Shown here piece by piece: positions 1 to 64,000 of a stretch of DNA of 64,000 bases. The number at the start of each line of letters is the position of its first letter. The first letter of the stretch is position 1. The notes under the pieces were generated by a model, which saw only the letters and a program-made list of their open reading frames with translations, was not told the DNA's origin and searched no databases. Source of the DNA: Halogeometricum sp. S1BR25-6 (GTDB taxonomy: Archaea > Halobacteriota > Halobacteria > Halobacteriales > Haloferacaceae). Both the position numbers and the translations under genes were made by a program. The stretch is from NCBI RefSeq assembly GCF_031624495.1, contig NZ_JAMQOP010000006.1, positions 1 through 64,000 on the forward strand, in the 5' to 3' direction.

Positions 1-61
1 CGGTGGCCACTGCGTCGTCTCGCGTCGATGCCTCTACCAGTGCGTAAATGACCATATGCAT
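1..61 (-). CDS. Start of an unidentified protein, cut by the left edge
   Basis: The minus strand opens at ATG 61 (or ATG 55) and reads MHMVIYALVEASTRDDAVAT before leaving the window. The start resembles a short conserved protein I associate with haloarchaeal plasmids, but twenty residues are too few to name it. It is transcribed away from the gene whose stop is at 168. Partial; function unknown. Confidence 0.45.
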   Translation of the reverse strand, partial: MHMVIYALVEASTRDDAVAT

Positions 62-143
62 CGGTTTTCACCTTCGTCTGCCGACGCACGCGACTGCACA
101 ACTGCGTCACTACGTGATGCGCCGGCACCCATCGCCGGCGCTC

Positions 144-149
144 AAAAAA
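144..149 (-). terminator. T6 tract after the 168-707 gene
   Basis: The minus strand carries six consecutive T about 20 bases after the stop codon at 168. Archaeal termination commonly occurs at U-rich tracts without a hairpin, so this is a plausible terminator. Position and composition are the only evidence. Confidence 0.35.
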
Positions 150-167
150 TAGCACTGACGACGCTGA

Positions 168-707
168 CTAGACGTTTTCGACCTCCGACTGGCAGTCCTC
201 CTCTTCGACGGTAATCATCAGATCCCCGGTCTCGTAATCGGCCTCGAACGCAACTGAGAACGTATCCGAGTTGTAAGCGTCGTGATATGCACGATGTCGC
301 TTGAGCGACCCGGTCGCCTTGAAGTGGAAGAAGGCTGCCGCTGTATACGGCTTGCCCCTTGTTTCGACCTGCGCTTCGACTGATACAGGGAGCGCAATGT
401 GCGGTGTATCACTGTCAATTCCCGCGGCGAAGGCTTGAGCTTCGTCGACGGTCGCTTGCGAATGTTCGGGTGTCTCACCAGTCAGTACGCTCACGGGCGT
501 TTCTGTCTCGTCGGTGAAGAGGACACCCTCGAAAGTGCGTGTACCGAGAATCGCGTTGGGGCTCAACTCACAGCCTTCAAACGGATCTGTTGATGGATGC
601 TCAGACATTGAATCACGAAGCCCTAGGGGGCTCAGCCATTCAGCCCCGGAAAAACAGCTCACTATATCCTGTGGAAGGCTGATTTCAACTTCTCCTTGAT
701 CGGTCAT
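168..707 (-). CDS. Conserved-looking acidic hypothetical protein (179 aa)
   Basis: I do not recognise this protein. It is acidic, has no transmembrane segment or signal peptide, and ends in a run of Glu/Asp (EEEDCQSEVENV). I chose ATG 707 (MTDQGEVEIS) over the upstream TTG at 743, because the region between lies in an inverted repeat that looks like promoter sequence. The middle part (FEGVLFTDETETPVSVLTG) could be a beta-rich soluble domain, but no catalytic motif is visible. It lies downstream of the TFB gene on the same strand, with about 90 bases between them, so it probably has its own promoter. Confidence 0.6.
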   Translation of the reverse strand: MTDQGEVEISLPQDIVSCFSGAEWLSPLGLRDSMSEHPSTDPFEGCELSPNAILGTRTFEGVLFTDETETPVSVLTGETPEHSQATVDEAQAFAAGIDSDTPHIALPVSVEAQVETRGKPYTAAAFFHFKATGSLKRHRAYHDAYNSDTFSVAFEADYETGDLMITVEEEDCQSEVENV

Positions 708-733
708 TCCTTCCTGACCGATACGCTCAGACT

Positions 734-772
734 TAACCAACAAGCGTCCGTAGTGCCTCCACTTGTTGGTTA
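734..772. promoter_or_regulatory. 11-bp perfect inverted repeat with TTAACCAAC core
   Basis: TAACCAACAAG at 734-744 is matched exactly by CTTGTTGGTTA at 762-772, with 17 bases between. It lies 27-65 bases upstream of ATG 707, where the promoter of that gene should be, so an operator is the simplest reading. The same core occurs as a second inverted repeat at 23016-23058 and as a half-site at 8022. Direct observation; the role is inferred. Confidence 0.5.
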
Positions 773-799
773 CAAGAGATTGATCGCCGACATCAGCCT

Positions 800-1735
800 C
801 TACGCTGAGTCAATTACCGTAGAGAGTTCGTCACGTCGGGAACGAAGCGTCGCTGCAGTTGTTCCAGCTACCTCCGCGATGTCTGTTTGTCTGAGCCCCT
901 GCCCGTATTCTTGACAAGCGATGTAGAGACAAGCGCCAGCGACCCCTGCTGGCTGACGCCCGTTCGCGATAGTTGAGTTGTGCGCCAGCTCTGCGAGTTC
1001 GAGTGCTCGTCGCCGAACAGCATCCTCAACCGCTAGCTCCGAAGACAGCCGCGGGATGAGCGACTGCGGTGTAACCGGAGTGACGGGCAACCCCAGCTCT
1101 GTATTCAGCGTCTTGTAGGCGTTCACAACCCGACTTTGCTTGACCTGTGCTCTTTCGGTAACTTCGTCCCGCGTCACTCTCGAGTCGTTGCACCGACAAG
1201 CTCCGTACACGCTCGCTGCGGCGATAGCTTCGATCGACCGACCAACCAAGAGGTCCTCGGATTTGGCACTCCTGAAGAGCTGGCAGGCCTGATCCCGAAC
1301 GGTTTCCGAGAGCCCGAGTGCGCTCGCGATCCGACGGACTTCGCCCAAGCCGTGCGCGAGATTCCGCTCACTTTTCGACCGCCACCGCCCCCGGCGCTGT
1401 TCTCGACGTAGTCGGCCGAGCTGTCGGCGTTTTCGTGCTGAGAGTTGGTTTCCACTTGCGTCTCGCCAGCGTCCGATTTCGGTCGAAAGACCACGGTCGT
1501 GACGTGCAACGGTGAGCGGTGCGCCCGTTCGTTTGCTGGAGGACTCATCGTCGTCGAACGTTCGCCATTCCGGTCCGTGGTCGATTTGTTGTTCATCGAT
1601 AACGAGCCCGCAGTCTTCACAGCTTGTCTCTGCTGTGTTCGTTCTGACTCGCCCATTGCATTCTGGGCACGCCGTCGTATTATCCGTCGATACGTCTTCG
1701 TCGAAACCGCTCTCGTAGATGTCTCTCGTTGCCAT
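800..1735 (-). CDS. tfb: Transcription initiation factor IIB (TFB)
   Basis: General archaeal transcription factor that bridges TBP on the TATA box and RNA polymerase. The N-terminal zinc ribbon is seen as CPEC and CEDC separated by about 12 residues (residues 23-42). It is followed by the B-reader/linker region (GPEWRTFDDDESSS), then two cyclin repeats from about residue 120 to the end; the second contains RPAGVAGACLYIACQEYG. At 311 aa it has the usual length. Haloarchaea carry many TFB paralogues, often on plasmids, where they shift promoter choice. This copy stands alone and probably serves accessory-replicon genes or a condition-specific programme, which is inference. Confidence 0.95.
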   Translation of the reverse strand: MATRDIYESGFDEDVSTDNTTACPECNGRVRTNTAETSCEDCGLVIDEQQIDHGPEWRTFDDDESSSKRTGAPLTVARHDRGLSTEIGRWRDASGNQLSARKRRQLGRLRREQRRGRWRSKSERNLAHGLGEVRRIASALGLSETVRDQACQLFRSAKSEDLLVGRSIEAIAAASVYGACRCNDSRVTRDEVTERAQVKQSRVVNAYKTLNTELGLPVTPVTPQSLIPRLSSELAVEDAVRRRALELAELAHNSTIANGRQPAGVAGACLYIACQEYGQGLRQTDIAEVAGTTAATLRSRRDELSTVIDSA

Positions 1736-1942
1736 CGGTACTCAGCGAGGCACGCTGTCTGCACCCCGCACCCCTCAGGGGGCAGAAAAACTACCGCGGA
1801 CGTGCTGGTGTGACTCTGACGAACCTCTCAAATGCTGTTACTTCTTGATTGGCGGTCGCTCAGTACAGCTGAGAGAACTAACATTCTCTCAAAACATCTT
1901 GGCAACCGAACTGATTTTAGTAACCCACGTGAACTTCCCTCT

Positions 1943-2197
1943 ATGTCTGGTACAGCAAACGTAGACCTTAGCGAGTGGGAGGGTGCTCTCGGCCCCCAAT
2001 CAGAAGACGAACCGATGTTCTACGAACTTAAGGTCAGTACTGACCGCGTTCGCCTTATTGGATCTTCTCCAGGAATGAGGTTTGAATATTCTCGTGAAGA
2101 TTTTGAAAGATTGGTTGAAGATGGTGAATGGCTTCTCGCTAACGATGATTGGGAGAATCAGGTGTACTTGACATCAGAGGGCGAGCATCCGTACTAA
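1943..2197 (+). CDS. Small acidic hypothetical protein (84 aa)
   Basis: Unrecognised. The reading frame opens earlier at 1832, but the coding-like, acidic part begins at ATG 1943 (MSGTANVDLSEWEGAL), and the upstream part overlaps promoter-like AT-rich sequence. There are no Cys pairs or membrane segments. Segments such as EYSREDFERLVEDGEWLLAN suggest a small alpha/beta domain. Base composition is more AT-rich than in neighbouring genes, which may indicate separate origin. A T6 tract follows at 2239. Confidence 0.5.
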   Translation: MSGTANVDLSEWEGALGPQSEDEPMFYELKVSTDRVRLIGSSPGMRFEYSREDFERLVEDGEWLLANDDWENQVYLTSEGEHPY

Positions 2198-2238
2198 CTG
2201 TTATCTCCCAAATTATTATCGGGTGTCTCTTAGTTCGG

Positions 2239-2244
2239 TTTTTT
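2239..2244 (+). terminator. T6 tract after the 84-aa gene
   Basis: Six T in a row on the plus strand, 42 bases after the stop of the 1943-2197 gene. Consistent with a U-tract archaeal terminator. Weak evidence alone. Confidence 0.3.
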
Positions 2245-2331
2245 GACAAGCGCTAAGAGTGCAAATGCCACTGAGCAGCCGTTTCGGTAGGAGACCAGTT
2301 ACAAGGAATGTTCTGATGGAACTGTTGACAT

Positions 2332-2748
2332 CTACTTCTCCGGAAGCGCCTTCCGACCAGTCTGAACGCAGTTCCAGCAGGGAAATCCCTCGTTGAGTTC
2401 GTCGCAGTCACACTGAGCCGATTCAGCAGGTTCGTAGTGGTCGGTAGCTCTGGTTCCACCGTCTGCGACGACCTGCACCTTCGTTGCGAAGTCGAGAATT
2501 CGGGGCCGAATCGCGACAGCGACTCGGTGTTTGCACGGACCCTCATACGTAGCGTCGGCGGGACACTCACAAGCGGCCGGAATACTGTTGACGACGGTAA
2601 CGAGGTACTCATGATCTGCCGGCTTCTCGTGGCTCTCGTTGCGAACTCGGATGTCACCGTCGAGAACTGAAAACGCGAAGGCTTCGTACTGTGCTCGTTT
2701 CAGCACGCGACTCGTCGGCTCGAAATCTGCGGGTAGTAGTTGATCCAT
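2332..2748 (-). CDS. SWIM zinc-finger protein (138 aa)
   Basis: SWIM fingers have the pattern CxC...CxH and are thought to bind DNA or proteins. Here the motif is CECPADATYEGPCKH, about residues 61-75, framed by the usual beta strand (YLVTVVNSIPAA) and helix (RVAVAIRPRI). A second Cys cluster near the C-terminus (CDCDELNEGFPCWNC) probably binds another zinc. I preferred ATG 2748 (MDQLLPADFEP) because the upstream 11 residues do not look conserved. Stand-alone SWIM proteins are frequent in haloarchaeal accessory regions; their exact task is unknown. Confidence 0.85.
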   Translation of the reverse strand: MDQLLPADFEPTSRVLKRAQYEAFAFSVLDGDIRVRNESHEKPADHEYLVTVVNSIPAACECPADATYEGPCKHRVAVAIRPRILDFATKVQVVADGGTRATDHYEPAESAQCDCDELNEGFPCWNCVQTGRKALPEK

Positions 2749-3032
2749 CGGTGAGTCCAGCGCTTGTACGCAGCGCTGCACGGCTCACAGCGCCGATAAA
2801 CTTTCACCGAAGCTGGTGTTGTGTGGGTAGCTCAGACTACAATACCGAAATCTATGTCTGTTGAAATCCCAGCGCCTGACAGAAATCGCGTGCTGAATAG
2901 AGAGGGACGTAGTCAGCACGACCAAAGAGTTCTGTCACTGCGTAGTGGTTCAAATCCGGCGTTTGGTAGGCATACCGATTAATCAACGATAGAGAAAGAG
3001 TCATTGCTACCGACAGTATTGGCTACGGTAAT

Positions 3033-3463
3033 ATGACGGGCAAGAGATACGGTACAATCTTGAACAGCAAGGCTCGAAGGAAGAGGCATATGAGGCGCTA
3101 ACGGAGGCTATCTCAGATATCACCGCTTCCTCTGCACAACCTATTGATGTAGCGTGGGCATCAGAAAATCACATCCACGAAACGACCAGATATGTGGTGA
3201 CAGACAAGGGATCCAGATTTGGGGAAGATACACTCAAAATTCGAGGACGAGGTGGAAAAGAAACAGGCGGCAAGTATGAGATAATCCCCAAACCAAACAG
3301 CACTCCTAGGGTCCTGTACTATTACCCAGATAACACGATTGGTTGGGACGAGGCGCTGAAGATGTTAGTAATATCTCCCTCGAAATACAAATTTGTGGAG
3401 GAAGAAGAAAACCCAGTGTTCTTAGAATTTGTGGACAATCTACGAGATCGAATCGGCATATAG
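3033..3463 (+). pseudogene. Frameshifted small gene of unknown function
   Basis: An ATG at 3033 opens MTGKRYGTIL in one frame but that frame stops after about 22 codons. Another frame, open from about 3035 without an ATG, continues smoothly as LEQQGSKEEAYEALTEAI into the open reading frame seen from GTG 3194 to 3463. Joining the two near 3055 gives one coherent acidic protein of about 143 aa, which needs a one-base shift (a base lost in the sequence). The C-terminal part contains VLYYYPDNTIGWDEALKMLV. Family not recognised. Alternatively only the short GTG-initiated C-terminal part (89 aa) is made. Confidence 0.5.
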
Positions 3464-3707
3464 ATAACCTATACCTAATTATTCCACCATCTACGCTCTA
3501 GCACGGGCGCAACAAACTATCAATAACAGCGGATCGAATGCATTAGTTGCCTCTCCCGCAACTCGGGACCCGAATGCGACTACGAACTTGACGTCCGAGT
3601 CAGAGCACACCGACTCTCTGAGAGAGGCGAACAAGGCCGAATTCTCCACGCATCTCATACCTGAATCGATGGCGTATCGTCACAACAGAATTGTTGGTGA
3701 CGGCTTC

Positions 3708-4670
3708 TCAAAGATGCTGTATCCGGTCGTAGAAGACTTTGTGGAACCGCTCACCCCGCTCCAGCATCCAAGTCTGATAGTCGTCCCACGATTCTCTGTC
3801 AGTAAGGTCGCCAGGACGTCGAAGCGTAATCTTCGCGCGCTTACTGTTGCGTTGCGCTTCCTCAGGTGGACTCCAAATTAACTGTTCACCAATCTCTTCC
3901 TCAATAGTCTCTTTTTGACCTTCCAACTCTTGGTATACCTCTGGGTCGTCTTGGATCACGAGTTGACAGTAGAGGTTATCTTCGACGGTGTTGACCGTGA
4001 ACTGTAGTTTGAATCCAGACCGGCCCATCGGATTGTTGTACCAGTGCTGTGGTTTCGGTTTCCGTGTCCGAAGTGGCGTCTCTCGGTCACTGATGAGATC
4101 GCGGAACTGAGTCCAGTACTCCTCTTGGAGCTTCTTGGTCTCGGACAGCTCGCCTTCAGAGCGTTTTGCCTTCTCTTTCCATTCGCTGGGGTCTTCGATC
4201 GGGTTTAGACGAACCGCAGGGGCTGAATCTCCAATCCGCCAGACCTCTAATCGCACCGCGAATAGGTCCACTCCCTCGCGGCTGTTCTTGTTCAACCACT
4301 GGAACGCGTCCTTGTGCTCGTCGTTGAACTGGGGTGACACCCAGACAATGATGTCAGCGTCAACCCCGGCTGCATACGCGATACACTTCCCAAGATGGTC
4401 ATGATCTGAGGCTTCCAGCTGGTTCTCTATTACAATCTGACGACCGTCATCGATGACCTCCGCGACGATGTCAACACTGTATCTGCCGACGTCTTTCTCC
4501 GTCTCGATTACTTCGAGGTCTAACCCAAGAACATCCTCAAGATGTGATGCGTCATCATCCCGTATCGAATCCGCCAGCCACGGGGTGAACTCGTGGGCCT
4601 CGTGCTCCCAGAAATCCCGAACATCTTGAGGCTCCAACTCGCGGAACTCTGGAGGCTCGGATCGTGACAT
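3708..4670 (-). CDS. DUF4268 protein with PD-(D/E)XK nuclease-like N-terminal domain
   Basis: The N-terminal half carries a restriction-endonuclease-like pattern: Asp67 in SVDIVAEV, then IVIENQLE with Glu82 and Gln84, and a following helix (HLGKCIAYAAG). The E-x-Q variant of the usual D/E-x-K occurs in several nuclease families. The C-terminal half (about 195-320; YWTQFRDLISD, then a beta-rich region and LERGERFHKVFYDRI) matches what I know as DUF4268. Such proteins are common in bacterial and archaeal mobile regions and may act in defence or DNA processing, but no activity is established. Soluble, 320 aa, complete, with its own promoter region upstream. Confidence 0.8.
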   Translation of the reverse strand: MSRSEPPEFRELEPQDVRDFWEHEAHEFTPWLADSIRDDDASHLEDVLGLDLEVIETEKDVGRYSVDIVAEVIDDGRQIVIENQLEASDHDHLGKCIAYAAGVDADIIVWVSPQFNDEHKDAFQWLNKNSREGVDLFAVRLEVWRIGDSAPAVRLNPIEDPSEWKEKAKRSEGELSETKKLQEEYWTQFRDLISDRETPLRTRKPKPQHWYNNPMGRSGFKLQFTVNTVEDNLYCQLVIQDDPEVYQELEGQKETIEEEIGEQLIWSPPEEAQRNSKRAKITLRRPGDLTDRESWDDYQTWMLERGERFHKVFYDRIQHL

Positions 4671-4777
4671 ACGCTATTGTTTAGCCCAAGAACAAAAACA
4701 ATACTTGGTGATGGTATCGAGGTGTGTCAACCGTTGGTTACTGGCTCACTGTTCTCGGCACAACTCTGGTCAAGAAT

Positions 4778-5077
4778 CTATGCCCAATGAGACACCTCAG
4801 TAGGTTCTTCGATGTCGTCGAACTCACCTCGTTCGACTGGCCCCCAGTCCTTGCTGGATTCTGGACTCCACCAATCGACCTCGTAGGCACCCGGGGGGTC
4901 AAAAATTTTCACTCGATCCGACTCGTCAGGCAGGTCACGACGATGTTTTTCGTCGACGTGGAGATTCTGGGTCGTGCCGGTATCGAACAGACGAGAACCG
5001 CTTGGAACCACACTCACTGGGCTACTGCTATCGCTTTCGGCAATGCACAACGCGGAGGTACAGGTCGAAGGCGTCAT
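4778..5077 (-). CDS. Hypothetical acidic protein (99 aa)
   Basis: Not recognised. After about 28 variable residues the sequence becomes typically haloarchaeal: acidic and Trp/Pro-containing (DPPGAYEVDWWSPESSKDWG). No membrane segment, and no zinc site beyond two isolated N-terminal Cys. The start at ATG 5077 is the only one that keeps the whole acidic part. Neighbours on both sides are also on the minus strand but are separated by more than 100 bases. Real coding is likely from composition, function unknown. Confidence 0.5.
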   Translation of the reverse strand: MTPSTCTSALCIAESDSSSPVSVVPSGSRLFDTGTTQNLHVDEKHRRDLPDESDRVKIFDPPGAYEVDWWSPESSKDWGPVERGEFDDIEEPTEVSHWA

Positions 5078-5217
5078 ATTGCGGCTGCACGGAAAGCAAC
5101 CTCAAATCACCGTTTCAGCGTTAGCGAGTACAACCCCTAGGCAACAACGCTATCGCAAAGAAAGATTGAGGTTCTCAGGATCCTCCAGTAGATATCTCTC
5201 GACTTTCCCAGCAGGTA

Positions 5218-5661
5218 CTAGGGCCACAGTGTTTCGATGCGTTGCTCTATTGCCGTGAGGATGGTGGAGTATACTTCGAGTGGATGGAGCGACGGGAGTT
5301 CGAGATCGATAACTTCGATGGCAGACGGTGGCTTGTGGAAGTGCAACCGGGTGTTGTGCGTGTTCGGGTGTCGGTCCCAGCGACACTCCCAGAGTTCCCC
5401 ATCCTCTCGTTCTTCGATGTAGTGGACCGAGAAATCACCAGTCGTGAACCACCGAATGTCGAGTCGAGCCGCTGTTACTGAATTCGGGTATCGCTCAGCG
5501 TCGAGTAGTCCCTGGAGTAGTTGAGGTTCATATGAATCCGGGTCAAACGTAGTCTCCGCTACGAGTGAATCCGACGAAAGGTGTCGCTCCAAGAGACGCA
5601 GCGTCTGTCGATCTGGTGGGCCTGCCGAGTGGGGCACTGAACCCCCCGGTGGAGGACTCAT
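5218..5661 (-). CDS. TumE-like toxin of a toxin-antitoxin pair (DUF6516)
   Basis: 147 aa soluble protein with the pattern I associate with the TumE/DUF6516 family: LDIRWFTTGDFSVHYIEE, then a basic stretch WECRWDRHPNTHNTRLHFH rich in Arg/His, then LPSLHPLEVYSTILTAIEQR. Members are proposed toxins encoded beside a small DNA-binding antitoxin. Here the start codon follows the stop of the winged-helix gene directly (TAA then ATG), so the two are co-transcribed and probably translationally coupled. Family assignment is from memory; the His/Arg cluster would be the likely active surface. Antitoxin-first order fits a typical module. Confidence 0.7.
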   Translation of the reverse strand: MSPPPGGSVPHSAGPPDRQTLRLLERHLSSDSLVAETTFDPDSYEPQLLQGLLDAERYPNSVTAARLDIRWFTTGDFSVHYIEEREDGELWECRWDRHPNTHNTRLHFHKPPSAIEVIDLELPSLHPLEVYSTILTAIEQRIETLWP

Positions 5662-6189
5662 TTACGCCGGAATCAGATGCCCGTCATTCTGGGAGAGTTG
5701 GCGAGCAAGTTCGTACAGCCGGATATCTCGAATCACGCCCTGCCACTCGCTGATTGCGGTCATCCGCTCGTGAACCGTGTCGTGATCAGCGTGATCGAAC
5801 ACATCGACAGTGGCGGGGTCAGTCGTCTCGAATTGCGTTTCGTATTGTCCTTGTTGCTCTTCGAGCGCCTCCACTCGGTCGATTATCTCTTTGACGGAGA
5901 GCTCGGCTGCGATTCGACTGGCGTCTTGCCATTCGAGATACCCCTCGTTTCGTTCGTACGTTGCCGGGCGACTATCTCTCTCAGCTTGGGCGATGCCCAT
6001 CTCTGATAGACGGTCGAGATGCTTTTTCGCGGCGTTTGGAGAGCAGTCCGCAAGCTCCGCGATTTCGGTGTATGCAGTCGGAGACGTAATCCCGAGAACG
6101 ACGTCGTAGACACGGCCAAACGTGTCTGTTCCCTCTTTCCATCGCCTCTGAGCGTTGTCGGATGTAGGAGCCGGATCGAATTCGGTCAT
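5662..6189 (-). CDS. Winged-helix regulator, likely antitoxin partner
   Basis: 175 aa. Residues about 25-75 form a winged helix-turn-helix (TAYTEIAELADCSPNAAKKH, with the recognition helix at the end), followed by a predicted coiled-coil (VKEIIDRVEALEEQQGQYET) that could dimerise or hold the toxin. It is the first gene of a two-gene unit and abuts the TumE-like gene. Its promoter carries two GTACGCAC direct repeats on either side of the TATA box, which suggests autorepression. Similar haloarchaeal proteins are often annotated as ArsR-like or DUF7342 regulators. Antitoxin role is inferred from context. Confidence 0.75.
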   Translation of the reverse strand: MTEFDPAPTSDNAQRRWKEGTDTFGRVYDVVLGITSPTAYTEIAELADCSPNAAKKHLDRLSEMGIAQAERDSRPATYERNEGYLEWQDASRIAAELSVKEIIDRVEALEEQQGQYETQFETTDPATVDVFDHADHDTVHERMTAISEWQGVIRDIRLYELARQLSQNDGHLIPA

Positions 6190-6197
6190 TGCCTCTC

Positions 6198-6233
6198 GTA
6201 CGCACCATCTATCAATATATCTTTGGTACGCAC
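6198..6233 (-). promoter_or_regulatory. TATA box flanked by two GTACGCAC direct repeats
   Basis: GTACGCAC occurs at 6198-6205 and 6226-6233, with an AT-rich TATA-like core (6213-6220) between them. The core is about 25-31 bases upstream of ATG 6189, the expected distance for a leaderless haloarchaeal transcript. Binding at the repeats would cover the TATA box, the usual layout for an autoregulated toxin-antitoxin promoter. Repeats are seen directly; regulation is inferred. Confidence 0.55.
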
Positions 6234-6269
6234 AAATATATGAGACCTACTCTATTCGACTATACTTCC

Positions 6270-6609
6270 TCGAGTACTTGCTCCCACAGGCCTGGCAGAT
6301 CGTCGATTCGCTGCCACGCGGCGGCTTCGTCGATGTCTTCTTCGACAACCGTGATGTCGGTAAAGTAGTCGTTGAAGACTTCGGCCTGTTCCATCGCGAG
6401 TGGTGGAGAGCAGTAGTTCTCCTCAATCCAGACTGCTTCTCCACTCGTCGGATCGAATCGTGCGTTCTCCAGCGCTTCGTCATTGCGCGGCCAAACGGCT
6501 TCATTGCTCCAATCTCGCCGGTATCGAGTCGTTCCCGCAGGTCCGGGAGGCGATCACGCTTCGGGCGGGCTCGAACAATGATACAGACTTAGTCTCTTCC
6601 TTCATCCAT
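6270..6609 (-). pseudogene. Broken gene with an in-frame stop and a frameshift
   Basis: From ATG 6609 the frame reads MDEGRD, hits TAA at 6589-6591, then continues coherently (CIIVRARPKRDRLPDLRE, GEIGAMKPFGR). Near 6480-6500 coding shifts by one base into a second frame that reads ENARFDPTSGEAVWIEENYC and ends in LPGLWEQVLEEV at 6270. Both halves are acidic and coding-like, and the joined sequence is one soluble protein of about 110 aa. I believe it belongs to a small haloarchaeal family without known function. Two independent lesions make a functional product unlikely. Confidence 0.65.
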
Positions 6610-6720
6610 CGGGAAAAGTACGGACGAACGGGACGATACTCGTGAGAGATCGCACCATTCAGCGAAAAGCTGGCTGCTACTCAGAAAATATGTTGAGGTG
6701 GTCCACCGAAGCGAGGTCAA

Positions 6721-7905
6721 TCAGTACTCATACTGGATGACGGTCTCTCCATCGGCGTTCGTCACGATGACTGTGTCACCGTTGTTGTTCCAGATGGCAG
6801 CGTCTGACCCCCAGTAAACCTCGCTGTTCGTATCGGTTCCAGACCCTGTGTAGAGTGTCACCGGATCGCCCGGGTCGACTGTTGTCCCAGAAAACGTGTA
6901 CGTGTGGTCAGCCTCGTCCGAGACGGTCCACCCTGAAAGGTCAAGCGTTGCGTCGCCCGTGTTTTCGAAGACGACGTACTCGTCATTCTCGTTCTCGTGG
7001 TCGTTCCCCTCGGCGTCTGCGTGGACCTGGACGACCGCCAGCGAATCCTCCTCGCTGGAGGGCGCTGGTGTGGGCGTCGAGGTAGACGTCGTCGCCTCGT
7101 AATCCCACAACCCGACGTCGTCAGTCTGGGCCGCCGTCTCTGCATCTGAGAAGGCCGGACGCTTCGAGAACGACGAGTCGTACATCCGGGCGTACCCCTG
7201 GTCGATCAACTCGCGATTGAACGACGCAGTTTCTGTTCCGTCCTCGTAGACGTACACGAGGAGCCGTCCATACGATCCTCGGCGGTCAGCTGACGGGTCG
7301 GTCTCGATCGTCAGCGTCTCGCCCCCAACCTCGGTCCGTGCGAATTCACTAGCCTTGTGACCCCAGTCTCGGAGCCACGCCTCCCCATGAGGAGTGTCAG
7401 GAATCTCCTCGAACTCCTCGGGGTCGTTCTCAACGTGTACCTCAGGGGTGTCGATGCCGAGCAGGCGGACGTTCTCCGTGCGGCCGTCGGAGAATCGCAC
7501 CTCGAACGTATCACCGTCGACGATGCGGACGACAGTCACCTCCCACGACGTCTGCTCTTCGAACGTGGGCGTGCTCGTCGAAATCGGTGTTGGAGTGAGA
7601 GTGCGAGTAGGTATCCGTGTTGGAGTCGGCGCCGAAGTCGGAGTACGAGTGGGTGTCGGTTCCCTCGTCTCGGCTTCGGTGTCCGTCGACGTCGGCGTCG
7701 CCCGTGGTGAGGCCCTTGTATTGGCGCCGCTCGATGACGCTGTCTCCCCCTGCTGCGCTTCGAATGTTGGTGAATCAGCCGCTGTCGGCGTCGATGTCAG
7801 AGTGTCCGAAGCAGTCGAGTCATCAAAAGGGGTGGTTGGAGGTCCTCCACTACAACCAGCCATGACAAGGAGGACGGCGACGAGAAGGACTGCAGACGAC
7901 TTCAT
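6721..7905 (-). CDS. Secreted lipoprotein with thermonuclease (SNase) and lamin-tail domains
   Basis: 394 aa. The signal peptide ends in a lipobox (VMAGC, Cys18), so the protein is probably anchored outside the cell. A Ser/Thr/Pro-rich linker (about 20-115) precedes an SNase domain (about 120-265) with IVDGDTFEVRF, VRLLGIDTPE and RRGSYGRLLVYV, which hold the conserved Asp, Arg and Glu/Arg active-site region. The C-terminus (about 285-394) is a lamin-tail domain (EYVVFENTGDATLDLSGWTV). This architecture is common in haloarchaea and suggests degradation of extracellular DNA for nutrients or phosphate. Single gene, complete. Confidence 0.93.
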   Translation of the reverse strand: MKSSAVLLVAVLLVMAGCSGGPPTTPFDDSTASDTLTSTPTAADSPTFEAQQGETASSSGANTRASPRATPTSTDTEAETREPTPTRTPTSAPTPTRIPTRTLTPTPISTSTPTFEEQTSWEVTVVRIVDGDTFEVRFSDGRTENVRLLGIDTPEVHVENDPEEFEEIPDTPHGEAWLRDWGHKASEFARTEVGGETLTIETDPSADRRGSYGRLLVYVYEDGTETASFNRELIDQGYARMYDSSFSKRPAFSDAETAAQTDDVGLWDYEATTSTSTPTPAPSSEEDSLAVVQVHADAEGNDHENENDEYVVFENTGDATLDLSGWTVSDEADHTYTFSGTTVDPGDPVTLYTGSGTDTNSEVYWGSDAAIWNNNGDTVIVTNADGETVIQYEY

Positions 7906-8021
7906 GAACGGTTATTTATAGCTTTTCCCACGTAAATAAAGAGAGGTTCATACAGCCTTCGTCCTCTTGGCGCGTCTGAAAACGGATGAGCATGCTTTCC
8001 TTGAAAACGCGGGGTACCTTG

Positions 8022-8076
8022 CTAACCAACCAGTCAACGGTATTTTCGGAACTAACGGAAAGCACACAATTCCGTT
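8022..8076. promoter_or_regulatory. TTAACCAAC-like half-site and AACGGAA inverted repeat upstream of orc1/cdc6
   Basis: CTAACCAAC lies at 8022-8030. Further on, AACGGAA at 8054-8060 is mirrored by TTCCGTT at 8070-8076 (9-base spacer). Both are within 90 bases upstream of the initiator gene. Such a position suits an operator or an origin recognition element, but the sequence does not match the chromosomal ORB consensus that I remember. Only the repeats themselves are certain. Confidence 0.35.
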
Positions 8077-8109
8077 TATCTGGTTCGGGGAGAAATCACG
8101 CTCTCACCC

Positions 8110-9123
8110 ATGATCACGGATGCTCGTGTCCTCCAACCCGAGTTCACGCCGCAGGAGGTAGAGCATCGTAACCAAGAGGTGAACGTCCTTTCAAACGCGC
8201 TCAAGCCCATCATGAATCAAGAACCTGGGGAGACGACGCTTCTCTTGGGTCCTTCGGGCGCCGGAAAGACCTGCATCGCTCGCTTTACGACCGAGCGTCT
8301 CCGGGAGAACGTCCTCGACATCAACTCACAGTACATCAACTGCTGGCAGGATTACACCCGATTCCGCGTCCTCTATCGAATTCTCGAAGGCATCGGACAG
8401 ACAGTGGATATCCATCGCCGCTCCACGCCAAAGGACGAACTGCTGGACCGATTGTGCAACTACGACGGCCCGCACTACGTCATCATCCTCGACGAGGTTG
8501 ACCAACTCGAGGACAAAAGCGTCCTCTACGACCTCTATCAGATGCGGGGTCTCACGGCCATCCTCATCACGAACCGCGAGGAGGATCTCTTCTCACATCT
8601 CGACGACCGTCTCACGAGTCGTTTCGAGAGCAGTGTCCGCGTCAACTTCGACAAGTACCACCTCGACGAGCTGGTCTCGATACTGGAGGCGCGGGCCCGG
8701 TGGGGATTATCGGAAAGGGCTATCGGAAGACAACAACTGGCGCTGATCGCCGACGCCGCAGCGGGCGATGCACGCATCGCTATCGGCATCCTTCGGAACG
8801 CTGCTCGACAGGCAGACCAACAGGGCACCGAGATGATTACGACGGACATCGTCGAGGGTGCGGTCCCCGATGGGCGTGCGGAAGTTCGCAGAAAGGCAGC
8901 GGAGAAATTACGGAAGCACCAGCGCGTCCTCTTCGAGATTTTGACCGACGAGGGGGAGATGAAACCGGGCGAACTGTATGATGAGTACTGCCGGCGAGTT
9001 GACGATCCGAAGACCAAGCGGACGGTCCGGAACTACCTCCAGAAGATGGAGCACTACCGGCTCATCATCGCCGACGGAAAGAAACGAGCCCGGACGTATC
9101 GACCCCGGACAGACCTCTCTTAA
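8110..9123 (+). CDS. orc1/cdc6: Orc1/Cdc6-family replication initiator
   Basis: AAA+ ATPase that marks and opens replication origins. Walker A is GPSGAGKT (residues 47-54) and Walker B is VIILDEVDQ (Asp128, Glu129). The sensor-1 segment is AILITNREED, and the sensor-2 region GDARIAIGILRNAAR is present. A C-terminal winged helix (about 270-337; LFEILTDEGEMKPGELYDEY) should bind DNA. At 337 aa it is shorter than chromosomal Orc1 (about 400 aa), as is common for plasmid-type paralogues. It is followed on the same strand by the PolB2 cassette, so initiation and polymerase genes sit together. Whether an origin lies beside it cannot be shown here. Confidence 0.92.
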   Translation: MITDARVLQPEFTPQEVEHRNQEVNVLSNALKPIMNQEPGETTLLLGPSGAGKTCIARFTTERLRENVLDINSQYINCWQDYTRFRVLYRILEGIGQTVDIHRRSTPKDELLDRLCNYDGPHYVIILDEVDQLEDKSVLYDLYQMRGLTAILITNREEDLFSHLDDRLTSRFESSVRVNFDKYHLDELVSILEARARWGLSERAIGRQQLALIADAAAGDARIAIGILRNAARQADQQGTEMITTDIVEGAVPDGRAEVRRKAAEKLRKHQRVLFEILTDEGEMKPGELYDEYCRRVDDPKTKRTVRNYLQKMEHYRLIIADGKKRARTYRPRTDLS

Positions 9124-9192
9124 CATCGTATCGGAAGCATCGGAAACGCCCCCGGTTCACCTAATGGCGACGCAGGTGGACTGTATCCTGTG

Positions 9193-9876
9193 ATGACGAA
9201 CTACCGAACGCCAGAACTCCCGACGCTCGAACCAGGTGTCACACTTCTCGAAACCGAATCGCGTACGTCCGGCGCGCTACACTCACTCGTACTTGACCAC
9301 GTTCTCTTAGAGAGCGGGTCCGCCCTCTGGGTGGACGCACGCGGGAACGGGACGACACAGCCGATAGCCGAACTCGCGCCCGATATGCGTGTTCTCGATC
9401 GAATCCGGATCGCTCGGGCGTTCACACCGTGGCAACACTACAGCCTACTCGAAGACGTTCCGTCGGAGCTCACTGCAGAGACAACGCTCTTGGTACTCCC
9501 CGATGTGGACGCGTTCTACCGCAATGAGGACCTCAGCCCGCACAAGGCAGGACAGATGTTCTCCGAGGCCTTCCAGCACGTCGTCGACATCGCTGAAACG
9601 TACGAACTCCCCGTACTCGTAACACGGATGGACGACGACACGTTCTCGGTACCGGTCGAGAACGCCTCAACGACGATTCTGCAGTGTGAACAGACGACGT
9701 TCGGGCCCCGATTCAGCGGTGAGGAGTTCGAGACGCTCGTCTATCCAGTCGGGGACGGCATCGTTCAAACGACGTTCACCTTCTGGCGGCGCGTCTTGGC
9801 GTCGAGACACCCCGCCTTCGACGTCGCGACTGAGTCTCCGACGCCAGCGGAGGTGAGGACCGTTGGGTCGAACTAA
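9193..9876 (+). CDS. RecA/RadA-fold protein of the PolB2 cassette, no Walker A seen
   Basis: 227 aa from ATG 9193 (a GTG lies directly before it). The sequence follows a RecA-like core: ALWVDARGNGTTQPIAELAP, then LDRIRIARAFTPWQHYSLLE and a Walker-B-like strand LLVLPDVDAFY. No GxxxxGKT is visible, so nucleotide binding may be lost. Proteins like this are known beside PolB2 in haloarchaea and have been proposed to take part in repair or translesion synthesis. It overlaps the next gene by 14 bases, so the three genes form an operon. Confidence 0.75.
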   Translation: MTNYRTPELPTLEPGVTLLETESRTSGALHSLVLDHVLLESGSALWVDARGNGTTQPIAELAPDMRVLDRIRIARAFTPWQHYSLLEDVPSELTAETTLLVLPDVDAFYRNEDLSPHKAGQMFSEAFQHVVDIAETYELPVLVTRMDDDTFSVPVENASTTILQCEQTTFGPRFSGEEFETLVYPVGDGIVQTTFTFWRRVLASRHPAFDVATESPTPAEVRTVGSN

Positions 9877-10108
9877 TCAGACGTACCGTGATCAAGTTCG
9901 TGGCATCGAAGAACAATGGAGTGACTTCCGTCGCGCGCTCCGTCGCCGCGACCAACCGCACTTCGATCACTTGTTCGAGCACGCTCGTGAGCAGGCCGAC
10001 GCCGGCGGGTACCTCAACCACCCGAATCCGGAGATTCCGATACTCATCTCCATCGCTGTCGAACAAGAGCGCCGGATCGTAGAACTGGAAGACCGCGTCC
10101 AAGCGTAA
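9863..10108 (+). CDS. Small conserved protein of the PolB2 cassette (81 aa)
   Basis: Short, charged, helical protein that begins at TTG 9863, overlapping the end of the RecA-like gene by 14 bases. It contains EQWSDFRRALRRRDQPHFD and ends with a likely helix (ISIAVEQERRIVELEDRV). No enzyme motif. The same small gene is regularly found just before PolB2 in haloarchaea, so a role as an accessory subunit is plausible. The TTG start is inferred from frame and overlap. Confidence 0.7.
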   Translation: MGRTNQTYRDQVRGIEEQWSDFRRALRRRDQPHFDHLFEHAREQADAGGYLNHPNPEIPILISIAVEQERRIVELEDRVQA

Positions 10109-10131
10109 GATTGCATCTGACTCAGGAAACG

Positions 10132-12237
10132 ATGGCTTACAAAATAGATTTCATAGACGGAACCGCAATCCACTGGTCGCTATCCGACGACGGTGCGATT
10201 CCGACTCGTGATGAGTCCTACACCCCTACCATCTACGTCTCCGCTCACAGTGCGTCGCTCGCGGAGGCTGGTTCACATCTTCGCGACCATCCCCGCATCG
10301 AGTCAGTCCGACGAGTCCGGGAGCGCATCGGGTTTCGGCACAATCCGACTGAGGTACTCCGTGTCGACGTTACTGACCTCGAATCCGTCATGGCCGTCGC
10401 GAACGAGGTCTCCGGATGGGGAGCACCGGGAGCGTATCGGCTCTACAACGTCGATTTCTCGAGAGAGTACCGTTACTGCCTGGAAGAGCGAATCGATCCG
10501 ACGCCGGACCAAGACCTCTCGGTACTCCGTCTCGCCGCCGAGGAAGCCGAACTCGTTGCACCACCCGTCACGGAACTCCAGTTCGGCGGGGAGACGCTGA
10601 CCGGGGATCCCGATGAGGTACTCACAGCTCTCCGTGACCAGTTCCGAAAGGAAGATCCGGACGTCCTTCAGCTATCGTCCAGCGACGTGATTCCTCGGCT
10701 CTTCGAGCAGGCCGAGCAGTACGACGTTGAGGGATTCCAACTGGGGCGACTCCCGGGCTATCAGCAACTCGCCGGGGAATCGACGTACGAAAGCTACGGA
10801 CAAGTGGGCCACTCCCCAGCGCGGTACAACGTCCCCGGGCGGGCAATCATCGACGAGTCGAACACGTTCTTCTGGAACCAGACGAATCTCGATGGCTGTC
10901 TCGACCTCGTCTCGCGCTCGCACAAGCCGCTCCAAGAGCTTGCATGGTCGTCCATCGGGAACATCCTGACAGCGATTCAAATCCGAGAGGCACGGTCTCG
11001 CGGCGTCCTCGTTCCGTGGCACTCGTGGCGACACGAGCAGTTCAAGACGATGCGACAACTCCACGACGCCGATCGAGGTGGGTTCACGTTCGCGCCGGAT
11101 GTTGGCTTCCACGAGGACGTCCACGAACTCGATTTTTCGAGTCTGTTTCCGAACATCATCGTCACTCGCAACGTCTCTCCCGAGAAGATCCGCTGTGAGT
11201 GCCATGCGGATCGGGAGGATGTCCCCGGACTTGGCTACAGTATCTGCGACGAGCGAGGCTACCTCCCGGACGTACTCGAACCGCTCATCCAAGACCGCGA
11301 CGAGATCAAGGCCGAACTCCGGGAGACCGACGACGCCGAGCGCCGCGCAGCGCTCGAAGGCCAATCGAACGCGATTAAGTGGATTCTCGTCTCCTGTTTC
11401 GGCTACCAGGGCTTCTCGAACGCCAAGTTCGGCCGTATCGAGTGCCACGAAGCGATCAACGCGTTTGCTCGCGAAATCCTGCTGGATAGCAAAGCCGTTT
11501 TCGAGGCGAATGGGTGGCACGTCGTCCACGGCATCGTCGACAGTATCTGGGTGACGCCTGTAGAGGGTGAGACGCAAACGCCGCTCGACGAACTCGCCGC
11601 TCAGATTTCTGAGGAGGTGGGGATTCGCTTAGAGTACGAAGCCGCCTACGACTGGCTGGCACTGGTGCCGCGGCGCGATTCTGACGCCGGGGCGCTCACC
11701 AAGTACTTCGGGAAAATCGCCGGTGAGGACGCCTACAAATATCGGGGAATCGAGTGTCGGCAGCGCAGTACGCCGCCGTTCATCAAAGACGCCCAGCAAG
11801 AACTCATCCGCGTGTTGGACGAAGAACGATCACCAGAGCAGGTCTGTGAATGTCTCCGGTCGATGGTCGACCGCCTCGAGCGCGGTGCTGTCGACCGCGA
11901 CCGGCTGGTCGTGACGAATCGGGTCTCCAAGTCCGTCGACGAGTATACCCAGTACACGCAAAACGTAGCGGCGCTCGAGCGTGCTGAATCGATGGGACTG
12001 AGTCGATCCGCCGGACAGGGGGTCTCCTACGTCGTCGTCGACGACGAGAAGCAGTCACGTGAGCGCGTCGCCCTCGCGAGCGAGAACCCGACGACGTACG
12101 ATCCTGCGTTCTATCGAACGCAGCTGCTTCGGGCTGCAGAGAGTGTGCTCTCGCCGCTGGGGTGGCGACGCCGACAGATCGAAGCAGAGGTGAGCTCATA
12201 CACGGAGCAGAGTCTGGATTCGTTCGAGAGCCGGTAA
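10132..12237 (+). CDS. polB2: B-family DNA polymerase, PolB2-like
   Basis: 701 aa from ATG 10132 (an in-frame TTG at 10111 is less likely). Polymerase motif A is DFSSLFPNII (Asp334), motif B is KWILVSCFGY (Lys416) and motif C is HGIVDSIWV (Asp470), where the usual DTDS is reduced to VDS. The N-terminal part lacks a clear DxE exonuclease site, so proofreading is probably absent. The C-terminus after about 560 is the thumb region. PolB2 enzymes of archaea are divergent and have been suspected of being repair or inactive forms. Here the genes around it (RecA-like, small protein, Orc1/Cdc6) support a role in copying or repairing this replicon. Confidence 0.9.
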   Translation: MAYKIDFIDGTAIHWSLSDDGAIPTRDESYTPTIYVSAHSASLAEAGSHLRDHPRIESVRRVRERIGFRHNPTEVLRVDVTDLESVMAVANEVSGWGAPGAYRLYNVDFSREYRYCLEERIDPTPDQDLSVLRLAAEEAELVAPPVTELQFGGETLTGDPDEVLTALRDQFRKEDPDVLQLSSSDVIPRLFEQAEQYDVEGFQLGRLPGYQQLAGESTYESYGQVGHSPARYNVPGRAIIDESNTFFWNQTNLDGCLDLVSRSHKPLQELAWSSIGNILTAIQIREARSRGVLVPWHSWRHEQFKTMRQLHDADRGGFTFAPDVGFHEDVHELDFSSLFPNIIVTRNVSPEKIRCECHADREDVPGLGYSICDERGYLPDVLEPLIQDRDEIKAELRETDDAERRAALEGQSNAIKWILVSCFGYQGFSNAKFGRIECHEAINAFAREILLDSKAVFEANGWHVVHGIVDSIWVTPVEGETQTPLDELAAQISEEVGIRLEYEAAYDWLALVPRRDSDAGALTKYFGKIAGEDAYKYRGIECRQRSTPPFIKDAQQELIRVLDEERSPEQVCECLRSMVDRLERGAVDRDRLVVTNRVSKSVDEYTQYTQNVAALERAESMGLSRSAGQGVSYVVVDDEKQSRERVALASENPTTYDPAFYRTQLLRAAESVLSPLGWRRRQIEAEVSSYTEQSLDSFESR

Positions 12238-12289
12238 TCGGTCGTCGTTCGGATTCATTGGAGGTGTCTATCGACACGCGAGATGTTCT

Positions 12290-12754
12290 TCATGCTTCTT
12301 CGAGATCCTCCCACCGTGCTGTCGGCGAATCCCCGCGAAAGTCGATTACCAGCGCGTCAGCGGGTCGAACGTACTGCTTGGCACCGCCCTCGTCTGAACC
12401 TGCTTCGCCGAGTCCGCCTGCTCGAGCAAGTGAATTACTCACTCGGTGAGCGCTACCGGCCGGGACTCCGTTGTCAATCTCATCTTGCGCGGAAGTTGGT
12501 TGGTCGGCCATCGTAAGAATCCGGAAGGCGTGCTTGGTCCGAATCGCGTTGAGTAACGTATCGGAGTCGACAACGACTGAACCGTCGAACGTGACTTCGA
12601 CTGGTTCGTCGAAGTGTGATCGACAGGATCCACACCAGTAATCCCTGGAGTATTGGCGAGTTTTCGTCTTCCGGCTGGATTTCTGATTGACGCTATTGCC
12701 ACCGCAAACAGGGCAGCGTTCCTCACGAACAAGGCCCGATTCAGACGAGACCAT
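12290..12754 (-). CDS. Zinc-ribbon hypothetical protein (154 aa)
   Basis: The N-terminal zinc ribbon is CPVC (residues 14-17) and CGSC (41-44), with a basic stretch between (SRKTKTRQYSRDYW). A beta segment follows (VEVTFDGSVVVDSDTLLNAI), then a low-complexity Gly/Ala/Ser region. The ribbon suggests nucleic-acid or protein binding. The start overlaps the 3' end of the upstream broken gene by 14 bases, so the two were probably a translationally coupled pair. Function unknown. Confidence 0.65.
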   Translation of the reverse strand: MVSSESGLVREERCPVCGGNSVNQKSSRKTKTRQYSRDYWCGSCRSHFDEPVEVTFDGSVVVDSDTLLNAIRTKHAFRILTMADQPTSAQDEIDNGVPAGSAHRVSNSLARAGGLGEAGSDEGGAKQYVRPADALVIDFRGDSPTARWEDLEEA

Positions 12755-13074
12755 CCACGCTCTCCTTATCGATACGATTGATGATCAGCTGACCATAGTG
12801 GCCGGCGAATACATTGCAGTTGCCGCAGCTGAAACCAAGTGATGGGTAGCCCGTCGGCCGTCAGTGACGTGGCGGCATCGGGGCTATTCTGATCTCCGAG
12901 CGCCGGGAGCGACAGCGGGTCGCAGCCGAGTTTCGTTGTGATCCGACAGACATGAGCAGCCATCAACTTCTCGGCGTTGTCGACGATGCTACTGTTGGCT
13001 ACCGAGTCAACGGCCAGGTTAGGTATCCTCGATCGGCGCTGTATGCTTTCCTCGTTTTCTATCCCCTTAGACAT
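12741..13074 (-). pseudogene. Frameshifted Cys-containing small gene
   Basis: From ATG 13074 the frame reads acidic coding-like sequence (IVDNAEKLMAAHVCRITTK, then NSPDAATSLTADG) and then loses character. About 12845-12855 the neighbouring frame takes over with YPSLGFSCGNCNVFAGHYGQ and ends IINRIDKESVDGLV at 12741. That end holds a CxxC and is clearly the true C-terminus. Joining needs one extra base removed. The restored protein is about 110 aa with a partial zinc site and overlaps the following zinc-ribbon gene by 14 bases. Family not recognised. Confidence 0.6.
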
Positions 13075-13385
13075 CTAATTGTTCGATAGCAGTTCTGTTA
13101 TATCAGTCTGGCTGATTGTATTGTTAGAACAGATTGTGGATACTGGGACGTTCCCGGTGCGACTGCTTTCAATTAGATTTCACTCACGCCCGTATTTGTC
13201 AGCAGCCACGCTTTCTGCGGAGCTATTCTTCTTGTAGCCATGGGCTTCAATTACTTCACGGAATGCAGTATCAGGTTAGGAGACTTACTCGACATATTGC
13301 TCTAGAATTCCGTGAGTTGGGAGGTGTCGTGGGATTGAAATTCTAGTGTTTGGTAATTGAGCCCTGAGTGGCTGCGTGAACCTAT
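13075..13385. other. Intergenic stretch with a short gene remnant
   Basis: Between the broken Cys-gene and the helical-repeat fragment I see no intact gene. On the minus strand at about 13180-13270 a frame reads TAFREVIEAHGYKKNSSAES and continues to a TGA at 13180-13182. It looks like the last 30 residues of a lost gene, preceded by a stop in the same frame. The rest is AT-rich. Boundaries of the remnant are approximate. Confidence 0.35.
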
Positions 13386-14868
13386 CTAGTCCAGATAACT
13401 TTGTCTGATACCTTCCAACCTATCGTGGTCAACGCTCTCTAATTGCTCGAATCGTTGAATCAAGTCCTCAGCCGCATCCTTGACTGCATTGTTATTGGTT
13501 CGGTCAAGAAGGGCCTCTAGTCGATCTAGTATCTGATTCTCTTTTCCATAGAAATTCTCGAAACCAGCAATCTGACCAACGACTGTTTTCAGCTGGTTGG
13601 CATTGAGATTCTGATCGGTCAGGGAATTGCTGAGCCGTTCCATGAAGCGGGCGCCTTGATCTTTTTCTAGTTCCTCAGGCATCGATTGTAGAATCTCGAT
13701 AACCGGAGTGAAGTGGTCCGGGTTCTGGTTATTGCTGAGTCTCTGGGCAACTTCTTCTCGGACGTCTCCGATAACTGCTGCACGTCGGTCTGCGTCTGCA
13801 TCTTCAGCTAACTCGTCCCACAACTCCCTGTAAACCTTGTAGTCACCTGCGTTGCCTCGAAGAAGGATCTCCATTTTTCCGATGAAACTCTCCTGCTCCG
13901 GGCCATCAAGCTTTGAGAAATGCTTAGCGATAGGCATCAAGAGCTGCTTCTTAGCGTTTGAATTGCGCTCAGATTTAGCCTGTCGACCGCACTGTTCGAT
14001 AATCGAACCCCACTCCGCTTCAAGTTTGGCGGGGTGCTTCTCAATGATCGACAAACCGATGTTCCGATGGTTATTATTGTTATTCCGGATTAACTCCTCC
14101 ACCTTGTCAACAATCTTTGAATCGAATTCCGATGGGATTTGTGGAATCACTACGCCAACAATAAATTTCTCATCGTTGAGGTGATTGGGAATACGGGAGA
14201 GAAACGCATCAACTTCTTCTTCTGACTCAAAGATGGGAATCTTATTCTCTGCCGCAAATTCGCAGATCTCCCTGACATTATTCGGATTCCACTTTCGGTA
14301 CAGCCCGCTAATCAACTGCTGAACCTCTGACCACGTCTCTTCTGAGAACGACTCGTAGAAGTGAAGGAGTGCCTCAACCAGTACAACCCTCTCGTTATCC
14401 TTCGCATCGAGAAGCTCCTTGATTGTCTGGAAGACATTTTCTGCCGTCGATTCTGAAACCATTGAACCGACTGCCATCAACTCACGAGCAAGAGACTGGT
14501 CGATCTGATCCGCTTGATTACCCCTGTAATCGTCTCGTAGCTCAAGCAGCTTTTCCACGTAGCTGCTGCGACCATCAACGCCAGCGATATCATCGAACTG
14601 GCCATACTCCTCTATTTTTGTAAACTCGTTCTGATTATCCTCTATCTCAACCAGTGAAGCTGCCATCTCGATAATCTCGGGCGTAACCAAGCGTTCCTTT
14701 GCCTCCCTTGAACCTGCTAAGCTCTTCAAAGCAGTACTCAAGGCATCATCACGTAGATCAGTTATACTGGTCGAGAGTGTCGAGACTGCACGACTAGGGA
14801 TTTTGTCGGCGTGTGAGATGAATGCCTCTAGGACACCTTCGTTCAGCCCATCTTCACTTTTGATGCCC
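13386..14868 (-). pseudogene. 3' part of a large helical-repeat protein, missing its N-terminus
   Basis: About 493 residues of almost purely alpha-helical, acidic sequence (for example NVFQTIKELLDAKDNERVVL and RFMERLSNSLTDQNLNANQ), resembling HEAT/ARM-like solenoids. The open frame can be read further upstream to 15053, but those first 62 residues are Ser/Thr-rich and lie out of frame over the conjugation gene, so they are not native. The natural N-terminus has therefore been lost at about 14865. Such C-terminal solenoids occur in STAND/KAP-type NTPases, including defence proteins, but no NTPase part is left to test this. Lower GC than the flanks suggests separate acquisition. Confidence 0.6.
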
Positions 14869-15228
14869 TGTTTCGTAGTGGTCGATGAACTCCTCTCGTG
14901 TGAGTTCGACTGGCTGGATGAGCCGTGAAGCGACATCAACGTCAACGCGTTCGATATCGAATGTCTCGGGATAGATCGAACGAAGGCGCTTCTCGAAGGT
15001 GTCGAGATGCTCGTCGACACCGTAATAGAACTCGACTGGCTCGTCCGTTCCATCGCTCAGGGCAAGGAATTCAAACCGGGGCGGTGTTTCACTGTGGAAC
15101 GGGTTCAGCTTCTCTGTGAGGCTTTCCGATCCCGTATTCGTGAGCTTGTGAAGACTAGCGAGAACACGCGAGATTCCCGCGGAGTCGAGCTGTTCGGACG
15201 TCGGCGTGACGCGGAGATACTCACGCAT
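14854..15228 (-). pseudogene. Truncated gene of the conjugation operon
   Basis: Starts at ATG 15228 inside the stop region of the VirB4-like gene (8-base overlap). It runs MREYLRVTPTSEQLD, then FEFLALSDGTDEPVEFYYG, LDTFEKRLRSIYPETF and LIQPVELTREEFIDHYE, then ends after 124 aa in GHQK. The segment matches the N-terminus of a long conserved protein that follows VirB4 in haloarchaeal conjugative elements (a putative ATP-binding transfer protein, by memory 800 aa or more). The cut coincides with the start of unrelated sequence, so the loss came from a rearrangement rather than a point mutation. Confidence 0.7.
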
Positions 15229-17419
15229 CCTCGTCCACCTCCACCGATCCACCATCAGGTTTCGCAGTGACCGCCTGTGATTCTCCGTTCGCAGCCTGCT
15301 TCTCTAACTCCTCACGGAACTGCTGCACGTCAGTATTGACGGCCTCCTCGTTAGCACCGGGAAGTGTTTCTCGTGTCTGTTCGGCCGGGTCGAAATCGAT
15401 GACTTGCTTTTCCTTGGACATTGCCTGCACCTTGATTCCGCGCCACTCGCCGTCGACACCGACGAGCGCTTCGGAGAACCCGGCGTCCTCGTTGCCGGGC
15501 ACCGCGTCCTGTACGTAGCGCATCTGTGCGTGATTCAGACCGAACTCTTCGGCCCACTCCTCATCCATCCCGTCCAAGCGATGGAACTGCTTGACGGCAC
15601 ACTGGTCGAGGATTGCCTCTGACTCGGCGTGCTCGAAGAACTCATCGACAGTCTGCGTAACAAGACGAATCGAGAGGTCGTGGTGACGGTGATGGCGGAA
15701 CACCGTTTCGAGGAACGCTAGACTCGCGGCATCCTGCATGATGTACCGCGCCTCGTCGATGACGAATACAACCTCCTTGTCCGTCTCTTTCGCCCGTTCG
15801 TACACCAGCGAGATGAGCAACTGCATCGTCAGCGCCGTACTGCTGTCGACGCTGCCTTCCTGTTGTGCGAGATCGAGGTAGATGACCTTCTCGTCACGGA
15901 TGTCGAACTCCGAGGACTTCCCGAGATTCGCGTGGCGACCCTCTTCCTCGAAGGGGCGCAACTGGTCCAGAAGCCACGTCGCGTCCTCGCGGATCTTCCC
16001 GGCCTCCTCGTCAGATCGGACGACGAACTCCTCTGGTTCGTCGACCATCTCTTCGAAGACGTCCATCATGTCTCGAATCGTCGGACTCGGGTTGTCGTGG
16101 GTCGTGATATCATCAGTTATGCCGTTACGCTGGTAGGCGCGTTTGAGTCCGAGTTCGAGCGTCGTCCGACGGTCGCCAAGTGAGATACCACGCAGTGCGA
16201 AGAAGTTCGTCAGAAAGCTCATCGCATCGTCGAGCTTCTCGTTGAACGGACTCGCGTCCTCACCCATTGCCCGCTGGACGTGGTCGGGTGTCTGGCGAAT
16301 CTCCAGGGGATTCAACCCGAGCGTCCCACCGACGGTGATACGTTTCGCATCGAGTGCTTCAGAGACGCCTGCCCAGTTGTTGAGCGGTTCGAGGATGATA
16401 CCGATGCGGTCCTTACTCTGCTCAATCGAGCGGATGAAGTTCTGCTTCGAGCCGAACGATTTGCCAGAACCAGTATCGCCGACGGTGAACATCGCGTACC
16501 CGTTGTCACGGTCAAACGGATCGATGACGACGGGACTCTGATTGTCCTTGTGGATACCGAACTCGACACCACCCTCTTCGAGGATTGTCGCGTTGTGCGG
16601 TGACGAGAGAAGTGCACCGATGGCACCGCCGAGAGCGATGGACTCGCGGCCAAACTTGTTGTCTCCAATCGGGGCAGCCGACTGCAGTGCGAGATCTTGC
16701 CGGCAGATAGCCGTCTTCGGCGTGAGGTTTGCCGGGTCGTCCCGGAGGGCGCTCTTGACCTTCTGGACAGAGTCCCTGAGGTCGTCCTTGTCGTCGGCAC
16801 GAACCGTGATGAACATCCCTTGATCGAAGACGTTCGCTCCGTTCTCGACGGCCTTGTAGGTTGCAGCGGCTTCATTTGCTCGCTCCTGCAAATATGCACT
16901 CCGGACGCTCTGTTCGAGATCGGCGTCGACTTGGAGGTCGTCAGCGATATCCTGCAGTTCGTTTCGTGCCCGCTGCTGATTCTTCGGGGTGATGTGCGCT
17001 GTGAGGTCGAACTCGACGTCGGTCAACTCGAAGAGGTCGCTTAGGTAGCCGTCGTTCGGGTAGTCGCCATAGTCATCGATGTACAGCGTTGTCGTCCACT
17101 GCTCGCCGACGCGTGCAGCACGGGTCTCCCACTCGATGGCTGCCGGCGCGGTCACGGTCTTGTGGGACTCGGAGATGTCGTCGAGGAGTTGGCCCTCTGC
17201 GTGACCCTTGTTGAGCGTCTCCTCGTCGAGGACATCCGAGAAATCGACCTCGGGTTCCTCGTCGGCGGTGTGCCGGTCCCAGAGACGTTTCCCGACGATT
17301 CCGAGGGCGACAACCATCAGGAGGTAGATCGCCGCACCTTCAGGCGACGTTGGGTTCAGTAACCACTCTGTGAACTGGGTGACAGCCCCGCCATCTGTCT
17401 GCAGGATCGCCTTAGACAT
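15221..17419 (-). CDS. virB4: VirB4/TraC-like conjugation ATPase
   Basis: Cytoplasmic ATPase that powers type IV secretion and pilus assembly. From ATG 17419 (MSKAILQTDGG; 732 aa) it has an N-terminal membrane anchor (IYLLMVVALGIVGKRLW, about 31-47). Walker A is GDTGSGKS (314-321), Walker B is VVFVIDEARY, and the Gln-containing motif IRLVTQTVDEFFEH follows. The reading frame opens at 17464, but ATG 17419 overlaps the previous stop by 8 bases, the usual spacing here. It overlaps the next gene by 8 bases. A fusion of VirB3-like anchor and VirB4 core is common in archaeal systems. Confidence 0.9.
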   Translation of the reverse strand: MSKAILQTDGGAVTQFTEWLLNPTSPEGAAIYLLMVVALGIVGKRLWDRHTADEEPEVDFSDVLDEETLNKGHAEGQLLDDISESHKTVTAPAAIEWETRAARVGEQWTTTLYIDDYGDYPNDGYLSDLFELTDVEFDLTAHITPKNQQRARNELQDIADDLQVDADLEQSVRSAYLQERANEAAATYKAVENGANVFDQGMFITVRADDKDDLRDSVQKVKSALRDDPANLTPKTAICRQDLALQSAAPIGDNKFGRESIALGGAIGALLSSPHNATILEEGGVEFGIHKDNQSPVVIDPFDRDNGYAMFTVGDTGSGKSFGSKQNFIRSIEQSKDRIGIILEPLNNWAGVSEALDAKRITVGGTLGLNPLEIRQTPDHVQRAMGEDASPFNEKLDDAMSFLTNFFALRGISLGDRRTTLELGLKRAYQRNGITDDITTHDNPSPTIRDMMDVFEEMVDEPEEFVVRSDEEAGKIREDATWLLDQLRPFEEEGRHANLGKSSEFDIRDEKVIYLDLAQQEGSVDSSTALTMQLLISLVYERAKETDKEVVFVIDEARYIMQDAASLAFLETVFRHHRHHDLSIRLVTQTVDEFFEHAESEAILDQCAVKQFHRLDGMDEEWAEEFGLNHAQMRYVQDAVPGNEDAGFSEALVGVDGEWRGIKVQAMSKEKQVIDFDPAEQTRETLPGANEEAVNTDVQQFREELEKQAANGESQAVTAKPDGGSVEVDEDA

Positions 17420-18533
17420 TGACCTCATCCTCCCGGCGCGAGCGACCGACGACCGGTTGCTCACGAACGACGTGCTCGGCCTCGTCGGCGTCGTGCTCCC
17501 GTCCGTTCCAGAAGTCCAGGTTCAGGACGAACAGTTCGACCGTACTGAGCCGACGTGCAGACCAGCCGGACGCCTGTTGGATGAATTCGGCGCGAACGTC
17601 GTTGACGCGGCTATCTAACTTCTCGAACATCTGAGCCCGGCGTTCGACATCCGTGAGGTCCTCACGACGAGTCACGAACGGGTTGAACAGGAACCCGATG
17701 ACGGGGAACTGCGTCAGTTTCTCGGCGGGCGTCCCTTCGTCTCGGAATCGGTCGTAAACCTCTAGCGGGGAGACCTCGACACCGAGGTAGTATCGTACCT
17801 GTTGAATTCCTCGATCACGCATCTCCTTGGGTCGTGTCTCTCGGTACTCCTCGAGGAGTTCTCGGAAGATCGGATTCTGCGTGACGTCTTCGTCGTTGAG
17901 TCGCTCTTCTATCGTCTCGGTAATCTGTGCGACCGGGAATGACCGAGTTGTCGCGTGGAGCTTGATCTTCGAGTCCAGTTCCTTGTTGGCGAACTCCTCG
18001 CCCGCTTCTTGGAGCTGTGCCCAGTCCTCGGACATCGCAAAGTCCATGTTCCCGGGGCCGATCTCGATGAAGGCTTCCATTGTACCATCTGCCCGTTGGA
18101 TCGCTCTAGCACCGGGCCACGCTCGTTTGACGTTCGTGAGGTCCTGCGTTCGCTCGTCCGGTTTGAACGGCGTGTAGTTCGCGAGCCCGCCTTCGTTTCG
18201 CTCAGTCTCGTTCGTGTTCTCGTCTGGCTCTTCTGGAGCACTAAACGTAATCTGCGGACGTTTGGCATACCGATAGATGCTCTTCGTCCAAGTCCACGCA
18301 TTGAGGTGGTTGGGAGAGACGTAGATGACGGCGACGCCAAACCCGAATCCTCCCACGACGAACGGGAGAGCGAGTGATTCAATCCCGGTGAGGCCTGCGA
18401 TGAACAGGCCGACAATCGGGAAGGCGATGAGTACGCCGACATCCCCCTCCTCAATGTTGAGGTAGGGAATGCGACTCTCTTCGCCGAACTGGTCCATGAT
18501 GCGTCGTGCGGCTGCGTCTTGATCTATCGACAT
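17412..18533 (-). CDS. Membrane-anchored conjugation protein
   Basis: 373 aa from ATG 18533 (MSIDQDAAARRIMDQFGEE); the open frame extends upstream only over the preceding gene in another frame. Two adjacent hydrophobic segments (about 33-75: VGVLIAFPIVGLFIAGLTG and LPFVVGGFGFGVAVIYV) are followed by a long cytoplasmic part (QADGT-type strands, IGPGNMDFAMSEDWAQLQ, then FIQQASGWSARRLSTVELF). The arrangement resembles the PrgI/TraC N-terminal domain proteins that precede VirB4. The downstream VirB4-like gene overlaps it by 8 bases. Role in the secretion channel is inferred from position. Confidence 0.7.
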   Translation of the reverse strand: MSIDQDAAARRIMDQFGEESRIPYLNIEEGDVGVLIAFPIVGLFIAGLTGIESLALPFVVGGFGFGVAVIYVSPNHLNAWTWTKSIYRYAKRPQITFSAPEEPDENTNETERNEGGLANYTPFKPDERTQDLTNVKRAWPGARAIQRADGTMEAFIEIGPGNMDFAMSEDWAQLQEAGEEFANKELDSKIKLHATTRSFPVAQITETIEERLNDEDVTQNPIFRELLEEYRETRPKEMRDRGIQQVRYYLGVEVSPLEVYDRFRDEGTPAEKLTQFPVIGFLFNPFVTRREDLTDVERRAQMFEKLDSRVNDVRAEFIQQASGWSARRLSTVELFVLNLDFWNGREHDADEAEHVVREQPVVGRSRREDEVNV

Positions 18534-18535
18534 TG

Positions 18536-19597
18536 TTAGTGGATTCCGGGGTCGTTCTCGGTCCGCCGGTACGACGGCGTACTGTTCTCTTCGGTACCAC
18601 CCTCTGCTCGTGCTGCGGCCTTCTGAGCGAGCGCGTGACCAGCAGCAGCTTTTGGTCCCCATCGAGCAGCAGTCGTCGCGACGCCAGCGCCACCGACGGA
18701 CGCACCCGCTGCGATTCCACCGACGAGTGCTGCTCCTGTCGTCGCACCTCCGACGACTTTGGCGGTCAGCGGAGTTGCGTATTTGAACGTCTTCCAAGTC
18801 ACATAGAGCGAAACAAGTGGCAGGGATGCAGCGACAAGGTACTTGAGAAACGCTGTTTCCGGCGTCAGCGCGCCTTCAGCGTAAATGAGGTCGTATCCTT
18901 TGAGTACCATCGCTGCCGGAAGTGGTAGGACAGCTAAGGGAACGAATCGCTTGGCGAATCCCATTGCGATATTAGAAATAACGGGGATATTTCCATAGGC
19001 TAGAGCAAACGCAATCGGCATTCCGTACAAGTAGACATAGAGCAGAATCTCGCGAATATAGAAGAGGGCCTCCAAAGCCCACATTGAGAGACCACCAGAG
19101 AAGGCGAATAACAGCCCTAGACCTGGGTTGATAATAGATACGCCCAAGAACCGCAACATTGCTGCAGATACCGACGAGAGGTCGGGCATTAGGACGATAG
19201 TGAATCCATCTACAAGATACAGGGTGAGAGCTCCGATCCAGTACCATGTGATGATAAGGAAAGCACCGACCCATGCTGTTTTCTTGGTCTTTCGGGCTTC
19301 GTAGGCGCTACCCACGTTGAATATTCGAATGGTATGACGGCCCTGTACGCTCATTACGAGCAGAAGTAGAGCAATGAGCATGATCTCGCCACCAACCAGT
19401 CCATCCTGAATCGCCGGCCACGGTGCATTGCTTGGCTCACCGAAGATGAACGTTCCATCAGTCTGTGGTGTTGGCGTTCCAAACATCGCCTCGGTGAGGG
19501 TCTGGTACCCTGACCGGAGCCCATCCATGAACAGACCGATAATCCACTCAACGACGTCTTTGAACCCTTCCAGTACGACGTCGATCAGGTCAACCAT
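18536..19597 (-). CDS. Polytopic membrane protein, VirB6/TrbL-like
   Basis: 353 aa with about seven or eight hydrophobic segments (for example GEIMLIALLLLVMSVQG, WVGAFLIITWYWIGALTLYL, LLYVYLYGMPIAFALAYG, FVPLAVLPLPAAMVLKG). An Ala/Gly-rich C-terminal tail follows (ATTGAALVGGIAAGASVGG). Length, topology and location between surface proteins and VirB4 fit the inner-membrane channel component of type IV secretion. Two bases separate it from the next gene, and two from the preceding gene. Sequence identity to VirB6 is not visible by eye; the call rests on topology and context. Confidence 0.7.
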   Translation of the reverse strand: MVDLIDVVLEGFKDVVEWIIGLFMDGLRSGYQTLTEAMFGTPTPQTDGTFIFGEPSNAPWPAIQDGLVGGEIMLIALLLLVMSVQGRHTIRIFNVGSAYEARKTKKTAWVGAFLIITWYWIGALTLYLVDGFTIVLMPDLSSVSAAMLRFLGVSIINPGLGLLFAFSGGLSMWALEALFYIREILLYVYLYGMPIAFALAYGNIPVISNIAMGFAKRFVPLAVLPLPAAMVLKGYDLIYAEGALTPETAFLKYLVAASLPLVSLYVTWKTFKYATPLTAKVVGGATTGAALVGGIAAGASVGGAGVATTAARWGPKAAAGHALAQKAAARAEGGTEENSTPSYRRTENDPGIH

Positions 19598-19599
19598 CG

Positions 19600-20436
19600 T
19601 TAGGCCTCCGTGATTGCGACCTCACAATCACTCATCTTCTCAGAGCCAGAGTACTCCACATCGAACGCTTTCGTAATCCCGTTCCCGTTGACTCTTGTCT
19701 CAACGAGAGCGGTGAATTGTCCACTATTTCCGTCAGTAGAACACCCCATTCCTTTCTCAGACTCTGAGCCAAATGGGAACGAGTTGCTGAAGAGGTCTAC
19801 TGTCTCTCCGGGGGAAACAACCACTTGCTTCGTCTCGTACATTCCGCTTCCCCGAGGATTTTCGATGGGGTTCGGAACATCGCCAGAGAACACGAGTTCA
19901 ACAATCGCATCTGGGCCTGTGCCAGCGTTCGTTACGGTAGCGAACGCTTCGCCGTTTTTCAACCGGTCTGTCTCTGTGTCTCCGTAGATCTCATCCCACG
20001 GCTTGTCGGGACTGTTTCGATAGAGTCCAACGTCCTGAATCCGGATCTCCGGTTCGATATCCGTTGTACTTTCTGCGACTGTTTCCTCGCCTTTCAGTGC
20101 GACCACGCGGTACTCTCCCGGTTCGTACGCAGTTCCAATCTCGAACGAGACCTGTTGGACCCCTGCGGCCACGTCGCGTTTTCTGAACAGTTCTCCGTTC
20201 GGCTGGATGAGGTTAACCTGGTCGACATCGGCTTCTGCCAGGAGCTCAACGACGAGTGCCGTCCCTTCGATGGTGACTCGCTTGAGCGGCTCTTCACTGT
20301 CTGAGGCGGTTGTCCCGCTACCGGACGTTCCGGAGCTTCCACCGTCGTTCAGACAGCCAGCTACGCTCGCAAGTGCGACACCTGCGACTGTTCGAAGGGC
20401 GTTTCTACGACTGATATGTTGATTGTTTCTGATCAT
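19600..20436 (-). CDS. Tat-exported lipoprotein of the conjugation operon
   Basis: 278 aa. A twin-arginine signal (SRRNALRTVAGVALASVAGC) ends in a lipobox Cys at residue 28, followed by a Ser/Gly/Thr-rich linker. The rest is beta-rich, with two likely Ig-like or fibronectin-like domains (KRVTIEGTALVVELLAEADV; EPGEYRVVALKGEETVAEST; VELVFSGDVPNPIENP). It would sit on the outer face of the membrane. Its ATG overlaps the stop of the upstream gene in ATGA, so the two are coupled. A role in cell contact is inferred. Confidence 0.75.
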   Translation of the reverse strand: MIRNNQHISRRNALRTVAGVALASVAGCLNDGGSSGTSGSGTTASDSEEPLKRVTIEGTALVVELLAEADVDQVNLIQPNGELFRKRDVAAGVQQVSFEIGTAYEPGEYRVVALKGEETVAESTTDIEPEIRIQDVGLYRNSPDKPWDEIYGDTETDRLKNGEAFATVTNAGTGPDAIVELVFSGDVPNPIENPRGSGMYETKQVVVSPGETVDLFSNSFPFGSESEKGMGCSTDGNSGQFTALVETRVNGNGITKAFDVEYSGSEKMSDCEVAITEA

Positions 20437-22169
20437 GGGTGTCGTTGGAAGATGTCTTCTGGACCGAGCATTCGGAGGAGACGGCGTCCCGCATAGAACA
20501 CCACGAAGAAGGGGATGAACTGCCAGCCGGCCTCGAAGACGAGGGCGAACCAGCCATCGATGGTTCCGAGTGGATGCCAGCGAGCGGTCGCCGTGTCACT
20601 CACGTAGGCCGGGTTGTGTCCGAGCCACGAGCCCGGATGGTAGCGGGCCGTGTAGATGCCGGGTTCAGTGATCGTTACGATGGCGACGCCAGAGGCGTTG
20701 GTCTCGACCTCCTGATCGGCGATGGTGATAGAGCCGTTACGGGTGCTCCCACCGATCAGATATCGGCGGGTAGCGTCATTGAGGATGATCGGTGCGCCAG
20801 TCTCGTTGTCGCGTAGTTCGATTCGGAGCGTCGCCTGCGACTGGTTCTGCTGAAGAACTTCAACCGAGAGGTTGCTGCGACGAAGCTGCCGCTCGGAACC
20901 CCCGTCGGGCTTAGCGATAGACGCGTTCACGCCGCGAACGATGCCCGCGACGTGGAGTGCCTCTCGGTCGACGTTCTCAGCACGGACAGCAACACCGTAC
21001 GTCGTCTCGTAGGACTGGTTGATGACCTCGATGGTGACGTTCTCGCCGATACTCTCCAGTGGGGAGGACCGTTCCGTCCCCCACGTGTCGATGATCTCCG
21101 GGCCGTCCCGAACAGGTTCAGCACGTGGCCCGATTCGAGATGGATACGCGTGGACGTACACGGGGATCGCATCGGACTCGACTTCAGCGCTGTCGGTCCG
21201 ATTCGATCTGACGAGTGTATCCCAGTTGGTGTTGCGAGCGGTGTAGAACCGCCAGACACCACGCACGCTCGCGTTCCCCTCATCGTTGAGCGTATAGCCC
21301 TGCCACGGCCGAGATTGAAAGATGGCGACGCCAGCATCGCCGTTGGGATACTCAGCGTCGTAGGGGTTCGCAGAGAGGTCGTAAATCTCAACGTCGATCG
21401 AGTCGGAGACATTTCGCGTCTCCTCACGGTAGACGACCTCGACATCGGTTCCGTTGATCCCGTCAGTCTGTATCGTCTTCTTCAGCTGGACGCGGATCTC
21501 TGCTTCGAGGGAGAGGGTTGCGCTCCAGTCGTCGTCGATCTGGTAGTCGAGCGCTGGTGTATGTGACCCCTCGGTCCTCGCGATGGTCTCTCCGTCTTTC
21601 TGCAGTCGAACCTCCTCAATCTCGTGGTTCGTAAGCGACCAGTCGACGGTTCGATTATCGGAAGCACTCTCGTTCGGAAGACGGACGCGATAATCGACGA
21701 ACCCGCGCATCGTTCCATTCGGTGCGATGTAGAGTGGCGTGTCACCGGATTCGAGATGGCCACGGGTCGATGGCTGCACCGCGAATACGGTCGCGTGAGC
21801 GTCCTCAATGAACACCCCGTCTTCGAGCGACGCGTGAGGCGGATGTACGGACGTGTCCGAGCCACCGGCTTCGAGGTCCTCGAAGTCGTTCCGAGTCCAC
21901 GTCGCGGCCGTCGCGGGCGGTCGTTTGAACGTGATATCGCTGCCGTTTGCGAGCTGGTGAATAGCCGTTCGCTCGTTACCGTAGCGTTGGCGGTACTCCT
22001 CTTGGCTCGTGTAGTTATCCGTGTCCCGAGACCACAGCGTCGCGGATTCGTTCTCAGAGAGCCCATTGTCTTCCGTCCCCGGTCGTGGTGGGGTAGCTGT
22101 GACGAGGCCTGTCGCGAGGCTCGTCACGAATAGGGCGGCCATGAGCACGGAGAGTTCTCGGTGTTGCAT
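20433..22169 (-). CDS. Large secreted/membrane-anchored surface protein of the conjugation operon
   Basis: 578 aa. N-terminal signal (VLMAALFVTSLATGLVTATP), a long acidic, Asn-X-Ser/Thr-rich extracellular part with many potential N-glycosylation sites (NESA, NYTS, NGSD, NVSD, NQSQ), and a C-terminal membrane anchor (WFALVFEAGWQFIPFFVVFY) followed by a short basic tail. A domain near 460-540 (GSITIADQEVETNASGVAIV; GIYTARYHPGSWLG) resembles carboxypeptidase-like or Ig-type folds. It is probably an exposed mating-pair or pilus-associated protein. It overlaps the next gene by four bases. Confidence 0.7.
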   Translation of the reverse strand: MQHRELSVLMAALFVTSLATGLVTATPPRPGTEDNGLSENESATLWSRDTDNYTSQEEYRQRYGNERTAIHQLANGSDITFKRPPATAATWTRNDFEDLEAGGSDTSVHPPHASLEDGVFIEDAHATVFAVQPSTRGHLESGDTPLYIAPNGTMRGFVDYRVRLPNESASDNRTVDWSLTNHEIEEVRLQKDGETIARTEGSHTPALDYQIDDDWSATLSLEAEIRVQLKKTIQTDGINGTDVEVVYREETRNVSDSIDVEIYDLSANPYDAEYPNGDAGVAIFQSRPWQGYTLNDEGNASVRGVWRFYTARNTNWDTLVRSNRTDSAEVESDAIPVYVHAYPSRIGPRAEPVRDGPEIIDTWGTERSSPLESIGENVTIEVINQSYETTYGVAVRAENVDREALHVAGIVRGVNASIAKPDGGSERQLRRSNLSVEVLQQNQSQATLRIELRDNETGAPIILNDATRRYLIGGSTRNGSITIADQEVETNASGVAIVTITEPGIYTARYHPGSWLGHNPAYVSDTATARWHPLGTIDGWFALVFEAGWQFIPFFVVFYAGRRLLRMLGPEDIFQRHP

Positions 22170-22197
22170 GGGGATCGTGATGAGATTGGGAAGTCGC

Positions 22198-22878
22198 CTA
22201 CCAGGGAGTGAGATTAACGCAGTCAGCCAGTGGAAGACTCATCATTGACCCGGCGACCGTGTATAACGGGCCGAGGACGAGGAGAATGACGGCAGACTTC
22301 ATCGCCGAGCGCTTGTGGCGTTTGAGCCCCTTCTTCTGCTCCGAATTGAGGGTAAACATCTCGATGAGGGAGTCGGCCTGCCAGACGACGGCAAGTCCGA
22401 CGATGCCAAGCCCAGTAGTCAGCTGGAAGAACCCCTCAATCATACTCGGAAGCTTGTCGGCACTACAGACCGCGCTCGTCTGTGCCGCAGCGGGGTGAAC
22501 GGCAAACAGGCTCAACAACATGAGGGTGAGGATAGCCTGTCTAGAACCAGTGCTCGTTAGTAGGGAGTGACTGTTAGTACGATTCTCAGACGTCTGGGAG
22601 GAAGTACTGTCCTGTGACATAGTACGTGAATTGTGCTCTGTGTGTTCGGCGAGTGCTGCACGATCGTTGGAGTGATTGGTCTCGGTAGGGGTTCCGACAT
22701 CCATGTACTCCCGCGTGCGGACTTGGGTGAGAAGGTCACGGAGGTTCTCTGAATCGACATCGTGAACCGTCATCGCCTCGCCGAGTAGAGGGCGACAGAG
22801 AGTAGACGCGTTGACGCGGTTGTCCCACTCACGGTAGGAACCATCGATGTTGTCGGTGGTAGCTAACCGAGTTCTCAT
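22198..22878 (-). CDS. VirB2-like pilin candidate with N-terminal extension
   Basis: The C-terminal half has a signal-like segment (AILTLMLLSLFAVHPAAAQT) and two transmembrane helices (LGIVGLAVVWQADSLIEMF; AVILLVLGPLYTVAGSMM) separated by a basic loop (SEQKKGLKRHKR). This is the layout of VirB2-type conjugative pilins. Translation could start at ATG 22878, giving 226 aa with a soluble acidic N-terminal region (EWDNRVNAS, LLTQVRTREYMDV), or at ATG 22620 (MSQDSTSSQTSENR), giving a pilin-sized 140 aa. The internal start makes better functional sense, but the upstream part also looks coding. First gene of the operon. Confidence 0.6.
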   Translation of the reverse strand: MRTRLATTDNIDGSYREWDNRVNASTLCRPLLGEAMTVHDVDSENLRDLLTQVRTREYMDVGTPTETNHSNDRAALAEHTEHNSRTMSQDSTSSQTSENRTNSHSLLTSTGSRQAILTLMLLSLFAVHPAAAQTSAVCSADKLPSMIEGFFQLTTGLGIVGLAVVWQADSLIEMFTLNSEQKKGLKRHKRSAMKSAVILLVLGPLYTVAGSMMSLPLADCVNLTPW

Positions 22879-23015
22879 TTGTGCAGGTATGCACCGGCTG
22901 AGTTGCGGCACATATCGAGAGCGTATTTTGGCACGTGATAAGTAATTTCTGTATTTAGAGAGTGTATATCAGAATGGTTAATAAGATAGTTACGACTAAA
23001 ATCATCGGCATGCGG

Positions 23016-23058
23016 TTAACCAACGGTACAGAGAGGAGTTTGTCTGGGTGTTGGTTAA
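23016..23058. promoter_or_regulatory. TTAACCAAC inverted repeat upstream of the conjugation operon
   Basis: TTAACCAAC at 23016-23024 is mirrored exactly by GTTGGTTAA at 23050-23058, 25 bases apart. It lies about 140-180 bases upstream of the first conjugation gene. The same core makes the 734-772 inverted repeat. A common DNA-binding protein for both is inferred, not shown. Confidence 0.45.
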
Positions 23059-23148
23059 GGACGGGTAGTCGATTGATTCGCCCACATCAACTCAGAATCA
23101 AGTGACATTGAGTGTCTGATGTTGTGGTGGTACGCACCGTCAAGGCGC

Positions 23149-23322
23149 TTAGTAGTGCTTGCAGTCGTTGTGGAGGTGTTGCTGGACCGTTTTCTCCTCG
23201 AACTCGAATAGCTCTGAGATTGCATCCAGCGTGTATCCTAATTCGGCCGCACAGCGCATTTCAGTGCATTCATCTGCGTCTACAGGTTCATCGCTATCCT
23301 TGATTTCTGCGTCGGTGTACAT
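23149..23322 (-). CDS. Small helix-turn-helix protein (57 aa)
   Basis: From ATG 23322: MYTDAEIKDSDEPVDADECT, then a helix-turn-helix AAELGYTLDAISELFEFEEK and the end TVQQHLHNDCKHY. The open frame begins at 23379, but ATG 23322 leaves an acidic N-terminus typical of this class. Short HTH proteins of this kind are widespread in haloarchaea and often sit beside mobile-element operons. A regulator of the neighbouring conjugation genes is possible; no direct evidence. Confidence 0.7.
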   Translation of the reverse strand: MYTDAEIKDSDEPVDADECTEMRCAAELGYTLDAISELFEFEEKTVQQHLHNDCKHY

Positions 23323-23511
23323 ACTCAACCATTGGGGTACAGGGAGAATGGGATTGTGCGTAGATGTATAGCGACTCATCGGTTACATCGCTATAGGATA
23401 AAATAAGAAGAAACAACAAATTCGGGGACTATGTACATACCAACTATTCAGTATGTATCCCAACTAGTTGAACCCTCCCTCCGCTAGTCCCTCTTACCAT
23501 TGAATACCGAT

Positions 23512-24166
23512 TTACTGTTCGACGAGTCCTAGACCCTGTACTGTTGGAAGGTTCCAGTCACGAGTGACTGCAGCTAGCCGCGTTAGCACGGTAACAGCCG
23601 CGCAGATTCCAGCGGCAGTACTTTCGGTGACACCGGCAACCCCCGCTAAAAAGTACGTACTTCCACCCAGAACCGCACAGCTCGCATAGAAATCGTCAAA
23701 GAGAATAAACGGGGACCGATCCAGAAGGATATCGGCGAACGCACCACCACCCTGCATTGATCGTCGCAATCGCAACAACACCAAATGCTGAAACGCCCAC
23801 ATCGGTGGCAACGATGGCACCAGTTGTGGTAAACGCGGCGAGTCCGATAGCGTCCGCGATAAGCGTAATTGGATGCCTATCGGGAGACGCAAGGACGAAA
23901 CCCAGTACGATTGCTAAGCCGACTCCGAGCAGCCCCAGTGCGATTTCGATCGGAGATTGAAGTGCTAACGGAACTTGCGCCACGAGGAGATCGCGCGTCG
24001 CTCCGCCAGCGAATGCCATCGTCAGTCCGACGACGGTAATTCCGAGCAGGTCAAATTCCTCGCGGATTGCCTTCGATGATCCGACGAGAGCGAACGCAAG
24101 TAACCCGATCGTGTTCATCACTGCGAACGGATTGCCAAACAATACTCCGAGGAGGCCCTGACCCAT
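23512..24166 (-). pseudogene. Frameshifted TRIC/YicG-family cation channel gene
   Basis: The family (UPF0126/TRIC) forms trimeric potassium-permeable channels with two three-helix repeats. The first frame gives repeat one and the start of repeat two (NTIGLLAFALVGSSKAIREE, GLTMAFAGGATRDLLVAQVP, GLAAFTTTGAIVATDVGV) and then turns into nonsense after ATINAG. The next frame resumes exactly with GGGAFADILLDRSPFILFDD and continues to the normal C-terminus (VLTRLAAVTRDWNLPTVQ) at 23512. The break is at about 23745-23753, a G/T-rich spot, and corresponds to one extra base. Without it the protein would be about 217 aa, full length. Confidence 0.85.
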
Positions 24167-24766
24167 TGTTTGCTCCTAGGAGAACGAATCCCTGGAGTCC
24201 TCCGAGATTCTAGGTTTCTCCCAGTTCACTGCTTCTTATGTACGTTATCAGTACGGTCTGAGCTGAGCGATTTCTGGGAGTGCAATATTGGTGTGTCAAC
24301 TGTTTTGTGACCCACTGCCAGGACAGATAAATGGACGAAGAAGCCTCGTTCCAATATGATTGTCTGAGGTTGATTCGCTACCTAACGTTGCGATGAATAT
24401 CTTCAAGCCTTACTAAGGCGCCAAGCAGACTGGTGTCGACGATATTAGTAGTTTTACAGTGGAATCACCAGCCCTCACAGTTGTTCCATATGGGGTGCCT
24501 CTGAATAACAAGGGCTGATGCAAATTAACTGATGATAACACACTACAGAGGGATTTCTATTCCCATTGCACCTGTGCCACCCAGTAGTAGATGGGTCGGG
24601 ATGCAGATTGGGGGCAGTCTCAGTGACCATGCGCTTTGTTGCATTCTGCAGCGTGAGGATACCAGAGAGACGGGCAAAGAACTATTTCAATCCCTAAGTT
24701 CACCATTAGATGCATAAAATTCGCAACCTATAAATACTCCATCAACAGCCTGATGGTTGGGATTGG
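24167..24766. other. 600-base stretch without a convincing gene
   Basis: AT-rich, with no frame of coding character. A 61-codon plus-strand frame at 24532-24717 lacks acidic bias and family resemblance, so I did not call it. Short frames around 24330-24430 may be decayed transposase sequence, but nothing recognisable remains. I see no tRNA and no clear repeat. Confidence 0.3.
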
Positions 24767-24982
24767 ATGGGTCAATTAACAAAGATACCAGAAACTGCGG
24801 AATCGACAGTGGTGGCCTGCTCAACATGCGGGGGAGCACGCGAACACCGAGTCACAGCCACAATTCAGACAATACTGTCCTGTGAGAGGGCGATCGCAGA
24901 TGGCGGACATCCTCCGGAACAGCACGTGAAGATCCTGAAGTGTAATGACTGTGGGGACTGGATACGGGTCAAAGTAGCCTGA
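24767..24982 (+). CDS. Small zinc-ribbon protein (71 aa)
   Basis: Two CxxC pairs, CSTC (residues 18-21) and CNDC (59-62), frame a 40-residue insert (REHRVTATIQTILSCERAIA), so one zinc ribbon is expected. Small proteins of this type are very common in haloarchaea and several affect growth or biofilm formation, but this one is not identified. It stands alone in a gene-poor stretch. Coding is supported by the complete zinc pattern. Confidence 0.6.
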   Translation: MGQLTKIPETAESTVVACSTCGGAREHRVTATIQTILSCERAIADGGHPPEQHVKILKCNDCGDWIRVKVA

Positions 24983-25084
24983 GTCTTCGCTTTAAGACGC
25001 AAGAGGGCTGGCGAACCGAGAGGCAGATTCCCTCTTGCGAGAGATGATATGAAACACTATTAGATAGGTCTATTTGCCATTAAT

Positions 25085-26160
25085 ATGGGAGTGCGTGTTC
25101 TCTTATCAATGATTGCTCGTCTGTTCTGCTCGTTGGAACGAGCGACTGGGTTGCCCGGTTTGCTACGATGCTCGAAACACGAACAGATGCGACCGTCCGA
25201 AGAGTTCGAACCGAATCGGAGGCGTTGGCAGCCTATCGAAACCAGACTACGGATTGTTTCATCTGCGCGTACGAACTCGATGACGCGACTGGACTCCAAA
25301 CTACTCCGAGAAATCCGTACCGAAACCCCACGCTTCCGGTGATATTGGGCGCGTCCACCGGAAATGAAGCGATCGCTAGCGAAGCTATCGGGGCGGGGGT
25401 AACCGATTACGTCGCGCTCACGGATGTGGGTGACCAGATGATCTCGGAGTTGCTAGATCGAACGGAACGCACGATCCGTTCTGCGCAGCGATCGGCCACA
25501 CGAGAGGAACGCGCGAGACAGTTCGACGCAATTTTCAATGATTCGCGGACGGCAACGTGGGTGCTCGATCCAGATGGTTCACTCGTTCGCGTGAATCAGA
25601 CCGCACAGGAGATGAGCGACGAAGACATCGACGTCCTCGTCGGCGAGCTGTTCTGGACGCTTCCGTGGTTGATCACGGCGTCTTCGTCGTGGGGTCGAAT
25701 GAGGTTGGGATCTTCGACGACGTGACCAGAGAGTTAGCCAACATGCTCGCGGCGACCGGCAAGGTGACGATGGTCTCGAACGTCGCCGCGGGCCTTCGCG
25801 AGGAAGCGTGGCGAAAGGACGCGCTGGCCCGGGATTACCTCTCCGTGCTGAGCATCCCCCTCGTATACAACGACCTCACGCACGGATTGCTCACGGTCTA
25901 CGCGCCGACCCGAGACGCGTTCGATGACACGGCGAAGGCTATTCTGGCCGAACTCGGCGAGACCATCGCGTCGGGGCTCAGCGCGATCGAACGAAAGAAC
26001 GCACTGCTCACCACGTCGATGACTCGCGTCAAGTTCGCGGTCGACGACTCGGCGTTCGTCCTCTCGCGGCTCGGGGACGCAGTTCGTACGGAGCTCGAAA
26101 ATCGGGACATCACGTGGCGCAACGCGGCTTCCATCGTCGCGCTGTCCCGAATCGCGGAGC
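25085..26160 (+). pseudogene. Degraded PAS/GAF sensor-regulator (Bat-like), several frame breaks
   Basis: Three pieces can be read in order. (1) From ATG 25085, MGVRVLLS, which continues after a one-base shift near 25107 as SSVLLVGTSDWVARF and LPVILGASTGNEAIASEA, a degenerate receiver-like domain. (2) A PAS domain (FDAIFNDSRTATWVLDPDGS) up to about 25670. (3) After a further shift, a GAF domain (GIFDDVTRELANMLAATGKV; SIPLVYNDLTHGLLTVYAP) and the first residues of a Bat-type output domain (MTRVKFAVDDSAFVLSRLGD), after which the C-terminal helix-turn-helix is missing. Haloarchaeal Bat-like proteins are one-component light/redox regulators. This copy is dead or heavily reduced. Confidence 0.7.
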
Positions 26161-26166
26161 GCACGA

Positions 26167-26400
26167 AGCGCTCGGGCTCTGGCCGTAGACCGAGGGGACC
26201 CACTGCCGTTGCAGATCGTCCTGCTGGTTCCACCCGTGGGAGCACTCGCGAGCGTCGCGACGCTCGTCCTCGCCGGATCGGCGTGGCGACGGGGAGTCTG
26301 GAGTCGTCCGATGCGGGTCCAGTATACCGCGGTCGGCATCGCTGGCGTGGTCTTCGCCCTCGTGCTCGGATACTGGAACCTCCTGTGGTACCAGATGTGA
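26167..26400 (+). pseudogene. C-terminal membrane tail of a serine hydrolase (beta-lactamase family)
   Basis: An open frame without start reads LAVDRGDPLPLQIVLLVPPV, then TLVLAGSAWRRGVWSRP, MRVQYTAVGIAGVVFALVLG and YWNLLWYQM. Two or three transmembrane segments ending in NLLWYQM are typical of the C-terminal membrane part of haloarchaeal class-C-type serine hydrolases, as I remember them. The catalytic domain is absent; its place is taken by the regulator fragment in another frame. This is therefore a chimeric junction of two dead genes. Confidence 0.55.
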
Positions 26401-26670
26401 CGGTGAGCAGTCACGACCGAGAGCTGCTCTCTACTGGGACGACGTCGACGAGTTCGGCATCGAGGATTCGAACCTCACATCACTTGCCGAGTAGTTATGG
26501 GATAAGCGATATTCAAGGGAAAAGTAACTCAAGGTTGAGAAGGTGAAGTCTGTTCATCACAGCCGTTAGTGACGCCGTGAGAGGCGACGAGTCGGCCCAC
26601 CGAAAAGAGCTGTGAAAGGTAGTGGCCAAAACCCATGTGTACCATCCCGACGCACGTCAAACTACACAGC
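26401..26670. other. Intergenic stretch with a possible gene end
   Basis: A plus-strand frame at about 26430-26500 reads YWDDVDEFGIEDSNLTSLAE before a stop. This is acidic and coding-like but has no start, so it may be the last residues of another lost gene. The remainder leads into the GH15 gene and contains no recognisable promoter motif. Confidence 0.3.
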
Positions 26671-28551
26671 ATGGACTACAAGCCGATATCGGCGTACGGA
26701 GCCGTCGGCAACCAGAAGACAGTGGCGTTAGTCGGTCGCGACGGTTCAGTCGACTGGTGTTGCTTCCCGCACGTCGAGAACGCGAGCGTCTTCGCGCGTA
26801 TCCTCGACGCCGAGCGAGGGGGGCACTTCACCGTCCAACCGGCTGGCTCGTTCTCCTCGACACAGCGATACGTTCCCCGAACGAACGTCCTCGAAACGCG
26901 GTTCCAGACGGCGACCGGCCAGGCGACGCTGACGGACTTCATGCCCGTCCCGGATGCAATCCGTGATGAGGGCGTTCCGAACGGAACTCTCCTCCGAAAG
27001 GTGACCTGCACCCACGGGCGACTTGACCTCAAGGTCGAGTTCGAACCGCGATTTGACTACGCTCGGACGGTCCCGACCGTCGAGACGACCGACCACGGCG
27101 TCGTCACGACTGGGAACAATGAGTCTCTTTCCCTCTCCACTCCCCTGCCGCTCCGTGTCGACGGCGCCTCGGCAGAGGCCTTGACTATGCTTGAGGAGGG
27201 TGAGACGCGCTGGCTCGTCGCTGGGTACGGGCACGAACCCGAGATACGGCCTGACGCGCACCAGACGTTGCTGGAACGGGTCGTCGATCGCTGGCAGGAC
27301 TGGGTCGATATCGGCTTGGACCGGCGTAACGATCCGGTCGGCGGATACTGGCAGGATGTCGTCGTCCGGTCAGCACTGACGCTAAAACTGCTCATCCATG
27401 ACGACACCGGCACCATCTGCGCTGCCCCAACGACCTCGCTCCCCGAGGATATCGGCGGCATTCGTAACTGGGACTACCGGTTCAATTGGATTCGCGACTC
27501 GGCGTTCACTGTCCGGGCGCTGTCAGAGTTGGGCCACGTCGACGAGGCCAAGGAGTACTTCGACACCTGCCTGCGCCACTGCGCTGACAACGACCCTGCT
27601 GATGTACAGCCCGTTTTTGGGTTACACGGTGACACCGATCTCGAGGAGGAGACGCTCGAGCACCTCTCCGGTTACCAGGGATCGCGTCCCGTTCGAGTCG
27701 GTAACTCAGCGGCCGATCAGACCCAGCTCGACGTGTACGGTGAGCTGATCCACGGGGTGTACGCGACCGCCCAGTACGGGGCGGAGATAACCGATGAGAA
27801 CTGGGCTGTGATGAAAGACCTATTAGACTACGTATGTGGTGCGTGGTCCGAGCCCGACGTCGGTATCTGGGAGATGCGCGACGACCCCCAGCAGTTCGTC
27901 TACTCGAACGTGATGTGCTGGGTCGCGCTCGATCGAGGAATCGCCATAGTCGAGGAGACAGAGTTCGACGGAGACGTCGAGTGCTGGCGAGAGGCCAGAC
28001 GAGCCATAAAAGAGGACGTGCTCAAATATGGGTACGACGAGGACGTCGGGAGCTTTGTTCAGGCGTACGACAACCGGATACTCGATGCAACGAGTCTCCT
28101 CATCCCAATACTGGGCTTCTTGCCAGCCGACGACGAGCGCGTCCAGTCGACTATCGACGCGACACTAGACCGGATCACGACCAACGGACTGGTCGCCCGC
28201 TATGAGGGAAACGATGGACTCCCGGGCGAGGAAGGGGCGTTCGTCATGTGTTCGTTCTGGCTGGTCACGGCACTCTCCCTCTCGGGTCGCATCACGGAGG
28301 CACGGGAGACCTTCCGACAGGTGATGCGGTACGCGAGTCCCCAAGGGTTGCTTGCCGAGGAGGTAGATCCGGCTACCGGGGAACTCCTCGGGAACTACCC
28401 ACAGGCGTTCAGCCACATCGGCCTCATCAATGCTGCTCTCCACCTGCAGGAGGCCGAGACCGACGCGGATGACCCGTCGGCGTCAGCGACGACCGGCGCC
28501 AAGCAGTCAAGCGGCGTGAATACTTCGACCCGGGCTGAGAGGGAACGGTAA
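26671..28551 (+). CDS. Glycoside hydrolase family 15 (glucoamylase/trehalase-like)
   Basis: 626 aa from ATG 26671 (MDYKPISAYGAVGNQKTVAL); the frame opens at 26635. The N-terminal beta-sandwich (about 1-210) has DGSVDWCCFPHVENASVF, typical of GH15 enzymes. The (alpha/alpha)6 barrel contains RNWDYRFNWIRDSAFTVRAL (general acid region), YGELIHGVYATAQYG and EGAFVMCSFWLVTALSLSGR. Such proteins hydrolyse alpha-linked glucose oligomers or trehalose and act in the cytoplasm. No signal peptide. Complete and intact in the middle of a decayed region. Substrate cannot be told from sequence alone. Confidence 0.9.
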   Translation: MDYKPISAYGAVGNQKTVALVGRDGSVDWCCFPHVENASVFARILDAERGGHFTVQPAGSFSSTQRYVPRTNVLETRFQTATGQATLTDFMPVPDAIRDEGVPNGTLLRKVTCTHGRLDLKVEFEPRFDYARTVPTVETTDHGVVTTGNNESLSLSTPLPLRVDGASAEALTMLEEGETRWLVAGYGHEPEIRPDAHQTLLERVVDRWQDWVDIGLDRRNDPVGGYWQDVVVRSALTLKLLIHDDTGTICAAPTTSLPEDIGGIRNWDYRFNWIRDSAFTVRALSELGHVDEAKEYFDTCLRHCADNDPADVQPVFGLHGDTDLEEETLEHLSGYQGSRPVRVGNSAADQTQLDVYGELIHGVYATAQYGAEITDENWAVMKDLLDYVCGAWSEPDVGIWEMRDDPQQFVYSNVMCWVALDRGIAIVEETEFDGDVECWREARRAIKEDVLKYGYDEDVGSFVQAYDNRILDATSLLIPILGFLPADDERVQSTIDATLDRITTNGLVARYEGNDGLPGEEGAFVMCSFWLVTALSLSGRITEARETFRQVMRYASPQGLLAEEVDPATGELLGNYPQAFSHIGLINAALHLQEAETDADDPSASATTGAKQSSGVNTSTRAERER

Positions 28552-28726
28552 TAGTATTCGGACAGGCATACCACGATGAACGATACCACGAGAGTTGACA
28601 CACGACGGAGGACGAACCGATGACCGACCACAACGACGACATGGGTGGCGGCTTGGGGAGATGATTCTCAATCACCCCGTTAAGGAAAAGAGGATCTAGT
28701 ACGGAGTCATCTCGCTCGGCTACTAG

Positions 28727-29347
28727 TTGATTTTCAGCCCGTTTACCTTCAGCTACGAGAGTGTTCTGCTGACTTAGAGCGACGCGATCACCGAGAGTCT
28801 GCTCGTCGTCCTAAGCGGAATCACGCTTCTGCGTGACAATCCTTGGGCGTCGTACGCGAACGGGTTCGTCGGGGTCTGGCTGTTGATGGCACCGCTAGTG
28901 TTTCACGCTCCGACTGCAGAAGCGTACGATACCCTCGTCGGCATCCTTGTAATCACGTTCCCAATAAGTCTCCCGTTCGATGCCGTCCTCTACACCAACG
29001 GCTTGCCGTTTGGATCGGTGCTCTCGTACATCTATGCGAGCCTCATCGTCCCGCCGGTCATCAACGCGTACCGGGAGTACTACGGCACGAAGTTCGCGGC
29101 CATCCTCTGTGGAATGATCTCCGTTTCCGCCGTGCTCACGGGCTTTGTCATTCACTTCATCTTCCTTGGGGCAGGGGTCATTCCTGACCCATCAAGCGTC
29201 CAGATTGCAGAGGTAAAGATCGAGATGAACTACAAGATGGTCTTGAACGTCCTCGCACCGGTGTTCTTCCTATTTCTCTACTGGCTTCATTGCTCAGGCT
29301 CGATTGGAGATGAAGAACACGACGAGCACGCTCACACCACCGACTAA
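28727..29347 (+). pseudogene. Chimera: SPW-repeat protein remnant joined in frame to a permease C-terminus
   Basis: One frame reads an SPW-type membrane repeat (SPFTFSYESVLLT, a TAG at 28775-28777, then SDAITESLLVVLSGITLLRD, NPWASYANGFVGVWLLMAP, LVFHAPTAEAYDT). Without a stop it then turns into the C-terminal part of a YHS/ArsP-type permease (NGLPFGSVLSYIYASLIVP, NAYREYYGTKFAAILCGM, then two more helices and a His-rich end). The second part parallels the intact permease at 46595-47992. The fusion lies at about 28930. The first possible start after the TAG is near 28880. Two gene fragments, no intact function expected. Confidence 0.7.
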
Positions 29348-29458
29348 CGCTCTCGGTCTCTCTCGTTCCGTCGGTCAGCATCTTTGTCGTGCCAGTAGTC
29401 GGTGATCGTGGTGACGAGCTCGTCAATGGACCTGACGCCACGGGCAGGGACAGACATC
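29346..29458 (-). other. Possible 3' remnant of an unidentified gene
   Basis: The minus strand reads MSVPARGVRSIDELVTTITD then YWHDKDADRRNERDRER, ending at TAG 29344-29346, tail to tail with the permease fragment. The frame is open further upstream (VQVLFCRDRG) to a stop, without a start codon. The composition is coding-like; identity unknown. Confidence 0.3.
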
Positions 29459-29864
29459 CCGCGATCCCGACAAAATAGTACTTGCACCCAATATACAACG
29501 GCTGGTGAGAACGGGGAACACGGACGTAGCTCATCTTGAGTTCAGCACCCATAACGATGGTACCAAACGGTTCTAGTTCGCGGTAGCGATTGATTCTGCT
29601 GCAAGTCGTCACTCGGATAGATTCGAGTTAGCACCCCCGTCCTCGTACTCGTCAGTTGGGTTGTCAGGCGGCACGTCGGCGACGAGCGTTCTGTCGATAA
29701 ACGTCCCTACGAATGTCGAGACAGAGATTACATTTGTGTCGGTTGATGAGACTCGAGATTGAGTAGATGATAAACACGCTCAATAAGTTTCCCGAGGTTA
29801 CCTCTCACGAAGTCTTTGTGAGTCTAAAAAATCGTGGGGGAGCGTTCGAGGTGTCGCCGAGCGA
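29459..29864. other. Gene-poor stretch with a second C-terminal remnant
   Basis: On the minus strand, 29779 down to 29609 is open and ends STFVGTFIDRTLVADVPPDN, PTDEYEDGGANSNLSE. The acidic Pro-rich end and the hydrophobic start suggest the tail of a small membrane protein. It has no start codon and stops border it. A T6 tract at 29826-29831 belongs to the following gene. Nothing else is recognisable. Confidence 0.3.
29826..29831 (-). terminator. T6 tract after the Csp-like gene
   Basis: Six T on the minus strand, about 34 bases past the stop at 29865. Consistent with an archaeal U-tract terminator for the copper-binding protein gene. Confidence 0.35.
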
Positions 29865-30215
29865 TTAGCTCATCGCCGAGACCATCTCTCGGCAGGCATC
29901 GGCGCACTCGCGGAGTTTCTCTTCGGTGACTTGGCAATGCTCTGCGTCGTGCTTCGCGCACTCGTCAGCACACTGCTCAGACGCGTCGGCGCACAGTTCT
30001 GCGGTCCGCGTGTGGAAGGTCGACTCGCGGGAGCAGAAACGCCCGCACTGCGTCGCGAGATCCGCGACGTCGCGGCAGAGGCGCGCGCAATCCTGCATCT
30101 CCTCGCTGCCGGTGCACTGATCGGCGCACCACTCGGTCGCCTGCGCGGCTTCGAAGCAACTGTCGACGCATCGTTCCATCTCGTCGGTCAGGTGGTCTAT
30201 CTCTGAAACTGCCAT
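29865..30215 (-). CDS. Four-helix bundle copper-binding protein (Csp/DUF326-like)
   Basis: 116 aa with 14 Cys at regular spacing along four helices (CVDSCFEAAQATEWCADQC; DCARLCRDVADLATQCGRFC; LCADASEQCADECAKHDAEH; CREM). This is the hallmark of Csp proteins, which fill the bundle core with many Cu(I) ions for storage or detoxification. No signal peptide is visible, so it should act in the cytosol, like Csp3. It is single and intact among pseudogenes, and it links this region to the metal island further right. Confidence in the family is high, metal identity by analogy. Confidence 0.92.
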   Translation of the reverse strand: MAVSEIDHLTDEMERCVDSCFEAAQATEWCADQCTGSEEMQDCARLCRDVADLATQCGRFCSRESTFHTRTAELCADASEQCADECAKHDAEHCQVTEEKLRECADACREMVSAMS

Positions 30216-30568
30216 CGCACCTCGAACAACGGACGCCTTGTTTAACCCAGTTTAGGCTAACGAAACGAACTCGCTCGGCGGCTCTACCTCGGTTCCTAAA
30301 TTCGGGGGTTATCGATGATTTGTGGGTAAACGGGTTTCGTGTGAAACCGGTAGGACCTTTTGGGTTTCGGGCGGCCGTATTACCACCGCCGTACGTCGCT
30401 CGCGTGCCGTCTCGGACAGCGTACGCTTCCGCCATCGGAACCGTCGTTTCGCCGTCGACGCCGTGACTGGGCTTGTATTCGAAACCGACGAGGAGAATTT
30501 TCGGCGGTTCGTTAGCCGCAATCACTGAAAGGATACGGCGAGTACCTACTATCGCACCAACCGACGAC
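30216..30568. other. Untranslated stretch between divergent genes
   Basis: About 350 bases without a coding frame on either strand. A small inverted repeat GGTTTC/GAAACC lies near 30330-30350. The left end should hold the promoter of the Csp-like gene. I see no remnant that I can name. Confidence 0.3.
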
Positions 30569-30595
30569 GTTCGGCGCGCGAGAGGCGCGCCGAAC
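30569..30595 (+). promoter_or_regulatory. Perfect 11-bp GC-rich hairpin before the DUF4396 gene
   Basis: GTTCGGCGCGC (30569-30579) pairs exactly with GCGCGCCGAAC (30585-30595) around a 5-base loop. It ends 26 bases before ATG 30622, so it lies either in a 5' leader, where it could control translation or stability, or over the promoter as an operator. No T-tract follows, so a terminator is unlikely. Confidence 0.45.
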
Positions 30596-30621
30596 AGAAC
30601 CAAAGGATACAAACTGAACAC

Positions 30622-31377
30622 ATGGTACTACAACAACTGCTCGCAGTCGTACTCCAGAACTCGCTGCTACCGCGGTGGCTCGCACAGTTCGGAAAACAAA
30701 TAGAGCACGCGTTCGCGCCCATCAGAGCCGTTCTCAAACCCATTCTATCCAGTCCCGTTACGGCCGGAATCTGGGCGATTCTGGTGGTGTCGTCGCTCGC
30801 CGTCCTCTGGTGGGACATCCGGAAACGGAATCAGGCGCTCCCGTCGATGATGAAGTTCGTCTGGACGCTGACCGTCCTCTACTCGGGCCCCATCGGTCTC
30901 GCCATCTACTGGTGGTCCGGGCGGACGCAGATAGCCCACGACTCGTTCTGGCGGCGCGGGTCCCGTTCGACGAGTCACTGCTACTCCGGATGCGGACTGG
31001 GCGAAATCGTCGGCATCACCCTCGCGCAGGGCATCCTCGCGTTCAACATCCTCTGGGTGGTGCTCATCACCTTCGGATTCGCGTACCTGTTCGGCTACGC
31101 GCTCAACATCGGGCCGCTGATGCAGGAGGGTATGGGTTTCCGCGAGGCGACGTGGGACGCATTCCTCAGCGAGACGCCGAGCATTACCATCATGGAAATT
31201 GCCGCCATCTCAACGGATCTCCTGTTGGCCGGCACCGCCGGCATAGGGAGCATCCTGTTCTGGATGGCAATGGCGTTCTCGCTGTCCATTGGGTTCATCG
31301 CCGCCTATCCCATCAACGCGGGTCTCATCTCCCTCGGCGTGAAGGAGGGGATGATGAACCCCAAGGAGATGGATTAG
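30622..31377 (+). CDS. DUF4396 membrane protein
   Basis: 251 aa with about six hydrophobic segments. The family signature is visible as HCYSGCGLGEIVG in the middle (His/Cys cluster at the start of the DUF4396 domain), followed by LAFNILWVVLITFGFAYLFG and IEIA-like helices, and ending in GFIAAYPINAGLISLGVKEG with MMNPKEMD. The His/Cys pair could bind a metal. DUF4396 proteins often occur next to copper or heavy-metal genes in bacteria and archaea, which fits the Csp-like neighbour. Transport function is possible but not established. Confidence 0.85.
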   Translation: MVLQQLLAVVLQNSLLPRWLAQFGKQIEHAFAPIRAVLKPILSSPVTAGIWAILVVSSLAVLWWDIRKRNQALPSMMKFVWTLTVLYSGPIGLAIYWWSGRTQIAHDSFWRRGSRSTSHCYSGCGLGEIVGITLAQGILAFNILWVVLITFGFAYLFGYALNIGPLMQEGMGFREATWDAFLSETPSITIMEIAAISTDLLLAGTAGIGSILFWMAMAFSLSIGFIAAYPINAGLISLGVKEGMMNPKEMD

Positions 31378-31447
31378 AGCGCTATCCCTGTACAGACATC
31401 CGATTCGGGTCTCCTCCCCATATGATAAATACGAGTGCCTGATCAAA

Positions 31448-31675
31448 ATGACCCGAGAAAACTCAGAACTCAGAGATCTTCCTCCCAGCGCAAAACTGGT
31501 GTACAAAACGCTTGAATATACCGGAGAATCAACTCAGCAGCAGATTATCAAGGAATCACAGCTCTCGCCGAGAACTGTTCGTAACGCCCTACAGCGATTG
31601 AAGGAGATTGACGCTGTGACAGAGGATGTTTTTATTCCCGACGCCAGAAAATCGATATATCGAATAGTTAATTAG
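31448..31675 (+). CDS. Small winged-helix DNA-binding protein (75 aa)
   Basis: A complete MarR-like winged helix: LPPSAKLVYKTLEYTGEST, recognition helix SPRTVRNALQRLKEID, and wing DVFIPDARKSIYRIVN. It is one domain without a sensor part. It follows DUF4396 by 70 bases on the same strand and could regulate that gene or its own, but no operator is visible. Such mini-MarR proteins are common in haloarchaea. Confidence 0.85.
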   Translation: MTRENSELRDLPPSAKLVYKTLEYTGESTQQQIIKESQLSPRTVRNALQRLKEIDAVTEDVFIPDARKSIYRIVN

Positions 31676-31718
31676 TGACAGAGACAGCCTGAAGACCCAG
31701 AACGTGTTCGCGTACTCG

Positions 31719-31967
31719 TTAGACCCCCTGCAGGGTATCAAAGACTCGAGTCCGAAATACGTAGAGAAGAGCTATGAAGACGCCGAGGACAACGATTCCG
31801 AGAGAACCGATGACAAATCCAGAGATACCGAGGACAAGAACTAATACAGCCCATAGATTCGATTCGAGGCTGGACAGCTTCTCCACTCCGTCGAAATACA
31901 CCCAGAAGGAGAGGAGAGTAACTAAGAAGCTACCTCCGTTGACGACTATCTGAGGGAGGGCAACCAT
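31719..31967 (-). CDS. Small membrane protein (82 aa)
   Basis: Two or three hydrophobic segments (VVNGGSFLVTLLSFWVYF; NLWAVLVLVLGISGFVIG; LGIVVLGVFIALLYVFRT). Unrecognised. It is convergent with the winged-helix gene. The hydrophobic pattern and absence of other frames support coding, but there is no further evidence of function. Confidence 0.5.
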   Translation of the reverse strand: MVALPQIVVNGGSFLVTLLSFWVYFDGVEKLSSLESNLWAVLVLVLGISGFVIGSLGIVVLGVFIALLYVFRTRVFDTLQGV

Positions 31968-32148
31968 TCACAGAATATGACAGACTCCTCACACATGTAT
32001 CTGCTTATAGAACGACATGTAGCTCCCCTGTACTAAGCGGTCGGTTCTCGACGATGGTTGCGAAGTAGAGAGTGCAAATTTAGCATGAAGTTCTTGGTTT
32101 CCTTTGGAATGACAAAGAGTTGATAACTTCATAGTAACTTTTTATGAT

Positions 32149-32492
32149 ATGGTTCCCCCCTCCACAGCACCTACCTTCATCCTCGCCGGAATCACGCTTA
32201 CTGGTTCGTCGCTTTGGCTACTGTGGACTCGTAAAAAACCTTGGATAAGAGGCTTCAGACTCTCGTTACAGGGTTCGCATTGGTTGGAGTAGTCACGTTA
32301 TTGTATTTGACGCTTCTTCGCTTCGGCTACTTTGACGCACTCTTGTATTCGAGGTCTGGGTTTTCCGAGTCAATTCCACTATGGCGTGTTCTCCCGGCTA
32401 TCGGCGCAGAAATAGCAAGCATTCTTGTTCTCTCTTTCGTCCTTCTTCGGCGCAAGATTGGTCGAAAGCACAGGAGAATGATGGCTCACTGA
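32149..32492 (+). pseudogene. Small membrane-protein gene broken at an A6 run
   Basis: ATG 32149 opens MVPPSTAPTFILAGITLTGS followed by SLWLLWTRKK, then runs off frame at a run of six A (32233-32238). The adjacent frame continues as LDKRLQTLVTGFALVGVV, then LPAIGAEIASILVLSFVLLR and stops at 32492. One additional A would join them into a protein of about 114 aa with four transmembrane helices. Loss of a base in a homopolymer (in the genome or in sequencing) explains this best. The second part alone could start at TTG 32241 (83 aa). Family unknown. Confidence 0.55.
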
Positions 32493-32728
32493 ACTCTTTG
32501 CCGAGTACAAGATACACAGGCGGTATTGAACGGCCAGTCTACGAGAAGCGATTACGAAGTAAGGTTTACTGAATGAGAAGTCCAAGTGATTATTACTGAC
32601 GTGCCTGCCTTCACAACCTCGGAGGATGGATTTGATGCGTGCCTTATTTTCAACCCGACTAAAGATGGATGAGGGAAGTCTGTAGGTTCTGTACTGTGCT
32701 ACGTTGAGAAATCCCGCAGAACGACTCG

Positions 32729-33361
32729 TTAGAAGATACCCAGAATAAATCCGATACCATCACGATGAGGATTGTCGCCGTGAACCCTGGCAGATACTCC
32801 GCATAGTCTTCAAGTCGATCCTCGTAACGCTGGTAGCCAGCCACGAGTACCAGCGTCACACCGACGAGTGACGTAATGACGGCCAGCGAGTAGAGGAGGA
32901 TCAGGTCGAGACAACAGGCCAAGCCGGTGTAGATCGCAATAATATCGAACTCCTCGTTGTGGGTGAATCCGAGGGCGAACGCGAGGGGTGCCATCCCGTA
33001 GAGCCCCCGATCCGACGTCTCCTCGAGATTGTCGTGAGAGTGGGAATGGTCCGACTGGCCCGCGAACGGAACTATTCGCCGACCCCTAGCAATCCATCCT
33101 TGGGTATCGTCGTCAACGTGGCATTGATCGTGGTCGTGGGTGTGATCGTCGTTCTCGTGGTGGTCACTGTGGTCGTCATCGTGATCTGGTACGGTGTGAT
33201 CGTGTCCATTGAACTATTGCCAGATTCCGAGGGCGATGAGTAGCGTCCCGACGACGTAGTTCATTCAGGGAATCTGGGTGAGGCTGAAATACGAGAGCGC
33301 CCAGAAGTAGACGACCACCTCGATGAGGTCATCCACCGGCCTTCGATCACGACGGACTGCG
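32729..33361 (-). pseudogene. Ni/Co exporter (NicO/RcnA-like) with two in-frame stops and a frameshift
   Basis: One minus-strand frame reads a first helix (IEVVVYFWALSYFSLTQIP), then TGA, then MNYVVGTLLIALGIWQ and TAG. It goes on through a His/Asp-rich loop (DHDDDHSDHHENDDHTHDHD) and the second half LAFALGFTHNEEFDIIAIY, LDLILLYSLAVITSLVGVT, GYQRYEDRLEDYAEYLP. At the end, LIVM turns off frame and the true C-terminus IGFILGIF appears one base away, with its stop at 32729. The His-rich cytoplasmic loop and the HxEE-type motif are typical for nickel/cobalt exporters. The first helices before 33361 are missing, replaced by integrase sequence. Clearly non-functional. Confidence 0.8.
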
Positions 33362-33375
33362 CTCAGTAAATTCTA

Positions 33376-33618
33376 CATCGACTCTTGGATGCCGCAGAAA
33401 TCGACATCGCCCACCCGAAACACGACTACTTCGCTCCTCACGCCGGTCGACGAGGCATGGGAGAGGTCCTCGTCAGAGCGTTCGGCTACACGGTCGCAAC
33501 TCGATATCTCGACAACTCGGAGGAGATGGTTCGCGAGCGCTATTCCCACATCGAGGCAGGGGAACTTGGAGACGTGGCGACTGAAACTCTCAACGAGGTT
33601 GACCACATAGGGAAATGA
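33376..33618 (+). pseudogene. C-terminal fragment of a tyrosine recombinase (integrase)
   Basis: About 80 residues starting abruptly (ILHRLLDAAEIDIAHPKHDY) with the C-terminal catalytic half of the XerC/D family: HAGRRGMGEVLVRA holds His-x-x-Arg of box II, and ERYSHIEAGELGDVATETL holds the catalytic Tyr. Box I Arg and the N-terminal DNA-binding domain are missing. An integrase tail next to truncated genes marks this as a recombination point. A TTG at 33385 could start a 77-aa product but would not be active. Confidence 0.7.
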
Positions 33619-33758
33619 TCGCCTTCTACAGTTGCTCTCGGTTGGCGCTGCGAGCGACACGTCGTTGATAGTGAGTGAACACGTTATTCTCTAGCAGACC
33701 GACTGAACGATTCCGACCCCGACCCCGTCCGTGAACGAGCCATCAATTCAGCGTACCC

Positions 33759-34397
33759 ATGCCAGTTGACCCCGTGTGTGGGATGGAAATCCCACCCGAA
33801 TCTGCCGAAGCGACAACCGAGTACGAAGGTGAGTCGCTCCACTTCTGCTCGAACGACTGCCAAGCGTTGTTCGATAGCGCTCCCGAGAAGTACGTCGAGA
33901 TGCCGCACCCCCATCTCATCGAGACAGGCGGTGCTATCATCCCTCGTCTGCCATACGGCCGTGCGAAAGGTGAATTCGACATCGATATCGCAGATCCCAC
34001 GCCGCTCCAGGAGGGCGACAGCGTCAGTTTCTCGAAGGAGATTACGGATGACGACGTCCGGAAGTTCGCCGAGGCGACCAGCGATACGAACGCCCTCCAC
34101 CTCAACGACGCGTTCGCAGAGAAGACACGGTTCGGCCACCGGATCGTCCACGGGACACTCGTCTCTGGACTGATTAGCGCGGCACTGGCGTGCTTTCCCG
34201 GGCTCACAATCTACATCTCGTAGAACCTGGAGTTCCAACAGCCCGTGGACATCGGCGAAACACTGACCGCTCGATGTAAAATCGTCGACGAACTCGACGG
34301 TGCCCGGTATCGCCTCACCACTGGGATCGAGAACGACGCCGACGAAATCGTGTTGGATGGAACGGCGACGGTTCTGATCGATCCTATCCCGGAGTGA
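33759..34397 (+). pseudogene. YHS domain fused to MaoC-like (R)-hydratase, with one in-frame TAG
   Basis: The N-terminus is a YHS metal-binding domain (PVDPVCGMEIPPESAEA; FCSNDCQALFDSAPEKYVE). From about residue 60 comes a MaoC hot-dog domain (SVSFSKEITDDDVRKFAEAT; NDAFAEKTRFGHRIVHGTLV holding the hydratase Asp/His). TAG at 34221-34223 ends the open frame, but the same frame continues perfectly (NLEFQQPVDIGETLTARC; LTTGIENDADEIVLDGTATV) to TGA at 34397. CAG to TAG explains the break. Intact, it would be about 212 aa and hydrate enoyl-CoA to (R)-3-hydroxyacyl-CoA for PHA synthase next door. The YHS fusion is unusual. Confidence 0.8.
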
Positions 34398-34499
34398 TCA
34401 CCAGCACGTTCGACACCAGTGATGACAATGCACCCATTTACAGCGCCTCTCGAATTGCAGCGTCGAACGCTCGAATGAGGCGCAGATGCCGTCGAGACG

Positions 34500-35753
34500 A
34501 TGCGTCTCCTTCCGGAGCGAATCGACGACCTCGCCTCAGTCGAGGTCGGCCAGACGCCAAGTGAGGTCATCCATTCGGAGAATAAACTCGACCTCCTGCA
34601 CTACGAGGCCCTGACCGACGCCCGACACGACGCGCCCCTGCTCGTCGTCTACGCGTTGATCAACCGACCATATATCCTCGACCTCCAGCCGGACAAGAGC
34701 GTCGTACGACAGTTTCTTGAGGACGGCTTCGACGTCTATCTCATCGACTGGGGGGAACCGTCCCGACTCGACGCGTCGCTGACGCTGGGAGACTACGTGA
34801 ATCGATACATCGACAACTGCGTCGATGTCGTCCGCAATCGAACTGAAACTGACGAAATCAATGTCCTCGGTTACTGCATGGGCGGGACGCTGAGCACGAT
34901 GTACGCGGCGCTCCATCCGGAGAAGGTCCGTAATCTCGGCCTCATGGCGACGGGGTTGTGTTTCGACGATACGGGTGGTATCCTCGAACAATGGGGAAGC
35001 GAGGAGTACTTCGATCCAGGAGCGATTACCGAGACGTACGGAAACGTCCCGGCGGAGTTTCTTGCGACGGGGTTCGCCCAGATGAATCCCATCGAGAATT
35101 ACGCCGGGAAGTACACGATCCTGTTCGATAATCTCGACGATAAGACGGCGGTCAAGAACTTTGGCAGGATGGAACGCTGGGTGCGCGATGGGGTTGACGT
35201 TGCTGGTGAGGCCTACCGCCAGTTCATCGAGGAGATTTACCAGGAGAACGCGCTCTACCAGAACGAGCTCGTCTTGGACGGCGACCACGTCGACATCGGG
35301 AACCTCACGATGCCGGTGTTACAGATTATCGGCTCGTTCGACCACCTCATCCCGCCGGAGGCGAGCAAGCCCTTCACCGAGGTTATTCCAAGTGAGGACA
35401 CCGACATATACGAATTCCCGACCGGCCACATCGGGATGGCGGTCTCAGGGAAGGCTCACGCGGAACTGTGGCCCCGCGTTGCAACGTGGTTCCGGGAGCG
35501 ACCGATAACACAGACTGAGGTGTCGGCCACGATCAGCCACGGTGAAGCTAAAGCAGAGGCTGACCAGGATCAGTCGTTGCAGACGGTCGACGGGATCGGT
35601 CCGACGTATGAGGAGCGTCTCCACGATGCAGGGATCACGACGGTGACGCAACTCGCTGGTGAAGAAGCTACTTCTCTCGCCATTCGGCTCGGGCTGAGCG
35701 AGTCACGGGTTGCCTCTTGGATCGAGCAAGCGAGACAAATGACGACCGACTAA
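34500..35753 (+). CDS. phaC: PHA synthase PhaC (class III type), 5' end damaged
   Basis: Polymerises 3-hydroxyacyl-CoA into polyhydroxyalkanoate granules, normally with PhaE. The alpha/beta-hydrolase core has the lipase-like box GYCMGG with Cys126, plus Asp281 (SFDHLIPP) and His310 (PTGHIGM). The C-terminal extension (VDGIGPTYEERLHDAGITT) is a helix-hairpin-helix typical of haloarchaeal PhaC. Upstream in the same frame, ATG 34422 (MTMHPFTAPLELQRRTLE) runs into TGA at 34476-34478. The conserved N-terminus is thus cut off, and translation must restart at ATG 34500, leaving 417 aa that still include the whole core. Whether this form is active or soluble is open. No phaE is adjacent. Confidence 0.88.
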   Translation: MRLLPERIDDLASVEVGQTPSEVIHSENKLDLLHYEALTDARHDAPLLVVYALINRPYILDLQPDKSVVRQFLEDGFDVYLIDWGEPSRLDASLTLGDYVNRYIDNCVDVVRNRTETDEINVLGYCMGGTLSTMYAALHPEKVRNLGLMATGLCFDDTGGILEQWGSEEYFDPGAITETYGNVPAEFLATGFAQMNPIENYAGKYTILFDNLDDKTAVKNFGRMERWVRDGVDVAGEAYRQFIEEIYQENALYQNELVLDGDHVDIGNLTMPVLQIIGSFDHLIPPEASKPFTEVIPSEDTDIYEFPTGHIGMAVSGKAHAELWPRVATWFRERPITQTEVSATISHGEAKAEADQDQSLQTVDGIGPTYEERLHDAGITTVTQLAGEEATSLAIRLGLSESRVASWIEQARQMTTD

Positions 35754-35842
35754 AGCCGTGGATTGCTGATAACCAATCAGTTGAGAGCACACTGCGAGCA
35801 ATAGACGGGCGTGGATTCGCCTCTTGGAGTGTTCACCTTGTA

Positions 35843-36805
35843 TCAGTGGGCGTGGGAGCTAAGATGGGTTCGACGGTCGCCGTATGCCGGGCTCAATTCG
35901 ATGGTGGCGTGATCAACTCCGTGCTCCTCGAGGACGTGATGGATTTGTTGGGTGACTGTGTCGGCCTCGCTCATCGTCTCGACTGACGTTTCGACGTGTG
36001 CCGTCGCGACCGTGATCTGACTACAGATCTGCCACGCGTGCCAGTCATCAATGTGGTCGACACCGTCGACGGCTTCGATATCCTCCCGGACGTGCTCGGG
36101 CTGGAACGGTGTCTTCATGAAGAAGATAGCGCCGCTTCCACGCAGGACCTTCCCGGCAGACCACAGGACGATGCCAGCGATAAGCGCAGCAGCGATCGGA
36201 TCGATGACGGTGATTCCGGTGACTTCGACCACAACAACGGAGATGATGACGGCGATCGACCCGCCAGCGTCCCCGAGGAGATGATAGAACGCGCCCTTCT
36301 CGTTGAGACTCATCTCCCCACCCTGGAGGATGAAGACGCTGCCGACGTTCACTGCGAGCCCGCCGATTGCGATTACGATCGTCGGGACCGTCCCGATCTC
36401 GATCGGGGTCAGGAACCGCTGATAGGACTCCCAGAGGATGTACCCGACCATTGGGATGAGCAAGACGCCGTTGAGGAAGGCAGCCAGCGGTTCGAGCCGG
36501 TGGAGCCCGTACGACCACCACTCTGACCCCTCGTATCTATCCGCGACGTAGGAGGCGGTAAACGCCATCACGTACGCCAGCGCGTCGAATAGCATGTGGA
36601 CGGCGTCGCTGATGAGCGCAACAGAGCCGAAGAGGAGTCCCCCAGCGAGTTCAACGACGAAGCCGACGATGTTGATGGCGGAGACGAGTGCCAGCTTTCG
36701 ACTGCTAGCCGACCCCCCGTGCCCGTGGCCAGGATCGTGATCATGCGAGTGTCCATGGGCTTTGTCCCCGTGATCGTGATGCGCGACGCCACTCTCGTCG
36801 GTCAT
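35843..36805 (-). CDS. czcD: Cation diffusion facilitator (CzcD-type metal exporter)
   Basis: Proton-driven efflux of Zn/Co/Cd-type ions. The N-terminal His-rich tail (HHDHGDKAHGHSHDHDPGHG) is followed by six transmembrane helices with the conserved ALISDAVHMLFDALAY (His-x3-Asp site) and HLLGDAGGSIAVIIS (second HxxxD site). The cytoplasmic ferredoxin-like domain follows (GVDHIDDWHAWQICSQITV). At 320 aa it is complete. A TATA-like TTTAATAAAC lies about 30 bases upstream of ATG 36805. It opens the metal island on this side. Confidence 0.93.
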   Translation of the reverse strand: MTDESGVAHHDHGDKAHGHSHDHDPGHGHGGSASSRKLALVSAINIVGFVVELAGGLLFGSVALISDAVHMLFDALAYVMAFTASYVADRYEGSEWWSYGLHRLEPLAAFLNGVLLIPMVGYILWESYQRFLTPIEIGTVPTIVIAIGGLAVNVGSVFILQGGEMSLNEKGAFYHLLGDAGGSIAVIISVVVVEVTGITVIDPIAAALIAGIVLWSAGKVLRGSGAIFFMKTPFQPEHVREDIEAVDGVDHIDDWHAWQICSQITVATAHVETSVETMSEADTVTQQIHHVLEEHGVDHATIELSPAYGDRRTHLSSHAH

Positions 36806-36962
36806 TCGTGACAGGTCGTACTCGAACGAGGTTTATTAAACACCGTATCAGTTATCCGGCCACCTATCCACAATATCTAGCATATTATTGGCACAAAATT
36901 AGCAACCACGGCTGCATTCTCGGTTCCGGGAAGTGTGTTTCGTGGTCAGGTTGTTAGTCCCA

Positions 36963-37553
36963 TCATCTGATAACGATGCCACCGTCGATTTCCATGTACG
37001 GGTGTCCATAGCCACAGTAGGTCAGGCAACTCAGCGTGTAATCGCCCCGTTGCGTCGCCCCTAACTGTCGAATGATGGGTCTGGTGGCATTTTGCGGAAG
37101 TGCAACCGGGTGCATCATCATTCCGCCGCCCATGTGAACCTGTCCGGAGGGCGTGATCGCGAGACTGTGGTCTGGGTACTGCTCATTTGCTTCTTCGAGT
37201 AGCTCGTGGAAGTCGCCGTCGGCCGGGGCCGGGATGCGTTCCTCGTTTCGTTCTTCGAGGGCCTCGTGGTCGGGAAGGGCGTCTCGAATCGACGCTGGGA
37301 GGGATTGGACGGCCTGACTCGCGAGCGTGTTGAACGATACGACACGGAGAACATCGTTCCGTTGCAGTCTGATGCGGTCCTGTTCCTCGCCGGACTCGTC
37401 GACGATGATGAAGCCCCAGTGATACGCGCCGACGTATATCGTTCGATCGACCCCGCCGCTGCTTCCCGGGAGATTCCCGACGCAGCCCGAGAGACTTGCG
37501 AGCCCAGCTCCGAGTGCAGTGAGAAACTCACGTCGCTGTACTGTCGGGGACAT
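36963..37553 (-). CDS. Tat lipoprotein with a CuA-type copper motif
   Basis: 196 aa. Twin-arginine signal (QRREFLTALGAGLASLSGC) with lipobox Cys24, so it is exported folded and anchored. The C-terminus has CLTYCGYGHPYM: Cys176-x3-Cys180-x3-His184-x2-Met187. This is the CuA ligand pattern of cytochrome oxidase subunit II and nitrous-oxide reductase; the remaining ligand could be His45 (YHWGF). A Met/His-rich segment (HMGGGMMMHP) lies before it. There is no haem-copper oxidase gene nearby and no transmembrane hairpin, so it is not an ordinary subunit II. A copper carrier or electron shuttle on the outer face is inferred. It is followed by the CDF gene on the same strand. Confidence 0.8.
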   Translation of the reverse strand: MSPTVQRREFLTALGAGLASLSGCVGNLPGSSGGVDRTIYVGAYHWGFIIVDESGEEQDRIRLQRNDVLRVVSFNTLASQAVQSLPASIRDALPDHEALEERNEERIPAPADGDFHELLEEANEQYPDHSLAITPSGQVHMGGGMMMHPVALPQNATRPIIRQLGATQRGDYTLSCLTYCGYGHPYMEIDGGIVIR

Positions 37554-37562
37554 GATTGCAGA

Positions 37563-37931
37563 CTACTGCGACTCCTCGCGGGTGAGTTTCGCACGCCGTT
37601 CCTCGAACTCCTCGTCGGAGAGATCGCCGCGTGCGTACGCCACTCGGAGCTCTTCGAGTGCCCTATCAGTGGTTAGCGACGACCCGACCCCACCGACAAG
37701 GCCGCGATAGAGGAGGTAGCCGATGCCGACGAGGACGACGAGCCAGACGAGCATCATCCCGACGCCCCACAGTGGCGAGAGGCCGCCGGCCGTGCCACCG
37801 CCCCACCACCAGCCCATCATCCCCATCATTGGAGCAGCGAAAACCATCATTAACATCGGAAACAGGACGATCACTGCGAGGACGATCAGGACGATTCGGA
37901 GCAGGCCGTCGGACGTGCGCTCTGTCGACAT
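37563..37931 (-). CDS. SHOCT-domain membrane protein with Met-rich segment
   Basis: 122 aa. Two hydrophobic stretches surround a Met/Gly/Trp segment (FAAPMMGMMGWWWGGG), and the C-terminal cytoplasmic tail is a SHOCT helix (LEELRVAYARGDLSDEEFEE). SHOCT motifs are short oligomerisation or localisation tails. This is one of four such tails in 6 kb. It lies nine bases before the CuA-motif gene and is probably co-transcribed with it. Met-rich segments near the outer membrane surface commonly bind Cu(I), so copper handling is inferred. Confidence 0.85.
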   Translation of the reverse strand: MSTERTSDGLLRIVLIVLAVIVLFPMLMMVFAAPMMGMMGWWWGGGTAGGLSPLWGVGMMLVWLVVLVGIGYLLYRGLVGGVGSSLTTDRALEELRVAYARGDLSDEEFEERRAKLTREESQ

Positions 37932-38057
37932 GGGTAACCACTACTGACTTCGCCGGCTGCATTCATAAAGTTGGACGACCAGTACTGCTCCATTGGTGGT
38001 TCTTAGACTGGACGGCGGCCAATACATCGCTCTGTGTCTTGATTGGGGTGAGTCCAC

Positions 38058-38279
38058 TCAGCAGCAGTCGGGGTCGTCGGGCGACCACTCGCACGCGTTG
38101 CCAGTCGTCAAGTTGTTTTCGTCAACGTAGGTCGAGAGACACGCGTAGTTGCAGAAGTAGGTCGGCGACCCGCAGTCGTCGGTACAGTCGCGCACACAGA
38201 TCGGGTCGTGGTCGAAGATACGCGACCCGCAGTAGGCGCACGTCTCATCAACGTTGGGGAGTTCGACAGTCGTAGACAT
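38058..38279 (-). CDS. Small Cys-rich zinc-finger-like protein (73 aa)
   Basis: From ATG 38279 (MSTTVELPNVDETCAYCGS) it contains ten Cys in pairs (CAYC, CVRDC, CNYAC and a final CC), with one YFCNYACLSTYVDE stretch similar to TRASH/YHS-type metal-sensing fingers. The frame opens at 38378, but those residues are basic and unlike coding. Such small proteins near metal genes may bind copper or zinc. Function unknown. Confidence 0.65.
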   Translation of the reverse strand: MSTTVELPNVDETCAYCGSRIFDHDPICVRDCTDDCGSPTYFCNYACLSTYVDENNLTTGNACEWSPDDPDCC

Positions 38280-38378
38280 ACCTGTGCTACGGGCACGAGT
38301 CAAAAACGTATTTCGCCAGCTGACCATCGATATACTCCACCTCCGGGCTGAAGGCGGTGTGTGAGTGACAAGGAACAA

Positions 38379-38543
38379 CTAGAACTCGATCGCACCGATC
38401 ATCGGCTCGCCGACGCACTTCGGGCAGACATCGGTGTCGTATTTCTCCATACAGTGTCGGTGGCAGGAGATCCCGCAGTGCTCGCAGACGAACACCTCGT
38501 CGTCGCGAGCGCATTCCGAGTCACAGATGTAGCACTGAACCAT
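38379..38543 (-). CDS. Small RING/zinc-ribbon-like protein (54 aa)
   Basis: Pattern CYIC, CEHC, CHRHC, CPKC (from MVQCYICDSECARDDEVFVC to DTDVCPKCVGEP) resembles a cross-brace zinc finger of PHD/RING type, with eight Cys/His ligands. ATG 38543 gives the compact form. It is on the same strand as the 73-aa Cys-rich gene, about 100 bases upstream. It is probably a protein-protein or nucleic-acid adaptor; no enzyme activity is implied. Confidence 0.65.
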   Translation of the reverse strand: MVQCYICDSECARDDEVFVCEHCGISCHRHCMEKYDTDVCPKCVGEPMIGAIEF

Positions 38544-38781
38544 GGATACTCGAACGTTAACTCGCAAGCCGCATCAACGCTATGCTCGGCGCCTGATAGG
38601 TGGCTGATCTTCATCACGGTTACCGACCAAGTCTACTCCTGTTTGGAGACAAAATGAATGCCAAATCGTTGGCTACCCATTGCTCTCTTCGGGATACAAC
38701 CCGATCTCTGGGTACTTTGACGGAGTTAACTTTCGATTCTTAACAACAATTCGATTGAATGAGTAGAACGTCTTTCTACGT

Positions 38782-39507
38782 ATGGACACGACCACGGCGC
38801 CCACGGAGACGCTCGGTGGTAGCAAGACGCTCGTTCGAGGCAACGCCCTCGAGAAAACCTACGGGTCACGACTCCCGTTGGGACGGTCGACACCCGTTCT
38901 CACCGGTGCGGATATCGAGGTCCATGCTGGCGAGATCGTCGGCATCGTCGGCGAGAATGGGTCGGGCAAGTCCACGCTGATGAAGATTCTCGTCGGGGTT
39001 CTCGACCACGACGCGGGCACGGTCCAACGGCATGGAACCGTCGGATGGTGTCCGCAGGAACCCCTGCTCTACGATCGGTTGACCGTCTCAGAAACGTTCC
39101 GGCTGTTCGGCGCTGGCTACGACATGACGCGCGAGAAAATCGACGCGGCGAAGCAAAGACTGGCGGACGAACTCGACTTCGAGCAGTACCTTGACTACCG
39201 GATCGACCAGCTCAGCGGCGGGAACCGACAGAAGGTCAACCTCAGTGTCGCGTTGATGCACGACCCGGATGTCCTCATGCTCGACGAACCCTACACGGGG
39301 TTCGACTGGGAGACTTACCTGCGATTCTGGGACATGGCCCAGGACCTCGCGAACGACGGCACTGCCGTCGTCATGATCTCCCACCTAATTGAGGAGCGGA
39401 GTCGACTCGATCGCGTCTTCGAGGTGCGAGACGGACTGGTTCACGACGTGACCGACGAAGAGACCGAGAGCGGACTCAGGAGCGACCCGGAGGGGGAACA
39501 TGAATAG
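38782..39507 (+). CDS. ABC transporter ATP-binding protein
   Basis: 241 aa. Walker A is GENGSGKST (57-65), the Q-loop region is WCPQEPLLYDRLTVSE, the signature is QLSGGNRQKVNLSVAL, and Walker B is DVLMLDEPYTGFDW. The switch His is in VVMISHLIEE. The short form with the Phe/Asp after Walker B belongs to ABC-2 type exporters of the NosF/CcmA class. It overlaps the first permease gene by eight bases. Substrate is unknown; context suggests metal stress or assembly of exported copper proteins (NosDFY-like), which is inference. Confidence 0.92.
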   Translation: MDTTTAPTETLGGSKTLVRGNALEKTYGSRLPLGRSTPVLTGADIEVHAGEIVGIVGENGSGKSTLMKILVGVLDHDAGTVQRHGTVGWCPQEPLLYDRLTVSETFRLFGAGYDMTREKIDAAKQRLADELDFEQYLDYRIDQLSGGNRQKVNLSVALMHDPDVLMLDEPYTGFDWETYLRFWDMAQDLANDGTAVVMISHLIEERSRLDRVFEVRDGLVHDVTDEETESGLRSDPEGEHE

Positions 39508-40237
39508 GTTCGTCGTCGGCGTTCGGGCGAACCTCCAGACGTTTGTCCGGACGCCCCTGAACGTCGTCCTTGCGCTGGTGCTCCCGCTCGTGGTCATCGA
39601 GGGGTGGGGCCAGGCGATGGCCGGACTGCCGTCAATGCCGACCGTCGAGGGGATTCCGCTCGACCTGGGACGCCTCCTCGGCGCGATCTTCGGCGTCGCC
39701 ATCATCGCCGGGCTGATGGGACTGGTCCAGATGATCAGTGCCCGGGAGGCTGACCGACGGCTCGTTCAGACCGGGTACGCGCCACGAACGCTGCTCGCGA
39801 CGCGGCTGGCGACTCTCGCGGGTGTCACGATCGTCGTCGCGGGGGTGAACTTCGGCGTCCTCTGGCTGACGATCGACGTCGAAGCACCCCTGTTTGTGTT
39901 CGCGTTCCTCGCGCTCGCGGGCGTCGTCTATGCTTTCCTCGGTGCGCTCGTCGGCGCAGTGCTTCCGCGACTGTTCGAGGGGTCGCTCGTCGTCGTCTTC
40001 CTCGCGATGATGGACGCGTTCCTCAGTGGCGACAGCCCGCTCGCCGCGGACGTCCCCGAGTTCGTCCAGTACTTCCCGTTGTATCATCCGAAGGAACTCC
40101 TCCAGTCGGCCGCCTTCGACGGTACGTTCGCTGCGGGTGACCTCGTCTTCGTCGGCGGGTACCTTCTCGTGTTGCTCGTCCTCGTGACTGCCGTATTCGG
40201 TGCGACGATGCGCACGGCCGGGGGGTGGTCAGCGTGA
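39500..40237 (+). CDS. ABC-2 type permease, first copy
   Basis: 245 aa with six hydrophobic segments (PLNVVLALVLPLVVIEGWG; LLGAIFGVAIIAGLMGLVQM; ATLAGVTIVVAGVNFGVLWL; LVVVFLAMMDAFLSG; FVGGYLLVLLVLVTAVFG). The loop with EADRRLVQTGYAPRTLLATR after helix 2 is a typical ABC-2 coupling region. It overlaps both neighbours by a few bases and forms a heterodimeric exporter with the next gene. Confidence 0.88.
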   Translation: MNRFVVGVRANLQTFVRTPLNVVLALVLPLVVIEGWGQAMAGLPSMPTVEGIPLDLGRLLGAIFGVAIIAGLMGLVQMISAREADRRLVQTGYAPRTLLATRLATLAGVTIVVAGVNFGVLWLTIDVEAPLFVFAFLALAGVVYAFLGALVGAVLPRLFEGSLVVVFLAMMDAFLSGDSPLAADVPEFVQYFPLYHPKELLQSAAFDGTFAAGDLVFVGGYLLVLLVLVTAVFGATMRTAGGWSA

Positions 40238-40986
40238 ACCGAACGGCCACGGCGTTCGGTATCGGGCTCCGGGAACACGCCCGCAACTACGTCCTCGTGG
40301 CGCTCCTGGTCGTCCTCCCAGTGTCGTTCATCACGCTCGCCTTCGCGGTCACCCAGGACGTCCAGATGCCGGTCCGGACGGTCGTCGACGGCGAGACGAC
40401 GACCGTGATGCGGGGGATGCCCGAGGTCCACGGCGTGATCATGACACCGATCACGAGTTCGTTCATCGCCGGCCTCGCCGGTCTATTCCTAATGCGCGAG
40501 GCGAGAGACACGGACGGCCGCCTCGCTGTCGTCGGCTACCGAGCACGGCAGGTCATCGCCGCACGGTTCGGCGTCCTTGCAGTCATCACGCTTGTCGTGG
40601 TCGCTGTCTCCGTCGGGGTGATGCTCATCGACTTCCAGCCCGAACAGCTGTGGTGGTTCGTCGCCGCGATGCTCGTCCTTTCAGTTACCTACGGACTTAT
40701 TGGGATGCTCGTCGGCGCCGCCTTCAACCGCCTCGCGGGCCTGTGGATTATGTTGATCCTCCCGATGATCGATATCGGGCTTTTCCAGGACCCGCTGTTC
40801 GTCCAGTCTGAACCCGAGTGGTGGATGAAACTCTTCCCGGGCTACCATCCCGTCCGCGTGATGGTCGATACCGGACTCACGACGGACCTGGACACGGCTG
40901 CGTCGCTCGGCTGGGGGGCCGGCTATCTCCTCGTCGTCGGACTCCTCGCCGTGTGGGTGTACTACCGCGGAACTCGAACGACGTGA
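40225..40986 (+). CDS. ABC-2 type permease, second copy
   Basis: 253 aa from GTG 40225, or 250 aa from GTG 40234 (VNRTATAFGIGLREHARNYV). Same topology as the first permease, with the matching coupling loop DTDGRLAVVGYRARQVIAAR and conserved ending FPGYHPVRVMVDTGLTTDL. The two permeases are paralogues and would make a heterodimeric pore driven by the 38782-39507 ATPase. Starts overlap, which implies translational coupling. No substrate motif is visible. Confidence 0.88.
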   Translation: MVSVNRTATAFGIGLREHARNYVLVALLVVLPVSFITLAFAVTQDVQMPVRTVVDGETTTVMRGMPEVHGVIMTPITSSFIAGLAGLFLMREARDTDGRLAVVGYRARQVIAARFGVLAVITLVVVAVSVGVMLIDFQPEQLWWFVAAMLVLSVTYGLIGMLVGAAFNRLAGLWIMLILPMIDIGLFQDPLFVQSEPEWWMKLFPGYHPVRVMVDTGLTTDLDTAASLGWGAGYLLVVGLLAVWVYYRGTRTT

Positions 40987-41081
40987 CGACGCGCTCGAAC
41001 GAAGGTGGTATCCGCGGCCGGACGGATCGATCGAGGGCACCCGACGCGATTCGCTGACTTACCGAACATCGACGAGGCGTT

Positions 41082-41816
41082 TCACCTGTCTTCCAACCGC
41101 TCACGACGCTTCTGGAACTCTTCTTCGTCGATCTCGCCTCGTGCGTAACGGCGTTGGAGGGTTTCCATCGCGGAATCATCGCTCTCGGGAGATGCGTCAC
41201 CTCGTCCTAGTGCCCAATAGAGGAGTCCGCCAGCTAAGCCGAGCATTCCGAGTGCCCCGCCGACGAACGGGACGCCGCCCCACCCGCCTCTCGAGCCACC
41301 CATCATGCCCCCTCCGCCGGGCCCCATCATGCCGCCACCGGTGCTCCCGCTTCCGTCGACGTCCGAGCCGATGGCCACGGCGCCGTTCTGGACGATCGTC
41401 TCGCTATCGGGGACCTCGCCGTCGGGGATTGAGCTCTCTTCGGCCGGGCCGCCGGGGCTGCCGACGACGATGCGGCCGACCATCCCGACCGACTTGTGCG
41501 GGATGCAGTAGTAGTCGTACGTGCCTGGCGTTTCGAACGTGTACTCGAAGCTTCCCGACGAGATGGTTCCACTGTCGAATGCGCTGGCGTCGGATGGAAT
41601 CCGATTCTCGTAGGCGGTCGCCGAGTGTGCTCCGGCCGCTAGCTCGAAGCGAACGGTCGTGCCGGGTTCGACGTGGAGTCCGATCGGGTCGAAGTAGTTG
41701 TTGCCCATCTTCACGACGGGCGTCTCCTGTGCGCTCGCTGGCTGAGAGATCCCTACACCGGCGACTGCGCCGGCACCGAGTACTCCCAGGAACTGACGTC
41801 GGTTATAGTTCGTCAT
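41082..41816 (-). CDS. Exported cupredoxin (halocyanin-like) fused to a membrane-SHOCT module
   Basis: 244 aa from ATG 41816 (MTNYNRRQFLGVLGAGAVAG). A Tat signal leads into a blue-copper domain with the four ligands: His in AGAHSATAYE, then Cys, His and Met in YYCIPHKSVGMVG. A Gly/Met-rich linker (GGGMMGPGGGGMMGGSRGG), one transmembrane helix (VGGALGMLGLAGGLLYWALG) and a cytoplasmic SHOCT tail (METLQRRYARGEIDEEEFQK) follow. The combination is unusual: the SHOCT tail is the same as in three neighbouring proteins. It probably receives copper or electrons outside and is tied to a shared complex inside (inference). Confidence 0.88.
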   Translation of the reverse strand: MTNYNRRQFLGVLGAGAVAGVGISQPASAQETPVVKMGNNYFDPIGLHVEPGTTVRFELAAGAHSATAYENRIPSDASAFDSGTISSGSFEYTFETPGTYDYYCIPHKSVGMVGRIVVGSPGGPAEESSIPDGEVPDSETIVQNGAVAIGSDVDGSGSTGGGMMGPGGGGMMGGSRGGWGGVPFVGGALGMLGLAGGLLYWALGRGDASPESDDSAMETLQRRYARGEIDEEEFQKRRERLEDR

Positions 41817-41841
41817 GTGGTTTGAATCAGTCTGTTGGTCG

Positions 41842-42150
41842 TTATTTTCGCACGACACCGACGAGGCGCTGGACGAATCCAGACGATTGCTGGGTCGCGC
41901 GCTCGATGGCTGACTCGAGGTCGTTCCGGTCGACGATGCCGATGAACTCGGCGGTCTGCTCTCCGTTCGCGTAGACGAGGGTCGTCGGCGTCTTTCGGAC
42001 GCCGTATTCTTCGGCTGTTTCGAGGTCCGTCTGAATGTCGACCTCTTTGAATTCCACGTCCGGATACTTGTCCTCGAGGCCGTCGTTTTTCTCCCGCTGT
42101 GTTGCGCATGCTCCGCACGTCTCTTGGGTGAAGAGGATTACTTCAGTCAC
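41842..42150 (-). CDS. Thioredoxin-fold protein with CGAC motif
   Basis: 102 aa from GTG 42150 (VTEVILFTQETCGACATQRE); ATG 42183 would add 11 residues. The redox-active pair is Cys-Gly-Ala-Cys, and the cis-Pro loop is VRKTPTTLVYANGE. No signal peptide, so it is cytosolic. It lies 26 bases upstream of the cupredoxin-SHOCT gene on the same strand and may keep Cys of copper proteins or chaperones reduced. Size and motif suit a mini-thioredoxin or glutaredoxin; the partner is unknown. Confidence 0.85.
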   Translation of the reverse strand: MTEVILFTQETCGACATQREKNDGLEDKYPDVEFKEVDIQTDLETAEEYGVRKTPTTLVYANGEQTAEFIGIVDRNDLESAIERATQQSSGFVQRLVGVVRK

Positions 42151-42326
42151 ATTGTACACTACGGTATTGTAACTTAACCACATTACTATTCAGAATTGTA
42201 AGCTGAGAGCCCCCCATTTCTTTGATTCGAAGACACGCTCGCACAGGTGTGATAGGACGGAGCCTGAGGAACAAAATCGAGTACACGGGCTTGTGGTATC
42301 CGAATCGCGGTGTGTACTCGTTGGGT

Positions 42327-42680
42327 TTACCCCGACCGTTCGAGTTTCTCGCGGCGGGATTCGAACTCTTCGTCGGTGAGGTCGCCGCGGGCGTACGCCG
42401 TGCGGAGTTCTTCCATCGCGGGGTTTCGAGACGTCTGCGTTTCGCTCATGCGCCGGAAGACGAGGTAGCCACCGCCGAGGAGGATGAGGAGGAAGATAAG
42501 CGGGACGAGCATCCCGATGAACGGCCACCACCCGCCAGTACCGCCATACTGGCCCATCATCCCGCCGTACCCCATCATTCCGCCGAATCCCATCCCCATT
42601 GTGAGCAACGGGAGCAAGATGATCGCTCCGAGTATCAGGAGAACGATCGTCGTGGTGTCGAGCTGGTTCGACGAAGCCAT
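42327..42680 (-). CDS. SHOCT-domain membrane protein with GGMMG segment
   Basis: 117 aa: first transmembrane helix (TTIVLLILGAIILLPLLTMG), then FGGMMGYGGMMGQYGGTGGW, a second helix (IGMLVPLIFLLILLGGGYLV), and the SHOCT tail (MEELRTAYARGDLTDEEFES). It is nearly the same design as 37563-37931 and 43198-43551. The Met-Met pairs would face the extracellular side between the helices and could bind Cu(I). It follows the DUF302 gene by five bases, so the two are one unit. Confidence 0.85.
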   Translation of the reverse strand: MASSNQLDTTTIVLLILGAIILLPLLTMGMGFGGMMGYGGMMGQYGGTGGWWPFIGMLVPLIFLLILLGGGYLVFRRMSETQTSRNPAMEELRTAYARGDLTDEEFESRREKLERSG

Positions 42681-42685
42681 CGAGA

Positions 42686-43102
42686 TCAGGCCTCCGACGT
42701 GGATCCGAGTTCGTTGGTGACGGCCGAGAGAACACGCTCGAAACGCTCGTTGACCTCGGTCGCGATCGAGTCGAGCGCATCGTTGTCCGCGATACCGACC
42801 AATTGCTTTGGATCAACGGCACTCACAACGATATCGCCGTCATCGGTTTCGTAGACGATGACGTTACACGGGAGGAGTGCGCCGAGTTCGATCTCTTCGG
42901 TCAGTCCCTCGTATGCCAGCGGGGGATTACACGCACCGAGAATGCGATACTGGCGGAACTCTTCGCCGAGTTTTTCCTTGAGCGTCGCCTGGATATCGAT
43001 GTCACAGAGGACGCCGAATCCTTCGTCTTTGAGCGCAGCGATTGTCTTGTCGACGACGTCGTCGAAATCGCCAGTGACTGAAGTCTGTATTGTGTATTCC
43101 AT
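42686..43102 (-). CDS. DUF302 protein
   Basis: 138 aa, soluble. The start MEYTIQTSVTGDFDDVVDKT and the central YRILGACNPPLAYEGLTEE, then LLPCNVIVYETDDGDIVVSA, are the DUF302 signature, with a conserved Cys in GACNPP and another in LPCN. The domain forms small dimers and is often found next to copper or heavy-metal genes, so metal or redox sensing has been suggested, without proof. It leads a two-gene unit with the downstream SHOCT protein. A short hairpin (43114-43127) lies directly upstream. Confidence 0.92.
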   Translation of the reverse strand: MEYTIQTSVTGDFDDVVDKTIAALKDEGFGVLCDIDIQATLKEKLGEEFRQYRILGACNPPLAYEGLTEEIELGALLPCNVIVYETDDGDIVVSAVDPKQLVGIADNDALDSIATEVNERFERVLSAVTNELGSTSEA

Positions 43103-43113
43103 GTAATATTATA

Positions 43114-43127
43114 CCCCGTCCACGGGG
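43114..43127 (-). promoter_or_regulatory. CCCCGT/ACGGGG inverted repeat beside a TATA-like box
   Basis: CCCCGT at 43114-43119 and ACGGGG at 43122-43127 form a 6-bp perfect inverted repeat with a 2-base loop, next to TATAATATT (minus strand) before the DUF302 start. The TATA-like box is only about ten bases from ATG 43102, closer than normal, so the true promoter may lie elsewhere. Possible operator; weak. Confidence 0.3.
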
Positions 43128-43197
43128 TTAACGGTTGGGTGCCGCAACGGCGGGCGTTGGAAGTGTGGTGTACCGGTTGGAACAGCAGCGGTTCCGG

Positions 43198-43551
43198 TCA
43201 TCCGGTACGTTCGAGCTGTTTTCGCCGTCGATCGAATTCGTCATCCGAGAGCTCCCCGCGGGCGTAGCGCTCACGGAGAACCGACAGCGACTGCTTTTCG
43301 TTCCCGCCGGATCCTCGGTTGAGGAGCGCATAGACGAGGTAGAGTGGGACGGCGATGAGGAGCCCCATCCAGAGGAGTCCCCAGAGCCCCATCGCTCCGC
43401 CGAAGAGGCCCCAGCCGCCGCCCATCATGCCCCCGCCGTAGCTCCCACTACCGTGGGCGGCAGCCGTTCCAGTCGTCGCGACCAGCAGCGGGACGGCGAG
43501 GATCGCGAGTCGCCGAGCAGTGCGTCCGATGTGAGTGGTGAGTTGCGTCAT
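43198..43551 (-). CDS. SHOCT-domain membrane protein with signal-like N-terminus
   Basis: 117 aa: signal-type helix (RRLAILAVPLLVATTGTAAA), then HGSGSYGGGMMGGGWGLFGG, a transmembrane helix (LLWMGLLIAVPLYLVYALL) and a SHOCT tail (LSVLRERYARGELSDDEFDR). Third free-standing member of the local SHOCT set. The GGGMMGGG segment repeats the Met/Gly theme. It follows the Met/His-rich exported protein by 57 bases on the same strand. Copper-related role inferred from neighbours. Confidence 0.85.
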   Translation of the reverse strand: MTQLTTHIGRTARRLAILAVPLLVATTGTAAAHGSGSYGGGMMGGGWGLFGGAMGLWGLLWMGLLIAVPLYLVYALLNRGSGGNEKQSLSVLRERYARGELSDDEFDRRRKQLERTG

Positions 43552-43608
43552 TATCTTGAGTTGGTGGATCGTGGTATTCGGTTGAAGCGATCGAAACGGT
43601 CAGGGCCG

Positions 43609-43929
43609 TCAGCAGTGGCCCTGCCCGTACATCCCGCCGTTGTAGTCGTCGTTAGCCCCGTCGTGGTATTCCTCGTCAGCCATGTCCTGGGCCATCTCGT
43701 CGACGGTCACACCCATGTGCGACTCCATCCACTCGACAGCACCGGGACCCATGTGTTCGGTCATCTGTGCCTCCATCCAAGTGGCCCATTCATCTGCGGT
43801 GGTATTGTCCGTGGGCGCGTCGTCAGCGGCCGTTTCGTCGCCGTGTGCGCTGACAACGGGGGCGGCGAACACGAGTCCGACGATCGCGAGCGCCACGAGC
43901 AGCCAGCGGCCCAGTTTGAAGTTGGTCAT
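43609..43929 (-). CDS. Exported Met/His-rich protein (106 aa)
   Basis: Signal peptide (WLLVALAIVGLVFAAPVVSA) followed by an acidic mature part with many Met and His (WMEAQMTEHMGPGAVEWMES, HMGVTVDEMAQDMADEEYHD) and a C-terminal GGMYGQGHC. No membrane anchor besides the signal. Arrays of Met/His/Cys outside the cell are typical of copper-binding proteins such as PcoE/CopK types, but this sequence is not one of them. It lies downstream of the multicopper oxidase on the same strand. A periplasm-like copper sponge is a reasonable inference. Confidence 0.75.
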   Translation of the reverse strand: MTNFKLGRWLLVALAIVGLVFAAPVVSAHGDETAADDAPTDNTTADEWATWMEAQMTEHMGPGAVEWMESHMGVTVDEMAQDMADEEYHDGANDDYNGGMYGQGHC

Positions 43930-44157
43930 TGTCTTTCTCCTCGGTTAGCCGTAGGACTGCTCGGGAGTTATCGACGAGGGTGTGAATCCACACAGGAGAA
44001 CGTTCGAGAACGTGTATAGGGCGTTCTAATCGTTTTTCATAACTGGGATCGTTCATCTGTACCGAATACGATGGATTTGGGCGAGACACGTGTTCTCCAA
44101 GAAGAGGACCGGAACCGCACACGAGTACAAATAGCCACAAACCAGAAGCACCAGTGG

Positions 44158-45582
44158 TCACTCGACGTATTTTACGATGCGTGCCATCCCCGCATCCAGG
44201 TGATACAGGTTGTGACAGTGGAATAGCCACCGGCCGGGATTGTCCGCGTGGAAGTCAATCGTCACTTGTCCCATATGCCCAGGCACGAGTACAGTGTCTT
44301 TGATCGCATTGCCGACCTTGAAGAAGTGTCCGTGAAGGTGCATCGGGTGAACGACTGGGCTCTGATTGGTCATTCGAATCCGGACGTGTTCTTCGGGTCG
44401 AATCTGGAATGGATCGGCATCCGGATAGACCTGCCCGTCAATCATCCATATGTAAGACTGGCCGCTACCACGGGAGAGCGTCAGATCGAACGTTCGATCC
44501 GGATCTCCACTCACCCCGTCGAGCGAGGATATCGCCCGCAAGTCTCCGTACTGCAGTTGGTTACTGGCCGCCGACGGGGGCTGTGGGCTCTCCCCAGCCG
44601 CCGACTCGTACTCGACGACAGCTCTAGCTGGTGGTTCGTTTCCATCGAGCGCATCCGCTTGAACGGCCCACGTGCCCGGATTTGTCGCCTCAACCACGGC
44701 ATCGTAGCGCTCACCGGCACCGAAGACGAACGAGTCCACGTCGACGGGTTCGACAGGTCGACCATCGGCGTGGGTCACTGTCATCTCGTGGCCGGCGATC
44801 CGGACACCGAAGACCGTCGCGCTGGCAGCGTTCACGAACCGGAAGCGAATCCGCTCACCCTCCGTTACGTCGAACGTCTGTGGATTCTCAGGGAGTCGAC
44901 CGTTGATCAGGAGCCCTTCGTATGGCGGCCGAACGTCTCCCATCATTCCGCCTCTCCCACCCATTCCGCCACCGCCGCCCATCCCCCCGTCCGAAGGATG
45001 TTCCGGCTCTCCAGGGAGGTAATCGTCGACGATCACGACGTACTCGCGGTCGTACTCGACGTGTGGGTTACGCTCTTCGACGATCAGTGGCCCCAGCAAT
45101 CCCCGGTCGAGTTGGAGTCCGACGTGGCTGTGGTAAAAATACGTCCCGGCAGGTTCGGCGCGGAACGTGTACGTAAACGTATCGCCGGAAGCGATCGGGT
45201 CTTGCGTTACGTTCGGCACCCCATCGACCGGATTCGGGACGGGAACTCCGTGCCAGTGAATCGTCGTCTCCTCCTGGAGGTCGTTGGTCAGTTCGACGCT
45301 GAGCACGTCACCCTCCTGAACACGTAGCTCCGGTCCCGGGAATTGACCCTCGTACATCCAGTTGGCCGTCGACGTATCGGGGGCTGGGCGAATCGTCCCG
45401 GACGCCGCGGTGAGGTTGACGGACGTATCCGGCTCGGCCGTGACTGTCGAGCGGGGCTTCACCTCACGACCCTCACCATCGTGAGTGCCCGGTAGCTGAC
45501 CGGCACATCCCGCGAGCGAGCCGAGGGTGGTCGCCCCCGTCAGCTGGAGGAGTCTGCGACGGGAGAAGCCTGTGGACCGCAT
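44158..45582 (-). CDS. Tat-exported multicopper oxidase (CuO/CopA-oxidase type)
   Basis: 474 aa from ATG 45582. A twin-arginine lipoprotein signal (SRRRLLQLTGATTLGSLAGC, Cys26) precedes three cupredoxin domains. Copper ligands: HWHG (109-112), HSH (151-153), HPMHLHGH in domain 3, and HCHNLYHLDAGM (about 455-466) with the type-1 Met. A Met/Gly-rich insertion (GGMGGGGGMGGRGGMMGD) lies in domain 2, as in the Met-rich regions of CueO that bind Cu(I). The likely role is oxidation of toxic Cu(I) to Cu(II) outside the cell. The promoter has a TATA box 26 bases upstream and an inverted repeat. Confidence 0.94.
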   Translation of the reverse strand: MRSTGFSRRRLLQLTGATTLGSLAGCAGQLPGTHDGEGREVKPRSTVTAEPDTSVNLTAASGTIRPAPDTSTANWMYEGQFPGPELRVQEGDVLSVELTNDLQEETTIHWHGVPVPNPVDGVPNVTQDPIASGDTFTYTFRAEPAGTYFYHSHVGLQLDRGLLGPLIVEERNPHVEYDREYVVIVDDYLPGEPEHPSDGGMGGGGGMGGRGGMMGDVRPPYEGLLINGRLPENPQTFDVTEGERIRFRFVNAASATVFGVRIAGHEMTVTHADGRPVEPVDVDSFVFGAGERYDAVVEATNPGTWAVQADALDGNEPPARAVVEYESAAGESPQPPSAASNQLQYGDLRAISSLDGVSGDPDRTFDLTLSRGSGQSYIWMIDGQVYPDADPFQIRPEEHVRIRMTNQSPVVHPMHLHGHFFKVGNAIKDTVLVPGHMGQVTIDFHADNPGRWLFHCHNLYHLDAGMARIVKYVE

Positions 45583-45603
45583 ATCCGTTATATTGGAGGC
45601 TTG

Positions 45604-45637
45604 CGAGTATAGGCCTCGCGGTGACTGTGAGGTCACC
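45604..45637 (-). promoter_or_regulatory. Multicopper oxidase promoter with GGTGAC/GTCACC inverted repeat
   Basis: A TATA-like element (minus strand TATACTC, about 45604-45611) sits roughly 26 bases before ATG 45582, typical for leaderless transcripts. Directly upstream, GGTGAC (45620-45625) and GTCACC (45632-45637) form a 6-bp inverted repeat with 6-base spacer, where an activator or repressor would touch BRE and TATA. Regulation by the neighbouring membrane HTH protein is a guess. Confidence 0.5.
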
Positions 45638-45709
45638 CTGCCGTACTGGTTCCGAATCCAGAACTCATACCTACGTTTTGGACGAGGATAGACTCGTGGG
45701 AACGGTCCG

Positions 45710-46303
45710 CTAGTTCGCCTGTTTCTGTTGTAAGTCGTCGCTCGGGTAAATCCGATACGTTCGCCCTTGGCGCTCGCGGTACAGGAGGCCGCGCTTCTCG
45801 AGAGCGCTCACCGTCTGACTGACCTTGCTCTTCGAGAAGTCCGAGCGATCCCTGAGTTCGATCTGTGTGATACCGGGTGAGGAGAGAACCGGTTCAAGAA
45901 TCCGGCGTTCGTCTTCCGGTAAGAGATCCAATATACGAGCCTGCGGCTGAGACTCTGGATTGATTGCTGCCTCTGATTGGGTAGATCTCTCCGATGAATC
46001 AGCGCTCTCTGGATCTGTTGGATTCGTTATTTGTGCGCGCTCGCTTGCATCTGTGTTGGTGAGCTCGTCCCGAACAATGAGATATCCTCCACCGACGATA
46101 GTCGAGACAAGAAGGGTTCCAAGAACGTACCAGAGCGGATTTGTGCCGTGAACGCCTCCCATCGACGCACCCATATCCATCATCGACCCCATCTCTCCGA
46201 ATGCCTGCTGTTGCTTATACGCATCCCAGCTGAGCGCACCACCGACGATAACGACGGCAGCGACGAGGAGGCCAACCACTGCATCGGCTCGCCGCCGATT
46301 CAT
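45710..46303 (-). CDS. Membrane-anchored winged-helix regulator with Met-rich outer loop
   Basis: 197 aa. Two transmembrane helices (ADAVVGLLVAAVVIVGGALS, about 6-25; NPLWYVLGTLLVSTIVGGG, about 55-73) enclose an outside loop with AFGEMGSMMDMGASMGGVHG: six Met and a His. A linker leads to a cytoplasmic winged helix (ILEPVLSSPGITQIELRDRS; DFSKSKVSQTVSALEKRGLL; wing RERQGRTYRIYP). The winged-helix part belongs to a known haloarchaeal class of membrane regulators, but the Met-rich loop suggests direct sensing of Cu(I). It lies just upstream of the oxidase gene on the same strand. Sensor role is inferred. Confidence 0.85.
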   Translation of the reverse strand: MNRRRADAVVGLLVAAVVIVGGALSWDAYKQQQAFGEMGSMMDMGASMGGVHGTNPLWYVLGTLLVSTIVGGGYLIVRDELTNTDASERAQITNPTDPESADSSERSTQSEAAINPESQPQARILDLLPEDERRILEPVLSSPGITQIELRDRSDFSKSKVSQTVSALEKRGLLYRERQGRTYRIYPSDDLQQKQAN

Positions 46304-46347
46304 ACCTCACTCCTCAGTTTGGCGTGTCGCGTAGTCATACGTTCTCG

Positions 46348-46608
46348 TTAACGAACCAGCGCTGTACCAGTTTTGATTCCCCGATGCAAGACCTTTGTGG
46401 AGACTGAAATCCGGATCGGGACACGAGCGTTACCATTACCCGCCTGAGTCGGCCTGTACGGGGACACAATGATCGTCGTGACACCACCCAGAAGGAAATT
46501 GAGCGCTGCGCGCTCGGCACCACCCTCAACGAGGTACTCGCATTCGCCGCTCCCTAATCGATTGAACAGGGTCGTCCCACTCCCCAATATGTTTTTAGTG
46601 ATCGTCAT
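46348..46608 (-). CDS. Hypothetical protein overlapping the permease end (86 aa)
   Basis: From ATG 46608: MTITKNILGSGTTLFNRLGS, then YLVEGGAERAALNFLLGGVT, and a basic C-terminus. The start overlaps the end of the permease gene by 14 bases, so translational coupling is possible. The first half looks coding, with a Gly-rich hydrophobic stretch; the second half is less convincing and may be frameshifted. Not recognised. Confidence 0.35.
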   Translation of the reverse strand: MTITKNILGSGTTLFNRLGSGECEYLVEGGAERAALNFLLGGVTTIIVSPYRPTQAGNGNARVPIRISVSTKVLHRGIKTGTALVR

Positions 46609-47992
46609 GGGATTCACCTTCTTCAGAGACCTGCGGATGTTGATGTGCGAACTCGGAGGGGTGCTTCTCGAACGTTCGCTTGCACTGATTCGAGCAGAAG
46701 TAGTACGTCTCGTTCTCGTGGGTGAGACTCGGCCCGCTGTCGTCGGTCCGCATCCCACAAACGGGGTCGCGATACTGACCAGGTGCACCTAATCCCCGGC
46801 GATAGACGTAGAGGAGGGCCCCCGAGAGGACGAACGCGATGATGTTGAGGTAGAAGGTGTAGTTCAACTCGAAGTAGGTCTGTTCCGATGCTGTCTCGCC
46901 ACCGGCCAAGTCGGGGACGATGCCAAACGCGTCGAATAGTAGTTCCATGAGGAAACCGGTGAACGCCATCGTCACGAAGAAGACGCCGAGGATGTACAGC
47001 ATGATCTTCCAGCCGTAGTACTTCCGGTAGACGTTCAGAACGGGAATCGTGATGAGGTCGGCGTAGACGAACGCGATGATCCCGGCGAAGCTGACACCAC
47101 CGCCCCACAGCGCGACCGCGAAGGGGACGTTGCCCATACTGCCGACGAAACTGAGAACGGCGATGGTGACACCCATAATCGCGTTTTCGGCGGTCACAAG
47201 CAGGCCGTCGCCCTGGATGAACAGGGTGTTCCAGACCCACTGGGGAACGAAAACGATGACGAATCCGGATATAAGAAACCCTGCGACGATATCCTTCCAG
47301 ATCATCGACCACTCCTTGCGGTACTGATTTCCAACCTTGTACCACCCACCCCACGAGAGGAGTTCGTCGCGCCACCCGCCGCTACTTGCGGCTTCCTGTT
47401 GGTAGGTCTCCAGACAACCCTCCGAGCAGAACTTCAGCGTCTCGCCACCATCGGTCACCAGCGAGTACTCGTCTTTGCCTTCCATCCCGCAGGTCGGATC
47501 CTCGGTGATTCCCTGCTCGTTGTCGCTGTGATTCAGTTCCTGCCGGACTTGCTCGAACAGATTCTCGGGGAGCGTGAGGTGGACGATGACAGCCATCACG
47601 GCGATGAGGATGATCCCGCCGAGCAGTTCCGCGAGAAGGAACTCCCAGCCTAGCAGAATCAGGATCATCAATCCGAGTTCGACGATGAGGTTCGTCGACG
47701 CAAACATGAACGCGAGGAAGTTCACCGCATGTGCTCCCTTCTTGAACAGTCCCTTCCCGATGGCGACCGCGCCGAAGCTACAGCCACTACTCGCGGCGCC
47801 GAACACCGTCGCCTTTGTGAGACCGTTCAGGTCCCCCTCTCCGAGGACGTTGGCCATTCGCTCTTTCGAGACGTAGACCTGGACGAGACTCGTGATGACG
47901 AGCCCCATGATGATCGCCCACGCAGCGGTCCAGAGGAAGCCAACTCCTATTCGTAAGGACTCGAGAATCCCGTCGACGAGAACGGCTTGCAT
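46595..47992 (-). CDS. Permease (ArsP/DUF318 type) with two YHS metal-binding domains
   Basis: 465 aa. Two four-helix permease halves (WTAAWAIIMGLVITSLVQVY, GAASSGCSFGAVAIGKGLFK in the first; FVGSMGNVPFAVALWGGGVS, FAGIIAFVYADLITIPVLNV in the second). Between them lies a YHS domain (DPTCGMEGKDEYSLVTDGGE, FCSEGCLETYQQ), and a second YHS sits at the C-terminus (DPVCGMRTDDSGPS, YFCSNQCKRTFEKHPSEFA), followed by a His-rich end. The permease family exports methylarsenite or other metal species. YHS domains bind Cu/Zn/heavy metals and here probably deliver or gate the substrate. Complete. Confidence 0.88.
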   Translation of the reverse strand: MQAVLVDGILESLRIGVGFLWTAAWAIIMGLVITSLVQVYVSKERMANVLGEGDLNGLTKATVFGAASSGCSFGAVAIGKGLFKKGAHAVNFLAFMFASTNLIVELGLMILILLGWEFLLAELLGGIILIAVMAVIVHLTLPENLFEQVRQELNHSDNEQGITEDPTCGMEGKDEYSLVTDGGETLKFCSEGCLETYQQEAASSGGWRDELLSWGGWYKVGNQYRKEWSMIWKDIVAGFLISGFVIVFVPQWVWNTLFIQGDGLLVTAENAIMGVTIAVLSFVGSMGNVPFAVALWGGGVSFAGIIAFVYADLITIPVLNVYRKYYGWKIMLYILGVFFVTMAFTGFLMELLFDAFGIVPDLAGGETASEQTYFELNYTFYLNIIAFVLSGALLYVYRRGLGAPGQYRDPVCGMRTDDSGPSLTHENETYYFCSNQCKRTFEKHPSEFAHQHPQVSEEGESHDDH

Positions 47993-48314
47993 ATCTACAC
48001 TATCACAGGCATCTGTTTTGTTATTTGTTCTTAAGAAACCGGGGCTGTAGGCGGAGTAAATCTTGCATTCAAAGGTAATTCTTGCTAGCAGCTGTGGTCG
48101 ACCGTTCGAGGACTGTGTTCGCGCTCATGAGTTTTTGCACGTCACTGGTTCCAGTCGGTGGTTGCTCCTTGGTCTCCCGACGGCTCAGTCACACAGATCG
48201 GGGTGTTGTACAGCTGGTTCCCTCCACGAGATTCTTGCTCTATGTTAACAAGAGAAATCTCTCTTTCGAATTGTAACAGGAACCCGAATGAAGGAGTAGA
48301 GCGTATCTCTAGTC
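47993..48314. other. 322-base intergenic stretch
   Basis: No intact gene. The left end should contain the permease promoter (AT-rich TTTTGTTATTTGTTCTTAAG). On the minus strand at about 48080-48190, a frame SDVQKLMSANTVLERSTTAA ends in a stop and may be a small remnant. A basal promoter for the 48315 gene lies at the right end. No other structure was seen. Confidence 0.3.
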
Positions 48315-48611
48315 ATGAGCACTACTACCACAAACCAAGATACGTACGAAATGGACTCCACCGACAGTACGTTACACCTTGACACACTTGCACTCGCCGG
48401 AGCTGCAGCTGTACTCTCCGCCGTCGTGATGCTCCTGCTCGGTGTGTTCGGAGCAATCGGCGTCTACGAAGGTGCGGTCGAGATGATGCAACAGTGGCAC
48501 CTGTTCTTCGAACCGACCGTCGTCGGAACCGTGGCGGGCATGGTCGAAGCCGCGGTGATCGGCTTCATCCTCGTGTACGCCTTCGCGTGGCTGTACAACG
48601 CCTTCGCATAA
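48315..48611 (+). CDS. Small membrane protein with two helices (98 aa)
   Basis: A soluble N-terminus (about 1-20) is followed by LDTLALAGAAAVLSAVVMLL, a short outer segment with EGAVEMMQQWHLFFEPTVVG, and the helix GMVEAAVIGFILVYAFAWLY. I have seen similar proteins in haloarchaea next to SRPBCC or UspA genes, but no function is known. It is followed by the SRPBCC gene after 19 bases, so the two are co-transcribed. Confidence 0.65.
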   Translation: MSTTTTNQDTYEMDSTDSTLHLDTLALAGAAAVLSAVVMLLLGVFGAIGVYEGAVEMMQQWHLFFEPTVVGTVAGMVEAAVIGFILVYAFAWLYNAFA

Positions 48612-48630
48612 TAAATCGAGGAGTCAATCC

Positions 48631-49164
48631 ATGTACGTCACCGACAACGCCGAAATCGTCATCGACGCATCGCCCGAGGAGATCTGGGACTACGTAACTG
48701 ACCCCGTCCACTGGACGGCATCGAACCCCGAGGAACACTACGGACTCGAATACGACACACCCGATAATCGCCCACAAGAGGGGGCGACATTCCACCAGGC
48801 GGAAGAAGTCGCTGGGATGTACGCCGATCTGCACGGCCGATTTCAGTACATCGATCATCCACACGTGGCGGTCTGGACTGGGACAGCGTACTATCCACTC
48901 CTTCGTGGACTTGTCACCGTTCGAATCCCCGAAGGTGGTACGATTCGGCTCGAAGAGACTGAGGATGGAACCCGGATGTCACACGCCGTCTGGATGGACT
49001 TCCCGAATAACCGCCGGGGCCGGTTGCTAAAGCGGCTCTTTACCACCGTTCTTGACGGGAAGGCCAAGCTCTACGACCACACCAACAAGGAGCTCGTCTT
49101 CTTCAAGGAACGCATCGAGTCGACAGCCCATAAGCCCCCAAAACCGACGGACGAGAGTCCGTAG
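48631..49164 (+). CDS. SRPBCC (START-like) ligand-binding protein
   Basis: 177 aa. The N-terminal strand/turn NAEIVIDASPEEIWDYVTDP is the classic SRPBCC start, followed by the beta-sheet (FQYIDHPHVAVWTGTAYYP; RIPEGGTIRLEETEDGTRMS) and the long C-terminal helix (RRGRLLKRLFTTVLDGKAKL). The fold binds hydrophobic ligands; the ligand cannot be predicted. It lies between a small membrane protein and the tandem UspA gene on the same strand, forming a likely three-gene stress operon. Confidence 0.85.
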   Translation: MYVTDNAEIVIDASPEEIWDYVTDPVHWTASNPEEHYGLEYDTPDNRPQEGATFHQAEEVAGMYADLHGRFQYIDHPHVAVWTGTAYYPLLRGLVTVRIPEGGTIRLEETEDGTRMSHAVWMDFPNNRRGRLLKRLFTTVLDGKAKLYDHTNKELVFFKERIESTAHKPPKPTDESP

Positions 49165-49188
49165 CAACATCAACGCACTCATCCAACC

Positions 49189-50094
49189 ATGTATACCGAC
49201 ATCCTCATCCCGACTGATGGCAGCGATAACGTCGAGCCCGCAATCCAATACGGACTTGAGCTCGCTCGCCGATACGACGCAACTGTCCACGCGCTCCACG
49301 TCGTCGACAGTTCGCCCATCGAGCGAAAGCTGGAACTGACTGCGCTGGAAACCGACCTGGAGACACTCCCAGACACGTGGTATGAGGCTGGCGATGCCGC
49401 CACCAAGCAGATCGAAACTCGAGCTGCAGAACATGGTCTCGACGCAGTAACTGAGGTTCGCCGTGGCATTCCAGCGCGTGAAATTCGTTCCTACATCACC
49501 GATACCGGGATCGACCTCGTCTGTATGGGAACCCGAGGACACACGGGTCTCGACCGAGTCCTACTCGGAAGTGTAACAAAGCGAATCGTTCGCACTGTCG
49601 ACATTCCTGTGCTCAGTGTCAAATCGAAGCTGACGGGGACGATATCAGAATCCGAGATTCAGGGAGGCTTTGAGAATATCCTCGTCCCGACTGACGGGAG
49701 TAAACCCGCACGAGAGGCCGTTACTCACGCTCTTGATTTGGCTCGGACCTACGATGCGACACTTCATGCCCTCTACGTCGTCGATAGAGGGGCCTACTCG
49801 TCTCGCCCGGGATGGACGTGGGACGAACTACAGCAAGTCCTGAAGCAAAACGGGGGGACTGTCGTAGAAGACATCCAATCGCAGGCGGCTGCCGAGGGTG
49901 TTTCAGTCACTGCTGAGATCGCCCACGGCGTTCCTCATCAGGCAATAGGGGAGTACTGCGACCAGCACGAGATCGACCTCGTCGTGATGGGGACACACGG
50001 ACGATCCGGCCTTTCACGACAGCTCATCGGAAGTGTGACCGAACGGGTTCTCCGGAACTCGGATGAGCCAGTTTTGACCATTCGAGGAGTGTAG
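49189..50094 (+). CDS. Tandem universal stress protein (UspA)
   Basis: 301 aa with two UspA domains (about 1-145 and 155-301). Each begins with the nucleotide-binding strand (DILIPTDGSDNVEPAIQYGL; NILVPTDGSKPAREAVTHAL) and has the ATP motif G-x2-G-x9-GS (GTRGHTGLDRVLLGS; GTHGRSGLSRQLIGS). Fused pairs act as one pseudo-dimer. It is a general stress response protein, likely ATP-binding. It follows the SRPBCC gene by 24 bases. Confidence 0.94.
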   Translation: MYTDILIPTDGSDNVEPAIQYGLELARRYDATVHALHVVDSSPIERKLELTALETDLETLPDTWYEAGDAATKQIETRAAEHGLDAVTEVRRGIPAREIRSYITDTGIDLVCMGTRGHTGLDRVLLGSVTKRIVRTVDIPVLSVKSKLTGTISESEIQGGFENILVPTDGSKPAREAVTHALDLARTYDATLHALYVVDRGAYSSRPGWTWDELQQVLKQNGGTVVEDIQSQAAAEGVSVTAEIAHGVPHQAIGEYCDQHEIDLVVMGTHGRSGLSRQLIGSVTERVLRNSDEPVLTIRGV

Positions 50095-50106
50095 ACGCGG
50101 CCTGAG

Positions 50107-50382
50107 CTACCGGCGAAGCGAGATGAGAAGAACCACGAATCCAAGCCCGATGGCGACCGATTCGATGATGTGGACAAGAGCGAGATCAAGCCCCCCGAAC
50201 TCGAACAATACTCCTTCAATGAACACACCAAGAGTGATGATTCCAAAGCCAATTGCAGCATTTCGCATATAATACGTACCCGTTCGTCGATACGCCTCGA
50301 AACTGTAGTACGTGATCAGAATACCGAGTGCGAGTACGAGCAAGCGGACGCCGATCAGAACCGCCGTCGTTGTCGCGACCAC
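50107..50382 (-). CDS. Small three-helix membrane protein (91 aa)
   Basis: From GTG 50382 (VVATTTAVLIGVRLLVLALG). Three transmembrane helices, ending with AIGLGFVVLLISLRR. It is paralogous to the next gene: both share the pattern of a helix, a YYxFEAYRR-type loop, and AAIGFGIITLGVFIEGVLFE. I associate the family with a haloarchaeal domain of unknown function (DUF7521, by memory). Together with the upstream HTH gene it forms a three-gene unit. Role unknown. Confidence 0.7.
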   Translation of the reverse strand: MVATTTAVLIGVRLLVLALGILITYYSFEAYRRTGTYYMRNAAIGFGIITLGVFIEGVLFEFGGLDLALVHIIESVAIGLGFVVLLISLRR

Positions 50383-50386
50383 CCGA

Positions 50387-50674
50387 TTACTCCTCCATTT
50401 CTTTGGTGTCGCGTCCGTATAGCGCGTACAGGACACAGAGCATACCGACAGCCACGATGATGGTCGCTACCGTGCCCGAGTCGGAGAGTGTGAGTCCGAC
50501 GATGTCGAACAGGAGACCCTCGATGACGGCCCCGAAACTGATGAAGACGAAGCCAATCGCGACATAGAGCAGCGGTCGGCTGTTGTTCCGACGGTAGCCC
50601 CGGTACGCCTGATAGGCGATCAGGAATCCCAGAACCATTGTAACGAGCTTGGCAACGATGAGTCCAGGGTGCAT
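50387..50674 (-). CDS. Small three-helix membrane protein, paralogue (95 aa)
   Basis: From ATG 50674 (MHPGLIVAKLVTMVLGFLIA), with YQAYRGYRRNNSRPLLYVAI and GFVFISFGAVIEGLLFDIVG as the family core. The open frame extends upstream to 50911 but only antisense-like through the HTH gene. It lies two bases after the stop of the HTH gene and four bases before its paralogue. The constant pairing with an HTH protein suggests a membrane-linked regulatory unit. Confidence 0.75.
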   Translation of the reverse strand: MHPGLIVAKLVTMVLGFLIAYQAYRGYRRNNSRPLLYVAIGFVFISFGAVIEGLLFDIVGLTLSDSGTVATIIVAVGMLCVLYALYGRDTKEMEE

Positions 50675-50676
50675 GG

Positions 50677-51027
50677 TTATTCGTTCCTCATAGTATCCCA
50701 AATGCGCGTAAAGCGGTCGGCGGCGTCTTCTCGAAGTTCGATACGGACGTCGAATCCCGACTCGAGGAGCTGGATGTCGACGCGGTCGAGTCGGGCTTCG
50801 TATTCGCTGTAGTGGTGCCCATCCGGATCGATGTGCGTTCGTTCGATAAGCAGATCGTACTCCAGTAACGTGTTGACCCGTCTGGAAACTGTTGAGACTG
50901 ACATGTCGCACTCTTCGCTGAGTTCCTTGGCGGACATCTGTTTTCGGCGAGTCGCCTCGAGGATTGCGCGTGCATAGTCGTCGTCAAGGATCTCGAGGAT
51001 CCCCGAGATGTCTCGCTCCTCACTCAC
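50677..51027 (-). CDS. ArsR-like winged-helix regulator
   Basis: 116 aa from GTG 51027 (VSEERDISGILEILDDDYAR). The winged helix is ARAILEATRRKQMSAKELSE with recognition helix MSVSTVSRRVNTLLEYDLL. I chose GTG 51027 because a TATA box (minus strand, TTTATATAC at 51050-51058) then sits 23-31 bases upstream, the leaderless distance; a TTG at 51048 would overlap the box. It leads the unit with the two small membrane proteins. Confidence 0.85.
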   Translation of the reverse strand: MSEERDISGILEILDDDYARAILEATRRKQMSAKELSEECDMSVSTVSRRVNTLLEYDLLIERTHIDPDGHHYSEYEARLDRVDIQLLESGFDVRIELREDAADRFTRIWDTMRNE

Positions 51028-51049
51028 AGTCCGTGTTGTTGTGAACAAG

Positions 51050-51058
51050 TATATAAAG
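51050..51058 (-). promoter_or_regulatory. TATA box for the ArsR-like operon
   Basis: The minus-strand TTTATATAC is 23-31 bases before GTG 51027, which fits leaderless transcription of the regulator operon. It was used to choose the start codon. Clear by position and composition. Confidence 0.55.
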
Positions 51059-51143
51059 AAACGCCGGTTTGCTGACCCAGAAAATCTGCTTTCCGGACTA
51101 TATGCCTCCGATGTGTATGTTCACGTGTAAAGTGACCGATGTC

Positions 51144-51791
51144 ATGACCAACTCACTCTCACGTCGACGGATGCTCCAGCTGACTGGCGGTGCGGCAGTC
51201 GTTGGGCTTGCCGGGTGCACTGGAACGCAGATCAACGACGGCAGAGCGGCAAACGGCACGCCGACTGAGACTGGCCACGACGATAGCGGTACGGAGTCCG
51301 GTCACAGCGACGACGAGGATGACCACGACGAAGCAGTCGGGGCACCGTCCGATACGGCCGAGGTGCGGATGATCACCGAGGACGGCGGCTACCACTTCGA
51401 GCCACACGTCGTGCGGGTGAACGTCGGGGGAACCGTCACCTGGCACAACGAAAGCGGGAGTCACTCGACGACCGCCTACCACCCCGACAACGACCAGCCC
51501 CAGCTCGTCCCCGACGGCGTAGCCGCGTGGGACAGCGGCACCGTCTCCGAGCAGGGTGCGACGTTCGAACACACCTTCGAGACCGAGGGTGTCTACCACT
51601 ACTACTGCACGCCCCACGAGAGCCTCGGGATGATCGGCAGCGTCATCGTCGGCGAGCCGGACCCCCACGAGCAGGTCGCACTCGAAGAGCCGCCGGCCGA
51701 CAAGCCCGAGCGCGTCCGCGAGAAGCTCGACGAGCTGAACGGGATGATCCAGACGGCGCTCGGCGACGACCACGAAGAGGACAGCCAGTAG
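51144..51791 (+). CDS. Halocyanin (blue-copper lipoprotein)
   Basis: 215 aa from ATG 51144 (MTNSLSRRRMLQLTGGAAVV), with a Tat lipobox Cys25 (GLAGC). A His/Asp-rich linker (HSDDEDDHDEAVG) follows, then the cupredoxin domain with copper ligands His in SGSHSTTAYH and Cys, His, Met in YYCTPHESLGMIG. The C-terminal tail (about 170-215) is helical and acidic. Halocyanins shuttle electrons at the outer face of the membrane. In this island it may also accept copper. The start was chosen for the Tat motif; the open frame begins at 51069. Confidence 0.93.
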   Translation: MTNSLSRRRMLQLTGGAAVVGLAGCTGTQINDGRAANGTPTETGHDDSGTESGHSDDEDDHDEAVGAPSDTAEVRMITEDGGYHFEPHVVRVNVGGTVTWHNESGSHSTTAYHPDNDQPQLVPDGVAAWDSGTVSEQGATFEHTFETEGVYHYYCTPHESLGMIGSVIVGEPDPHEQVALEEPPADKPERVREKLDELNGMIQTALGDDHEEDSQ

Positions 51792-51851
51792 ACCCACATA
51801 GCTTTCCCATCGTAGCAAGCACTTCTCATCAGGGCCGAGGTGTGTTGACGG

Positions 51852-52277
51852 ATGGATATTTCAACACAGCAACAAAATCGACCACTCGCGCTCTGGGCAC
51901 TCATCGCGACGATTGGTGTGCTCGGCGTGTCGGGACTCGCTGGCGGAGGCCAGTTCATCCTCGCCCCCTCAGGGCGTCTTATCGGTATCTCGCCGACGCT
52001 TCTGGCTGGCTCCCCGTTCGAGAGCTATCTGGTTCCCGGTCTCGTCCTCTTCAGTCTCCTCGGTGTGTTCCCGCTGGTCGTCGTGTACGGTCTCTTCCGT
52101 CGAAAACGATGGGCGTGGCCGGCGGCCATCGCCGTCGGCGTCGCGCTCGTCGTCTGGGTCCTCGTCGAAGGGGTCGTCATCGGATTCGGGAAACGGTTGC
52201 AGTATCCCCACCTCGTCCAGGGTGTGGTGATCGTCAGTCTTGCAGTACTTCCCTCTGTTCGAGCGGCTCTCAGATGA
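51852..52277 (+). CDS. Membrane protein with four helices (141 aa)
   Basis: Hydrophobic segments: LALWALIATIGVLGVSGLAG, YLVPGLVLFSLLGVFPLVVV, WPAAIAVGVALVVWVLVEGV and LVQGVVIVSLAVLPSVRAAL. Unknown function. It resembles other small uncharacterised membrane proteins of bacteria and archaea with the YGLFRRKRWAWPAAIAVGVA pattern. It converges with the CPBP-like gene and overlaps it by eight bases at the ends. Confidence 0.7.
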   Translation: MDISTQQQNRPLALWALIATIGVLGVSGLAGGGQFILAPSGRLIGISPTLLAGSPFESYLVPGLVLFSLLGVFPLVVVYGLFRRKRWAWPAAIAVGVALVVWVLVEGVVIGFGKRLQYPHLVQGVVIVSLAVLPSVRAALR

Positions 52278-52803
52278 GCACGTTGTACCCGACGTGGGCG
52301 AACGCGAGGGCGAGATACCCGAGCACGAGCGCCGCCAGGGTTCGCCGAGAGAGTGATGGGAACCCGATGTCGTCGGAGCCGTGAATCCGCTCGCCGAGTG
52401 CGTACGCGAACCGCCCGGCGAGTAACGCGAACGGCAGGTGGACGAACACCAGCGGGAGCACGAGCGAGTCGAACCGGACTGTCGCCTCCAGCCGCGACAG
52501 GTACTCGAGTTTGAGCACGAGTTCGAGGAGCGCAACAGTCAGCCCGGAAGCCACGGTCGCGAGTAATCCCTCGGTCTTCGAGAGGAGCTGGCCTCGCCAG
52601 TAACTCCAACCGTAGAAGACGAGTATCAGCGGGACGAATCGGACGAACGCTTCTTCGACGAGTCCGACCAGGAGTGTCCAGGTCGCGAGGGTCGTCACTC
52701 CGAGCAAGAGAAGTTCGAACTGGTAGGCGATCCACACGCCAACCCCGGTCACGACGCTGCTCACACCCACGAGCCCGACCAGTGACCGATCCTGGAGCGT
52801 CAT
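52270..52803 (-). CDS. CPBP-like intramembrane protein
   Basis: 177 aa from ATG 52803, with about six transmembrane helices. Motifs of the CPBP (CAAX protease/bacteriocin-processing) family are visible as EEAFVR (motif EExxxR), HLPFALLAGRFAYALGE, and HVGYN (HxxxN) near the C-terminus. The second-motif FxxxH is not sharp, so assignment is moderate. These proteins are membrane metalloproteases, or inactive relatives. The target here is unknown. Confidence 0.6.
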   Translation of the reverse strand: MTLQDRSLVGLVGVSSVVTGVGVWIAYQFELLLLGVTTLATWTLLVGLVEEAFVRFVPLILVFYGWSYWRGQLLSKTEGLLATVASGLTVALLELVLKLEYLSRLEATVRFDSLVLPLVFVHLPFALLAGRFAYALGERIHGSDDIGFPSLSRRTLAALVLGYLALAFAHVGYNVLI

Positions 52804-52948
52804 GTGTGTCGACGGGACGTGTCTCCACATCGGCGTGCGACCGAGATAGGCGTACCCGTTCGGAAACGTGTGCTGCAAAGAGTCTTTAGTATCGCTCCCC
52901 TGTTACACTGTAGCACGGGATCAGAGCGCAACCCCCCGACACACCATC

Positions 52949-53683
52949 ATGTCCTCCGACAACTCCGCTGCCGTCTCTCGACCGTCCGATACGGAAAGAG
53001 ACGTTGTAGGACGGGTGGAAGAGACGATTCTGTCACGGCGGGGGTTCCTCGCAGGACTCGGCCTCGGGGGCGTCGGCGGCGCTGGGGCGGTTCTCGGCCT
53101 CACGCGAGCGGGGGAGGGTTTTCAGTCGCTGGCGACGCTCGCTGGAGGGGCCACGCTTCCCGCCCCAACGCGCTACTACCTTCCAGCGGTCGACAGCTTC
53201 GGTGACGGTCTCATCGTCCCGTTCGAGGTGGAGTTCACCGACGGGGAGGGTGAGCTGTTCGTGAACCTGAACGGGATCGAAATCCGTCATGACCTCCAGC
53301 TCGCGCTCCGAGAGGCGAGAGAGACGGCCACACGTCTCACAGGGGGGTCGCTCACCAACACGGCGACGCACGTTACGTTCGAGCCCCCCGCCTCTGGCGT
53401 ACTCGCACTCCGCGGGAAGAGCTGGGAGGCCGGTCTCACCGTCGCACTCGTCGCCAGCCTCCGTCAGGAGTCACTCTCACAAGAGACGCTCATCACGGGG
53501 ATCGTCGACGACGAGGGCACGTTGCTCCCCGTCGGCGGGATCGAGACGAAAGCCCGCGCGGCGCGAGCAGTCGGCGCACGGGAGCTGATCGTCCCGGCGG
53601 GCGAACCGACGGACGTGGCTGTTCAAGGACTCCGAATCGTCGAAGCCCCCTCGATTACAGATGCACTCGACCGGATTCTGTGA
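52949..53683 (+). CDS. Exported Lon-protease-domain protein, catalytic Ser doubtful
   Basis: 244 aa from ATG 52949. A twin-arginine signal (SRRGFLAGLGLGGVGGAGAV) is followed by a beta-rich part and an S16 (Lon proteolytic) domain: GVLALRGKSWEAGLTVALVA, TGIVDDEGTLLPVGGIETKA with the catalytic Lys in GGIETK. The Ser expected in the GPSAG motif seems replaced (KSWEAG). The protease may therefore be inactive or use another residue; this needs alignment. No AAA+ domain. It lies directly before the aconitase gene. Confidence 0.7.
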   Translation: MSSDNSAAVSRPSDTERDVVGRVEETILSRRGFLAGLGLGGVGGAGAVLGLTRAGEGFQSLATLAGGATLPAPTRYYLPAVDSFGDGLIVPFEVEFTDGEGELFVNLNGIEIRHDLQLALREARETATRLTGGSLTNTATHVTFEPPASGVLALRGKSWEAGLTVALVASLRQESLSQETLITGIVDDEGTLLPVGGIETKARAARAVGARELIVPAGEPTDVAVQGLRIVEAPSITDALDRIL

Positions 53684-53781
53684 CCGGAGCGTCTCACTGC
53701 TGATTGGGTCCAAGGAGCGAATCGGTCCAGCCGATGGCTTACGGGAAACGATTCAAGAGCCGGGTCGCCGTAGCTCATGGT

Positions 53782-56562
53782 ATGGCCGAAACCGATCCTT
53801 TCGACGCGATACGCGAGTTCGAGTTCGACGGGGATACCTACCAGATGGCGGACCTCACCACCCTCGAAGAGGCAGGACTCTGCGAACTGGATCGTCTGCC
53901 GGTCAGCATCCGCGTCCTCCTCGAATCCGTCCTCCGGAACGTCGACGGTGACACGATCACCGCCGATGACGTTCGGAACGTCGCCTCCTGGGAACCCGAC
54001 GTCCCGGATGTCGAACTCCCGTTCACGCCGTCGCGCGTCGTCCTCCAGGACCTCACCGGCGTCCCCGCTGTCGTCGACCTCGCAGCACTCCGCTCGGCGG
54101 TCGAGCGGAAGGGAGAGAATCCAGGTCTCGTCGAGCCGGAGGTGCCCTGTGACCTCGTCATCGACCACAGCGTACAGGTCGATTTCTTCGGCTCCGAGGA
54201 CGCCTACGAGAAGAACGTCGAGTTGGAGTACGAGCGCAACGGCGAACGCTATCGCGCCCTCAAGTGGGCACAGCAGGCGTTCGACGACTTCCGCGTCGTC
54301 CCGCCGGGGACGGGCATCGTCCACCAGGTAAACCTCGAATATCTCGGCCAGGTGGTTCACGCTCGCGAGCGCGACGGCGAGAACTGGCTCCTCCCCGACA
54401 CGCTCGTCGGCACGGACAGTCACACGCCGATGATCGGCGGCATCGGCGTCGTCGGCTGGGGCGTCGGCGGCATCGAAGCCGAGGCAGCCATGCTCGGCCA
54501 GCCCATCACGATGAAGCTTCCCGAAGTCGTCGGCGTCCGTCTCACCGGCGAACTTCCCGAAGGAGCCACAGCGACTGATCTCGTCCTGCACGTCACGGAG
54601 CAGCTCCGCGAAGTCGGGGTCGTCGACCGCTTCGTCGAGTTCTTCGGTCCCGGCGTGGCGAACCTCACGGTCCCCGACCGGGCCACTATCGCGAATATGG
54701 CCCCTGAGCAGGGCTCGACCATCTCGATGTTCGGCGTCGACGAGGCGACGTTGGACTACCTCGAACTCACGGGACGTGACGAGGAGCACATCGAACTCGT
54801 TCGCGAATATCTCGATGCACAGGGACTGTTCGGTGAACAGAACCCCGAGTACACCGAAACGGTCGAACTCGATCTCTCGACGATCACGCCGAGTCTAGCA
54901 GGACCGAAGCGGCCCCAGGATCGCGTCCCGATGGACGACATGCAGACGCACTTCAGGAGGCTGGTCCACGGCGAATTCGAGGACGAACTTGACGACGTCG
55001 ACGAGGATGCACTCACCCGATGGCTCGGTGAAAGCAGTGCGCCCGATACTGACCGACCTGACCCCGACCTTCCAGGGCCGGATGTCGGTGACCTCAACAA
55101 ACGAGTGGAAGTCAACGTGAACGGCGAGACCACCGAAATCGGACACGGGAGCGTCGTGGTGAGCGCCATCACCAGTTGTACCAACACCTCGAATCCGTCC
55201 GTGATGCTCGCGGCGGGCCTCCTTGCCCGCAACGCCGTAGAGAAGGGCCTCGACGTTCCGGCGTACGTTAAGACGAGTCTCGCGCCCGGAAGTCGCGTCG
55301 TCACCGAATATCTCGAAGCGTCGGGACTGCTCCCGTACCTCGAGGACCTCGGCTACAACGTCGTCGGCTACGGCTGTACGACCTGTATCGGGAACGCCGG
55401 GCCGCTCCCCGAACCTATCGAGCGCGCAATCGACGCCGAGGACCTCTGGACGACGAGCGTCCTCTCGGGCAATCGCAACTTCGAGGCACGGATCCATCCG
55501 AAAGTGCGAGCGAACTACCTCGCCAGTCCGCCGCTCGTAGTCGCCTACGGCCTTGCTGGTCGCATGGACATCGATCTCGAACACGACCCGCTTGGGACGG
55601 ACGATGACGGCAATCCAGTCTACCTCTCGGACATCTGGCCCGGCGCCGACGAGATCCACGCGGCGGTTCACGACAGCGTCGACTCGTCGATGTTCGAGGA
55701 GAAGTACGCGGAGGTATTCGAGGGTGACGAGCGGTGGGAAGCGCTCGATGCGCCGAGCGGTGACGTTTACGAGTGGGACGACTCCTCGACGTATATTCGC
55801 GAGCCGCCCTTTTTCAAGGACTTCCCGCTGGAGAAACCGGGCGTTACAGACATCGAAGACGCCAGCACGCTGATGCTGCTCGGTGACACGGTCACGACCG
55901 ACCACATCAGCCCGGCGGGCCCGTTCTCTCGCGAGCAACCGGCCGGTGAGTGGCTCGTCGACCAGGGCGTCGAACCCCACGAGTTCAACACGTACGGCGC
56001 CCGCCGGGGCAACCACGAGGTAATGATGCGTGGTACGTTCGCCAACGTCCGCATCGAGAACGAGATGCTCGACGACGTTGAGGGCGGGTACACGATTCAC
56101 CAGCCAACCGGCGAAAAGACGACGGTCTTCGAAGCGAGCCGCCGCTATCGAGAGGACGACACGCCGCTCGTCGTGTTCGCCGGCGAGGAACTCGGCACTG
56201 GGTCGAGTCGCGACTGGGCCGCGAAGGGGACCGACCTCCTGGGCGTTCGTGCCACTATCGCCGAAAGTTACGAACGGATCTTCCGAGACAACCTCGTCGG
56301 CATGGGTGTCCTCCCACTCCAATTCGCCGAGGGCGACTCGTGGGAATCGATCGGTCTCGATGGCTCGGAACGGGTTGCGATTCACGGCCTTGACGACGGC
56401 CTCGACGTGAACGACGATCTCACAGTCGTTGCAGAACGCACCGACGGCTCGACGGTGGAATTCCCGGTCACGGCGCAGGTTGGGACGCCTGCAGCAGTTC
56501 GATACGTCGAAAACGGAGGCATCCTCCACCTCGTCCTCCGACGGTTACTTTCTCAAGGGTAA
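53782..56562 (+). CDS. acnA: Aconitate hydratase (AcnA type)
   Basis: Converts citrate to isocitrate in the TCA cycle with a [4Fe-4S] cluster. 926 aa from ATG 53782 (MAETDPFDAIREFEFDGDTY); ATG 53734 and TTG 53704 are possible upstream starts. Active-site and cluster motifs: GTDSHTPMIGGIGVVGWGVG, the first cluster Cys in SAITSCTNTSNPSVM, and GCTTCIGNAG. The C-terminal swivelling domain has GEELGTGSSRDWAAKGTDLL. Complete. An aconitase next to a copper island is notable, because its exposed Fe-S cluster is a main target of Cu(I); this could be an accessory copy. Confidence 0.95.
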   Translation: MAETDPFDAIREFEFDGDTYQMADLTTLEEAGLCELDRLPVSIRVLLESVLRNVDGDTITADDVRNVASWEPDVPDVELPFTPSRVVLQDLTGVPAVVDLAALRSAVERKGENPGLVEPEVPCDLVIDHSVQVDFFGSEDAYEKNVELEYERNGERYRALKWAQQAFDDFRVVPPGTGIVHQVNLEYLGQVVHARERDGENWLLPDTLVGTDSHTPMIGGIGVVGWGVGGIEAEAAMLGQPITMKLPEVVGVRLTGELPEGATATDLVLHVTEQLREVGVVDRFVEFFGPGVANLTVPDRATIANMAPEQGSTISMFGVDEATLDYLELTGRDEEHIELVREYLDAQGLFGEQNPEYTETVELDLSTITPSLAGPKRPQDRVPMDDMQTHFRRLVHGEFEDELDDVDEDALTRWLGESSAPDTDRPDPDLPGPDVGDLNKRVEVNVNGETTEIGHGSVVVSAITSCTNTSNPSVMLAAGLLARNAVEKGLDVPAYVKTSLAPGSRVVTEYLEASGLLPYLEDLGYNVVGYGCTTCIGNAGPLPEPIERAIDAEDLWTTSVLSGNRNFEARIHPKVRANYLASPPLVVAYGLAGRMDIDLEHDPLGTDDDGNPVYLSDIWPGADEIHAAVHDSVDSSMFEEKYAEVFEGDERWEALDAPSGDVYEWDDSSTYIREPPFFKDFPLEKPGVTDIEDASTLMLLGDTVTTDHISPAGPFSREQPAGEWLVDQGVEPHEFNTYGARRGNHEVMMRGTFANVRIENEMLDDVEGGYTIHQPTGEKTTVFEASRRYREDDTPLVVFAGEELGTGSSRDWAAKGTDLLGVRATIAESYERIFRDNLVGMGVLPLQFAEGDSWESIGLDGSERVAIHGLDDGLDVNDDLTVVAERTDGSTVEFPVTAQVGTPAAVRYVENGGILHLVLRRLLSQG

Positions 56563-56723
56563 CTCCACCACTTTAGTACCTCCCGACGAACTCCAAGCTG
56601 ATCGGTGACTGTCGGAAGTGATCCACCGCGCAGCCAGCTTCTGGTCCCAGAGGAAGTGTTACACTCTACCGAAACTGGCAGGGGAGCGCATCTTTATGTG
56701 ATATCGACGATTCAGTCTGCGGT

Positions 56724-57278
56724 ATGTCATCACGAGAGATTCAATTAGAAAGCACAATTGGCGGATTTACAGCGAGCGGGAAGCTTCACACCCTGAGCGT
56801 CTGGTTCATTCTTGCACTTCGACTGATGATGGGGGTCGCGTTCTTCCAGAGCGGTGTAGATAAGGTTCTCTCTGGGGAGTTCAGTGCTGGAGGCTACCTA
56901 ACGGGGGCTGTCCCGAACAATGGGAGTCCACTTGCAGATATATTCGTCGCGATGGGGAACACGCCGAGGTTCGTTGAGTTCGTGAATGTTGCGGTGCCGT
57001 GGGGTGAGGTACTCATCGGGCTCGGACTAATTGTCGGCGCATTCACCCGTCTGGCGGCCTTTTGGGGAGCGTTCATGATGCTCCTCTTTTACTTCGGGAA
57101 CTGGGACATCGCACACGGCTACATCAACGGGGACTTCGCGTACATGCTCGTTTTCCTCTCTGTCGCCGCTTTCGGCGCAGGACGTATCCTCGGTCTTGAT
57201 GCGTATATTGAACAGTACAAGGTTGATGGTGTACCACTCGTGGAACGGTATCCCTGGACCCGATACCTTCTGGGATGA
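56724..57278 (+). CDS. DoxX family membrane protein
   Basis: 184 aa with four hydrophobic segments. Family features: ILALRLMMGVAFFQSGVDKV near the N-terminus, FVNVAVPWGEVLIGLGLIVG and YINGDFAYMLVFLSVAAFGA towards the end, then GLDAYIE. DoxX-type proteins are small quinone-associated or redox-linked membrane proteins (thiosulfate:quinone oxidoreductase subunit in Acidianus). Here the partner DoxA-like domain is absent. It is followed by the methyltransferase-like gene. Confidence 0.88.
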   Translation: MSSREIQLESTIGGFTASGKLHTLSVWFILALRLMMGVAFFQSGVDKVLSGEFSAGGYLTGAVPNNGSPLADIFVAMGNTPRFVEFVNVAVPWGEVLIGLGLIVGAFTRLAAFWGAFMMLLFYFGNWDIAHGYINGDFAYMLVFLSVAAFGAGRILGLDAYIEQYKVDGVPLVERYPWTRYLLG

Positions 57279-57311
57279 GTTATTTACTCTGGTAGAGAAT
57301 TGGCCCATAGA

Positions 57312-58010
57312 ATGGCTCTGAACGTCATGATGGTTTCAGCAATCGATTTTTCCGTTACTAACCCCGCAGCCTGGGGACTCGCACTAATCGTTATCGTCGT
57401 GGTTTCTTGGTTCTTCTATCGGTATTTTGCTCCAGATAGCTGGCGAGAGTGGGTTGGCGCTGGGGTAGTACAGGCGTTCATCATCGCGTTGTATGCGGAA
57501 ATGTACGGGTTTCCGCTCACGATCTACCTGTTAGTTCGATTTTTCGGGTTCGATCGCGAGTCCGCCAGCACAAATCTCTGGTCGACACTCGTCGGCTTCG
57601 GTGAGACTGGAATGCTGGTTTCGATGCTACTCGGCTATGCCGTGGCTCTCGTCGGCATCGGACTGTTTGCTCAAGGATGGCGGCAGGTCTATCGGGCTCG
57701 GCAGAATGATCGACTTGTCACGGACGGGCTGTACGGCTACGTACGTCATCCGCAGTACACCGGTTTGTTCATCGCCTTGTTCGGCGAAGGAATCATTCAC
57801 TGGCCAACAGTGTTCTCTGTCGGTCTCTTTCCGCTCGTAGTCGTGGTCTTCGCGTGGCTTGCGCGGAAGGAAGAGCGCGACATGGTCGACAAGTTCGGCG
57901 AGGACTACCAACTGTATCAGCAGAATGTCCCGATGTTCCTCCCGGATTGGGGTAAATGGCGAGAAATTGTGGCTGAGTCCCGTAACCACGATGACTCTGA
58001 CGGTCCGTAA
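57312..58010 (+). CDS. Isoprenylcysteine methyltransferase-like membrane protein
   Basis: 232 aa from ATG 57312 (a TTG at 57300 is in frame). Five or six helices. The C-terminal SAM-binding motif of the ICMT/PEMT family is visible: TDGLYGYVRHPQYTGLFIAL and KEERDMVDKFGEDYQLYQQN. Such enzymes methylate lipids, prenyl-Cys or thiols; archaeal substrates are unknown. It lies between DoxX and two small membrane proteins on the same strand. Confidence 0.85.
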   Translation: MALNVMMVSAIDFSVTNPAAWGLALIVIVVVSWFFYRYFAPDSWREWVGAGVVQAFIIALYAEMYGFPLTIYLLVRFFGFDRESASTNLWSTLVGFGETGMLVSMLLGYAVALVGIGLFAQGWRQVYRARQNDRLVTDGLYGYVRHPQYTGLFIALFGEGIIHWPTVFSVGLFPLVVVVFAWLARKEERDMVDKFGEDYQLYQQNVPMFLPDWGKWREIVAESRNHDDSDGP

Positions 58011-58094
58011 TAAGAGTCACTCAGACAAGCTCGGGGTGTGGGAGCATATCTGCACGTGGATAACGAACTTCTTGTTGGGTGACGTAGACCCCCC

Positions 58095-58394
58095 ATGGTT
58101 CCAACTATTCCAGACATCCTCTTGACTGGTGTCATCCTCATGAGTACCGGATACACAGCCGCAAAAACGCTCAGAATCTGGCACCAGTATGAGGGAACGT
58201 ACGGTCGATTGCTTGTCGGAGTTCCGCTCGTAAGTTTACTGTTCGGACTCGCTCATCTTGGAACACTTACACCGCTTCCGCACGATCTTCTCGTAACTGT
58301 CGAAACAGGTGCTATACTCGGTGTGACGGCTCTGATCGCTGGGTTGGGGTACATCCACCCTCGGCTGAGATACTCGGGGAGTGACTTGCAATGA
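58095..58394 (+). CDS. Small membrane protein, first of a pair (99 aa)
   Basis: Three helices (DILLTGVILMSTGYTAAKTL; GVPLVSLLFGLAHLGTL; TGAILGVTALIAGLGYIHPR). Not recognised. The stop overlaps the start of the next gene (ATGA), so the two are coupled and may form a complex. No charged motif indicates a substrate. Confidence 0.65.
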   Translation: MVPTIPDILLTGVILMSTGYTAAKTLRIWHQYEGTYGRLLVGVPLVSLLFGLAHLGTLTPLPHDLLVTVETGAILGVTALIAGLGYIHPRLRYSGSDLQ

Positions 58395-58690
58395 GTTCGA
58401 TGCTGCTCCTGCTGATCCCGACACTCATCAGCAGTGGTCTCACAGTTCTTTGTTACGTGCTTCTCTATCAGGACACAGTTCTAGTAATTCAGCGTGCCTT
58501 CTTTTTTAGAGTCGGCGTCGGCGCCTCTATCTCTGCGGTGATCGGTGTGAGCGCATTGCTAACCGAGTCAGTCCCGGCGCATCTACTCCACGCCGTCTTT
58601 GCAGTGTCAGTAGCTATGGCGGTTCATGCGGTATGCGATGGCCTCCATCCAGATACCGAAGCGTGGTTTTACTCGCTCTTCCGCCCCTGA
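58391..58690 (+). CDS. Small membrane protein, second of a pair (99 aa)
   Basis: Three helices (LLLIPTLISSGLTVLCYVLL; VGVGASISAVIGVSALLTES; LLHAVFAVSVAMAVHAVCDG). It begins four bases inside the previous gene. Both may originate from one duplicated small membrane family. A His/Cys pair in HAVCDGLHPD is the only unusual feature. Function unknown. Confidence 0.65.
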   Translation: MSSMLLLLIPTLISSGLTVLCYVLLYQDTVLVIQRAFFFRVGVGASISAVIGVSALLTESVPAHLLHAVFAVSVAMAVHAVCDGLHPDTEAWFYSLFRP

Positions 58691-58780
58691 CCGCTGATTC
58701 ACGTAACTCCCACTGTCGTACTTTGTCGATGCAGAAGACGATGAGTGAGAAGCTGCATCACCGATACAACTCTCATCATA

Positions 58781-59995
58781 CTAGAAAGAGGAATCGACGA
58801 TCGGGCTCTCACCGTCCGGTATCGAAGTATACTCCCACTGATCGGTCGCTGCTTGATAGACGCGCTGGAGTACCTTCCGTTTCCCGAAGATCTGAACGAA
58901 TAACCGTGGGTGTCGTGCGAGCTGTATCAATACGTCCCGCGGCGAGCGATCGACAGCTTCGATGTCCATTCCAGAGCCGGCTTGAATTGCTTTACCGAGG
59001 AGCTGTGGCTGCCGTGTCTCGGTGAAGTACCGAATAACCGTTGCCAGCAGGTATTCAGGTTTCATTTCCCGATACAGCTGTTCCGGATATGCTTCCAATC
59101 GATCCTCAGCCGCCAGTTCCGCTGCGAGATACGACGATTGAATGGCCTGTGAGATCCCTTTTCCCGTGAGTCGGTTTGCTATCCCGGCAGCGTCACCCAC
59201 ACGCACGATAGAGTAGTCGGGGTGATAGGTTCGCTGGGGATCGAGACTTGGGCCTTCCGGGATAATCGCGACGTTTGTCCGTTCCCGTGTCGGCTCGGGC
59301 CATCCGTTACGCTCACAGGCACGTTTGAACGCAGCCATGTAGTCATCCGGACGGTCACTGACAGCCCATCCGATCCCGACGTTGGCGCGATTCGGTGTTT
59401 TTGAGAAAGCCCACGTGTATCCGGTGTAGTTTTCGAGTATAATCCGGCTGTTGGGGTATACGTCGCTGAAGTCCCCCACGACATCGGCGTTGAGTGCGAC
59501 AAGGTATCCGGAGTATTCGCCGGTCGATTGGAGTGCCTTGCTGGTAAGCGAGGGTTGGCCAGTGGCGTCGACGACGACATCGTACCCGTCTGCGAACTCG
59601 AATAACTCAGTCGGTGTGATCGACCGATTCTCGTTGACATCTACCCCTCTCTGTGCGAGGCGGTCTGCCCACGATTGTTCGACGACGTTACGATCGGTGA
59701 TGTAGGCATCCGATGCAGTGAACCTCCCGCGTCCAGTGCACTGACGATCCGGCTGGACGCCATCGTACACCTCGACTTCCATCTCTGGAAGCGAATTAAT
59801 GAACCCGTTTTCTGCGGTCTTCTCGAGGGGGATTGCAGAGGCGGCGGTCATCGCTTCGCCACAGTTGACGCGTTTCTCATTGTACGTCTGGCGTTCGTAG
59901 AGCTCGACATCAAATCCAGCGCTATGAAGCCCCTCTGCAGCCGCTAATCCGGCCATTGCGCCACCCAGTACCGCAACTGTCGGTGTCTGATTCAT
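58781..59995 (-). CDS. FAD-dependent oxidoreductase, geranylgeranyl reductase-like
   Basis: 404 aa. The N-terminal Rossmann motif is AVLGGAMAGLAAAEGLHSAG with ELYERQ for the ribose. A middle region (YTWAFSKTPNRANVGIGWAV) and the second FAD motif VRVGDAAGIANRLTGKGISQ complete the geranylgeranyl-reductase family pattern. These enzymes reduce isoprenoid chains of archaeal lipids or quinones. The first glycine motif is GxGxxG changed to GGAMAG, which is tolerated in the family. Single gene, convergent with the small membrane pair. Confidence 0.88.
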   Translation of the reverse strand: MNQTPTVAVLGGAMAGLAAAEGLHSAGFDVELYERQTYNEKRVNCGEAMTAASAIPLEKTAENGFINSLPEMEVEVYDGVQPDRQCTGRGRFTASDAYITDRNVVEQSWADRLAQRGVDVNENRSITPTELFEFADGYDVVVDATGQPSLTSKALQSTGEYSGYLVALNADVVGDFSDVYPNSRIILENYTGYTWAFSKTPNRANVGIGWAVSDRPDDYMAAFKRACERNGWPEPTRERTNVAIIPEGPSLDPQRTYHPDYSIVRVGDAAGIANRLTGKGISQAIQSSYLAAELAAEDRLEAYPEQLYREMKPEYLLATVIRYFTETRQPQLLGKAIQAGSGMDIEAVDRSPRDVLIQLARHPRLFVQIFGKRKVLQRVYQAATDQWEYTSIPDGESPIVDSSF

Positions 59996-60160
59996 CGTAT
60001 CGGTAATCGTAGGAACGTCCGGTGATCGAGGGACCAGCTATTCCATTGTCCCAGAGATACACTCTCAGTGATCATAGCGACGACTGAGCAATGCTCTGAG
60101 ACGGAGGTGAATACCATGGTATATTGGTTTGAAATCATCTGTTTTCCTATCATCCTGATA

Positions 60161-61162
60161 TTAGACCCCAAGCATCATCCGGAGCGACCCACGGACGCCC
60201 ATCGGGAGTCCGATCGCGCCGATGAAGAACGTCATGAGCCACCACCAGGTGTGGTTCATCTCGTCTTTCGCGTCCGCAAGGTACCAGACGATCCCGCCGG
60301 TCACGAGGAGTTTGAGGACGAACGTCGACCCCGAGAATCCGGTCGCCTGGTACACGAGATTCGTCACGACCAGCTTGGGTGAATAGCCGAGGAACGTGAC
60401 GCCGATGAGGTTCTGTGCGGCGTCCCACATCTGGCCGAAGACGGCCAGCAGGAACAACGGGTGTCGAAGGTGTGCGACATCGACGACACCCGCTCCCCAG
60501 TAGTAGAGCGCGGTTACGCCGAGAGCGATCCCCGTCGTCGCGACCGGCACCCACAGGCGGAGTGGAACCGACGTCGAGAGCCCGTACCAAAGTGCCCATC
60601 CGATGGCTCCGACAGCCCAGACCGACCCGACGAGTCCGACCGTCGACGGGATGGACCCAATATCTCGGTCGCGCGCTAGTGCGCCGACGCCGAGTGAGAG
60701 GACAGTGACGGCGGTGACGACGAAGTAGATCGACGGCGTGATGAACCACACCGCGTAGTCGCCGAGCAAGCCGATATCCTCGAGCGCACGCATTGCGCCG
60801 CCGGCGACGATGATCGGCGCGAACCCGTACGCGAGTCGAGTATCGAACGAAACGTTCAGGGCGTCGAGATACGCCCGGAGGCCGGGGAGGCTGTACACGA
60901 CCGCAGCGAGATAGGTCGCCGTGTTCACGGCATTATACCCCCGGACGGCCCGTATCCCTTCGTGCGTGACAGGCTGGCCAGCGGCGTCGGCGACGACCGG
61001 GCCCCAGAGATACTGCCAGACGACTCGATCGTACACGAGCGACGGGAACGCGAGGAGTACAGCACCGATGAGGGCGACCGGGGCAAGCAGATACAGCACC
61101 CACCATTCGCGAGTCCCCGTGTCGGGGAGTACGGTTTCGACGCGCCGAGTGACGGTGCTCAC
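60161..61162 (-). CDS. DUF63 membrane protein
   Basis: 333 aa from GTG 61162, which overlaps the stop of the HTH gene in GTGA. About eight helices (WWVLYLLAPVALIGAVLLAF; FGQMWDAAQNLIGVTFLGYS; LKLLVTGGIVWYLADAKDEM). The conserved GQMWDAAQN with a nearby RALEDIGLLGDY is the DUF63 signature. The family is archaea-specific with unknown function; some relation to rhomboid-like or transport proteins has been discussed. It is coupled to the small HTH gene upstream. Confidence 0.9.
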   Translation of the reverse strand: MSTVTRRVETVLPDTGTREWWVLYLLAPVALIGAVLLAFPSLVYDRVVWQYLWGPVVADAAGQPVTHEGIRAVRGYNAVNTATYLAAVVYSLPGLRAYLDALNVSFDTRLAYGFAPIIVAGGAMRALEDIGLLGDYAVWFITPSIYFVVTAVTVLSLGVGALARDRDIGSIPSTVGLVGSVWAVGAIGWALWYGLSTSVPLRLWVPVATTGIALGVTALYYWGAGVVDVAHLRHPLFLLAVFGQMWDAAQNLIGVTFLGYSPKLVVTNLVYQATGFSGSTFVLKLLVTGGIVWYLADAKDEMNHTWWWLMTFFIGAIGLPMGVRGSLRMMLGV

Positions 61163-61383
61163 GACTCGTTCACCTCTACTCGCCACGTGATACTTTTCGA
61201 GCGCCCCCACTGTTCGAGCGACACGTCGGTGAGGTCGTCTTGGAGTTGGCTCAGATACTGTGCGACAGCTTTCGGCGATCCATCGAGATCGCTAGCGATA
61301 TCCCGAGCCCGAAGATACGTGGGCTCGGTATCGGCTATCTCGACGAGGTACGCGTGCACCGTGCGGCGGGAAATGGATGACAT
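61159..61383 (-). CDS. Small winged-helix protein (74 aa)
   Basis: A single HTH domain (YLVEIADTEPTYLRARDIAS; SPKAVAQYLSQLQDDLTDVS; WGRSKSITWRVEVNES). I recall it as a family with domain number DUF7123. It is encoded between the P-type ATPase and DUF63 on the same strand, 20 bases downstream of the ATPase gene. Such a position would suit a local regulator, but the same pair exists without CopA elsewhere, so a link to copper is not proven. Confidence 0.75.
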   Translation of the reverse strand: MSSISRRTVHAYLVEIADTEPTYLRARDIASDLDGSPKAVAQYLSQLQDDLTDVSLEQWGRSKSITWRVEVNES

Positions 61384-61403
61384 GGATCAAGTGGCTTTGG
61401 CGT

Positions 61404-64000
61404 TCAGCGGAGTTTTCCGAGCAGTTTGTAGTCGTGATCGGGGGTGTACCGTCGGAACAGCAGGCTGTTCGACAGCACCGACACGCTGGAGAACGCCATC
61501 GCGCCGGCCGCAAGCACGGGCTGAAGCAGGCCCAGCGACGCCAGCGGGATCATCGCGGTGTTGTAGCCGAGCGCCCACACGAGGTTCTGCTTGATCTTCG
61601 CGAGCGTCGCGTCCGAGATGCGGATGGCCTTCACGACGTCTACCGGGTCATCGCGCATCAGCGTCACGTCCGCCGCCTCAATGGCCACGTCCGTCCCCGA
61701 GCCGATGGCCGTCCCCACGTACGCGACGGCGAGGGCGGGCGCATCGTTGACGCCGTCGCCCACCATCATCGCCTTCCGGCCTTCGTCCTGAATGCTCTCG
61801 ACGGCATCGGATTTGTCCTCGGGGAGAACCCCCGCGCGGACGTTCTCGGGAGCGATGCCGACCTGCTCGGCGACCGCGCGGGCGGTCCGCTCGTTGTCGC
61901 CGGTGATCATCATCACGTCGACACCACGTTCTTGGAGCTGACTTATAGCGTCCTTCGCGCTCTCTTTGATTGTGTCGGCATCGGCGACCACACCCACGAG
62001 TTCGCCCTCGTAGGCGACGAGCATTGCCGTCTTCCCCTCGTTCTCGAGGCGCTCCATCGTGTCCTGCGCGGGCGAGGGGTCGATATCGTTGTCACGGAGG
62101 AGCTTCCGATTCCCGACCAGGACCTCACTGTTGCCGACAGTCGCTCTGATGCCGTGGCCGGGGACGTTCTCGAAGTGGTCCGGGTCGCTCACGTCGATCC
62201 CCCGTTCTTCGGCGCCGTCGACAATGGCACGGGCGAGCGGGTGTTCGCTCGCATGTTCGGCCGTGGCCGCGAGCCGCAGGACATCCTCCTCACCGAGACG
62301 GTCACGAGCGGTCAGTTGGCCACCATCTGCAGCAGTATCGCCGCCATCCGTGAGAGGCTGTCCGTCACCGTCGAACACGACGATGTCGGTGAGCTCCATT
62401 TCGCCTTTCGTCAACGTCCCTGTCTTGTCGAAGACGACCGTGTCGACGTCCTTCGCTCGTTCGAGGATGTCACCGCCCTTGAACAGGACGCCGTTCTGTG
62501 CACCGATAGTCGTCCCGACCATCGTCGCGGCAGGCGTCGCAAGGCCCAGCGCACAGGGACAGGCGATCAGTACGGCCGACGCGAACACGATGATCGAGAA
62601 CTCGAAGACGGTGACGGTCCCTCCAGCGATTGCAGGTCCACCTGCCACGGCACCCCACAGCGGGAGCCACTCGACGAAGCTCGCGAGCGCTCCGGGGAAC
62701 AAGTACCAGACGACACCCCAGAGAACGGCGTTGGCGATGACTGCCGGCACGAAATACGCCGAGATGCGGTCGGCGAGGTTCTGGATGTCGGGCTGGCGCG
62801 ACTGGGCGTCCTTGACCGTCTGAACGATCTGCTGAAGCGCCGTGTCCTTCCCGACCTTCGTCGCCTCCACGACGAGCACGCCGTTCTCGTTGATAGTCGA
62901 GCCGACGACCTCGTCACCCTCGCTCTTCTCGACGGGGACAGACTCGCCGGTGACCATCGACTCGTCGACCGCTGACTGGCCATCGACGACGACCCCGTCG
63001 GTCGGAATCTGCTCGCCAGGCCGAACCTTCATCCGATCGCCGACCTCGACGTCCTCAAGTGGGATCTCCTCCTCGTTGCCGGCCTCATCGACGACGGTGG
63101 CCGTCTCGGCCTCCATCTCCAGCAGCTTGCGGAGCGCCTCGCCGGCTTGGCCCTTCGAGCGGGCTTCAAGGTAGTTCCCGAGGGTGATGAACACGAGGAT
63201 GAGCGCGGCGGTGTCGAAGTACAGGCCGCCCGCGATGAGCCCTGAGAGGACTGCGACAGAGTAGACGTACGCAGTGGTCGAGCCCAGCGCGATCAGGACG
63301 TCCATGTTGGCGCGCTTGTTGTTCACCAGCGCATTGTACGAGTTCTTGTAGAACGGCCAACCGAGCACCAGCTGGACGGGCGTCGCCAGCAGGAACTCTG
63401 CCCAGCCGAACTCGATTCCGAGAATGGTCTCCGGGAGGACGCCACCGCCGAGGAGGAACTTCTCGGCGAGGAAAAAGAGGAGAGGTGCCGACAGCACCGC
63501 ACCAAACAGGGTCAGTCGAAGCTGCTTACGGATTTCAGCCTGTCGCGCGGCGTCGCGCGCGTCCTCGCCAGAGTCGCTGTCGTCGCCGTCCTCTCGGACG
63601 GGCGAGTAGCCCGCGCTCTCGATGGCATCGTAGAGTGCATCCAGCGACGTGTCCGCGGGGTTGTACCGGACCTGGGCTTCGTCGGTGGCGAAGTTCGCCT
63701 CGGCCGCGATGACACCGGGTGTGTTCTCTAGGGCAGTCTCATTGGTCTGTACACAGTTGGCACAGGTCATATCGGAGATGCCGATGGTCACTGTGTCAGA
63801 CACTGCACCATACCCGGCATCTTCGATCGCCTCGTATATCTCTTCGAGCGATACCTCGTCAGGATCGTACTCGACGGAGCCTTCATCCGTGGCGAAGTTC
63901 GCGTTCGCCTCAACGACGCCGTCGAAGGACTCTAGCGCGTCGCCAACTGTCGCCGAACAGTTAGCACAGGTCATCCCTGTGATGTCGAGATGTGCAGTTC
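61404..64000 (-). CDS. copA: CopA-type copper-exporting P-type ATPase, cut by the right edge
   Basis: Pumps Cu(I) out of the cytosol. At least 856 aa are in the window; the frame continues upstream of Met 63974 (THLDITG-type start: [14 protein letters not shown]), so a few residues lie beyond. Two heavy-metal domains with MTCANC (first at the edge, second about residue 68) are followed by eight transmembrane helices with the Cu site [12 protein letters not shown], the phosphorylation motif [12 protein letters not shown], the class motif [12 protein letters not shown], and TGDNERTA / [11 protein letters not shown] for ATP. Complete apart from the N-terminus. The strongest evidence for a copper function of the whole island. 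Confidence 0.95.

Follow-up and report, generated by a model that had tools for sequence, protein, structure and literature searches.

To our knowledge, extracytoplasmic copper is sensed mainly by two-component kinases such as CusS and CopS, and the copper regulators of archaea are cytosolic. CusS of E. coli and its relatives carries a flexible, Met/His-rich extracytoplasmic loop between two transmembrane helices, and this loop has been implicated in copper sensing (PMC10100754). Copper-responsive transcription regulators described from archaea include CopR of P. furiosus (PMC7830388) and VNG1179C of Halobacterium (PMC3551603). Membrane-bound one-component regulators are also known from archaea: ArnR and ArnR1 of Sulfolobus acidocaldarius combine a helix-turn-helix (HTH) domain with two transmembrane helices and act directly on promoters (PMC6396743).

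The protein described here, REG, is encoded in a 64,000-nt stretch of DNA (the window) from Halogeometricum sp. S1BR25-6, of the class Halobacteria in the phylum Halobacteriota. No description of REG or of an equivalent was found in the open-access literature, and the available portions of the silver-stress and H. mediterranei copper papers do not mention it. Its parts are as follows.

45710..46303, minus strand: REG, membrane-anchored winged-helix regulator of 197 aa (open reading frame; DUF7343 and MarR_2 matches)
46226..46285, minus strand: transmembrane helix 1, residues ~7-26 (hydropathy; AlphaFold2; Trp26 invariant)
46148..46192, minus strand: cluster of Met and His in the outer loop, residues 38-52, a candidate site for Cu(I)/Ag(I) (conservation in 40 homologues)
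46073..46135, minus strand: transmembrane helix 2, residues ~57-77 (hydropathy; AlphaFold2)
45941..46072, minus strand: linker, residues 78-121, variable and probably disordered (57% mean column conservation; pLDDT <50 at residues 85-115)
45734..45940, minus strand: cytosolic winged helix, residues 122-190 (Pfam, AlphaFold2, Foldseek)

The reading frame, strand and coordinates agree with those given in a sequence-only reading of this DNA, and Pfam, hydropathy and AlphaFold2 all support its description of REG as a membrane one-component winged-helix protein. Residues 130-185 match DUF7343 (PF24034) with 37.4 bits against a curated cut-off of 27.6 (2.3e-9); the match to MarR_2 (4e-8) is likewise above its Pfam cut-off, as is that to the MarR profile. 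The best Foldseek matches are MarR-family regulators (HosA, MexR, PcaV; E ~1e-4), and the recognition segment FSKSKVSQTV is invariant in the homologue alignment. Hydropathy places the membrane helices at residues 6-24 and 59-77. In the AlphaFold2 model, built with 40 sequences, residues 3-38 and 56-89 form long helices, and the winged helix (130-187) reaches pLDDT 84-88. The rest of the model is weak, and with a low overall pTM (0.37) it does not predict how helices and loop are arranged. The linker and membrane helices come before the winged helix, and the chain stops just past the wing. Pfam found neither a histidine kinase core nor a TRASH domain in REG. Transmembrane helices and a DNA-binding domain in one protein, with no kinase, fit the class of membrane one-component regulators. 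The loop of residues 27-56 would lie outside the cell, because the N-terminus is basic (MNRRR, by the positive-inside rule) and the winged HTH is of a cytosolic type.

For this loop, six Met and one His had been counted. The His (His52) is there, and the Met number five (residues 38, 41, 42, 44, and 48). Together with the start Met these are all the Met of REG, His52 is its sole His, and it has no Cys. A survey of 292 genomes of the class, one per species, found homologues in 98. Many of the homologues are plasmid-borne and annotated merely as 'MarR family', and a second copy, 84% identical, lies on another contig of this genome. No variation is seen at W26, M41, M44, H52, G53, or P56 among 40 non-redundant sequences (50-84% identity), and M38 and M48 are each present in at least 90 per cent of them. 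Mean column conservation is 0.90 over residues 38-56 and 0.95 in the winged helix, with 0.57 in the linker. Every one of the 40 loops contains at least four residues that are Met or His, and none of the 40 sequences contains Cys. The loop takes up 162 of the 190 internal Met in the homologues and 46 of the 62 His. This concentration, together with the absence of Cys, means that a soft-metal site could hardly lie elsewhere in REG. The two most diverged loops exchange Met for His (VHGEMMGHTAVHGPHP) and keep the ligands, and the Natronococcus versions have His in place of Met. Conservation of the Met loop in homologues beside copper genes had been named beforehand as a test of the proposed sensor, and it was upheld by the invariance of M41, M44, and H52. 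This is the pattern expected of a soft-metal site under selection; it is compatible with metal binding, not proof of it.

The genes around REG are listed here in their order on the minus strand, with REG itself between the first two.

46595..47992, minus strand: permease of the ArsP_1 type with two YHS domains, immediately upstream of REG (PF03773, 1.8e-57)
44158..45582, minus strand: multicopper oxidase bearing a twin-arginine signal, next gene downstream of REG (Cu-oxidase Pfam domains, 1e-25 to 1e-41)
43609..43929, minus strand: HP106, predicted secreted Met/His-rich protein of 106 aa, first gene behind the promoter element described below (sequence; linkage to REG)
43198..43551, minus strand: SHOCT membrane protein with a Met-rich (MMGGG) segment (PF09851, 1.3e-9)
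42686..43102, minus strand: DUF302 protein, same gene run as HP106 (PF03625, 2.8e-26)
42327..42680, minus strand: second SHOCT membrane protein with a Met-rich segment (PF09851, 2.6e-7)
41842..42183, minus strand: thioredoxin-like protein, same gene run as HP106 (PF00085, 1.5e-11)
41082..41858, minus strand: plastocyanin-type cupredoxin fused to a SHOCT tail (PF00127, 1.5e-10; PF09851, 5.8e-9)

REG had been placed directly upstream of the oxidase gene, and this is correct: the two share a strand and are separated by a 127-bp gap (45583-45709). HP106 has no Pfam family above cut-off and is linked to REG at most loci. From their composition and context, HP106 and the SHOCT proteins are putative copper binders. 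The permease has a weak match, below cut-off, to the SO_0444 Cu/Zn efflux family.

We compared 27 non-redundant REG loci with large flanks. A copper marker (ATPase, oxidase, cupredoxin, HMA chaperone or four-helix copper protein) lies within 6 kb in 20 of the 27, and 5 further loci have HP106 or SHOCT genes. The ATPases linked to REG carry copper motifs (CPC, YN, MxxSS, or CPH), and all three that were scanned score above the TIGR01511 copper cut-off. The linkage of homologues to copper genes that the sequence-only reading had asked about is thus strong, and it includes copA-type ATPases.

A second copper island in the same genome (L075, G000:C7:87000-106000) holds the 84% identical REG with HP106, SHOCT, DUF302, and cupredoxin genes, as well as an AsnC-TRASH regulator, an HMA protein, and a CPH copper ATPase. 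Further genes lie beyond the gene run in the window. An ABC transporter (an ATPase and two membrane proteins; 38782-40986) is encoded opposite the copper gene run, and its counterparts adjoin REG in Haloarcula marismortui. The interval 36963-37553 encodes a protein with a twin-arginine signal, a CoxII/cupredoxin-like end (CLTYCGYGHPYME) and the motif VHMGGGMMMHP, for which there was no Pfam match. Two small Cys-rich reading frames at 38058-38567 have a TRASH-like look; one was scanned and had no Pfam match.

The permease is a frequent partner upstream of REG, and Met/His-rich proteins are usually encoded nearby. Metal might then be sensed indirectly, with REG controlling the island and the element while the signal comes through the permease or through a copper-loaded secreted protein docking on the loop. 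We consider this unlikely, since the loop is the sole ligand-rich part of REG and is kept with its Met and His at the many loci where the permease is missing (L058-L064, L067-L069). We rate lower still the idea that the loop senses oxidants (hypohalites, peroxide) by Met oxidation, or silver or another soft metal, with the island serving a general envelope-stress response. In its favour, Met is prone to oxidation, the operon includes thioredoxin and DUF302 genes, and cytochrome c genes are found close to distant homologues from another class. Against it, the invariant His and the Met-to-His exchanges are more readily explained by a metal site than by an oxidation switch, and the ATPases linked to REG are of the copper type.

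The oxidase promoter had been put forward as the target of REG, on account of an inverted repeat between 45604 and 45637. Two features fall in this interval.

45620..45637, no strand: repeat GGTGACTGTGAGGTCACC, not conserved and probably due to chance
45603..45619, minus strand: GCGAGGCCTATACTCGC, a stretch that covers the oxidase TATA box and is conserved in orthologues, at a distance of 21 bp from the ATG (orthologous promoters)

The perfect repeat GGTGACTGTGAGGTCACC does exist, but it is not conserved in orthologues. By our arithmetic, about 0.3 perfect repeats with 6-bp arms and some spacing are expected in 127 bp, so its presence is not unusual. As a candidate REG operator, GGTGACN6GTCACC was found in no orthologous oxidase promoter, although the REG recognition segment is invariant, which argues against the repeat as a REG site. 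The conserved part of the interval is GCGAGGCCTATACTCGC instead. This is its only exact copy in the genome, and among the promoters compared it is confined to oxidase genes; it was therefore rejected as a shared regulon site. It is true that REG adjoins the oxidase and that the repeat sits just upstream of the oxidase TATA region, yet an oxidase is present in only 8 of the 27 REG neighbourhoods. That REG binds the repeat and mainly controls the oxidase is, in our estimate, very improbable. With a conserved promoter of its own, the oxidase may be controlled separately from the element described next.

The best candidate target of REG lies before HP106.

43976..44041, minus strand: conserved promoter element, model R1 (promoter comparison and genome scan)
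43997-44013, minus strand: core of the element, ACGTTCTCGAACGTTCT (within the R1 element)

The element spans ~70 bp, has the form AAACGnTTARA-N11-ACGnTCTCGAACGnTCT-N8-TTCACACCCA, and was first seen before HP106. Its core is invariant in 22 diverse promoters, and the spacing from element to ATG is nearly fixed. Immediately before the core stands a TATA-like nTTARA; read otherwise, the core runs into the end of a TATAn. The element contains two ACGnTCT units, whose 10-bp spacing would bring both to the same side of the double helix, as one would expect if a pair of winged helices bound next to each other. The element precedes extracytoplasmic, copper-type genes of at least three unrelated families, and the genes behind it encode HP106-type and other His/Met-rich secreted proteins, SHOCT membrane proteins (G046, G254, L069), and putative cupredoxins. 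In G062 and G105 it stands before lipoproteins with a cupredoxin-like end; a Pfam scan of the lipoprotein from L153 matched no family. The promoters of REG itself and of the permease are conserved among orthologues and do not match the element; the R1 model is absent from the oxidase promoter as well.

Within this genome the core occurs once without mismatch (43997-44013); the copy at the second REG island differs at one position. Two other core matches were not reported by the full R1 model. The element sites are those at the two REG islands and one 73 kb away, before a third HP106-like gene (L147, G000:C6:116800-121800). In five other genomes (G194, G210, G254, G265, G284), elements occur on contigs other than that of REG, at least 20 kb from contig ends. 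Exact 17-mer matches in the REG-negative genomes G182, G251, G264, and G277 lack the flanks and were judged to be chance. Between the core and the start of HP106 is a leader of ~70 nt (43930-43996), in which TTCACACCC and a GAGGAG just before the ATG are conserved across loci. The leader could hold post-transcriptional control; Rfam had no matches over 41000-48200, a range that includes it.

We then ran R1, a sequence-only model built from the 22 diverse copies, over the same 292 genomes. REG and the element were found together in 91 genomes, REG alone in 7, the element alone in 4, and neither in 190. Fisher's test gives p = 1.6e-61 with an odds ratio of ~600, a value that is inflated by shared islands and genome relatedness and describes association, not the probability of regulation. 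Part of the co-occurrence is linkage, because REG and the element usually lie close together on mobile islands. Three of the 7 REG-only genomes (G127, G188, G220) hold only fragments of REG, and in three of the 4 element-only genomes (G003, G065, G228) the core is altered and no intact HP106 turned up. No HP106 is recognisable in 20 genomes with both REG and the element; in those of the 20 that were inspected, the genes behind the element encode the other His/Met-rich proteins, SHOCT membrane proteins and lipoproteins named above.

The usual linkage of element and REG would also arise if the element belonged to another regulator of the island, or were a conserved strong promoter and leader, while REG regulated, for example, the oxidase or the permease. 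The conserved stretch may partly be leader sequence, and the oxidase promoter has a conserved inverted repeat of its own. A CopR/TRASH domain, however, is present in 291 of the 292 genomes, and so near-universal a regulator cannot explain the patchy distribution of the element. No regulator other than REG was recognised beside the element at the loci that have diverged furthest (L062, L063, L067-L069), and the three genomes with fragmentary REG lack the element. We regard this alternative as improbable.

The explanation we prefer, with a probability of roughly 0.6, is that REG is a transmembrane one-component, copper-responsive regulator that senses through its Met/His loop and acts at the element through its winged helix. 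The Met and His of the 15-residue outer loop would serve as ligands for Cu(I) or Ag(I) at the outer surface of the membrane, and binding would alter the packing or pairing of the membrane helices. The signal would then run through the flexible linker to the cytosolic MarR-like winged helix, acting at the element of the HP106 operon and of other extracytoplasmic copper-type genes. From the position of the core, right behind a TATA-like sequence, we would expect REG to repress at low copper by occluding the promoter and to release it at high copper; activation is also possible.

Parts of this explanation differ in strength. The architecture, the conserved outer ligands, the copper context, and the element with its association to REG are observed, and metal binding, signalling through the helices and DNA binding at the core are inferred. 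REG probably controls extracytoplasmic copper genes, and direct sensing of Cu(I) or Ag(I) by the loop is somewhat more likely than not. The genes behind the element indicate a role in controlling extracellular copper-binding proteins, or cell-surface copper buffering, rather than mainly the oxidase. The sequence-only reading picked out a real and probably important regulator, its guess at the signal is plausible, and its target was probably wrong. In the best reading REG complements the cytosolic CopR/TRASH regulators. There is about an even chance that it represents an undescribed archaeal class, in which a Met/His loop reads outside Cu(I)/Ag(I) for a winged helix on the same chain while CopR/TRASH senses copper inside.

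If true, REG would be a minimal transmembrane metal sensor, one small protein that reads outside copper by Met and binds DNA, and the cell would sense copper outside through REG and copper inside through CopR/TRASH, as two distinct sensors. Cu(I) is the form preferred by Met ligands and is stabilised by concentrated chloride; haloarchaea are for this reason a sensible place for a Met-based sensor. With a defined element and regulon the idea is directly testable, and it would assign roles to a number of gene families that are so far uncharacterised.

The REG layout recurs in distant relatives from another class of the phylum, whose outer loops include HHMMM and MRGHMGMMGMMG; this suggests that the design is old. 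Homology of the N-terminal helices between these and haloarchaeal REG could not be demonstrated (hhalign, 5%); what they have in common is confined to the winged helix and the layout. The two-helix winged-helix proteins with HHMMM outer loops (L177-L187) lie near cytochrome c, CopD-like, and DUF411 genes, and a paralogue (L181:3961-4497) has Cys and Trp instead.

Among described families, MarR proteins share the winged-helix fold and provide the automatic annotation of REG, but their N- and C-terminal flanking helices form a dimerisation domain that REG lacks, having membrane helices instead. L077 of this genome and other haloarchaeal membrane-anchored DUF7343 proteins resemble REG in joining a winged helix to an extracellular part; they differ in having a signal-like helix, a large folded outer domain, and one anchor, with no Met loop. 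CadC/ToxR proteins, unlike REG, are bacterial and have an N-terminal DNA-binding domain, a single helix, and a large periplasmic domain. They resemble it in holding sensor and DNA-binding domain in one membrane protein (PMC5430869). CopR and the Lrp-TRASH regulators, relatives of which are also present in REG copper islands, are cytosolic and use Cys ligands in a TRASH domain, whereas REG has neither TRASH nor Cys. Nearest in ligands is CusS, which has the same two flanking helices and controls extracytoplasmic copper handling, but it works as a histidine kinase and relies on a distinct response regulator, whereas REG carries its own DNA-binding domain. Nearest in architecture is ArnR, with an HTH and two transmembrane helices. 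ArnR, however, has an N-terminal HTH, a sensor/HAMP-like region and two C-terminal helices, and responds to a starvation signal (PMC6396743); REG has the opposite domain order, beginning with the helices, and differs further in its ligand-rich outer loop and its setting among copper genes.
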